Assembly: GCA_013813355.1 (NCBI GenBank)
Contig: JACCRT010000011.1
Span: forward strand, 1 to 49,506
From: Acidobacteriota bacterium
GTDB lineage: Bacteria > Acidobacteriota > Vicinamibacteria > Vicinamibacterales > 2-12-FULL-66-21
Direction of reading: 5' to 3'
Length of the DNA: 49,506 nt
Of this stretch, positions 1 through 49,506 are shown one piece after another. Within the stretch, counting starts at the first letter, position 1, and each line of letters opens with the position of its first letter. The notes below the pieces were generated by a model. The model ran no database searches. It was given only the letters and a program-made list of their open reading frames with translations, and had not been told where the DNA came from. Both the position numbers and the translations under genes were made by a program.

Positions 1-106
1 GCAGTGTAGCACGGGGCAACTGGCAGAAATACGCCAGAAACACCCCGATCCGGCCGGATAGGCTGGTCGGTATAGTTCGATATGCGAGGTCGGCCTAGAA
101 CCCGCC

Positions 107-262
107 TCACCCGAGATCGTCCAGCGGACTCCGCACGCCACCCGCCCCCCGGTTCAGCACGTGCGTATAGATCATCGTCGTCGACACGTCCCGGTGCCCG
201 AGCAGCTCCTGGATCGTCCGGATGTCGTAGCCCGACTCCAGCAGGTGTGTCGCGAAGCAGTG
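107..262 (-). pseudogene. intI: C-terminal fragment of integron-type tyrosine recombinase (IntI), separated from its N-terminal part by an inserted element
   Basis: Minus-strand peptide [51 protein letters not shown] matches the IntI C-terminal catalytic region ([16 protein letters not shown] with catalytic H and Y). It joins in frame to the 2874-3743 fragment. Confidence 0.9.
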
Positions 263-312
263 CCGCAGCGCATCCTCACGCTGCCCATGAATCAGGCCCA
301 TCTCCAGCCACC

Positions 313-681
313 ATTTACTACCGCCACCATTCGTTTCACGGCGAACCCGTAGAGATCGTCCGTCGGCTCCGGCGCTATACGGCCGATTGCGTCGTCATCA
401 AGCTCGCGGATGACGTGCAGGTGGCCGTCCCGACCTGGATGTTGGATCCTCTGGCCTGTCAGCAACTCACCGACGAAGGGCGACCACGCATTGCGGTGGC
501 TGCGCTACGCGAGCTTCGCGCGTTGCTGGACAGTCAGCGGGGCCTGGCCACCGTGACGACCGTGACCAACCCCGAGGGGTCGCAACCCGCAGGAGGTGAC
601 GATGCGCGATGTTTACGTGCGTCGACCGCAGCAACGGAGGCTGACGTTCGACCGACGAGACCGGTGGCAGACGCTCCCTGA
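313..681 (+). CDS. Small conserved-looking protein of the element (possibly DUF5372-like), ORF upstream of the recombinase; start uncertain
   Basis: Peptide [52 protein letters not shown]...; the 5' part of the called ORF (82-312) reads through the antisense of the intI fragment, so the real start is probably near 313. Confidence 0.5.
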
Positions 682-796
682 TCCGGAGCGACGCCACTGT
701 CGGGACCTGGTGGGCCAACTGCTGCGCGCGGTGCTTCAGGCCGAGGCAGCGACAAGGAGTGAAAATGACCGAGAAAATTCGGACGGAGCATCTTGA
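596..796 (+). CDS. Small hypothetical protein between the upstream ORF and the serine recombinase
   Basis: 66-aa [38 protein letters not shown]..., overlapping both neighbours in the same orientation. Confidence 0.4.
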   Translation: MTMRDVYVRRPQQRRLTFDRRDRWQTLPDPERRHCRDLVGQLLRAVLQAEAATRSENDRENSDGAS

Positions 797-2837
797 GCGA
801 GCCGCGTATGTCTATGTCCGGCAATCCAGTCTGCAGCAAGTCCGTCATCACCGCGAAGGCCAACAACGGCAATACGGACTCGCCGAGCGGGCCCAGCACT
901 TGGGCTTCGCTCGAGTGGTCGTGATCGACGACGATTTGGGCACGAGCGGCACGGGGCGAGTCGCGCGTCCGGGGTTCGGCCGGCTGCTCACGGCGGTGTG
1001 TGAAGGGACGGTCGGCGCGGTGTTGGCGTTGGAGGCGTCCCGCCTGGCACGCAACAATCGCGACTGGCATCATCTGATCGATCTCTGCGGCATGACCGAG
1101 ACGCTGCTGATCGACGACGACGGGATTTACGATCCGCACTTGATCAACGACCGGTTGCTCTTGGGCTTGAAGGGCACGATGAGCGAATTTGAGCTCAGTC
1201 TGTTTCGCCAGCGGGCCCGCCAAGCCTTCGAGCAGAAGGTCAAGCGCGGATGTGTGCTGTGGGAAGTGCCGGTGGGCTTCGTGCGCACGGACGAGGATCG
1301 CGTCGACAAGTCACCCGATCGGCAAATCCAACACGCGATCCAAAGCGTCTTCCAGAAGTTTCGCGAACTGGGGAGCGCCAGACAAACCATGTTGTACTTT
1401 CGCGATGAGCAAATCCGACTGCCCGAGGTGGTTCCGGGGACCGGCGGCAAGGACGTCGTGTGGCGATTGCCCACCGGGAGCCGTATCCGTCAAATCCTCC
1501 GCAATCCCCAGTATGCCGGCGCGTTCGCGTACGGTCGGACCGGCACCACGACGGTCATGACCGACGGACGGGGCAGCACCGCGCGGCGCCGCAAGAAACA
1601 CCCTGAGGAGTGGACGGTCTGTCTCCGGGACCACCATGAGGGGTACATTACGTGGGACGAGTATCTGCACACGCAACGCATGCTGGAGGCGAACGTGTCC
1701 CGACGAGAAGCTCCGCAGGCCGGGGCGGCCAAGCGCGGGGCCGCGATGCTCTCAGGCTTGTTACGGTGTGGGCGGTGTGGGCGCAGGCTCTTTGTGGCCT
1801 ATAGCGGTTCTCACGGACAGGTGCCGCGCTATGCGTGTCACGGCGGTCGCGTGGATCGCGGGTCCGCGACCTGCCTCTCCATCGGGAGCCTGCGTGTGGA
1901 CCGGGCCGTGATCGACCAGGTGTTCGACGCGATCCAGCCTGTCGGTCTGCAGGCGGCCCTGGACACGATGGACGAGGCGCTTCATGACGACGAGACGAAA
2001 CGCCACGCGCTCGAACTGGCGTTGGAGAAGGCGCGGTATGAGGCCCGACGAGCGCGGCGTCAATTCGATGCCGTGGACCCGGAGAACCGCTTGGTCGCCA
2101 GCGAGTTGGAGCAACGCTGGAACCAGTCGCTCGCGCAGGTGTCCGAGTTAGAGTCCCGCGTCCACCTACTCCGCGAGACCTCGGCACCGTTGACCGAACG
2201 CCAGCGGGCACGGCTGCTGGAACTGGGAACGGATCTGCGCGAGCTGTGGCAGCATCCCGCCGCTCCCGTGGAACTCAAGAAACGCATCCTCCGAACGGTG
2301 CTCGAAGAGATCGTCGTGGCCACCACTGACGAGCCGCCGCACAATGTCCTCCACCTGCATTGGAAAGGCGGCGTGCATACGGAGCTTCGGGTCGCCCGCA
2401 ACGGGACCGGCCAGCACGGACGCGTGGCGGATGACAAAGCCGTCGAATTGATCACGGAGCTGTCAAAAATCTGCGACGACAAAACGATCGCCGTTGTCCT
2501 CAATCGCCTGGGGTACCGGACCGGGCAGGGCCAGACCTGGCGCGTGCATCATGTCTGGAACGTGAGATATTGTCGGCGACTCCCCAACTATCGCCACGAT
2601 GGAACCTGGTTGCCATTGGAAGCCGCCGCGCGCGAGCTCGGCGTCAGCAATACCGTCATCAAGAACCTCATCGCCGACGGCGTGTTGCCTGCGACGCAGG
2701 TCGTCAAGTGTGCCCCGTGGGTGATTGCGCGCGTCGATCTGCAACGACCCCCGGTGCAAGCGCGCATCCAAGCTGTCCACGACGGCCGCAAACTGCCACG
2801 CCCGATCCGGGGACAAGACGAATTGCCTCTGAAATAA
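759..2837 (+). CDS. Large serine recombinase (resolvase domain plus recombinase domain plus zinc beta-ribbon plus coiled coil)
   Basis: N-terminal YVYVRQSSLQQVRHHREGQQRQYGL (catalytic Ser), LALEASRLARN, GTMSEFELSLFRQRA, recombinase region IRQILRNPQYAGAFAYGR, Zn ribbon LSGLLRCGRCGRRLFVAYSG...YACHG. Confidence 0.93.
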   Translation: MKMTEKIRTEHLERAAYVYVRQSSLQQVRHHREGQQRQYGLAERAQHLGFARVVVIDDDLGTSGTGRVARPGFGRLLTAVCEGTVGAVLALEASRLARNNRDWHHLIDLCGMTETLLIDDDGIYDPHLINDRLLLGLKGTMSEFELSLFRQRARQAFEQKVKRGCVLWEVPVGFVRTDEDRVDKSPDRQIQHAIQSVFQKFRELGSARQTMLYFRDEQIRLPEVVPGTGGKDVVWRLPTGSRIRQILRNPQYAGAFAYGRTGTTTVMTDGRGSTARRRKKHPEEWTVCLRDHHEGYITWDEYLHTQRMLEANVSRREAPQAGAAKRGAAMLSGLLRCGRCGRRLFVAYSGSHGQVPRYACHGGRVDRGSATCLSIGSLRVDRAVIDQVFDAIQPVGLQAALDTMDEALHDDETKRHALELALEKARYEARRARRQFDAVDPENRLVASELEQRWNQSLAQVSELESRVHLLRETSAPLTERQRARLLELGTDLRELWQHPAAPVELKKRILRTVLEEIVVATTDEPPHNVLHLHWKGGVHTELRVARNGTGQHGRVADDKAVELITELSKICDDKTIAVVLNRLGYRTGQGQTWRVHHVWNVRYCRRLPNYRHDGTWLPLEAAARELGVSNTVIKNLIADGVLPATQVVKCAPWVIARVDLQRPPVQARIQAVHDGRKLPRPIRGQDELPLK

Positions 2838-2873
2838 CGTGCCTTTGAAAGGTGGGTATTATGCCGACACGCT

Positions 2874-3743
2874 CCGCAGCGTGTGGCAGCTCGCCCGCTT
2901 CGAGATGTCCGCGGCCAGCACCGCCCCGTGGAAACCTCGCTGGACGACGCTCTCGTGGAGGTGATGCCGCCGGCGCTCCCCGGTGGCGGCGTCGCGGTAG
3001 TGCCGCGTCGCGGGGAACACCCACTGCCACGCCCATTCCCGGTTCGCGCTCGGATACTTGACCGCGAGGCCGTCCGGCAGCGCCACCGTGCCGTGTCCGG
3101 CCTGCAGATCGGCCTCGTGCTGCTGGCGGACGGCGTCGAGATGGCCGCCCAGCCGTGTGACGACGGACCGGGGCAGCACGGTCACGCGGTCCTTCCGCCC
3201 CTTGCCGTCGCGCACGCGAATCTCCCCGCGCGACAGATCGATATCCTTCACCCGCAGCGTGAGCCCCTCCAGCAGCCGCAAGCCCCCCCCGTAGAGCAGC
3301 TCGCACACCAGCCGTACGGGGTCCGGCAGACGGTTCAGCACCGCCGCCACCTCCTGCCGGGTGAGCACGACCGGGAGCCGCACGGGACGCAGGGCCGGGA
3401 CCAGGCCGCTCCCCCACTCAGACCCCTGCCCGAGCACCTCGCGATACAGGAACAGCAGGGCGCTCATCGCCTGATTGTGCGTGGAGCCGGCCACCTTCCG
3501 CTGGCCGGACAGATCCATCAGGAACGCCGCGACCTCACGCTCGCCCATCTCCCGCGGATGCCGCTTGCGGTGGAACAGGATATACCGCCGGATCCACCCG
3601 ACGTAAGCCTCCTCGGTGCGGCGGCTGTAATGTCGGGATCGGATCGCCAGGCGGACGCGATCGAGCAGCTTGGGGGCAGGGGCGACATCGGACACGCAGG
3701 CGGCCGTTGCCAGCGGCGTGCCGCCTGGAATTGCTCGGAACAC
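2874..3743 (-). pseudogene. intI: N-terminal 290 aa of integron-type tyrosine recombinase (IntI), truncated at CHTLR by the inserted element
   Basis: LLDRVRLAIRSRHYSRRTEEAYVGWIRRYILFHRKRHPREMGEREVAAFLMDL...; IntI-specific extra region WQWVFPATRHYRDAATGERRRHHLHESVVQRGFHGAV; ends ...KRASCHTLR then foreign SVSA*. Confidence 0.92.
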
Positions 3744-4183
3744 GCCGCCCGGGCCCAGCCTCTGTTGCAGTTACTGCGACGAACGCACAAACGCCGGGTC
3801 GCATCGATTGCGATCGCTGACCAGCCTGAAATCCTGCGGCGACGGGCGCGACGACCGTCGGCGACAACGGCGAACACACCGCTGGCCTCTCGGTCACAGG
3901 CGCCCGGCGCCACGCACCCCGCGCGGAGCCACTGTCCCCCCGCGAGATTCCGCGGGCGTGCTGCTGGATTCGGCGGCATCCTCCCACGGGAACCATTGAG
4001 GTGCGAGCCGAAACGTAATCTCTGTCGGTAGGTACTTTGGTCCCTCGACGGGATCGCACAGCCGCGCACGCATTTGATCCCGGCCTCGCCGGCGGGATTG
4101 TCGATGCGCAGTTCGAAGTCCGGCAGGGGCGCCTGCGCCCTCCACCCCGACCACCCGAATCCGACCAGCGAAGACCGGTCGCG

Positions 4184-6016
4184 TCAGATCCTCTGAAAGT
4201 TCTTCTCGATTTCCCGCCGCGTCATCCGGATCACCACCGGACGACCATGCGGACACACCGACGAATACGCCGTACGACGCAGCCCCTCCAGGATGTACCG
4301 CATCTTCTCCATCGTCAGAGGGTAGTTCGCCTTGACGGCGGCGTGGCAGGCCATGGTGGCCGCGATCTGGCGCAGCGCGTCCTCGATGCGGGACCCCGTG
4401 TCGAGCCCCTCGAGATCCTCGGCCAGCGCGCGGACGGCCGCCTCGGCGTCAGCTGGATCGAGCACCGCCGGCACGGCGCAGAGCCGGAGGCTGTCGCCAC
4501 CGAATTCCTCGATCTCGAGGCCGACACGCTCGAGCGTCGCGGCGTGCGGGACGAGCGCCTGCCGCTGCGCCGCCGACAGCTCGATCAGGATCGGCACGAG
4601 CAGCCGCTGGCTCTCGAGCCGGCCCGTCGTCAGACGCTCCATCGCCTGCTCGAACAGCACACGCTCGTGCGCGACGTGCTGATCGACAATCGAAATGCCG
4701 TCGTCGTCGATAGCGATGATGAAGGTGTCGCGAAACTGCCCGAGCGGGATCATCGGCCGCATGTCGGCCGACGCGCTCCGCCCGGATGGGTGCGCACTGA
4801 CGGCCCCCGACAGCCCGGCGCTACCGGGATCGGCAGTCCCGTGCGAATCGGTCGGCTCTCGCAGCGGGTTCATCAGATTCCGCCACGCGCCGCTGACCTG
4901 CTCGTCGCTCCACCGGTTCCCCACCGTCGCCCCGGCCATCACGCCGGGGATCGACATCGGCCGCGGCTCTGATGGGCGCGGCGCAAACGGCGTGAACTGC
5001 AGTTCCGGCGCACGCCCCTGCCCCAGCGCCTCGCCCAGCGCCCGCCGCAGCACCTCGTGGACCAGCGATTGCTCGAGGAACCGCACCTCCGCCTTCGTCG
5101 GGTGCACGTTCACGTCCACGCGGTCGGGCGGAACGTCGATGAACAGGTGCACCTCCGGGCTGCGCTCCTTGATCGTTGCGACGCTGTACGCCTGCGAGAT
5201 CGCATGCCCGATGGTACGGTCCTTGACGATGCGGCGGTTGACGAAGACGTTCTGCGCCCCCCGGACCGGCCCCTGGTCGCCAAGCGCGGCGACGTAGCCG
5301 TGGATCTTCAGCCCGCCGGCCTCCTTCCGAATCTCCACGAGATCTGGCCGCTCGCCGAAAAGCTGGTAGAAGCGCTCCCGCAACCCGGCCGCCGGCGGGC
5401 ACTCGAGCAGCTTGCGCCCTCCCTGGGGGCCGGCGGCCGATCCGCTCGTCAGCGTGAAGCCGATCTCGGGATACCCGAGCGCGAGCTGCGTGACCAGCCG
5501 CGAGATCTGCGCCGACTCCGCCGAGTCGGACTTGAGGAACTTTCGGCGGGCCGGCAAGTTGTAGAAGAGATCGGCGACCTCTATGCAGGTCCCCTCCGGC
5601 GCCCCGATCTCGCGCTCCGACGAGACGGTGCCGCCGTTCATCCGGATCTCGGTGCCGCTGGCGCTCCCCCGCGCGCGTGTCCGCAGCGTGAACCCGGACA
5701 CCGACGCAATGCTGGGCAGCGCCTCCCCGCGGAAGCCGAGCGTGCGGATGGCGCCCAGGTCGTCGGGGGTCGCAATCTTGCTCGTCGCATGCCGCTCGAT
5801 GGCCAGCCGCGCATCTGCCGGCTCCATCCCTTCGCCATCGTCATCGACCCGCAGCAGCTTCTTGCCGCCGAGCTCCATCGTGACGCTGATCCGCCTGGCG
5901 CCGGCATCGATCGCGTTCTCGATCAGCTCCTTGACGACGGAGGCAGGCCGCTCGACGACCTCGCCGGCGGCAATCTGGTTGGCCAGGTGGAGGGGAAGCA
6001 GGTGGATGCGCGCCAT
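4184..6016 (-). CDS. mutL: DNA mismatch repair protein MutL
   Basis: MARIHLLPLHLANQIAAGEVVERPASVVKELIENAIDAGA..., DDGEGM, GFRGEALPSIASVS, C-terminal ACHAAVKAN...CPHGRPVVIRM. Start set at the MARIHLL Met. Confidence 0.97.
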   Translation of the reverse strand: MARIHLLPLHLANQIAAGEVVERPASVVKELIENAIDAGARRISVTMELGGKKLLRVDDDGEGMEPADARLAIERHATSKIATPDDLGAIRTLGFRGEALPSIASVSGFTLRTRARGSASGTEIRMNGGTVSSEREIGAPEGTCIEVADLFYNLPARRKFLKSDSAESAQISRLVTQLALGYPEIGFTLTSGSAAGPQGGRKLLECPPAAGLRERFYQLFGERPDLVEIRKEAGGLKIHGYVAALGDQGPVRGAQNVFVNRRIVKDRTIGHAISQAYSVATIKERSPEVHLFIDVPPDRVDVNVHPTKAEVRFLEQSLVHEVLRRALGEALGQGRAPELQFTPFAPRPSEPRPMSIPGVMAGATVGNRWSDEQVSGAWRNLMNPLREPTDSHGTADPGSAGLSGAVSAHPSGRSASADMRPMIPLGQFRDTFIIAIDDDGISIVDQHVAHERVLFEQAMERLTTGRLESQRLLVPILIELSAAQRQALVPHAATLERVGLEIEEFGGDSLRLCAVPAVLDPADAEAAVRALAEDLEGLDTGSRIEDALRQIAATMACHAAVKANYPLTMEKMRYILEGLRRTAYSSVCPHGRPVVIRMTRREIEKNFQRI

Positions 6017-6102
6017 CTGAGATGAGTATAAATCCGTGTGACTCCGTGTGACTCCGTGTCCATCCGTGTAATCCGCGTCCCCGTGATCCCCGTTTCGGTG
6101 GC

Positions 6103-7064
6103 TCAGATCCACCCTCGGCGACGAAAGAACCCGAGCATCCCGAACGACAGGACCAGCATGATCACGATGACCCACCAGAACTGGACCGGCTCGCCGCCGG
6201 GCAGGCGCGGCAGGTCCACGTTCATGCCGTACATCCCCGTCAGCACCGTCAGCGGCATGAAGACGGTGGCGATGATCGTGAGCACCTTCATGACCCCGTT
6301 CAACTGATTCGACACCATCGCCAGGTGCGCCTCGAACAGCGTCGAGACCCGGTCCGCGAACTGCATCGATTCGTCCGTCAACCGAACCAGGTGGTCGTGC
6401 ACGTCGCGGAAGCGATAAGCCAGCGATTCAGAAATGAAGGGGAACTCCCGGCGCGCCAGGCGCCCGACGACGTCGCGCTGCGGCAGGACGACCCGGCGCA
6501 GCGAGATCACGTCACGCTTGAATTCCAGGATCCGGCGCGCGAGAGACGGGTCGGCCCCTTCGAAGACCTGCCCTTCGAGATCGTCCAGGCGGTCGCTCAG
6601 CTTGTCGACTTCGGGCCTGTAGTTGTCGACCATCGTGTCGACGATGCGATGCATCAGCGCGGCAGGGCCCTCGCTCAGGACCGGGCTGTTCCGCGCGCAG
6701 ATGTCCGCCACGTGACCGATGGACCGCGACACGCCGCCGTGCACGGTCACGAGGTAGTTCGGCCCGAGGAAGAAGTCTACGTCGATCGTCTGAAAGCGGT
6801 GCTCCACCGCCTGGAAATCGATGCCGTGCAGGATGATGTAGAGATACGAGCCGTAGGATTCAACCTTCGGATGGAGAGTCTCGGCGATCGCATCCTCGAT
6901 CGCCAGCTCGTGAAACGCGAACACGTCGGCGAGAATGCGACTCTCCTCCGCGGTCGGCACCTGCAGGTCTACCCAGAACGAAACCTGGCTGCCCGGCACA
7001 AGCCAGGCAGGGTCCACTCGGTCGGCCGACCGGGTGGACCCGCCTTCATGGACGTAGATGACGA

Positions 7065-7068
<4 letters not shown>
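6103..7068 (-). CDS. corA: CorA-family Mg2+/Co2+ transporter
   Basis: C-terminal TGMYGMNVDLPRLPGG (GMN motif), two TM helices, positively charged C-terminus. Confidence 0.95.
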
Positions 7069-9941
<2,873 letters not shown>

Positions 9942-9948
9942 CGAGTGT

Positions 9949-12150
9949 CTACTCCGATTGGGAAACGATCTCCGAGATATCCGCGAGATCGACGATGAGA
10001 TTGCGGAGGTCGGCCACGAGCGCGAGGCGTGCCTGGCGCAGGCGTGGATCCTCGGCCATGACGAACACGTCCGTGAAAAACCGATCGACGGCCTGCCGCA
10101 GTCCAGCTACCTCGACGAATGCCGCCCGGTAGTCCCGGCGTGCCGCGGCAGCCTGGACGCGCGGCCGGCGGGCGTCCACCTCCTCGAGCAGCGCCCGCTC
10201 GGCCGGCTCGGCGAGTGCCTCACGGTCAAGCGCCACGCCGGCCGGAAGCTCTTTCGTGATGTTCTTGACGCGCTTGAAGAGGACCGCCAGCGCCTGGAAG
10301 TCGTCGGAACCACGCATCCCCTGGATGGCCTCGGCAATCCGGCGGGCACGCAGAGGGCTTACACTGGCCGACGTTGTGGCGGCGCGCGCGACCTCGGCGG
10401 GGGCGCCGCGATGTTCCAGTACGAACCGCACGCGTTCGAGCGCGAAAGCCTCTGCTGCCTGTGACACCTCGGCCCAGGGCGCGGCCGTGTCCGGGGCTTC
10501 GGCCGCGGCCCGGTCGAGCAGCGGACCCAATGCGATTTCCTGGTCGAGACCCGTGAGCGCCGGCAGGTCCATCAGGAGGCGCACGACACCCTGCACCTGA
10601 CGGCGCAACCCGAACGGGTCGCGCGAACCCGTCGCACGTTCGCCGGCCCGCGTCAGGGAGACGAAGGTATCGAGCTTGTCAGCAAGCGACACCGCCGCCC
10701 ACGTGAGGCTGGCGGCACCGAGCTGCTCGCGCGACGGTGGTGCGTCGGCCTCGACGCCGACCGGCAGGTACTGGTAGTACACCGACTTCCAGATCTCCTC
10801 TGGCTGACCTTCGTCCCGCGCGTAAATGCCACCCATGTTGCCCTGCAGCTCCGGGAACTCGAAGACCATGTCGGTCGTGAGATCGCACTTGGCGAGGAGC
10901 CCGGCCGTCTTCGCGGCCTGAGCCCCCTCGGGAGCCTGGCCGAACGCTTCTGTCGCGATCCACCCCGCCACGGTGGAAATCCGTTCTGCCTTGGCGCGGT
11001 AGCTCCCCAGCTTCTTGTGGAACTGGAGCGTGTCGAGCCGGTCGAGCCGGGATGCCATCGGCGTCCTGCGATCCGCCTCGCGGAAGAACTTCGCATCGCG
11101 CAGCCGGGCCGTCACCACGCGCTCGGCGTTCCTGGCGATAACCCGCTCATCCCCGGGCTGCGTATTGACGACCGCGAGAAAGGCCTCCTTCAGGGCGCCG
11201 GCATCGTTGACGATCGGAAAGTAGTGCTGGTGGTGAACCAGCGTCGTCGCCAGCACTTCCTGTGGCAGCTCCAGGAATGCCGGGTCGTAGAAGCCGGCAA
11301 CGACGCCTGGGTACTCCACCAGGTCGGCCACTTCGTCGATCAGGGCGGCATGTTCCTTCAGCTGGACGTGACCGCCCAGGCGGCGGGCATGCAGCTCCAG
11401 GTCGCGCGCGATCCGGTCGCGACGCTCGTCGTGCGAGAGCACGACGTAGTGTTCCACGAGCCGGGCCTGGTATTCCTCGAAGTGGCGGACCTTGATCGAT
11501 CGGCCTGGCCTGCCGCTCGTTGCCAGGAAACGATGGCCGTAGGTCAGCGCGCCCGACTGGATCTCCTGCACGTTGCTCGTGGCGGCGCCCGGCGTGCGGC
11601 CGATCGTGTAGGGCACCACGCGGCCACCGTGCAGGAACAGCAGCCAGCGGATTGGCCGCCCGAACAGCAGCTCGCCGCGGCCATCGTCAAGCATGGCGTC
11701 CCAGTGCATCTGCTTCGGAAACGCGAGGTCCCGCAACAGGCCCGTGAGCACGTCTGGCAGCGTGTCCACCGCGCTGCGGCCGCGCACCTTCCGGTGGAAC
11801 GCCAGGTACTCGCCCTTCGGCGTGGTGATCCGCCTGAGATCCTCGAAGGCGACCCCCTGCTTGCGCGCGAACCCGAGCGCGGCGGCGGTCGGCTGGCCGC
11901 TCTTGTCGAGCGACGCCGATACCGGCGGCCCCGAGAGCGTCTCGTCGAGGTCCTCCTGGCGTTCGGGGATCCTCGCGACCCGGACGGTCAGACGGCGGGG
12001 CGTCGTGTAGCTTTCGACCGGCGCCAGCGGCGCCAGGCGCAGCGCGCGCAGCCCGGCCTCCAGCCGGACGGCGAGCTGCCCCGTCAACGAGGGCATCCAC
12101 GCCGCCGGCAACTCCTCCACGCCGATCTCGATGAGAAGTTCCCTATCCAT
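9949..12150 (-). CDS. glyS: Glycyl-tRNA synthetase beta subunit
   Basis: [19 protein letters not shown]...; [24 protein letters not shown]. Confidence 0.96.
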
Positions 12151-13054
12151 GGTCGGGGTGGCCTGGCGCGTCGGGCGGGTGGGCGTCAGCCTCGGTCCAC
12201 TGCTTCGCAATGCCGACCGCCATCTGGCGGACCCTGAGGATGTAGGCCATCCGCTCGGTGACGCCGATGCCGCCACTCGCATCAAGGAGGTTGAACATGT
12301 GTGAACACTTCAGGCAGTAGTCCAGCGCGGGGAGCACGAGGTTGCTGCGCAGCAGCGTCCCCGCGAGGCCGTAGTACTGGTCGAACAGGGTGCGGTGCAG
12401 CGCGTGCAGTTCGGCAGGCGGCATCTCGATCTGCCCGAACGCGTACTTCGACTGCTCCACTTCGTCGCGGTACCGCACGTCGCGGTACGTCACGCCGGGC
12501 GCCCAGGTGAGATCGAAGACGTCGGCGACGTCCTGCAGCGCCATCGCCAGGCGCTCGAGACCGTACGTGAGTTCGACCGAGATAGGCGCAAGGTCCACGC
12601 CACCGGCCTGCTGAAAATACGTGAACTGCGTAATCTCCTGTCCGTCGAAGAGTACCTGCCAACCGATGCCCCAGGCGCCGAGCGTCGGCGATTCCCAGTT
12701 GTCTTCCTCGAAGCGGATGTCGTGGCTGCGCAGATCGATACCGCAGGCCTCGAGGCTCTGCAGGTACCACTGCTGGACGTCGTCGGGCGCCGGTTTCAAC
12801 ACCACCTGGAACTGGTGGTGCTTGAACAGGCGGTTGGGATTCTCGCCGAACCGGCCGTCAGCCGGCCGCCGGGAGGGCTGGACGTACGCGACGCTCCAGT
12901 GCGCCGGCCCGAGCACGCGCAGGAAGGTTTCCGGGTGCATCGTACCGGCACCCATCTCGATATCGAGCGGCTGCTGCAGGAGGCAACCCCGGGAGGCCCA
13001 GAACTCCGACAGTTTGAAAATGAGCTGCTGCAGCGTCACCATCGATGAGAACAC
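12143..13054 (-). CDS. glyQ: Glycyl-tRNA synthetase alpha subunit
   Basis: [68 protein letters not shown]. Confidence 0.97.
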
Positions 13055-13797
13055 TATCTTCGCATTTCGCGCAGAACCCTGGCTGACTTCAGCTCCTTGT
13101 CGAGGTGCAAAGCCAACAAGCGGCGATGAGCCGTTTCCAGTTCCCGCGCGGCCCGCGCCGACAGCGTCAGCGACGCCAGCCGTTCGGGCGCGGCGAGCCG
13201 CGCCGCCCGGAGGAACGCCAGCGCCTCACGGCTGAGCGACGTCCCCGAGCCGGGACGGGCGCAGGACAGGCACAGGAACGCGTGCTCGCCGGCGGGCATC
13301 GTCGCGCCGTCGTTGAGGCCGCCTCCGCAGGCCGGGCAGGCCGAGAGTGCCGGATAGACACCCTGCAGACGCAGGATCCAGTATTCGAAGTAGAGCGCCA
13401 GCTCCTGAACCGGCACGCTGGCGGCCACCGCCTCGGTGATGGAGGCCCCAAGCCGGTACAACCGTTCGTCAACGTGCGCTTCTGGTGCCCACTCGTCGAT
13501 CAGCTCCGCGAAATACCCCACGTGCCCCAGCGCTTCCCCGGTGCCCGCCGCAAGCGGTGAGCGCGTGGGTTCCACGTAATTGATGCGCACCAGCTCGCGT
13601 TGTTCGCGTTCGTAATACGCCACACCGGCACGTGTCATGGGCTCGAGCGCACCGGTAAACCGCGACTTCGCCCGCCGCGCACCCTTCGCCACGCCGCGCT
13701 TCTTGCCGCGATCCCGCGTGAGGAACACGACGATCCGATCCGCCTCGCCCAGTTTGTAGGTCCGCAGAATCAGCGCTTCGGACGTGTAAACGGGCAC
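13054..13797 (-). CDS. recO: DNA repair protein RecO
   Basis: [59 protein letters not shown] zinc motif. Confidence 0.94.
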
Positions 13798-13805
13798 CGT
13801 TCATT

Positions 13806-15179
13806 CTACTCCGCGACGTGCAGATGCCGCAGAAAGAGCGTGGCGAGCCCGAGAAACGAAAGGAATCCGAACACGTCTGTCAGCGTCGTGATGAACACGG
13901 CCGAGGCCAGTGCGGGGTCGATTTTCAGGGCGCGTAACGTCAACGGGATGAGCGTGCCCGCGACCGCGGCCACGAACATGTTGATGACCATCGCCATGCC
14001 CAGGATCAGCCCCAGCACGGGATTGCCGTAGGCCAGCCACGCGATGAGGCCTCCGATTACGCCGCACGCGAGCCCGTTGCCCGCGCCGACCACCGCCTCC
14101 TTCAGCAGCGCCTGCCGCGTGTTGCTCCACGTGAGTTCGCCGAGCGCAATGCCGCGCACGATCACGGTGAGTGTCTGCGTCGCGGCATTGCCGCCCATGC
14201 CGGCCACGACCGGCATGAAGACTGCCAGAGCGGTAAACACCGCGATGGTGCCCTCGAAGCGGCTCACGACGAGGGCGGCCACGAAGGCCGTGCACAGGTT
14301 GACCATCAGCCAGGGCAGGCGCTTCCGCAGCGAATCGCCCGGGGACGTGAACACGCGGTCGTCCCCGGAGACGCCGGCAAGCCGGTACACGTCTTCGGTC
14401 GCCTCGTCCTTGATGACATCGATGATGTCGTCCACGGTGATGACGCCGACCAGCTTGTTCTCTTCGTCAACAACGGGGATCGCCAGGAGGTTGTACGAGG
14501 CGACCTGACGGGCGACCTCTTCCTGGTCCGTCTCCACCCGGACGCTGATCAGGTCCGTCGTCATGATTCGCTTGAGCGGCGTCGCCGTCGAGACCAGCAG
14601 CAACCGGCGCAGCGAGACGACCCCCACCAGGTGACGACGCGCATCGACGACGTAGAGGTAGAAGACGACTTCGACGTCCCGGGATCCCTGGAGCGCGCTG
14701 ATGGCTTCACCCGCCGTCATCTCTTCCGAAAGCGCGAAGACTCTCGGATTCATGATGCGGCCGGCCGTCTGCTCGTCGTACTCGAGCAGCTCGCCAACGT
14801 CGCCGCCGGCGGGCCGCTTCTGCATCAACTCGAGCACCGATGCCGACAGCTCCTCGGGCAGGTAGTCGATGATCGCCGCGGCGTCGTCGGAAGGCAGCTC
14901 CTGGGTGAGCTTGACAATTTCGTCGGCAGGACGGTCGGCCAGCAGCGCGGCGCCCGCGTCTGGCTCGAGCTCGCTGAGCGCCTCCATCGCGAGGCGGGGA
15001 TTCCGCTCGAGCAGCAGCGAAAAGGCCGACACCCGGTCCTTCTGGGTCAGCTCGGCGAAGAGCTGCGCGAGGTCGGCTGGATGCTGCTTCTGGAGCAGGT
15101 TGACCAGGTTCGCCGTCGCCCCCATTCGCTGGAGGCGCCGGACTGAGTCGAGCACGACATCGAGCTTACGCTGCGGCAT
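13806..15179 (-). CDS. mgtE: Magnesium transporter MgtE
   Basis: MgtE N domain (HPADLAQLFAEL), CBS domains (VGVITVDDIIDVIKDEATEDVYRLAG), TM domain PVVAGMGGNAATQTLTVIVRGIA. Confidence 0.96.
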   Translation of the reverse strand: MPQRKLDVVLDSVRRLQRMGATANLVNLLQKQHPADLAQLFAELTQKDRVSAFSLLLERNPRLAMEALSELEPDAGAALLADRPADEIVKLTQELPSDDAAAIIDYLPEELSASVLELMQKRPAGGDVGELLEYDEQTAGRIMNPRVFALSEEMTAGEAISALQGSRDVEVVFYLYVVDARRHLVGVVSLRRLLLVSTATPLKRIMTTDLISVRVETDQEEVARQVASYNLLAIPVVDEENKLVGVITVDDIIDVIKDEATEDVYRLAGVSGDDRVFTSPGDSLRKRLPWLMVNLCTAFVAALVVSRFEGTIAVFTALAVFMPVVAGMGGNAATQTLTVIVRGIALGELTWSNTRQALLKEAVVGAGNGLACGVIGGLIAWLAYGNPVLGLILGMAMVINMFVAAVAGTLIPLTLRALKIDPALASAVFITTLTDVFGFLSFLGLATLFLRHLHVAE

Positions 15180-15334
15180 AGAAAGTCAACCAGGATGAGC
15201 GGGAACTGCCCAATGTAGCACGAATACGGCCCCTCAGGGGGGCGTGTGGGCGGGCGAGTGTGGATAGTCGAAGGTGGCCCTCGGGACCCCTCGAGACGTC
15301 GCCACAATGAGGGGGAGCGCCAGAGGCGCGGATG

Positions 15335-16252
15335 TTATCGCCGCGGCTTGCGGGGGCGACGCTCGGTACGGGGCACGCCGAGATCGTCGAGGGCCCGGTC
15401 GTCGTTCCGCCAGTCAGGATTCACTTTCACCCTGAGGTCGAGAAACACCTTCGTGCCGAAGAATCGTTCCAGATCCTGGCGGGCTTCGGTACCGATCCGC
15501 TTGATCATCTCGCCCCCGCGGCCGATGACGATGGGCTTCTGCGAATTCTGCTCCACGAAAATCGTGCAGTACAGCCGCAGAAGGCGCTCGCGGGACTCCT
15601 CGTCGAACTGGTCCACTATGACCGCCGTGGAAAACGGCAGTTCGGCCCGCGTGTGCATCAGCACCTTCTCGCGGACCGTCTCGGCGACGATGGCCCGCTC
15701 CGGCTGGTCGGTCAGGTAGTCGAGGTCGTGGATCGGCGCGCCCTCAGGCATCAGGTCGAGCAGCACCTGCTCGAGTCGCTCCACGCCATCACCCGTTTCG
15801 GCAGACACGGGGACGATCGAGGCGAAGTCGTGCCAGCCCTGCACCTGTTCGATGAGCGGCAGCAGCTTCGCTTTCGCCACCAGGTCGATCTTGTTCAACA
15901 CGAGGACGATCGGGCGCTTCACGTCCTGCAGAAGCCGGGACACGAACGCGTCCCCGCTGCCCGGCCGTGTCGACGCGTCGAAGACCAGCACCACCACATC
16001 CACTTCGCGGAGCGTCTCGACGGCCGCATCCACCATCCTGACGTTCAGCCGATGCAACGGCCGGTGGATGCCCGGCGTGTCGACGAAGACAATCTGGCCG
16101 TCCGGGTAGTTCTGCACGCCGACGATTCGCGTCCGTGTCGTCTGCGGCTTATCGGAGACGATGGCCACCTTCTGACCGACAATCCGGTTGAGGAGGGTGG
16201 ACTTGCCGGCGTTGGGCCGGCCGACGAGGGACACGTAGCCTGAACGCGGCAT
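15335..16252 (-). CDS. era: GTPase Era
   Basis: GYVSLVGRPNAGKSTLLNRIVGQKVAIVSDKPQTTR; VDTPGIH; NKIDLV; KH domain QKPIVIGRGGEMIKRIG. Confidence 0.97.
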   Translation of the reverse strand: MPRSGYVSLVGRPNAGKSTLLNRIVGQKVAIVSDKPQTTRTRIVGVQNYPDGQIVFVDTPGIHRPLHRLNVRMVDAAVETLREVDVVVLVFDASTRPGSGDAFVSRLLQDVKRPIVLVLNKIDLVAKAKLLPLIEQVQGWHDFASIVPVSAETGDGVERLEQVLLDLMPEGAPIHDLDYLTDQPERAIVAETVREKVLMHTRAELPFSTAVIVDQFDEESRERLLRLYCTIFVEQNSQKPIVIGRGGEMIKRIGTEARQDLERFFGTKVFLDLRVKVNPDWRNDDRALDDLGVPRTERRPRKPRR

Positions 16253-16258
16253 CAGATG

Positions 16259-17515
16259 TTACTCGCCATTGACGGGCGCCGGGATGGCCTTCCTGAACCG
16301 CACCTTGTGGATGCGCCGGCGCTCAGCCTCGAGCACTTCGACGAACATCCCATCGAGTTCGAAGGTCTCCCCGACCGCCGGCACGCGCCCGACGCGCGTC
16401 AGCACGTAGCCGCCGACGGTTTCGAAGCCTTCGCTTTCGACGTCGACCGACAGGCGCTCGCAGACCTCGTCGATGTTGACCTTGCCGCTGAACACGAATG
16501 AGCCTTCCCCCTCGTCGACGACCGGTTCCGACTCGACGTCGTACTCGTCCCGTATCTCCCCGACGAGTTCTTCCAGCAGGTCCTCGATGGTAACGAGCCC
16601 CGCCGTGCCGCCGTACTCGTCCACGACGATGGCGATCTGTTGCTGCCGCCGCTGAAATTCCCGCAGCAGCTCCGGCACCCGCTTGGTCTCGGGCACGACC
16701 ATCGCCGGGCGCACCAGGCCCGCAATCGGCCGTGCATTGGGTTCTGATTCCGGCAGCTGGATCAGGTCCTTGACGTACACAATCCCCAGGATATTGTCGA
16801 GGTTCTCACCATGCACGGGGATGCGCGAGTATTCCTGCTCGCGGAACAGCGCGCGCAGTTCATCGAGCGTCGCGTCGGCGTGAATGGCGACCATGTCGGG
16901 ACGTGGCGTCATGACTTCGCGCACCAGCGTGTCGCCAAAGTCCACGATTGACTGCAGCAGGCGGCGCTCGTCCCCCTCGATCAGCGTCGTCGCCTCATGT
17001 GCCTCGGGTGCGAGGGGCGGCACCTCGCCGTTGGCATTGTCGGCGACGATCGTCACCACCACGTCGGTTCGTGCCCGCCGCGGGTCGGTGGCGATCACCC
17101 GCACCAGGCCATTGGTCAGCGGCTGCAGGAAGCGCGCGACGACGTCGAAGGGCGGCAGCAGGAACTCGAGCACCCGCTCGGGGTTGCGGCGAACGATGTA
17201 CGCAGGAATCAGGTGCTCGCAGACGAAGATGAAAACGGCGACGAACAGGAGGAGCATCCCGATGGCCTGTACCCCCGTACGCCCTGTCAGGATGGCGATG
17301 AACATGGTCGCCAGCGAGAAAATGACGCCGAGCGTCAGCCTCGCCGGGACGAACAGCTGCAGCGGCTCCTGCAAATAGAACCCGAGGCGGTCGTCGCGCC
17401 CGCCTCGTTCGACCATGAGGCGCAGGGACAACCGCATCAACGCACTGAAGGCGGTTTCAATCGTGCCGATGTACACGGCCGCCACGGCGGCGAGGAACAG
17501 CAGCAGCGGGATCAC
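16259..17515 (-). CDS. CNNM/CorC-HlyC family transporter (DUF21 plus CBS plus CorC_HlyC)
   Basis: REVMTPRPDMVAIHADATLDELRALFREQEYSRIPVHGENLDNILGIVYVKDL; VVDEYGGTAGLVTIEDLLEELVGEIRDE. Confidence 0.95.
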   Translation of the reverse strand: MIPLLLFLAAVAAVYIGTIETAFSALMRLSLRLMVERGGRDDRLGFYLQEPLQLFVPARLTLGVIFSLATMFIAILTGRTGVQAIGMLLLFVAVFIFVCEHLIPAYIVRRNPERVLEFLLPPFDVVARFLQPLTNGLVRVIATDPRRARTDVVVTIVADNANGEVPPLAPEAHEATTLIEGDERRLLQSIVDFGDTLVREVMTPRPDMVAIHADATLDELRALFREQEYSRIPVHGENLDNILGIVYVKDLIQLPESEPNARPIAGLVRPAMVVPETKRVPELLREFQRRQQQIAIVVDEYGGTAGLVTIEDLLEELVGEIRDEYDVESEPVVDEGEGSFVFSGKVNIDEVCERLSVDVESEGFETVGGYVLTRVGRVPAVGETFELDGMFVEVLEAERRRIHKVRFRKAIPAPVNGE

Positions 17516-17985
17516 GCGCGGCTCCGCTCTATCAGGCCGAGCGGCAGCCCGCCCTTGCGCCGCAGGCGCGCTTCCGCCCGTGCCATCCGGCCGGCCTCGT
17601 CAGGGTCCTCGTGATCGTAGCCGAGCAGGTGCAGAAGGCCGTGCAGGGCCAGCACGCGCAACTCGGATTGGTAGGTATGTCCGGCGTCGCGAGCCTGCCG
17701 TCGGGCCATGCCGGTCGCGATGACGATGTCGCCGAGGTGAGCGTCCGCCCCGGGATTTTCGGGGCGCTCGCCGGGAAAGCTCAATACATCGGTGGGTGCG
17801 TTCTTCCGGCGGTACTGGCGGTTCAGCTTCTGAATATGCGCGTCGCTGACGAGCGCGATCGCGACGCCGCCCCGCGCGCGAGCCGGGGCGACGGCGGCCA
17901 GCCAGCGGCCGAGTCCGCCCGAACGGACCGAACGGCCGCGGCCGTCCGAGACCGACACGCGCAACCGTCTACTGTCGGGATCCAC
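17512..17985 (-). CDS. ybeY: rRNA maturation RNase YbeY
   Basis: [35 protein letters not shown] (HxxxHxxxxxH metal site). Confidence 0.95.
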
Positions 17986-18919
17986 CGTACGCTTCGTACG
18001 CCTTCACAATCTGCTGGACGAGCGGATGGCGGACAACGTCCTTCTCGTCGAAGTGGATGAACGCGATCCCCTCGACATTGCCCACCACCTTCAGCGCCTC
18101 CACCAGGCCCGACTGCCGGGCGGTCGGCAGGTCGATCTGGGTGATGTCCCCCGTAATCACCGCCTTCGAGCCGTAGCCGAGGCGGGTGAGGAACATCTTC
18201 ATCTGCTCCGATGTCGTGTTCTGCGCTTCGTCGAGGATGACAAAGGCATCGTTGAGGGTCCGCCCCCGCATGAACGCAATCGGCGCCACCTCGATGGTGC
18301 CGCGTTCGAGCAGGCGGTCGGCCCGCTCGATCTCCATCATGTCGTAGAGGGCGTCGTACAACGGCCGCAGGTAGGGGTTCACCTTCTCCTGCAGGTCGCC
18401 CGGCAGGAACCCCAGCTTCTCCCCCGCTTCGACGGCGGGACGCGCGAGGATGATCCGGCTCACCCGCTTGGCGACCAGGAAGGCGACCGCCTGTGCCATG
18501 GCAAGGTAGGTCTTCCCCGTGCCCGCCGGACCGATTCCGAACACGATGTCGTGCGCGTCGATCGCGTCGAGATACCTTCGCTGGTTGACGCTCTTCGGCA
18601 TCACCTGCCGTTTGCCGGCCGTCTTGGCCGCGCCGCGGAGGAAGTAGTCGGCGAGTGCGACGTTTTCGTCCTGGGCGATGAGCTGGGACGCGGTGCGAAC
18701 GTCTCCCTTCCCGAGCTTATAGCCGCCCCGCATGAGTGCGGAGAGCTGCTCGAGAACCTTCTCCGACCGCGTGACATCGGCCGTCTCCCCCTCCACGATG
18801 ATCTCCTGCCCGCTCGTGCGGATCCGGACGTGGAAGAGCGTCTCGAGATGCTTCAGATTTTCGTCGTAGGTGCCGAACAAGGCCTCGGCCCCTTCGTCGG
18901 GGACCGCAATCTTGCGCAT
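17969..18919 (-). CDS. phoH: PhoH family ATPase
   Basis: [79 protein letters not shown]. Confidence 0.96.
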
Positions 18920-18957
18920 GACCGTCGTGGGTGGTATGGCGATAACTCCTTCAAAAC

Positions 18958-18971
18958 GTGCTAATTAGCAC
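18958..18971. promoter_or_regulatory. Perfect 14-bp palindrome GTGCTAATTAGCAC upstream of phoH
   Basis: Self-complementary, 38 bp upstream of the phoH ATG, in the aspS-phoH gap. Confidence 0.5.
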
Positions 18972-19006
18972 AGCTGGATAATACCACGGCTCCGCAGCGG
19001 CCCGAT

Positions 19007-20788
19007 TCAGCGTTCAAGGTGCAACCCCAGCTTGAGCTCGCGGAGCTGTTTGGCGTTCACGGCAGACGGCGCCCCGGCCATGAGATCGACGGCCTGCGCC
19101 GTCTTGGGGAACGCGATGACGTCGCGGATCGACGCCTCGCGGCTCAGGATGGCGACGATGCGGTCGAGCCCGAGGGCGATGCCCCCATGGGGCGGCGTGC
19201 CGAACTCGAGGGCGTCCACGAAAAACCCGAAGCGCAACTTCGCTTCCTCGTCGGAGATGCCGAGGAGCCTGAAGATGAGCCGCTGAAGCCCCTGATCGTG
19301 AATCCGGATACTGCCACCGGCGATCTCGCTGCCGTTCAACACGAGGTCGTACGCGCGTGCCCGCGCCCGCCCCTGCTCGGTCTCGATCAGGTGGCGATCG
19401 CTTTCGAGCGGGGCCGTAAACGGGTGGTGCATGAATTCGTAGCGCTGTTCGTCTTCCTGCCACTCGAACATCGGGAAGTCGACGACCCAGAGGAATGCGA
19501 ACGCATCCGCGGCCAGCAGGTTCTCCTTCCGCGCGAGGTTCAGGCGCAGCTGGCCCAGCACCCTCGACGTCGCGTCGTGCGGCCCGGCGGCCATGATCGC
19601 CAGGTCGGCTGGCCCGGCGCCGGCTGCTTCGAGCGCCGCCTGGATCGCGCCTTCCCCCGCCGCCTTGAGCGCGGGGCTCTGCACGGCGCCATCGGGCGCG
19701 CGAGCCCACACCAGCCCGCCCGCGCCGAGCGCCTTGGCCTGTTCGATCAAGTCGTCCAGCTCGCGACGGGAGTACCTGGCCGCGCCGGGCACGGCGAACC
19801 CGCGCACTTCGCCCCCTCCGTCGATGGCGCCGCGAAAGAGGGAGAACGAAGACTCCCTGAAAACGGACGAAAGATCCCGGATTTCCATACCGGGGCGCAG
19901 GTCGGGTTTGTCAGAGCCGTACGTGGCGATGGCCTCCGCGTACGGCATCCGCAGAAACGGGCGCGGGGCCTCGCGTCCGATGAGCGCCATCAGACGTCCC
20001 ATCAACGGTTCGATCGTCGAGAACACCAGGTCCTCGGTCGCGAACGAGATCTCGAGGTCAACCTGCGTGAACTCCGGCTGGCGATCCGCGCGCAGGTCCT
20101 CGTCGCGGAAGCACTTCACAATCTGGAAGTAGCGGTCCATCCCCGCGATCATGAGGATCTGTTTGAAAATCTGCGGGGACTGCGGCAGCGCGTAGAACTC
20201 GCCGGGATGCACGCGGCTCGGGACCAGGTAGTCGCGCGCCCCTTCCGGAGTGGACTTGGTCAGCATCGGCGTTTCGATTTCGAGGAAGCCGTGCTCGTCG
20301 AAGTACTTCCGGATCTCCATCGTGGCCCGGTGCCGCAGGGCAATGTTCTGCTGCATCCGCGGGCGCCGCAGATCCAGATATCGATAGCGCAGCCGCATCT
20401 CCTCGGCGATCGGCACCTCATCGGCGATCGAGAACGGCGGAACCTTCGCTTCGTTCAGCAGCCGGAGCTCGGCCGCAGCGACCTCGATAGTACCGGTCTG
20501 CATTTTCGTGTTGACCGCCTCTGGCGCGCGCGCAGCCACGCGGCCCATGACCGCAATGACGAACTCGGCGCGCAGTCGCTTGGCCGCCTCCGCCAGCGCT
20601 TCGCTGTCACGCGCCACGACCTGCGTGAGGCCGTGCCGGTCCCGGATGTCGAGGAACACCAGCGATGGACCCAGTTCGCGAATCCGGTGGACCCAGCCAA
20701 GAAGCACGACATCCTGCCCGACATGCTCGGTCGTCAATTCCCCGCACGTGTGGGTGCGGGCCAGTGTGCCTAAGGGTGTAATGTCCAT
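19007..20788 (-). CDS. aspS: Aspartyl-tRNA synthetase
   Basis: RTHTCGELTTEHVGQDVVLLGWVHRIRELGPSLVFLDIRDRHGLTQVV; ALPQSPQIFKQILMIAGMDRYFQIVKCFRDEDLRADRQPEFTQVDLE; GLDRIVAIL. Confidence 0.97.
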   Translation of the reverse strand: MDITPLGTLARTHTCGELTTEHVGQDVVLLGWVHRIRELGPSLVFLDIRDRHGLTQVVARDSEALAEAAKRLRAEFVIAVMGRVAARAPEAVNTKMQTGTIEVAAAELRLLNEAKVPPFSIADEVPIAEEMRLRYRYLDLRRPRMQQNIALRHRATMEIRKYFDEHGFLEIETPMLTKSTPEGARDYLVPSRVHPGEFYALPQSPQIFKQILMIAGMDRYFQIVKCFRDEDLRADRQPEFTQVDLEISFATEDLVFSTIEPLMGRLMALIGREAPRPFLRMPYAEAIATYGSDKPDLRPGMEIRDLSSVFRESSFSLFRGAIDGGGEVRGFAVPGAARYSRRELDDLIEQAKALGAGGLVWARAPDGAVQSPALKAAGEGAIQAALEAAGAGPADLAIMAAGPHDATSRVLGQLRLNLARKENLLAADAFAFLWVVDFPMFEWQEDEQRYEFMHHPFTAPLESDRHLIETEQGRARARAYDLVLNGSEIAGGSIRIHDQGLQRLIFRLLGISDEEAKLRFGFFVDALEFGTPPHGGIALGLDRIVAILSREASIRDVIAFPKTAQAVDLMAGAPSAVNAKQLRELKLGLHLER

Positions 20789-20809
20789 TTCTCGTATCGC
20801 CGTCCGGCG

Positions 20810-22129
20810 TCAGGCGAAAAGACCGAACGCGGCGGCCACGTCCGCTCGCGCCACGGTCTGCTGCTCGCCCGTCGTCAGATTTTTCACGGTCACTTCGCCG
20901 CGGGCGATCTCGTCACCGCCGAGGATGGCGGCAAAGGGAACTCCCTTGCCGGCCGCGTACTTCATCTGCTTGCCGAGCTTGTCGGGCTCCGGGTAGACCT
21001 CGACCCGGATGCCCGCGTCCCGGAGTTCGCGGGCCAGCGCGAGCGCATCGGGCACCGTGGCGGCCTCGAACAGGGGCACGAGCACGTCGGCCGCGGGCTT
21101 GATGACGTCGGCCGGGAACATCCCGCGCTCGGTCATGACGACGAGGATGCGTTCCAGGCCCAGCGAGAACCCGCACGCCGGCACGTTCTCGCCGCTGAAC
21201 ATCCCGATCAGTCCGTCGTAGCGGCCGCCCCCGCCCAGGCTTCCCGCAAGATCCGGCACCGTGATCTCCATGATAGCGCCGGTGTAGTACGACAACCCGC
21301 GCGCCAGGCTGGGATCGAATCGAACGTACGGCGCAGCACTCATGACGGCGCAGTACAGGAACATCTGCTCGAGTTCCTCGACGCCGCTGGCGCCCGCCGC
21401 ATGCTCCTCGAGCAGGTCGTCGGCCTGGGCGATATCGAGCCCATCCAGGAACGTGTCGAGGATCCGCCCGGCTGCGTCGGGGGCAATGCCACGCCGGGCC
21501 AGCTCCTCAGCCACACCGTCCCGGCCGATCTTGTCGAGCTTGTCGATGGCAATCAGCGCCGCCCCGTGGAGCTCCGCCGGCACGCCCGCGACATCCAGCA
21601 GCCCCGACAACACGCGCCGGTGATTCACCCTGATCACGAAATCGCTGAACCCCAGCGCCAGGAGCACATCGCTCACGGCCGCACACAGCTCGGCCTCGAC
21701 CACCATCGACACCGAGCCAATCGCGTCGACGTCGCACTGGTAGAACTCGCGAAAGCGGCCGCGCGCCGGCCGGTCCGCGCGCCAGACCGGCTGGATTTGG
21801 TAGCGCCGGAAGAGGCGCGGCAGCTTCCCTCTGTACTCGGCGGCCACGCGCGCCAGCGGCACGGTGAGATCGTACCGCAGCGCCAGGTCGGTTTCGCCCG
21901 AACTCTCGTGCTCGCCGCGGCGCAGGACCTTGAAGATCAGTTTGTTGCCTTCCTCGCCGTACTTGCCGGTGAGGGTCTCGATGTTCTCGAGCGCGGGCGT
22001 CTCGAGCGGCTCGAAGCCATACCGTCGATAAACGTCGGTCACGATGCCGATGACGTATTCACGCCGCCGGACGTCCTCGGGAAGAAAGTCGCGCATCCCG
22101 CGCGCAGGGCGTGTCTGCTGGGAAGCCAT
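20810..22129 (-). CDS. hisS: Histidyl-tRNA synthetase
   Basis: MASQQTRPARGMRDFLPEDVRRREYVIG...; LALRYDLTVPLARVAAEY; GGGGRYDGLI; start set at the MASQQ Met overlapping the upstream stop. Confidence 0.96.
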   Translation of the reverse strand: MASQQTRPARGMRDFLPEDVRRREYVIGIVTDVYRRYGFEPLETPALENIETLTGKYGEEGNKLIFKVLRRGEHESSGETDLALRYDLTVPLARVAAEYRGKLPRLFRRYQIQPVWRADRPARGRFREFYQCDVDAIGSVSMVVEAELCAAVSDVLLALGFSDFVIRVNHRRVLSGLLDVAGVPAELHGAALIAIDKLDKIGRDGVAEELARRGIAPDAAGRILDTFLDGLDIAQADDLLEEHAAGASGVEELEQMFLYCAVMSAAPYVRFDPSLARGLSYYTGAIMEITVPDLAGSLGGGGRYDGLIGMFSGENVPACGFSLGLERILVVMTERGMFPADVIKPAADVLVPLFEAATVPDALALARELRDAGIRVEVYPEPDKLGKQMKYAAGKGVPFAAILGGDEIARGEVTVKNLTTGEQQTVARADVAAAFGLFA

Positions 22130-22638
22130 CAGGCCTGCATGTAGTCGAGGCGATAGGTGACATACCGGCTGGCGTACTCCCGGATGGAGGCGATCTCGGG
22201 GTCCGACAAGGATCGCCGCACCTTGCCCGGGCTGCCCATCACCAGCGACCGCGGAGGCACGCTCATGCCTTCCGGCAGGAGCGTACCGGCGGCGACGATT
22301 GAGTCCTCCTCGACCGCGACCCCGTTGAGCAGGATCGCACCCATGCCGATGAGGATCCGGCTGCGCAGGATACAGCCATGCACGATCGCGCCGTGGCCGA
22401 TCGTCACGTCTTCGCCAATCGTGGTCGGATGGGTGCCGGTCATCACGTGGACGATGGCGCCGTCCTGCACGTTGCTGCGCGCGCCAATGCTGATCCTGTG
22501 GACGTCGCCGCGCAGCACGGCATTCATCCAGATGCTGCTCGCCTCGCCCAGCTCGACATCCCCGATGACCTGGGCGCTCACATCCACGAAAGCGGTCGGG
22601 TGGACGCGGGGCGACACGTGCCGGTAGGGGCGCAACAT
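22129..22638 (-). CDS. Gamma carbonic anhydrase family / hexapeptide-repeat protein
   Basis: Left-handed beta-helix repeats: AFVDVSAQVIGDVELGEASSIWMNAVLRGDVHRISIGARSNVQDGAIVHVMTGTHPTTIGEDVTIGHGAIVHGC. Confidence 0.93.
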   Translation of the reverse strand: MLRPYRHVSPRVHPTAFVDVSAQVIGDVELGEASSIWMNAVLRGDVHRISIGARSNVQDGAIVHVMTGTHPTTIGEDVTIGHGAIVHGCILRSRILIGMGAILLNGVAVEEDSIVAAGTLLPEGMSVPPRSLVMGSPGKVRRSLSDPEIASIREYASRYVTYRLDYMQA

Positions 22639-22690
22639 CTCCTAGATGATATGGAATGGTCGCGGACAATGCCAGATGGCAAATGCCCTG

Positions 22691-24313
22691 TCACTTTTCG
22701 ATGGTGGGGTATGTGATCCCCAGCTGCTCGAGGTACGTCTTGTACGTCGTCGGGTCGTAGTAGTACTTCCGCATCTCGGGCCGGTATTTCTCCATGATCG
22801 ACCGGTTCATCTCGATCGCCGGCCTGTCCTCCGGCCGGATGAGCGGCTCGTACGTGATCGTGCTGGTCTGCTCCCTGCGGAAGTAGTCCCACGCCTGTTC
22901 GACGACGGACGGCGTCATCAGCAAATCAATGATCGTCATCGCTTGCACCTTGGCGCCCGCCGTAACGCCCTTGTGGGCGATGGGCGTCGCCATCGCGATC
23001 GAACTGGACCAGTGATGGCCTGGCAGGCCGGGAATGTTCGCCGGGTAGCGCAGCGTGACCGTCGGGACGTTCCACATGACGTCGCCGATGTCGTCGGATC
23101 CGCCGCCGCGGTTGTCCCGCACCGGGCCGGGGAGTTCCTTGCCCACGGCGATCGTCAGGCCCGCTTCCCGGCTGCCCATTTCCCTCTGGACGGCGCGGGC
23201 GAGCGCCTGGTCTGCCTCGCTCCACTCGGGCATGCCAACCTTCTCGATGTTCGCCCAGGTCGTTTCTGCCACCGGGCGATTCATGTGCTGCGGCCAGGCG
23301 CTGCCGAGCACGCGCGTGGCGGCCAGTTCCGTGCCGGTCATCATCGCCGCGCCGGCGGCAATCTCGTCGCCGATTCTCCAGATGTCCCTGATGCCAGGGT
23401 AGGTGGTGTGCCGGAAGTAGTACCAGACCGACGCGGTGCGCGGCACGACGTTCGGCTGGTCGCCGCCGTCGGTGATGACATAGTGCGAGCGATGCTCGAG
23501 CGGCAGGTGTTCGCGGCGGAAGTTCCAGCCGATGTTCATCAACTCGACCGCATCGAGGGCGCTGCGCCCGCGCCACGGCGCGCCGGCCGAGTGCGCGGTC
23601 TGGCCGCGGAAGGTGTACTCGACCGACACCAGGCCGGTACCGGCGCGTTCGCCCCACGAGACCCCCAGGTCGTTGCCGACGTGTGTGAACAGCACGATGT
23701 CGACGTCCTTGAAGTACCCTTCCCGGACGAAGTACGCCTTGGTCGCGACCAGCTCCTCGGCGGTCCCCGGCCACAGGCGAATCGTCCCGGGGAGTTTTTC
23801 GCGCTCCATGATCTTCTTCACGGCGATCGCCGCGGTGATGTTCAGCGGCACGCCCGAGTTGTGACCCTCGCCGTGCCCCGGAGCGCCCTCGACGATCGGA
23901 TCGTAGTAGGCCACGCCAGGCTTCTGCGAGGCCTGCGGGATGCCGTCGATGTCCGATCCCAGCGAGATGACCGGCTTACCGGATCCCCAACTGGCCATGA
24001 AAGCCGTGGGGATTCCCGCGATGCCTTCCTCCACCGTAAAGCCGTTCTTCCGCAGGATGTCGACCAGGTACCGATGCGTTTCGAGTTCCTGAAAACCAAG
24101 CTCGCCAAAGCTGAACACGGAATCGACCATCTGCTGGGTGAATTCCCGCATGGACTCCACGTCAGCCACGGCTTCCTGCTTCAACTTCTCGATCCGCGGA
24201 TCGTCCTTGGCCGCGGGCCGGGCCGGGACCTGGCCCGCGCGCCCCTGAGCCACCGGCGACGCCGCCACGGCGGCGGCCAACGCGAGGCCGCCGATCACTG
24301 AATGCAAACGCAT
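22691..24313 (-). CDS. Secreted M20-family amidohydrolase/peptidase (AbgB-like)
   Basis: Signal-like N-terminus MRLHSVIGGLALAAAVAASPVAQG; ISLGSDIDGIPQASQKPG; GAPGHGEGHNSG; TAHSAGAPWRGRSALDAVELM. Confidence 0.85.
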   Translation of the reverse strand: MRLHSVIGGLALAAAVAASPVAQGRAGQVPARPAAKDDPRIEKLKQEAVADVESMREFTQQMVDSVFSFGELGFQELETHRYLVDILRKNGFTVEEGIAGIPTAFMASWGSGKPVISLGSDIDGIPQASQKPGVAYYDPIVEGAPGHGEGHNSGVPLNITAAIAVKKIMEREKLPGTIRLWPGTAEELVATKAYFVREGYFKDVDIVLFTHVGNDLGVSWGERAGTGLVSVEYTFRGQTAHSAGAPWRGRSALDAVELMNIGWNFRREHLPLEHRSHYVITDGGDQPNVVPRTASVWYYFRHTTYPGIRDIWRIGDEIAAGAAMMTGTELAATRVLGSAWPQHMNRPVAETTWANIEKVGMPEWSEADQALARAVQREMGSREAGLTIAVGKELPGPVRDNRGGGSDDIGDVMWNVPTVTLRYPANIPGLPGHHWSSSIAMATPIAHKGVTAGAKVQAMTIIDLLMTPSVVEQAWDYFRREQTSTITYEPLIRPEDRPAIEMNRSIMEKYRPEMRKYYYDPTTYKTYLEQLGITYPTIEK

Positions 24314-24345
24314 CTGCTGACCCTCCACAGGTGCCGACAGCATAC

Positions 24346-24400
24346 ACGGATCACGGCTGCCACGGGGGAACACGGAGTACACGGATTACACGGGTTACAC
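24346..24400. repeat. Phased 9-bp ACACGGNNT-type repeats (left arm of composite element)
   Basis: acacggagt/acacggatt/acacgggtt/acacggagc in tandem. Confidence 0.8.
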
Positions 24401-24407
24401 GGAGCAG

Positions 24408-24543
24408 GGCGGCTCTGCGACGACTTGGCCTTCGCCCGGACGCAAGCGGCCGAAAGAGGACAGCGCCGCTTGCGGCAGGGCGGCTGACCTACAGCCACCC
24501 GCGCGAAGCGCGGGGCGAGAGGCCAAGTCGGCAAAGAGCCGCC
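24408..24543. repeat. Structured inverted-repeat element: ~30-bp outer arms plus three internal hairpins
   Basis: GGCGGCTCTGCGACGACTTGGCCTTCGCCC (24408-24437) pairs with GGGCGAGAGGCCAAGTCGGCAAAGAGCCGCC (24513-24543); internal CGCAAGCGGC/GCCGCTTGCG, GGCTG/CAGCC, CGCGC/GCGCG. Confidence 0.85.
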
Positions 24544-24552
24544 GCTCTGGCC

Positions 24553-24616
24553 CGCATCCGCGAAATCCGTGACATCCGTGAGATCCGTGACATCCGTGTC
24601 ATCCGTGTCATCCGTG
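24553..24616. repeat. Phased 9-bp ATCCGTGNC repeats (right arm of composite element), opposite orientation to left arm
   Basis: atccgcgaa atccgtgac atccgtgag atccgtgac atccgtgtc atccgtgtc atccgtggc. Confidence 0.9.
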
Positions 24617-24644
24617 GCTCAGGACCCCCCGGCTATAATCAGAC

Positions 24645-25667
24645 ATGCCCTCCGTGGATCGTTTTGCGCGCCCGCTGCGCAGCCTGCGGCTGTCGGTCAC
24701 CGACCGCTGCAATCTTCGCTGCCAGTACTGCATGCCGGAAACGGACTACGTGTGGCTGCCCCGCGAATCGCTCCTCACCTTCGAGGAGGCCGCCAGGATC
24801 GTCGACGCCTTTACACCCCTTGGGGTCGACCGCGTCCGCCTCACGGGCGGCGAACCCCTGCTGCGCCGCGATCTGCCGGTGCTCATCGCGTCGCTGGCAG
24901 ACCGCCCGGTGATCCAGGACCTCGCGCTCACAACCAACGGCGTGCTGCTCGCCCGCCAGGCCCGCGACCTGCACGATGCCGGGCTCCACCGGATTACCAT
25001 CAGCCTCGACACCCTCGACCCGGCGCGGTTCCAGCGGCTGACGCGCAGCGACGAGCTCCCGGCCGTGCTGGCCGGGATCGATGCCGCCGCCGAGGCGGGC
25101 TTTCGCTCGCTGAAGCTGGATACCGTCATCATGCGCGGCGTGAACGACGACGAGCTGGTGCCGCTCCTCGAGTTTGCCCGGCGGGTGGGCGCCGAAGTCC
25201 GCTTCATCGAGTACATGGACGTCGGCGGCGCCACGCAGTGGACGATGAAGGCCGTTGTGTCGCGGAAGGAGATGCTGGCGCACATCGCCGCCTACTACGG
25301 AAGCGTCACGCCGATCGATGAGATCTCGTCGGCGCCAGCTGACCGTTTCCGGCTTCCCGACGGCACGCCCTTCGGCATTATCTCGTCGACGACCGAGCCC
25401 TTCTGCGCGTCATGTGATCGCAGCCGCCTCACGGCCGATGGCGTGTGGCTGCTCTGTCTCTACGCCACCACGGGCACCGACCTCCGTCGTCCGCTCCGCG
25501 CGGGCGCGTCGTCGGAGGATCTGCGTCAGCTCATCACGGCCGTGTGGTCGATGCGCGCCGATCGCGGTGCCGAGGAACGTCTCGGAATGGATCGCGAGAC
25601 CACGCTCGTGCCGATCCGGACGCTGCGTAAGAACGCGCACCTGGAGATGCACACGAGAGGCGGGTGA
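24645..25667 (+). CDS. moaA: GTP 3',8-cyclase MoaA
   Basis: LRLSVTDRCNLRCQYCMPE; RLTGGEPLLRRDL; second cluster CASCDRSRLTADGVWLLCLY; C-terminal RGG. Confidence 0.97.
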   Translation: MPSVDRFARPLRSLRLSVTDRCNLRCQYCMPETDYVWLPRESLLTFEEAARIVDAFTPLGVDRVRLTGGEPLLRRDLPVLIASLADRPVIQDLALTTNGVLLARQARDLHDAGLHRITISLDTLDPARFQRLTRSDELPAVLAGIDAAAEAGFRSLKLDTVIMRGVNDDELVPLLEFARRVGAEVRFIEYMDVGGATQWTMKAVVSRKEMLAHIAAYYGSVTPIDEISSAPADRFRLPDGTPFGIISSTTEPFCASCDRSRLTADGVWLLCLYATTGTDLRRPLRAGASSEDLRQLITAVWSMRADRGAEERLGMDRETTLVPIRTLRKNAHLEMHTRGG

Positions 25668-25676
25668 CGCCGCCTA

Positions 25677-25985
25677 CCGCGCTTCGACCCTGAACGCGAG
25701 GTACATCAGCGTCTGCTCTCGCTCGAGGTGCAGCACCCGCCGGGGCGCCGGGTCTCAGCGCGGCGAGCACCGCCTTCAGGGCCTCCACGCCGTCAACCGC
25801 CTTGCCGTTCACCGCGTAGATCACATCGCCGGCAATGAGCCGCCCCTGCTGGGAGAAGGGGGCGTCTGGTGTCACGCGCGCCACCACGGCCCCTTGCTCG
25901 CGGCGCAGCGGCGGCAACAGCTCCGCAACGACCGGGGTCAGCTCGATTGCCACGATCCCGAGTGGACGCGGAATGGTACCACGGC
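25677..25985 (-). pseudogene. PDZ-domain remnant of an HtrA/Deg-like protein, 5' truncated and frameshifted
   Basis: Minus strand LGIVAIELTPVVAELLPPLRREQGAVVARVTPDAPFSQQGRLIAGDVIYAVNGKAVDGVEALKAVLAALRPG, then a frame change to RRVLHLEREQTLMYLAFRVEAR*; no protease domain upstream. Confidence 0.7.
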
Positions 25986-26002
25986 CGATGTCGCAGCGAC
26001 GA

Positions 26003-26746
26003 TCAGAGATCGATGTCCGCCCGCAGCGGGAGGTGATCGGACGCTTCCGCCGCGGGAGGCGCGTGGACGATTTCGCAGGCCGCCAGTCGATGCGCCTCGC
26101 CTTCCGGCAGGAACACGTAATCGAGCCGCACGTGCGGATCCCACGTGGGAAAGGTATAACCCGGGCCCTCTGGGTGATGGAGACGATAGGCGTCCCTGTA
26201 TCCGGCATCGAGGACCGTCTGGATCGTGCGCCAGCGGATCCGGCCGCCGCTCAGCCAGACCAGCGCCTTGAGCCGATGCGGCAGCTTGCGGATGTCGAGC
26301 AGTTCGCCCGGCGCCAAAGTGTTGAAGTCGCCCGCGAGTACGTGCACGCCCTCCTGGTGACGTGCCACCGAGGCCAGCAGCGCGCGCAGCTCCATCGTCC
26401 GGCGCCGTTCGGTCCAGGCTGCATGGACGGCACTGAGGTGCACGCCGAAGACTCGCACCGGTGCGGCGCTGGGCGCCAGTTCCAGGAAGGCATGTCGCGA
26501 GTACCGCGGGTGGTGCCATTCGGCGTGTGCCAGCGGCTGTGCGCTGAGGAAGCCGAGCGACTCGCCCTTGCGCGAGCCCCAGTGCGAGAGGCCAGTGGCG
26601 TCCGACAACGACTCGACGACGGCGGGTGTGCGTGCTTCCTGCAGGACCACGAGGTCGGCCCTGGAGGCAACAATGACCTCCGCGAGGCGACCTTCCCGGC
26701 CGCGCCCGCCCTTCTGGATGTTGTAGGTGAGCAGCCGAAACCTCAC
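26003..26746 (-). CDS. Endonuclease/exonuclease/phosphatase (EEP) family protein
   Basis: MRFRLLTYNIQKGGRGREGRLAEVI; VVLQEAR; VFGVHLSAVH; VLAGDFNTLA; RLDYVFLP; SDHLPLRADI. Confidence 0.9.
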   Translation of the reverse strand: MRFRLLTYNIQKGGRGREGRLAEVIVASRADLVVLQEARTPAVVESLSDATGLSHWGSRKGESLGFLSAQPLAHAEWHHPRYSRHAFLELAPSAAPVRVFGVHLSAVHAAWTERRRTMELRALLASVARHQEGVHVLAGDFNTLAPGELLDIRKLPHRLKALVWLSGGRIRWRTIQTVLDAGYRDAYRLHHPEGPGYTFPTWDPHVRLDYVFLPEGEAHRLAACEIVHAPPAAEASDHLPLRADIDL

Positions 26747-27240
26747 GTTCCGTCCGCCTTCTTGTCGAACAGCACGTGGTAGGGCTGCCCCAGCAGCTCA
26801 CCGCGCAGGTACATCACCATCTCGCGGCTCGCCTGGATGTTGACGGGACGGTTGACCATCTGCATCAGCCGCTCCCGCAGCGGCACCAGGTCTGGGGCAA
26901 TGTCCGGGTCGTCTTCACCCATGGGACGCGAATGGACGCCTGGCACGAAGAAGCCGGTAACCTTGAAGAATCCGATGACGTCGTTCCCGACCAGCGTCAG
27001 ATCGAGATCGCTAGTGCCGGAGCCGTCGGCGTCGAAGGGCGCGCCGTCCTTCCAGCGTTCGCCGGTGACCGCACTGCCTCGAAGCACGACCGCGGTATCG
27101 GGGGGCGTTGCATCCCACAGGATGCGGCGGAACGCCTCGTACTGTGCCCGGTCTCCATTGAACGCGAGCCGTATCACATTCTCGAGCTTCTCTTCGCTGG
27201 TGAGGTCGTCGCTGGTGGTCCCCGGCTGCTCGTCGGTCAT
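26743..27240 (-). CDS. Hypothetical protein, nucleotidyltransferase-like motif
   Basis: VVLRGSAVTG...GSGTSDLDLTLVG resembles the GS-x-SDLDL minimal nucleotidyltransferase motif; downstream catalytic Asp not verified. Confidence 0.5.
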   Translation of the reverse strand: MTDEQPGTTSDDLTSEEKLENVIRLAFNGDRAQYEAFRRILWDATPPDTAVVLRGSAVTGERWKDGAPFDADGSGTSDLDLTLVGNDVIGFFKVTGFFVPGVHSRPMGEDDPDIAPDLVPLRERLMQMVNRPVNIQASREMVMYLRGELLGQPYHVLFDKKADGT

Positions 27241-27335
27241 GACCGGTCACGTCTGCAACGGACGCGCCGGGAGGAGAGCCGCAGCAAGTGAGCGACCACC
27301 CGAACAGAGTGGCCGGGATGCCTCGTAACCACGGG

Positions 27336-27764
27336 TTACGGTCGGGCTTGCTCGCTCCGGCGCTTCAGGCCGTCGGCCTCCAGGCCTAGATAGCGTTGGA
27401 TGAGCCCGCGCGCCAGCCACCCTGACACACCACCGAGAGGCCCATCGACCCGGAGCGACAGGGTCGCCCGCGAGCCGCCCTCGATCGGCGCGATCCAGTG
27501 CCCGCCTGTGGCCTGCATCCCCAGGCTACGGGTCACCCAGGTGAACCCCCGGTCCTCGGTCAGGTGGGTGACCGTGAACACCGCCGGCAACAGCCGGGGC
27601 TGACGCACGCGGGCGCGGCCGCCCACGTGAAGCGGCCCCTCATCGAGCCGCTGGATGGCGGTAATGCTGGCCGTCCATTCGTGCCAGCGCTCCACATCGC
27701 GCATGACCGCCCAGACGCGGGCAGGTGGGGCAGCGATGTCGATCTGGGCCGTGAAGTTTTTCAT
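27336..27764 (-). CDS. SRPBCC family protein (polyketide cyclase/START-like)
   Basis: MKNFTAQIDIAAPPARVWAVMRDVERWHEWTASITAIQRLDEGPLHVGGRARVRQPRL. Confidence 0.9.
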   Translation of the reverse strand: MKNFTAQIDIAAPPARVWAVMRDVERWHEWTASITAIQRLDEGPLHVGGRARVRQPRLLPAVFTVTHLTEDRGFTWVTRSLGMQATGGHWIAPIEGGSRATLSLRVDGPLGGVSGWLARGLIQRYLGLEADGLKRRSEQARP

Positions 27765-28792
27765 CGGGAGCCAGCCCGGCTCAGGGCACCGAAGGTGAAC
27801 ACCGTGCGCGTTCTGTACGCCTGCGAAGGCCGAAGGATCGTGGATGGGAAATGAAACTGGTTGGGCGAGTCTGGAAAATGCTGCGTCTCGAGGCAAAAGC
27901 CGCTGTGCCGTTCGTAGGGGCGGCCGTTCTTGCCGGCAATCGTCCCATCGAGCAGGTTACCCGAATAGAACTGGAGGCCGGGCTCCTCGGTCGCGAGATC
28001 GAGCGTGCGACCACTGATCGGATCGTGCACGCGCGCGACGTGTCGCAGACCGGCGTCCGCCCCTTCCAGGACCCAGTTGTGATCGTATCCCCTCCGCGCC
28101 TGCAGCTGGGGATGCGCTGTCCCGAGACGCGCTCCGATGGGCGTCGGCCGGCGAAAATCGAAGGGGGTCTCCTCCACCGGGTCCAGCGCTCCCGTCGGAG
28201 CGCCGGCGTCATCGACGGGGGTGAATCGAGCCGCGTCGATCTCGAGGACGTGGTCGAGAACGTCACCGGTCCCGGCAAGGTTGAAGTAGGTGTGCTGGGT
28301 GAGATTGACAGGCGTGGGCCGATCGGTCTCTGCCGAGTACTGGACGATGAGCTCGTTTCCCCCGGTCAGCGTGTAGGTGACGGCCACCCTCAGATTCCCC
28401 GGGTAGCCCTCTTCCCCGTCGTGACTCAGGCGTGTGAAAGTGACGCTGTCACGGCCAGCTGGCGAAGCCGCTTCCCACCGGACCTTGTCGAAGCCCCGGA
28501 TGCCGCCGTGCAGATGGTGGGGTCCGTCATTCGTCGCGAGCACATGAGACGTCCCATCGAGGGTGAAACGGCCGTTCGCGATCCGGTTCGCGTAGCGCCC
28601 CACCACCGCGCCGACGTAGGGGTGCTCCCCTTCGTAATCCTCCGGGTCGTTGAAACCGAGGACGATGTCCGCGCGCCGGCCGTCCCGATCGGGTGTCTTG
28701 ATGGAGGTGATACTGGCGCCTCTGGGGATGGCGCACACCTCGACGCCATTGGCGTTGGACAGTGTGAACACCCCACCGGACTGCTGAACCAT
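27761..28792 (-). CDS. galM: Aldose 1-epimerase
   Basis: VVGRYANRIANGRFTLDG; HHLHGGIRGFDKVRWE; VNLTQHTYFNLAGTGDVLDH; ETQHFPDSPNQ. Confidence 0.95.
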   Translation of the reverse strand: MVQQSGGVFTLSNANGVEVCAIPRGASITSIKTPDRDGRRADIVLGFNDPEDYEGEHPYVGAVVGRYANRIANGRFTLDGTSHVLATNDGPHHLHGGIRGFDKVRWEAASPAGRDSVTFTRLSHDGEEGYPGNLRVAVTYTLTGGNELIVQYSAETDRPTPVNLTQHTYFNLAGTGDVLDHVLEIDAARFTPVDDAGAPTGALDPVEETPFDFRRPTPIGARLGTAHPQLQARRGYDHNWVLEGADAGLRHVARVHDPISGRTLDLATEEPGLQFYSGNLLDGTIAGKNGRPYERHSGFCLETQHFPDSPNQFHFPSTILRPSQAYRTRTVFTFGALSRAGSR

Positions 28793-28804
28793 GACAGAGA
28801 AGAA

Positions 28805-28832
28805 AAAAGGCAGGGCTCCTGAGCCCTGCCCT
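28805..28832 (-). terminator. Rho-independent terminator of the radical SAM gene
   Basis: GGCAGGGCTC-ct-GAGCCCTGCC perfect stem; followed on the minus strand by TTTTTT (28810-28805). Confidence 0.85.
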
Positions 28833-28859
28833 GTTACCGAACGGTTTGCCGAAAACGAT

Positions 28860-30959
<2,100 letters not shown>

Positions 30960-31099
30960 TCCGAGAGTTTACGAGGGGGGACGGTGAAGGAGAACCAAAA
31001 ATCAGGCAAACGGGCCAAAACCGGGGGTGAATGGGCCCCAGCCGCGCGGAGCTGGCGCCGGCGAAGGTGTTGAGGGATAAGGGGTAATATCCCTTACCC

Positions 31100-31984
31100 T
31101 TACCCTTCCGTCGTGCCTCTGACGAAGACGAACTCGTTGCAGCCGAGGCCGACCCCGCCGCACTTCAAGCCCGCCAGCGAGAAGCCCCGTGCCCTGCAGA
31201 ACTCGAAGATCTCCTCCGGCGTGGCGACCTCGTAAGGGTAGCCGCCCACCCAGTCGATCATGTCGCGCCAGCGGTTCATCCCGCGATCGTTATAGGTGGT
31301 CCACTCGCGAACGTAGTCGCCTGGTCGGCCTTTGAGCAGCGCACGGCCGATGGCTTTCACCTCGCCGGGGAGCATGGTCGCAACGGTCAACACCGGCTGG
31401 CCGATACGTGGCAGGCGGTTGTAGAGGCGCTTGATGCTGTGCCACCGCGCGGTCCGCGTGCCCAAGTCGTTGTAAATCGCAATGAAGAACTTGCCGCCGG
31501 GCCGCACCGGGCGAGTCGCGTTGTCTATCGCCTCCCACATCCGTCCCGTGTGATGCAGCACACCCCAGGAGTAGACGATGTCGAAGGTGCCCAGCGAATC
31601 CAGGTAGTCGCGGTCGAGCGCCGAGCCCTGTTCGATAGTCCACTCCGGATCGCCCGTCGCATGCCGGCGGCGCAGCTCGCGCCCGCACGCGACGCTCTGC
31701 GGGTCGAAGTCGAACGAGTGGACCTGTGCGCCGAGCCGGCGGGCCGCCAGGCTGAACAGGCCGCTCCCGCTGCCGATATCAAGGAACCGCTGACCCTCGA
31801 GGGTCGTGACCCGCAGCATCCGCTGCAGCGAAGCTTCGGCCGCGCGAATACGCGGTTCGTCCACCACGCGCAGGAACGCTTGCCAGTTCCGACCGAACTC
31901 GAAGCGGTCTCCACGCCCGACCTCCTGGGCGTGTAGCGCGTCGTTACTCAATTCCGAAGTCAACTCAGAAGGACCAGCCCGCAT
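31100..31984 (-). CDS. Class I SAM-dependent methyltransferase
   Basis: RFLDIGSGSGLFSLAARRLGAQVHSFDFDPQSV; FDIVYSWGVLHHTGRMWEAI; VRPGGKFFIAIYND. Confidence 0.9.
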   Translation of the reverse strand: MRAGPSELTSELSNDALHAQEVGRGDRFEFGRNWQAFLRVVDEPRIRAAEASLQRMLRVTTLEGQRFLDIGSGSGLFSLAARRLGAQVHSFDFDPQSVACGRELRRRHATGDPEWTIEQGSALDRDYLDSLGTFDIVYSWGVLHHTGRMWEAIDNATRPVRPGGKFFIAIYNDLGTRTARWHSIKRLYNRLPRIGQPVLTVATMLPGEVKAIGRALLKGRPGDYVREWTTYNDRGMNRWRDMIDWVGGYPYEVATPEEIFEFCRARGFSLAGLKCGGVGLGCNEFVFVRGTTEG

Positions 31985-32272
31985 CGCTACCTCTCTTGAA
32001 ATAGCCGTCTCGCTCGGCCCCCACTTGCGATACCCGTGCCAGAAGAGGTTGCCCCGCGCCCGCTGGGGGCGCTTGGGCGCGTCCTGCGAAAACTTGGCCG
32101 TAAATCCGGCAAATGCAAGCCAGAATTTCCTCGGGGCACTGCAGCGGCCGGACCATGCTCGCGCAGGGTTTTCAGCCGCGAAGACCCGGAATACCCGAAA
32201 CTGCCACGCCCGGTGGTCAGTAACGGCTTGAGATGCTCAGGTGGGACCGGCCGCTCCGGCGGGGCGGCTGGG

Positions 32273-32857
32273 TCATCGGGCCCCGGATCTCCGAAGACGC
32301 CACACGACGCGAAAGCCCAGCAGGACCGCGAGAATCACGGCGTAGAACACCGGCTCCCCGATCACCACCTTGACCTTCCAGACGAAATGCAGCACCCCGG
32401 CGACGGCGCTCACGTACACCAGGCGGTGGAGCAGCTGCCACCGGCGCCCCAGCCGCTGAATCCACCCGCGGGTGGACGTGACCGCCAGCGGGATCATCAG
32501 CACGAACGCCGTCATGCCTGCCGTGATGAACGGCCGCTTCACGACATCCGCCCAGATCTCTCCGAGCACAAAGAACCGATCGAAGGCGATGTAGCTGAGG
32601 ACGTGGAGGACGGCGTAGAAGAAGGCAAAGAGCCCGAGCATGCGGCGGTACTGGATGAGCCGGTGCCAGCCAGTAATGCGCCGCACCGGCGTGATCGCAA
32701 GCGATGCAAGCAGGAACCGCAGCGACCAGATACCGGTCGTGAGAAGGATGTCCTCAGCCGGATTGGCGCTGGCGCGCCCCGTCAGGACGGCAAAGACGAG
32801 CCACGCCAGCGGAAGCAGCGCGGCGAGAAAGAGGACCGGCCTGGCGAAGCGGATCAC
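32273..32857 (-). CDS. msrQ: Heme-binding membrane subunit MsrQ (YedZ-like)
   Basis: Multi-TM ferric-reductase-like protein, immediately downstream of msrP; RRITGWHRLIQYRRMLGLFAFFYAVLHVLSYIAFD. Confidence 0.9.
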   Translation of the reverse strand: MIRFARPVLFLAALLPLAWLVFAVLTGRASANPAEDILLTTGIWSLRFLLASLAITPVRRITGWHRLIQYRRMLGLFAFFYAVLHVLSYIAFDRFFVLGEIWADVVKRPFITAGMTAFVLMIPLAVTSTRGWIQRLGRRWQLLHRLVYVSAVAGVLHFVWKVKVVIGEPVFYAVILAVLLGFRVVWRLRRSGAR

Positions 32858-32864
32858 TCGGGTG

Positions 32865-33854
32865 TCAATAGTACTTCTTCAGGTCCATCCCGGCGTACAT
32901 CGACGCGACCTCCTCGCCGTAGCCGTTGAACATCTGAGTCGTGTGGCGGGCGAACAGGCTCGGGAGCCGACGCTCGCGGGCCTGGCTCCAGCGCGGATGA
33001 TCGACGTTGGGATTCACGTTCGAGTAGAAGCCATACTCGCGCGGGGTCGCCTCGCTCCAGGCGGTCCGCGGCTGCCGATCCACGAAACTGATGCGGACGA
33101 TCGACTTGATGCTCTTGAACCCGTACTTCCAGGGGACCACCAGCCGGATAGGCGCCCCATTTTGGTTCATGAGCGTCTTCCCGTATAGCCCGACCGACAG
33201 GATGGTGAGCGGGTGCATGGCTTCGTCCATGCGCAGACCCTCGACGTAGGGCCAGTTGAGCGACCGCTGTCTCAAGCCCGGCATCTCGGACGGCCGCTGC
33301 AGGGTTTCAAACGCCACGAAACTGGCTTTACCGGTCGGCTCGGCGCGCTTGATGACTTCGTTGAGCGGGATGCCGATCCAGGGGATGACCATCGACCACG
33401 CTTCGACGCAGCGCAGCCGATAGATCCGCTCCTCCAGCTGGTGGGGCCTGATCAGATCCTCGAGCAGGTAGTCCGCCGGGTTGTTGCAGTGGCCGTCGAT
33501 CTTCACCGTCCACGGGCTCGTGGTCATCCGCCCCGCATAGCGCTGCGGATCCCCCTTGCCGAGACCAAACTCGTAGAAATTGTTGTAGCTCGTGATCTCG
33601 TCGAAAGTGTTGAGCTTTTCGTCCGTGGCAACGACGCGGGGCGTGTAATTGGACAGTGGGGACTGCCCCGCCGGCGCAGCAGCTCCCGCGCCCGTGTCGT
33701 CGACCGCCCCCGCCGAACACGCCTGCAGCCACGGCGGCGCCGCGGCCAAAAGGGCGGCCCCACCTGCCACGCGCATGAACTCGCGCCGCCGAAGGTAGAG
33801 CGCCTCGTCCGTAATGTCGGACGCCCGGATGTCGGACCGCTTCTTGATGAGCAT
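32865..33854 (-). CDS. msrP: Protein-methionine-sulfoxide reductase catalytic subunit MsrP (YedY-like)
   Basis: [74 protein letters not shown]. Confidence 0.95.
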
Positions 33855-33987
33855 CCCTGTCCTCGTTCGCTACCCTACCACCGATCCGGCGCATGCGCAC
33901 AGACAGGCGGCAGTCAGAAGCAGGAACACCACAGACCGCCGATTACTTCCCTCGACAGCTGCGGCGAGGTTGGTGGAGAATGCGGTC

Positions 33988-34686
33988 ATGACCGACAGGC
34001 CGCAGGATCCGCGATGGCCGAAGCTGCTGTCGCTCTCCGTCCACGAGTTCCGCACACCCATGACCGTGGTGGCGGGCTACATCCGGATGCTGTTGAAGGA
34101 CCGCGCCGGCCCCGTGACCGAGCAGCAGCGGCGGCTGCTGGAGGAAGCTGAGAAGTCCTGCGCGCGGCTCTCGGCCCTGATTGCCGAGATGAGCGATCTC
34201 GGCGCGCTCGAAGGTGACACCGCAACGTTCAACCACACCGACCAGGACCTCTCGGCCCTGCTGGCCGAGGTTGTGGCGGCGCTGCCGGAGGTTCCCGACC
34301 GCGAGATCAGCGTCACGCTGCAGACGCCGGCTGCGGCGCCCCACGTGCGGGGTGACGGGGTCCGCCTCAAGACCGCGCTGACGTCCGTCATTTACGCGCT
34401 GCGACGTGAGCTGGTAACCAGCCCCGATCTCTTCGTGCGGCTTGAAGTCCACTCCCATGCGGGCCCGGCCGCCGCCTGGATCGCGATCGCCGACGCCGAT
34501 CACATCGAGCGTTACGCGGCGGCAAAGCCCTCCGCGCTCACCACGTTCGACGAATGGCGTGGCGGTGTCGGCCTCAGTCTTGCCGTCGGACGCCGCGTCA
34601 TCAACGCGCACGGCGGTACCATCTGGTCCCCCGCCGACGGCGTCAAGGCGGGCGCGGTAATCTCGCTCCCCGTGACGGGGAGCTAA
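33988..34686 (+). CDS. Histidine-kinase-like protein lacking a sensor domain
   Basis: H-box LLSLSVHEFRTPMTVVAGYIRMLL; C-terminal GVGLSLAVGRRVINAHGGTIWSPADGVKAGAVISLPV; no TM or sensor region, N-box degenerate. Confidence 0.75.
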   Translation: MTDRPQDPRWPKLLSLSVHEFRTPMTVVAGYIRMLLKDRAGPVTEQQRRLLEEAEKSCARLSALIAEMSDLGALEGDTATFNHTDQDLSALLAEVVAALPEVPDREISVTLQTPAAAPHVRGDGVRLKTALTSVIYALRRELVTSPDLFVRLEVHSHAGPAAAWIAIADADHIERYAAAKPSALTTFDEWRGGVGLSLAVGRRVINAHGGTIWSPADGVKAGAVISLPVTGS

Positions 34687-34698
34687 CCGAGGATGGCT

Positions 34699-35115
34699 TT
34701 ACTGCCCGCTGATGGCGAACAGATGCGTGCGGCTGCGCAGGTAAAGCGCGTCGCCGGCGGCAACCGGCGATGCGACGAACGACTGGTCCGCCAGCGTATT
34801 GGTAGCCAGCACCTCCAGCGAGCTGCCGGCCCTGACCACCACCACATCTCCCTCCTCGGTCGCGAGGTAGACGCGATCGTTCACGATGAGCGGTCCTTCG
34901 CTATCGGACGGCAGCACCACCACATCAGCCGCGTGATAATACGGCCACGGATTGGCCAGGCGCCCGACGAAGCGCACGCGGTCGGCCACCCGCAGGCGTG
35001 CGGCCACTGCCTCGAGGGCCTGCCGCTCGGGGCCGTCCCCCAGCAGCGCCAGGATCGGCCGCCCATAGGCGAGGTGCGGCTGGGCGAGCGTTGCGATCAG
35101 GACGGCATGCCCCAA
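34699..35115 (-). pseudogene. Chimeric ORF: glycosyltransferase (GT4-like) fragment joined to PQQ-propeller C-terminal fragment
   Basis: GRPILALLGDGPERQALEAVAARLRVADRVRFVGRLANPWPYYHAADVVVLPSDSEG (GT4-like) followed by PLIVNDRVYLATEEGDVVVVRAGSSLEVLATNTLADQSFVASPVAAGDALYLRSRTHLFAISGQ (PQQ-propeller-like). Confidence 0.65.
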
Positions 35116-35164
35116 GGAACGAAATGTGCGACAAACTGCTCACAAACGGATGGGCTTGGCACCG

Positions 35165-38100
35165 TCAACGGACGACGATCGCGGTGCTGTCGGTCACTAC
35201 GCCGGCCGTTCCCCCGTCCAGCGTCAGCGTCACGGGATACGTGCCTGGCGTCCGGTAGATATGCTGCACCGTCACACCCGTGGAGCCCGCGCCGAACACC
35301 GGAACCATGGTGTTGTCGTTCTTCAGGCTGCCGGGTGCGGCGCTGAAATGGGCCGCCGCGCTGATGACGATCTGGTCGATGCGGAGTCCGTCCTCCCGTT
35401 GCTGGATCCGGATGGTCTGGACGCCGTCCTGGTTGAAGTAAATGGGTGGCGCAAGCCCCCCATAATCCGCATCCGCCCAGCCCCAGCCACTGAGTCCGGC
35501 CCCGTGCCCCTCTTCGAGAATGACCGACTGCGCGCCGGTAGTGCCAATCCGGGTGACGGCCGCACCCGAGGAGCTGACCGTGCCGCTGAACTGCACGAAG
35601 ATGGAATCGTTGGCCCACGCATCGTTTGCGGCGCGCATGCGGACCCACAGGCGGTAGGGCACGCCGGCCGCGGCGCGAAACGTCGCCTCGACGTAGCTGG
35701 TGGGATTGGCCGCCGCCGTCGAGAGCTTCGAGGAATTGGCCAGCGGATTTTCGAGCGCAGTGCCGGACGCAGCGGTGGCGTCTGAAATCTTCCGCCACCG
35801 GGAGCCAACGGCGGTGAATATCGGCGCCTGCAGCACGATCTCCTCGCCGAACGTCCACCGGTACTGCGCCGTCACCCCGGCCGGGACGCTCGAACCACTC
35901 CCGTCGAACCGGGTTGCCTGACCGACCACTCCTTCATAAGGCCCGCCGGCCTGCGCGACCAGAGCCGTCGAGGACACGGGGGCGCCGACCGTCACCGTGG
36001 TCATCGCCCAGCCGACGGCGCCCTGTGCATCAGCCACCGTCAGGACGAGCGGGTAGACCGCGGCGGTCTTGTAGGTGTGGGATCCGGTCATTCCCTCGCT
36101 CGAGCCGAAGGATCCCGGCACGATGGTGGTATCCAGCTTCGTCGCGCCGGGCCGGCGCCCGAAGAACTCGCCGGAGCTCAGGACGATCTGGTCCCACATC
36201 ACGCCATCCTCCCGCTGCTGGATGCGAAGTGTCTGCAGGCCGGAGGTGGCGAAATAGACCGGGGCGCCCAGGGCCGTACCGCCGTACGCCGAATCATTCC
36301 AGCCCCAACCCGAGACACCGGCTCCGTTGCCTTCCTCCAGGACGACAATCGCCGCACTCGCCGACCCGATCCGATGGATCGCCTGCCCCTGCGCGTTCAC
36401 GCTCCGGTCGAACTGCACGAACAGTGAATCGTTGTTGTAGTGATCGTTCTGCGCGCGCATCCGGAGCCACATCCGGTAGGGCACGCCAGCCGCCGCGTAG
36501 AACTGCACGTTGACGTAGCTGCCCGGCGAGGCCAGTGGCGAGTCCTTCTTGTTGGCCTCTCCCTTGTCGGGATTGTGAATGGCCCAGCCGCCTGCCGCGC
36601 CGGGCGCCTGCACCCGGCTCCAGCGAGTCCCGACGATGCTGCCAGCCGGGACGTCCGCGGCGTTGATGAGGATCTCGTCTCCCCACGTCCATTGATAGGC
36701 GGCGATCGGCCCTTCGGCGTCGGATGACGCGCTGCCGGTGGTCACGACCGTGGCGCCCGCCGCGACGGTATACGGGCCGCCCGGCCGCGCGATCGGGGGC
36801 GTATTGGCCGTTCCGCCGTCGTCGGGAGGAGGCGTGGGAGCAGGCTCGGAAGGCGGCGGGGTCGCCGTTCCTGCCAGCGCGGCGTTCAGGACACCCATGT
36901 CCGCGCCCGGCATGGAGCCTCCGGCGCCGGCGCTGATGAAGACGCTGGTGGACTTCAGCCGGTAATCGCCCGCTGCGAGATCGACGAATGACGCCTTCCA
37001 CTGCTCCACCGTAGGAAACGCATTCGGCGTCGGGTACGCGGACGCCGTCCCGCCGGCAAGCACGTTATTGGTGACCGTTCCATCGGGAAAGTACAGATCA
37101 ATGGAGTACTGACCGGGCCGTCCGTTGTCCGCCATGATCCCGTAGGCGTGGTGCTGCGAGATGTTGTTCGTGTACACGAAGCCGAGCATCTTCAGCTTCC
37201 CGTACGCGAAAGCGACCGAACTGTTGGTGTGGATGAGCGTGTTCCTATCGATGACGACGTCCGCCGCGCCCTCGCCGATCAAATATGCCTTGGCGCTGCC
37301 GCCCCAGGTCGCCGGATCTATCCCGTGGAAGAGGTTGTTTCGCAGCGTAACGCGCTGTGTTTGCTGGCTCGGATAGTTGTTGTCGTAACCGACGACCTGC
37401 ATCACGCCGGAGGCGTTGCGGATGATGTTGCTGCGAATCATGACGTCGCGCACCCGCGTCCAGGTCGCCTTGCCGTCTTGGTTGCGCGGCGTCAGCATCA
37501 GGGCGTAGCCCGCTTGCCCGGCCTGCCAGACGTTCTCCATCACGTTGCCTTCGATGAGCACGTGCTCGGCGCTCTTGAGCTCGAGCAGGTTCTTTACCGT
37601 CCATTTCGTGCCGGACGCGGGCGGCGTCCCGGACTTTTCACTGTTGGCCGTGTAGGTGAACGAGGTTCCGGATCCGGCCGTTTCGAGAAACACCCCTTGC
37701 GTGCTCGCCGAGGAGCCGCGGTAAATGCGATACCGATCCGCGCCGCTGACCGCCGTCCACGTGAGCGCTGCCGACTGGTTGGCCGAGACCGTGACGCCGA
37801 CCGCCGTGGACGGCGCGGAGACCGCGGTGGCGGCGGCGGTCCCCATGACCGCCACAACCCTGAAGTAATGGGTGCCGGCCGACAGCTTGCCCGCGGTGCT
37901 CGAGGCCGACCCCTTGGGCGAGGCCGGGACCGCGAGAATGGGCTGGCGCCAGGCGAGCGGCTTGTAGAGGTGATTGCGCCTGATCTCGATATTCGAGGGC
38001 ACCAGCCCCGTGATCGCGGGATCCGAGCCACCGAACATGATGTTTTCGGCCGCCCCCTCAATGTAGTTGTTGATGATCCGGAAGGGGCCGGGACCGTTGT

Positions 38101-38749
38101 ATCCGGCGATGCCCTGGGAATCGAAACCGACCGCTTTGACATCTGAGATGTACGAGTTGAGCACGTCGGTGTGGGCGCTGTTGAGGGCGATCCCGCGCTT
38201 CATGCCCTTCTGCGCGTGCCCATGCGCGTAAACCCGGTCGATGACGATGTGGGACGCGGTGGCGTTGGCCGTATCGTCGCCGATCGCAATCAGCGTCTCC
38301 CACCCGAGATTCGCGACGCCGTCGATTTCCAGAAAGCGCAGGATGTAGCGCTGTGCCCCTGACTCGGTCCGAACAACCGGTGTCGTCTTGAGCGTCCCCC
38401 CTTGCCCGACGAGCCGCGGCAGCAGCGACCGCTGGGTGGTCGCTCCCGGCTTCCCGGAAGGGACGAGCCGAACGCCCTCGCCGGGCAGCAGTGAGTCGGC
38501 CGTATCGGTGCGGATCGTGATCCACTGAGTGGATGAAGCCTTGCGGCGCAGCACGAAGGGGCCGACGAAGGTTTCGCCTGCCTTCAGCAGGATCGTGTCG
38601 CCGGGCGCCGCGGCGTCGATCGCGGCCTGGAGACCTGAATATTGGCAGCCACTCGCGCAGACCCGGCGCGTCTCCGCGCCTGCCGGGACCGCCAGCCCGG
38701 CGACACCAACAGATACGAACAGGACAAACGTCAGGGTACGGGGGGGCAA
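35165..38749 (-). CDS. Secreted right-handed beta-helix protein with FN3-like insert and two PKD domains each interrupted by a WGWxD module
   Basis: Signal peptide MPPRTLTFVLFVSVGVAGLAVPAGA; CQYSGLQAAIDAAAPGDTILLKAGETFVGPFVL; KRGIALN; NGPGPFRIINNYIEGAAENIMFGGSDPAI; modules with GAGVSGWGWNDSAYGG and GAGLSGWGWADADYGG. Confidence 0.9.
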   Translation of the reverse strand: MPPRTLTFVLFVSVGVAGLAVPAGAETRRVCASGCQYSGLQAAIDAAAPGDTILLKAGETFVGPFVLRRKASSTQWITIRTDTADSLLPGEGVRLVPSGKPGATTQRSLLPRLVGQGGTLKTTPVVRTESGAQRYILRFLEIDGVANLGWETLIAIGDDTANATASHIVIDRVYAHGHAQKGMKRGIALNSAHTDVLNSYISDVKAVGFDSQGIAGYNGPGPFRIINNYIEGAAENIMFGGSDPAITGLVPSNIEIRRNHLYKPLAWRQPILAVPASPKGSASSTAGKLSAGTHYFRVVAVMGTAAATAVSAPSTAVGVTVSANQSAALTWTAVSGADRYRIYRGSSASTQGVFLETAGSGTSFTYTANSEKSGTPPASGTKWTVKNLLELKSAEHVLIEGNVMENVWQAGQAGYALMLTPRNQDGKATWTRVRDVMIRSNIIRNASGVMQVVGYDNNYPSQQTQRVTLRNNLFHGIDPATWGGSAKAYLIGEGAADVVIDRNTLIHTNSSVAFAYGKLKMLGFVYTNNISQHHAYGIMADNGRPGQYSIDLYFPDGTVTNNVLAGGTASAYPTPNAFPTVEQWKASFVDLAAGDYRLKSTSVFISAGAGGSMPGADMGVLNAALAGTATPPPSEPAPTPPPDDGGTANTPPIARPGGPYTVAAGATVVTTGSASSDAEGPIAAYQWTWGDEILINAADVPAGSIVGTRWSRVQAPGAAGGWAIHNPDKGEANKKDSPLASPGSYVNVQFYAAAGVPYRMWLRMRAQNDHYNNDSLFVQFDRSVNAQGQAIHRIGSASAAIVVLEEGNGAGVSGWGWNDSAYGGTALGAPVYFATSGLQTLRIQQREDGVMWDQIVLSSGEFFGRRPGATKLDTTIVPGSFGSSEGMTGSHTYKTAAVYPLVLTVADAQGAVGWAMTTVTVGAPVSSTALVAQAGGPYEGVVGQATRFDGSGSSVPAGVTAQYRWTFGEEIVLQAPIFTAVGSRWRKISDATAASGTALENPLANSSKLSTAAANPTSYVEATFRAAAGVPYRLWVRMRAANDAWANDSIFVQFSGTVSSSGAAVTRIGTTGAQSVILEEGHGAGLSGWGWADADYGGLAPPIYFNQDGVQTIRIQQREDGLRIDQIVISAAAHFSAAPGSLKNDNTMVPVFGAGSTGVTVQHIYRTPGTYPVTLTLDGGTAGVVTDSTAIVVR
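35295..35850 (-). repeat. WGWxD module copy B (nested in PKD 2)
   Basis: EIVLQAPIFTAVGSRWRKI...YVEATFRAAAGVPYRLWVRMRAANDAWANDSIFVQFSG...WGWADADYGG...IRIQQREDGLRIDQIVIS...LKNDNTMVP. Confidence 0.85.
36114..36680 (-). repeat. WGWxD module copy A (nested in PKD 1)
   Basis: EILINAADVPAGSIVGTRWSRV...YVNVQFYAAAGVPYRMWLRMRAQNDHYNNDSLFVQFD...WGWNDSAYGG...LRIQQREDGVMWDQIVLSS...TKLDTTIVPG. Confidence 0.85.
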
Positions 38750-38811
38750 GGGCGGCTCCGGAGGAATGGGGTTGGGGATGAAAGGAACGAAGTCGAGATG
38801 CTGGCGCCCGG

Positions 38812-38827
38812 CGCAAACCCGCGGCCA
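38812..38827 (-). promoter_or_regulatory. Sigma-54-like -24/-12 element TGGCCGCGGGTTTGCG upstream of the 38749 gene
   Basis: TGG-N8-TTGC pattern with correct GG-N10-GC spacing, 62 bp upstream of ATG. Confidence 0.5.
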
Positions 38828-39119
38828 ACGTGTTTCCCCCCGCCTTTTGGGATGTATTCATCTCCGCTGACCCACACGGTCCCCGCCGTGCACCAATTCA
38901 CAACTCAGCCTTTTGTAGCTTTTACCACCAGGCGACTGCTGGCCCGTGGATCACGCCACATTCTGGTATGTGCTCACTGTCAGGTTCGCGAGTGACGTAC
39001 ACCTACCGCCTTACAAACATGTAATCAACTCGCCAGAGCCGTAATCGGAACCCGGGTGAAGTGAGACTGACACGGACAAAAGCGCTAATCATTCTGCAGA
39101 TCCGTAATCTGCGCGCCAG

Positions 39120-39135
39120 TGGTATCTCGATTGCC
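39120..39135 (+). promoter_or_regulatory. Sigma-54-like -24/-12 element TGGTATCTCGATTGCC upstream of the secreted EEP gene
   Basis: TGG-N8-TTGC pattern with GG-N10-GC spacing, ~114 bp upstream of ATG 39249. Confidence 0.5.
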
Positions 39136-39248
39136 TCGGTCTCATGGAACCGGCCTCTGACTCGCACCGCCGGCCTTTACACGACGACAACTGACTGATC
39201 GCGCGCTATCTCGGGGACGAGGTGCGCCGAACCAACCGGAGGGGATCC

Positions 39249-41087
39249 ATGGCGGTATTGGTGTGCCTGCGCGGCTGCGCGGGGGTGGTGATAACCGGTT
39301 TGGCGCTGTTGCTCGTGCTGCCGGCTTCGGCCGCGGCACAATCGAACGGCGCCTTCAAAGTCGCGTACTACAACATCAAGTCGGGAAAGGGGCAGATCGG
39401 CTTGAGCGGTGTGGCGACGTTCTCTGACACCGCAAACTGCACCGATGCCACCAAGCCGCTGAACGCCTGGGCCACCGGGTTGGTCCAGCAGCATCTCATT
39501 GCCAGTATCCGCAATGACCCCTCTGTCGTCGCGCTTGGGCTCGGCGAGGCGTGGGCGAGCGTCTGCGGCTCACCGGAGAACGTCCGCCAGGCACTCGGCT
39601 GGAAGTCGCGCAGCAGTGAGCGCAACGGCGTGGCGATGGTGGCGAAGCACGGCTTCTCGGGCCCTGAAGAATGGGTGCAGCTCGACACGTCGCTGAACAC
39701 CAACCAGGCCGACACCATGTGGGTCCTCAAGCGGGACGTCTGCCTCGACGCCGCCTGCTCCCAGTCGATCCCGGTTTTCGTGGCGCACTGGTACGGCAGC
39801 GGCACCCAGGGTCTGACCACTTACGACCGGCAAGCACAGCAAACCGTCGATTTCCTGAAACGAGCGGGCGGGGACAACCCCCACGTGCTCATCGGGGACC
39901 TGAACGTCTGGGAAGGCACTTCCACGGTCTGTAACCAGTCCCCGAACAATACCTCGCTCGCGCCGCTGCGCAGCGCCGGATATCTCGACGCGTGGCCGCT
40001 GTTGCACGGTACGGCCGAAGGCTTCACCGGGATGGTGAACCGCAATGGCTGCGGCAACCCGATCGGGTATACCTGGAAGCGTATCGATTACGCATGGTCC
40101 CCCGGGTGGTTTCCGCCGCTCTCCATCGCCCGATTCGGCATGGTGACGCCCGGCCTCGAAGCGCCCTCCGACCACTATGGAATCATCGCCGAGTATACAA
40201 TGCCGGGTGTGCAGGCGCCGGTAGACAGCGTGGCGCCCATCGTCAGGATCCTGTCGCCGGTGAGCGGGTTCACGACTGTCGGAACGCCAGTCGACATCCT
40301 CGTGGATGCGACCGACGACCGCGGCGTCGCACGGGTTGAGCTGCTCGAGAGCGGCGTCGTCGCCCACACGCTGACCGTCGCGCCCTTTCAGGTCACCTGC
40401 ACGCATCTCACTGTCGCAGCCGGTACACGCTCGCTGGTGGCGCGAGCCTTCGATGCGGCTGGCAACATGGCGACGTCCGAGACGGTGCAACTCGTAGTCG
40501 AGGCTCCCAATGCGCCGCCTGCTGCGGCCGAGATTTTGATCACGGCCGACGCAGTGACGGCGCTCGCGGGCGGATGGCGGCTGCTGTCGGACTCGAGCGC
40601 TGCCGGCGGCGTGGCCCTGGGCCATCCGAACGCAGGCGCCAAGACGGTCAACAAGGCGCATCCGTCCCCCGCGCACTATGTCGATCTCACCTTTTACGCC
40701 GAAGCCGGGCGCGCCTATCGCCTGTGGATCCGGGGCCGTGCCGACAACGACCATCCGGACAACGACTCGGTCTTCGTGCAGTTCGACCGTTCGCTCAACG
40801 CGTCCTTGAAACCGGCGGTCCGGATCGGATCGCCCAACGGCTATATCGTGAACCTCGAAGAGGATACGAACCGCGGGCTGGCTGGCTGGGGGTGGCAGGA
40901 TAACGGTCAGGGCGCAGGCGTCCTGGGCCCGCTGGTCTACTTCGAAGCCACCGGGCCCCAGACCATCCGCGTCCAGACCCGTGAAGACGGCTTCCGATTC
41001 GATCAGATCGTCCTCTCGTCCGGCAAATATCTGACGAGCCCACCGGGCTTGCTCAAGAACGATACGACCATCCTCGGCAAGCAGTAA
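39249..41087 (+). CDS. Secreted EEP-fold protein plus Ig-like domain plus C-terminal WGWxD module
   Basis: SD ggagggg then MAVLVCLRGCAGVVITGLALLLVLPASAAAQ signal peptide; YYNIKSGKG, LGLGEAWAS, FVAHWYG, LIGDLNVWEG, APSDHYGIIAEY (EEP residues); Ig-like VRILSPVSGFTTVGTPVDILVDATDDRGVARVELL; module C 40524-41084. Confidence 0.9.
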   Translation: MAVLVCLRGCAGVVITGLALLLVLPASAAAQSNGAFKVAYYNIKSGKGQIGLSGVATFSDTANCTDATKPLNAWATGLVQQHLIASIRNDPSVVALGLGEAWASVCGSPENVRQALGWKSRSSERNGVAMVAKHGFSGPEEWVQLDTSLNTNQADTMWVLKRDVCLDAACSQSIPVFVAHWYGSGTQGLTTYDRQAQQTVDFLKRAGGDNPHVLIGDLNVWEGTSTVCNQSPNNTSLAPLRSAGYLDAWPLLHGTAEGFTGMVNRNGCGNPIGYTWKRIDYAWSPGWFPPLSIARFGMVTPGLEAPSDHYGIIAEYTMPGVQAPVDSVAPIVRILSPVSGFTTVGTPVDILVDATDDRGVARVELLESGVVAHTLTVAPFQVTCTHLTVAAGTRSLVARAFDAAGNMATSETVQLVVEAPNAPPAAAEILITADAVTALAGGWRLLSDSSAAGGVALGHPNAGAKTVNKAHPSPAHYVDLTFYAEAGRAYRLWIRGRADNDHPDNDSVFVQFDRSLNASLKPAVRIGSPNGYIVNLEEDTNRGLAGWGWQDNGQGAGVLGPLVYFEATGPQTIRVQTREDGFRFDQIVLSSGKYLTSPPGLLKNDTTILGKQ

Positions 41088-41089
41088 AA

Positions 41090-41120
41090 GAAAGGCTGGG
41101 GTCCGGGACCTCAGCCTTTC
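41090..41120 (+). terminator. Stem-loop downstream of the secreted EEP gene
   Basis: GAAAGGCTGgGGTCC-g-GGACCtCAGCCTTTC, then T/C-rich sequence. Confidence 0.65.
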
Positions 41121-41255
41121 GTCCCTTTCAAGGACCCGTGGTCCAGTCCAGGTTGACATCAAGAGCGCTCTTGGTATCCTCAGCCCTGCACGAACAACCG
41201 AGTAGTCGCGGGAGATGCCACGGGGGCGGGCCGCCGACAGACCCGGAGGGTTCCA

Positions 41256-43645
41256 ATGACGGCGGGGATCTATCTGCGCGCCGACGCGTTGATGATTGTC
41301 AGCTTCTCCATGGTCCTCGCCACGCCGGCCGCGGGAGCCGCGCAGGCGAATGGCGCCTTCAAGGTCGCCTCCTACAACATCAAGTCAGGCAAGGGACAGG
41401 TTGGCCCTGTCGGCGAATCGACCTTCTCCAACACGGCCAACTGCACGGACGCGACGAAGCCGTTGAACGCCTGGGGCGTGGGGCTGGTCCAGCACCATCT
41501 CATGGCCAGCCTCCGCGACGATCCCTCCGTGGTCGCCCTCGGCCTGGGCGAGTCGTGGGCGAGCGTCTGTGGATCGCCAGAGAACGTCCGCCAGCGCTCG
41601 GGTGGAAGGCGCGTTCCAGCGAACGCAACGGCGTCGCCGTGGTCGCGAAGCACGGCTTCTCCGGTCCTGAGGAGTGGGTGCAGCTCGATACGACCCTCAC
41701 CGACAATCCCGCCGACACGAAATGGGTACTGAGGAGGGACGTCTGCCTTGATGCGGGATGCTCACAATCCATTCCGGTATTCGTAGCCCACTGGTGGAGT
41801 AGCATCGGCCCCGATGAAATAACTACCTATGATCGCCAGGCGCAGCAGACAGTCGACTTCCTGAAGCGGGCGGGCGGCGACAAACCGCACATGCTGATTG
41901 GCGACTTGAACGTCTTCGAGGGCCCCAAGTCGGTCTGCACGCAGCCCCCGAACAATTCCTCGCTTGGATTCCTGCGCGCCGCGGGATACAGGGACGGATG
42001 GCCCCTGCTGCACGGCACCGCCGAGGGGTTTACCGGGATGGTGAACCGCCCCGGATGCGGCAACCCGGTCGGCTACGCCTGGAAGCGGATCGACTACGCC
42101 TGGTCGCCCGGCTGGTTCCTGCCGATCTCCATCACGCGGTTCGGCGTGGTCCCCGCCGGCCTCGAAGCGCCCTCCGACCACTACGGGATCATCGCTGAGT
42201 ACCGATGCCTGGCCTCCGAGCACCCACCGACACAGTGGCGCCCGTCGTCAGGATCACATCACCGGTCGGCGGGATCGTGACGACAGGGACACCGCTGACG
42301 ATCACGGTCGACGCGACAGACGACGTGGGCGTGACGCCGGTCGACGTGCTCGAGAATGGCGTGGTCCGGCACACCCTGACAAAGGCGCCCTTCCAGGTCA
42401 CCAGCACCACGCTCACGGCCACCGCGGGCACGAAGACGCTGTCGGCACGCGCCTACGACGCAGCGGGCAACATGGGGACATCGGAGACGGTGCAGATCAT
42501 CGTCGAAGCGCCGGCTCCGCCCGCCGGCGTGGGTGAAATCGTCCTCCATACCAGGAACGCCACCCGGATAGTGGGCAACTGGCAGCTCGTCTCGGACACC
42601 ACGGCCGCCGGCGGCGCGCGCCTGTGGAATCCGGACGCCGGCCTTGCCCGGCCGAGTACGGCGCTGGCCCAGCCGGCCGACTACTTCGAACTGACGTTTC
42701 AGGCGGAAGCCGGGATGGCCTACCGCATCTGGATGCGGGGGCGAGCCGACAAGAACCATTGGGCCAACGACTCGGCGTTCTTCCAGTTCACCGGCACCGT
42801 CACGGCAGCAGGTGCGCCCGTGTACAGGATCGGAACGACCAGCGGCACCTGGCTGAGCGTGGAGGCGTGCTCTGGCTGCCCGTTGCGCAACTGGGGCTGG
42901 AACGACAACGGCTACGGCGGACCGGGCCCGCTGCTCTATTTCGGCACCTCCTACGCAGACGGTCCGCGTCCAGCGGCGCGAGGACGGCCTTGCCATCGAT
43001 CAGATCGTCCTGTCGCCGGCGCAGTACATCGTGACACCGCCCGGGGCAGCCGCTGACGACGCGACCATCCTTGCGGCGACCGGCACAACAACATCCCCGC
43101 CCGGGGGCAATGCCGCTGAGATTGTGATGACCGCCGCGGCGATGAAGACGCTTGCGGGGGGCTGGCGGATTCGAGCGCCGCCGGCGGCGCGGCGTTCGGC
43201 CATCCGGATGCCGGCGCAGCGAAGCTCAACACCCCGCTGGCGGCCCCCGTGCATTACGTCGAGCTGACATTCCATGCCGAAGCCGGCCGGACGTATCGGC
43301 TATGGCTCCGCGGCCGCGCCGACAGGGATCACTGTGTTCGTGCAGTTCGACAAGTCCGTCAACACGTCGGGACAGGCGACGGCGCGAATCGGCACCACGA
43401 GCAGCTATACCATCAACATGGAAGAGGACCGCGATTGGGGGCTGGCCGGATGAGGGTGGCAGGACACGGGTTACGGCGCAGGTGTTCTCGGTCCGCTCGT
43501 TTCGTTTGCCAGCACGGGAACTCAGACCATTCGCATCCAGACCCGGGAAGACGGCCTTCGAATCGATCAAGTCGTGCTGTCGTCCAGCACGTATCTGCAT
43601 AGCGCGCCCGGTGCGCTGAAGAACGACGCGACGATTCTCAAATGA
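41256..43645 (+). pseudogene. Decayed tandem paralogue of the secreted EEP/Ig protein, with two WGWxD modules
   Basis: Same domain order as 39249-41087; frame changes near 41594, 42203, 42955, 43172, 43337 and an in-frame TGA at 43451 (GLAG*GWQD versus GLAGWGWQD). Confidence 0.88.
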
Positions 43646-43830
43646 CGGCTGAAGGTTGCCCCGCGGCTGGATCAGCGCCCAGTGCCGCCGCCCACGTGCA
43701 AGGCGGAGGCCCCTCGCCGGTCGCCACGGATTTGTAACTGCTAGCGAAACCTGTAAGCTGCCCCGCACAAGAAATCAGACCTCATCCATATAACCGTTTC
43801 TGTGCGCGCGAGTTGCGACGCACCCCACCC

Positions 43831-43846
43831 CGGCACGGGCGTTGCC
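43831..43846 (+). promoter_or_regulatory. Sigma-54-like -24/-12 element CGGCACGGGCGTTGCC upstream of the second beta-helix gene
   Basis: GGCAC-N5-TTGC with GG-N10-GC spacing, ~45 bp upstream of the start. Confidence 0.55.
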
Positions 43847-43889
43847 CATCTCGCACCATCCTCCCTGTTGCTATTGCTTTTGAGGTGAC

Positions 43890-45818
43890 GTGCCCATGCC
43901 CTATCGGTTGCTGCTGTATCCGCTGTATTTCGTCGTCCTGCTCGGCGCCCTGCCGACGGATGCGTTTACCGAAACCGTGCTGGTCCGCTCGGGTGACAAC
44001 CTGCAGACAGCGCTCAACGCCGCGCAACCAGGGGACACGATCCTCCTCGAGGCCGGGGCCACGTTCAGGGGGAACTTCACGCTGCCGGTCAAGTCGGGCA
44101 ACCAGTTCATCACGGTGCGGTCGTCCGCGCCTGACTCGAAGTTGCCTGGGCCAGGCCGGCGGATGACGCCGGCCTATGCCGCGCAGTTACCGAAGATTGA
44201 GTCCCCTAACACGTCGCCAGCGCTGCACACCGTGCACGGGGCCCATCACTGGCGACTGCAGTTCCTCCACTTCCTCCCGACCCATCTAGGCTACGGCGAC
44301 ATCATCCGGATCGGAGACGGTTCCTCGGCACAGAACCTCCTCTCGCAGGTGCCCCACCACATCGAACTGGACCGCGTCCTGGTCCATGGTCATCCGCTGT
44401 ACGGCCAGAAGCGGGGCATCGCGTTGAACGGGCGCGACATCACGATCAAAAACTCCTACGTTGCCGACATCAAGGCTGCTGGCGCCGAAGCCCAGGCAAT
44501 CTGCGGGTGGAATGGTCCGGGCCCTTTCACCATCGAGAACAACTACCTCGAGGCCGCCGGCGAGAACTTCATGCTGGGCGGTTCCGATCCGGCGATCCCG
44601 AATTTGGTGACCTCCGACGTCACGGTTCGGTACAACCACATGTCGCGACCCATGGCCTGGAAGGAACCGATCATTCCGACGCCTGGCGCGCTCACGGCGA
44701 AGGCGGCGGCCGGAGGGGCTCTTGCCGCTGGCACGCACACCTACCGGGTCATCGCGCGACGACCGGTCGGCAGCGGCACGACCGGCCGCTCCACCGCGTC
44801 AGCCGAAACCACAGCAACGGTTGCCGCAGGCGGCGCGGTGGGGCTCTCCTGGAGCGGGGTCGCCGGGGCCACCGAGTACCGCCTCCACGTCCGACGACCG
44901 GATGGGTCGCAGGTGTACTGGACGACGACGTCACCGAGCTTTACTGACACCGGTGCCGGCGGAACTGCCGGGGCCTCGCCCATTGGCCCCGGGGATCGCT
45001 GGGTCGTGAAGAACATCTTCGAGTTGAAGAACGCCCGGCGTGTGCTCGTCGAATACAACGTCTTCGAGAACAACTGGCTTCACGGGCAGCCCGGTTATGC
45101 CATTCTCTTCACACCGCGCAACCAGGACGGCAAGTGCACCTGGTGCGTCGTCGAGGACGTGGTGTTCCAGTACAACATGGTGCGGAACAGTTCGGCTGGC
45201 GTGAACCTCACCGGGTACGACACACTGAACACGAGTCTGCAGACCCGGAACATCACGATCCGGCACAATCTCTTTTACGGCCTGACCTCGACGCTTGGCG
45301 GGAATGGCTGGTTCATGCTGATCGGCGATCAACCCCGCGGCATCGTGGTCGATCACAACACGATCGACGCCGACGGTACCGCGATCCTGTACGTCCACGG
45401 CGGGACCGCCGCATCACCGCGGCAGATTCTCGGATTCCAGTTCACGAACAACGCGGTGCGGCACAGCGCCTACGGGATCAACGGAGCGCACTTCGCCTGG
45501 GGCACGGGGATTCTGGACGGGTACTTTCCAGGCGCCACCGTCAACGGAAACTGGATGCAGGGAGGGACGGCGGCGCGCTACCCGTCGGGCAACCATTTCA
45601 GCGGGACGTTCGCGTCCGCATTCGTCGACCTGGCGTCTCGCGATTATCGCGCCGCAGCCGGCGGGATCCTCGCCGGACGCGCAACCGATGGGACGAACAT
45701 CGGGGCCGATGTGCCGACGCTGCTGCCTGCGCTTCAGCGGGTGCTGGACGGACACGCCGAAGGCCTCACGACCTCCCGGCCGACCACGCCGTCGAACCTC
45801 CGCGTGATCGTCAAATGA
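43890..45818 (+). CDS. Secreted right-handed beta-helix protein with FN3-like insert (paralogue 2)
   Basis: Signal peptide; GDNLQTALNAAQPGDTILLEAGATFRGNFTL; QKRGIALNGRDITIKNSYVADIKA; NGPGPFTIENNYLEAAGENFMLGGSDPAIPNLV; GYAILFTPRNQDGKCTW. Confidence 0.9.
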   Translation: MPMPYRLLLYPLYFVVLLGALPTDAFTETVLVRSGDNLQTALNAAQPGDTILLEAGATFRGNFTLPVKSGNQFITVRSSAPDSKLPGPGRRMTPAYAAQLPKIESPNTSPALHTVHGAHHWRLQFLHFLPTHLGYGDIIRIGDGSSAQNLLSQVPHHIELDRVLVHGHPLYGQKRGIALNGRDITIKNSYVADIKAAGAEAQAICGWNGPGPFTIENNYLEAAGENFMLGGSDPAIPNLVTSDVTVRYNHMSRPMAWKEPIIPTPGALTAKAAAGGALAAGTHTYRVIARRPVGSGTTGRSTASAETTATVAAGGAVGLSWSGVAGATEYRLHVRRPDGSQVYWTTTSPSFTDTGAGGTAGASPIGPGDRWVVKNIFELKNARRVLVEYNVFENNWLHGQPGYAILFTPRNQDGKCTWCVVEDVVFQYNMVRNSSAGVNLTGYDTLNTSLQTRNITIRHNLFYGLTSTLGGNGWFMLIGDQPRGIVVDHNTIDADGTAILYVHGGTAASPRQILGFQFTNNAVRHSAYGINGAHFAWGTGILDGYFPGATVNGNWMQGGTAARYPSGNHFSGTFASAFVDLASRDYRAAAGGILAGRATDGTNIGADVPTLLPALQRVLDGHAEGLTTSRPTTPSNLRVIVK

Positions 45819-45822
45819 CCGA

Positions 45823-47412
45823 TCACGGCTGCCGCTCCGCTGTCTTGAGAATGTCGGCGACCGCCGACATGACAGCCTCGACGTTGGCCCCCGCGCGCGG
45901 GGCTCCCGGTTTCGCGAGCAGCCCGCCCGGCGCCGGACGAAAATCGCCCTTCGCCGCGGCTACGAACATGCCTTCGAAGTCCCCGGCGTCGACAAACCTG
46001 TTGCCATCAGGGTAGCGCCGCGCGCTTCCGCCGGCGATCACGTTCCCCGAGAACACGGCGCCTGGAAAGAACGCCTCGAGCGAGTCTTGGCCCGGCGCAC
46101 GGTCCGCTCCGTGGACGCCGTAGGAATTGTGGCGGATCACGTTGCCACGGAAGACGAAGTTCTCGACCTGGCTGGGTGACTCCTTGCGGCCGCCGTACGC
46201 CATCACGATGTTCCCGCTCTGGCTGATGGTGTTGTTCTCGATCGTGACGTCGCGGGGGCCGTCCCCGATGAGTGCGAAAGCTCCCGTGCCGCCCCATTGC
46301 CGGGCATCAAGATCGTAGAACACGTTATCGACGACGCGGATGCCACGGGTCGGGCCGCTCGGATGGTTCGAATCTTCGCCGATGATCTGCATGCCTCCGC
46401 CGGCGTGACGTACCAGGTTTCGGCGGATGGTCACGTCCTCGACGGTGGTCCATTCGGCACGACCGTCCTGGTTGCGCGGCGACAAGACGATGGCGTACCC
46501 GACCTGGCCGTGCCGCCAGGAATACTCCATCAGGTTTTCCTCGACGAGCACCTTGCGGGCGTTCTTCAACTGGAACAGGTTCTTCACCACCCAGCGCTGC
46601 CCGCGCCATTCGAGCGGCTTTGACAGGTGATTGCGCCGAAAGACCACGTCTTCGGTCACCAGCCCAGGGATTTGCGGGTCGGCACCGCCGAGCATGAAAT
46701 TCTCCCCGGCGGCCTCCAGGTAGTTGTTCTCGATCCGGTATGGCCCCGGCCCGTTCCACCCGCCTATAGCCTGGCTGTCCTGGCCAATCGCCTTGATGCC
46801 GGAGATGTGCGAGTTGATGATGGTGGTGGCGCCGCTATTGAGGGCAATCCCGCGCTTCTGCCCTTTCTCCGGATCGCCGTGCATGTAGATGCGATCGATC
46901 ACGATGTCGCCCGGAACGCTCCCAAGGTCATTTTGAGAGGCGGCGCCCGTGCCGAGCGTCATGACATCGCCGAAGCCGTCCCGGATGGGCGGGAACTCGA
47001 GTAGTTCCAGCCTCCAGTGACGGGCGCCGGGCTCGGTGCGGAGCACCGGCTGGCGGTTCGCGGAGCGCAGCTTCGCGAGCCGGGCGGCGTGCTCGGGCCT
47101 GATGCGCTCGTCCTCGCCGGGGAGTCCGGTGTCACCCCCGGTTCTAATCGTGACGGGCCGCGGTGATCCCCCGGTATGTTTCTTTGCGCGCAGTGTGAAG
47201 TTGCCGACATACGTCGCGCCCGGTGCGAGCACGATGGTCGAGCCGGGCGCCGCGCGCTCGATCGCGTCCTGGAGGTCCCCCCCCTCCGGCACGTCGATGG
47301 TTCCCTGCAGGGCTGTGGGCGCCGACGCCGGTGCGGTCGCGGCAATCAGCGCGGCCGCTGCCGTGCAGACAATGCCAACGAGGAGCACTCGAACGAGTGA
47401 AGGCCGCGTCAT
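45823..47412 (-). CDS. Secreted right-handed beta-helix protein without FN3 insert (paralogue 3)
   Basis: MTRPSLVRVLLVGIVCTAAAALIAATAPASA signal; GGDLQDAIERAAPGSTIVLAPGATYVGNFTL; NGPGPYRIENNYLEAAGENFMLGGADPQIPGLV; GYAIVLSPRNQDGRAEW. Confidence 0.9.
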   Translation of the reverse strand: MTRPSLVRVLLVGIVCTAAAALIAATAPASAPTALQGTIDVPEGGDLQDAIERAAPGSTIVLAPGATYVGNFTLRAKKHTGGSPRPVTIRTGGDTGLPGEDERIRPEHAARLAKLRSANRQPVLRTEPGARHWRLELLEFPPIRDGFGDVMTLGTGAASQNDLGSVPGDIVIDRIYMHGDPEKGQKRGIALNSGATTIINSHISGIKAIGQDSQAIGGWNGPGPYRIENNYLEAAGENFMLGGADPQIPGLVTEDVVFRRNHLSKPLEWRGQRWVVKNLFQLKNARKVLVEENLMEYSWRHGQVGYAIVLSPRNQDGRAEWTTVEDVTIRRNLVRHAGGGMQIIGEDSNHPSGPTRGIRVVDNVFYDLDARQWGGTGAFALIGDGPRDVTIENNTISQSGNIVMAYGGRKESPSQVENFVFRGNVIRHNSYGVHGADRAPGQDSLEAFFPGAVFSGNVIAGGSARRYPDGNRFVDAGDFEGMFVAAAKGDFRPAPGGLLAKPGAPRAGANVEAVMSAVADILKTAERQP

Positions 47413-47509
47413 CGAAAGGTGAATGGGTGAACGTCCGGTTGCTACAGAACGCCGGGCACCCGGGCGGTGGTGCGGACTATACGCCGCATGCGCCCAAGGT
47501 GACCCGCCG

Positions 47510-47534
47510 ACGGGGTGCGGCGGCCGCACCCCGT
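47510..47534 (-). terminator. Strong stem-loop downstream of the small PEP-CTERM-like gene
   Basis: ACGGGGTGCGG-cgg-CCGCACCCCGT perfect 11-bp stem; no U-tract. Confidence 0.5.
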
Positions 47535-47550
47535 ACTCCTCAACAGCTGA

Positions 47551-47778
47551 TCAGGCGGCCCGCCTGACCGCCGCTGCCAAGCCTATAAGCGCGGTGCCCA
47601 CCAGGACCATGGCTGCTTCATCGCGCAGCCCGTCGAGCGGTACAGTGACCTTCTGAACGGCCACCGGAGCCACGGCTCCCTCGCGCGCCTCTTCCATCGA
47701 GGGGCCGGCAGACGCCCCCCCTGATGCGACCAGCCCAAGGGCTGCTACGAATATCCAACTGACGACCTGCCTCCGCAT
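47551..47778 (-). CDS. Small secreted protein with PEP-CTERM-like C-terminal tail
   Basis: MRRQVVSWIFVAALGLVASGGASA signal, short linker, then PLDGLRDEAAMVLVGTALIGLAAAVRRAA (hydrophobic helix plus RR). Confidence 0.6.
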   Translation of the reverse strand: MRRQVVSWIFVAALGLVASGGASAGPSMEEAREGAVAPVAVQKVTVPLDGLRDEAAMVLVGTALIGLAAAVRRAA

Positions 47779-47885
47779 TTGACTGACCTCAAATCCCGAA
47801 ACTCTTCTATCCACGACAGTGGCCATCTGTTGGACTCCACTGCAAACGTCACTGCCGCCTTTTCACGACCGACATCAGCCGTTGT

Positions 47886-47901
47886 ATCAAGCGCTGTGCC
47901 A
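47886..47901 (-). promoter_or_regulatory. Sigma-54-like element TGGCACAGCGCTTGAT upstream of the small PEP-CTERM-like gene
   Basis: Exact TGGCAC-N5-TTG; -12 GC replaced by GA. Confidence 0.4.
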
Positions 47902-48047
47902 CGACGCGGGCAGCCCAGAATGCTTCTTTTTCTTAATGAAACACCTTCCTGATGCGAACGGGCACACGGATGCGGAAGCCGGGTACCTAAATTTCCTCAT
48001 TTCATTAGGAGTCTGGGGCCTGCCGAGGTACAACTTTTGAATGCAGT

Positions 48048-48063
48048 GGGTCTCCGTGTTGCC
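48048..48063 (+). promoter_or_regulatory. Sigma-54-like element GGGTCTCCGTGTTGCC upstream of the response regulator gene
   Basis: GG-N10-GC spacing with TTGCC, 67 bp upstream of ATG 48131. Confidence 0.35.
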
Positions 48064-48130
48064 GTCTTCTCCCTTTCCTTACATACAAAAGCCATCAGTA
48101 CAGGGTTCGACCGCCCCTTTCAGGAGATAG

Positions 48131-49444
48131 ATGAAGAAGCCGTTCGTAGCGATCGTTGACGATGATTCCGGATTTGCCGCGTACCTGCGGACGTTCCTTT
48201 CCTTGCGTGGTTATGAAGCCCGCACCTATACACGTGGAGACGAACTGCTGGCCTCCATGAAACAGGGCGAGGCGCCCGACGCGATCCTGCTCGATGTGAT
48301 GATGCCCGGGCTCGACGGGCTCGCCACCCTCCGAGCCCTCAAGGCGTCGAGGCCCGAAGCGCAGGTCATCATGCTCTCCGGGCGTAATCAGGCGTCGACG
48401 ATCGTCGAGGCCGTCCGGCTCGGCGCGGCAGACTACGTCGTGAAGCCGGATGATCCGGAAGGCCTGGGCGAGATCGCCCTCGACGTCGCCATCAAGAACG
48501 CGATCGAGAAGAATCGGCTCGTCTCGGAGCTGACCGAGCTCCGTCAGCAGCTCAGTGACGACGAAGACCGGTCCGTCTGGGGCAACAGCGAGAAGATGCG
48601 CGGGATCGGCACCGTCATCGAGCAGGTGGCCGACAGCGACGTGACGGTGCTCATCCGGGGCGAGAGCGGTGTCGGCAAGGAGCTGGTCTCGCGCGCCATT
48701 CACCAGCGGTCGACGCGTCGCAATCGTCCCTTCGTGAAGGTGAATTGCGCTGCGCTTCCGGCGGAGCTGCTCGAGAGCGAACTGTTCGGGCACGAGCGGG
48801 GCGCCTTTACCGGGGCCGCCACCACGCGGATCGGCAAGTTCGAGCAGGCCGACACCGGCACGCTGATGCTCGACGAGATCGGCGAGATGAAGCCGGCGCT
48901 CCAGGCCAAGCTGCTCCACGTGCTGCAGGACGCCGAGTTCACGAAACTTGGCAGCAACAAGCGGATCCAGGTGGACGTCCGGATTGTCGCGGCCACGAAC
49001 CGGGACCTCGAGACGATGCTGGAGTCCGGTGAATTTCGCGAAGACCTGTACTATCGCCTCAAGGTCATCGAGCTCACCGTGCCGGCGCTCAGGGAGCGGC
49101 CCGATGAAGTCCCCACGCTCACGGATTTCTTCGTCGCCCGCTACAGCCGCAAGTACAACCGCCCAGCGCGACCCATCACCGACCATCTCCGTCAGCTCTT
49201 CCTCCAGTATGAGTGGCCCGGCAATATCCGGGAACTCGAGAACATGATTAAGCGTGTGGTCATTCTCCAGGATGAGCAGCTGGTGGTGCGCGAGATCGAG
49301 CGGAACATGCAGCGGGTTGCTCAGGCCCCCGCCCCGGCCGCCGCGCATCACCCGGTCGTGGTGGCGGCCGCCGCCGCCGCAGCGGCCGCCGCCGCGACGA
49401 TCGGCGACACCGAGGCCACGGGTGAGAACCGAGCGTTCTGGTGA
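48131..49444 (+). CDS. NtrC/PrsR-like sigma-54-dependent response regulator (REC plus AAA+), C-terminal HTH not seen in frame
   Basis: REC FVAIVDDDSGF...AILLDVMMPG; AAA+ GESGVGKELVSRAIHQRS, ELFGHERGAFTGA, GTLMLDEIGEM, WPGNIRELENM; ends in a poly-Ala tract and RAFW*. Confidence 0.93.
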   Translation: MKKPFVAIVDDDSGFAAYLRTFLSLRGYEARTYTRGDELLASMKQGEAPDAILLDVMMPGLDGLATLRALKASRPEAQVIMLSGRNQASTIVEAVRLGAADYVVKPDDPEGLGEIALDVAIKNAIEKNRLVSELTELRQQLSDDEDRSVWGNSEKMRGIGTVIEQVADSDVTVLIRGESGVGKELVSRAIHQRSTRRNRPFVKVNCAALPAELLESELFGHERGAFTGAATTRIGKFEQADTGTLMLDEIGEMKPALQAKLLHVLQDAEFTKLGSNKRIQVDVRIVAATNRDLETMLESGEFREDLYYRLKVIELTVPALRERPDEVPTLTDFFVARYSRKYNRPARPITDHLRQLFLQYEWPGNIRELENMIKRVVILQDEQLVVREIERNMQRVAQAPAPAAAHHPVVVAAAAAAAAAAATIGDTEATGENRAFW

Positions 49445-49506
49445 TGCGGCAGCGGCAGGCGGCGCACCGGGGTCGCCGGCACGGCGAAGCCGAGCGAGAC
49501 GGCGGA

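Follow-up and report, generated by a model that had tools for sequence, protein, structure and literature searches.

The window, a 49,506-nucleotide stretch of the Acidobacteriota contig JACCRT010000011.1, holds five copies, on two strands, of a module of about 182 amino acids (A to E) that appears, from profile comparisons and a predicted structure, to form a separate, unnamed family in the CBM6/CBM35/GH115_C beta-sandwich class. The reading we prefer, at roughly two chances in three, is that this is a non-catalytic module for targeting, by which secreted phosphodiesterases and beta-helix proteins are fixed to a glycan of a surface or to an extracellular polymer. The module would tether secreted enzymes, most often those with PLD-like, EEP (endonuclease/exonuclease/phosphatase) or calcineurin-like folds, to a glycan or other extracellular polymer, and this tethering would concentrate the enzyme on its substrate or hold it near the cell. 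In the window, module C would tether one EEP-type enzyme, and A and B, which hang from PKD domains as loop insertions, would tether one beta-helix protein. Secretion is presumed from apparent signal peptides.

A search of the window's own genome with module C as the query recovered A (E 1.7e-48), B (6.7e-47), E (2.9e-43) and D (1.5e-34), and the sequence likeness among the five copies is far above chance. A sixth copy lies in a PLD-like protein on contig 48 (C48:19904-20440) of this assembly, which is incomplete (1.22 Mb, 57% complete). The original prediction had called five copies of about 180 residues; all are present, each within a few bases of its predicted position, and to them are now added the sixth copy and the interruption of PKD domains by A and B. 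The same prediction spread the copies over three proteins. Two of these are intact, one with A and B and the other with C, while the third, with D and E, is a pseudogene.

Modules A and B belong to an intact protein of 1194 amino acids (35165..38749, minus strand) composed of an apparent signal peptide, a beta-helix and two module-interrupted PKD domains. PKD domain 1 is encoded on the minus strand in two separated halves, an N-terminal half that runs up to WTWGD before A (36677..36805; PKD_4 profile 1-44) and a C-terminal half after A (SHTYKTAAVYPLVLTV; 35984..36118), with the 186-aa module A between them (36119..36676, minus strand). PKD domain 2, on the same strand, is divided into an N-terminal half that runs up to WTFGE before B (35843..35971; read from the joined flanks) and a C-terminal half (QHIYRTPGTYPVTLTL; 35168..35302; PF00801 positions 36-67), on either side of the 180-aa module B (35303..35842, minus strand). 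Joined without the insert, the flanks of A match PKD_4 over positions 1-85 of 85 (E 2.5e-16) and those of B over positions 5-80 of 85 (E 7.9e-15). As leaving out the insert brings back a full-length PKD match, A and B lie within PKD domains, one in each, and not beside them.

Three joined PKD-module units from two other genera likewise give a full-length PKD_4 match, and both PKD halves of the A unit are modelled by AlphaFold with a pLDDT of mostly 92-95. The six nested modules form one clade in the module tree (99, starred) and the A-type modules a subclade (97, starred), consistent with a single insertion, after which the PKD-module unit was duplicated as a whole. The flanks, once joined, thus make up a complete PKD domain (PF18911/PF00801), but the window protein differs from this family in carrying a whole second domain inserted after the WxWGD/WxFGD motif. 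To our knowledge, no PKD domain with such an insert has been described, and a literature search for a PKD domain with an inserted module returned nothing relevant. The PKD-nested form is a clear example from nature of one domain that accommodates another, complete domain in a surface loop.

The 1194-aa protein has paralogues within the window. The three beta-helix genes (35165-38749, 43890-45818 and 45823-47529) encode proteins of 40-52% identity and flank the EEP genes in what looks like a secreted-protein cluster. Relative to the beta-helix protein of 45823-47529, the A/B protein has about 110 extra residues (269-379; 37613-37945, minus strand), a stretch of fn3- or Ig-like appearance within the beta-helix. 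The protein of 43890-45818 also has one.

Module C (182 aa; 40530..41075, plus strand) is intact and forms the C-terminus of an intact 621-aa protein (39222..41087, plus strand), in which it follows an apparent signal peptide, an EEP domain (Exo_endo_phos, E 2.3e-4) and a Big_7 domain (E 4.3e-10). The GDLN and SDHY motifs are both present in this protein. Downstream, 41232..43645 (plus strand) is a frameshifted relic that aligns with gene 39222-41087 at 71% nucleotide identity, the matches jumping through frames 1, 3, 2 and 3. It is a decayed tandem copy that formerly carried two modules in a row. Module D (42535..43072, plus strand) is broken by a frame change near 42951 and module E (43118..43639, plus strand) by frame changes and an internal TGA; because the gene is split over three frames and E contains this stop, neither can be translated as a whole module. 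Sequencing error was considered as the cause of the broken gene and judged unlikely: the breaks occur only in 41.2-43.6 kb, the genes on either side have open frames, and copy and neighbour differ by 29%.

The window modules reached no family in Pfam or NCBIfam, the latter giving no match at all, and their description as uncharacterised in the original prediction therefore stands. Neither CBM6 (PF03422) nor CBM35 (PF18099, PF16990) matched single modules in Pfam at E values up to 1. The sole recurrent Pfam match, GH115_C (PF17829), was seen below cut-off in 7 of 18 single modules (best E 0.0033), with the window modules scoring at most 19.1 bits against a curated cut-off of 24.1 bits. Relatives score 24.5 to 44 bits, for the most part summed over the whole protein, the highest value being that of a three-module protein (L057), and alignment of the module with GH115_C by hhalign covered only 46 columns at a weak 10.6% probability. 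Because this profile link is weak, placement in the class relies on structure and on compact relatives.

The AlphaFold model of the module, built from 41 modules, has a mean pLDDT of 96.4 and a pTM of 0.92. Foldseek matched it to PDB structures of CBM35 (2wz8, E 3.8e-5), CBM6 (2cdp, E 9.5e-5) and GH115 (4zmh, TMq 0.57); 2wz8, 2cdp, 1gmm and 1ux7 fall at E 4e-5 to 1.1e-3, and CBM36 is among the matches. The likeness to CBM6/CBM35-type folds is moderate (TMq about 0.5, rmsd above 4), and PDB sequence searches with single modules and profile A1 gave chance matches only. In CBM6 and CBM35, an N-terminal E-x-E motif serves as a structural calcium motif. Compact relatives with an EAE motif of this type match module profile A2 (hhalign 97.3%, E 2.4e-11), and one of them also matches CBM_6 at 7.7e-5. 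The compact proteins concerned (L080, L081 and L082), all of which look related to the family, are small secreted proteins of about 180 amino acids from Deltaproteobacteria, Armatimonadota and WS1; all share the C-terminal IRIQNREDGxxxDQ signature with the module, and the EAE is intact in L080 and L081.

The original idea of a jelly-roll, carbohydrate-binding-type domain is thus borne out for fold and family, the model matching CBM35, CBM6, CBM36 and GH115_C structures. No match turned up to any established CBM or discoidin family that shares the motif, nor did a literature search for the module itself return anything relevant. The module shares its beta-sandwich class with CBM6, CBM35 and CBM36, to which the compact EAE-bearing relatives link it, but it is about 50 residues longer than CBM6 (about 182 against about 130), has extra conserved loops around WGW, and lacks both the EAE motif and a significant Pfam match. 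With GH115_C it has in common the fold and the best recurrent Pfam profile; in contrast to that domain, however, it occurs without a GH115 catalytic domain, is shuffled among other enzymes, and carries NDS, WGW and REDGxxxDQ signatures that are missing from GH115_C. CBM96 (PF24517), which adjoins the module in one protein (L079), is a separate domain to which the module shows no match. Known though the fold class is, no name was found for the family; the module would add an undescribed binding-type family to the CBM6/35/GH115_C class.

Across 93 modules, the near-invariant residues include W66, R68, N78-D79-S80, Q84, W120-G121-W122, R147, Q149, R151-E152-D153-G154 and D158. The EAE motif is not found in these modules, the aligned positions 5 and 7 being mostly Y/H/W and A/S. 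A CxxC pair is present in 49 of the 93, mostly as CSGC directly before WGW (positions 112-115 in module C numbering), and may form a disulfide or bind metal in a subset that does not include A, B and C. The WGWxD region aligns, weakly, with the GH115_C loop of BoAgu115A in which Glu-782 to Tyr-792 lie. This loop lines the xylan cleft, and the Y792A substitution lowers activity 100-fold (PMC3879575). The correspondence is a lead only.

The partners of the module are striking. Phosphoester-hydrolase domains occur in 32 of the 49 module proteins scanned (17 PLDc_2, 12 Exo_endo_phos, 2 Metallophos and 1 PF04185 phosphoesterase), and the remainder include beta-helix, GSDH and subtilase (S8) proteins. 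Neither a glycoside hydrolase nor a GH115 catalytic domain was found among the 25 commonest families of these 49 proteins or in the proteins scanned singly, and the scanned partner proteins had no polysaccharide lyase. Such phosphodiesterase partners, like the PKD nesting, are unusual. They link the family with secreted phosphodiesterases and not with glycoside hydrolases, in a phylum about whose secreted enzymes little is known. Copies are N-terminal, C-terminal, tandem or nested, up to three per protein, with Ig, PKD, TIG, Big or fn3 domains as neighbouring spacers.

Because the 49 module proteins are not independent, a tree was built, on which the partner has to change 13 times for PLD, 10 times for EEP and 8 times for beta-helix; the starred, well-supported branches require no fewer than 6, 4 and 3 of these changes, respectively. 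The link to phosphodiesterase folds therefore had more than one origin. Within the bacterial family of the window, a true CBM6 is found on a PLD-like protein (L093), and on an EEP protein (L097) one occurs alongside the module, which suggests that CBM6 and the module do similar work. CBM6 proteins number about six in this family, too few for statistics as a partner control, and are far outnumbered by modules.

A scan of 84,980 species genomes returned 62 loci, nearly all from uncultured Acidobacteria. The module is present in 7 of 12 genomes of the window's bacterial family, one of which has as many as 15 matching stretches, and in 5 of 297 genomes across the phylum at E 1e-10. By these counts, the family is an expansion in one lineage, scattered elsewhere and almost confined to Acidobacteria. 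No relative was found in the viral contigs scanned, so spread by phage is unsupported. Outside the Acidobacteria, a Candidatus Kerfeldbacteria contig (L077, 3284-4867, plus strand) encodes a module at 39% identity on a pseudopilin-like protein (GFTLLEMVVYISIF N-terminus), between genes whose sequences read as PilC and PilM/PilN/PilO. This would possibly be a pilus-borne binder in a CPR bacterium, within an apparent type IV pilus operon.

Fold class, partner shuffling, the CBM6 swap on similar enzymes and the enzyme-free use on a pseudopilin all argue for a targeting role. Against it stand the absence, in the partner proteins scanned, of the usual CBM partners, glycoside hydrolases and polysaccharide lyases, the lack of an EAE motif, the weak alignment with GH115_C, and a fold class that also holds domains that do not bind sugars, to which the structural likeness is moderate. 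Since the partners are mostly phosphoester hydrolases, the ligand may be a phosphate-bearing polymer. In its broadest form, which we consider rather doubtful, this idea is that the module serves mainly to bring PLD-like and EEP-type phosphodiesterases to phosphate-bearing polymers of the soil, such as extracellular DNA or phosphoglycans, that shuffling has spread it repeatedly in Acidobacteria, and that it is also the pilus-borne binder of the CPR bacterium.

Unlikely, too, is a module that binds not a neutral glycan but extracellular DNA, teichoic-acid-like polymers or phospholipid surfaces and so brings phosphodiesterases to their own substrate. The bias of the partners is as this would have it, the PLD-like part of the own-genome copy has cardiolipin hydrolase and Nuc endonuclease as its nearest solved structures, and the invariant R68, R147, R151, Q84 and Q149 could contact phosphates. 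However, the module is also found on beta-helix, GSDH and S8 proteins that have no phosphodiester link, the substrates of the partner enzymes are putative, and the invariant acidic residues E152, D153 and D158 speak against a simple phosphate site.

That the module is no free-standing binding unit but a structural or dimerisation domain, on which folding or the completion of a partner's active site depends, has a precedent in the C-terminal domain of GH115, the Pfam profile closest to the module. In BoAgu115A, activity is lost when this domain is removed, and the domain forms part of the substrate cleft wall in the other protomer (PMC3879575). The repeated changes of partner, the presence of up to three copies in one protein, the placement behind long Ig or Pro-rich linkers and the enzyme-free copy on a pseudopilin make this distinctly improbable, because such behaviour is not expected of a domain that serves to complete a single active site. 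Protein-protein adhesion or surface retention, in which modules bind one another or the envelope of the cell that makes them, would suit C-terminal placement behind linkers, tandem copies and the pseudopilin context, but is very unlikely, since glycan binding is favoured both by the fold class and by the exchange with CBM6 on similar enzymes.

A literature search for nuclease-CBM fusions returned nothing relevant. Within the PLD-like proteins, a motif scan found no canonical HxKxxxxD; the HxK is kept and the Asp replaced. Pfam gives two PLDc_2 stretches in each despite this replacement, and in four of these partners (L001 at 1893-3905, minus strand, L035, L033 and L050) HxK is present in both halves, as in LHWKMMLF and LNHQKSTIL.
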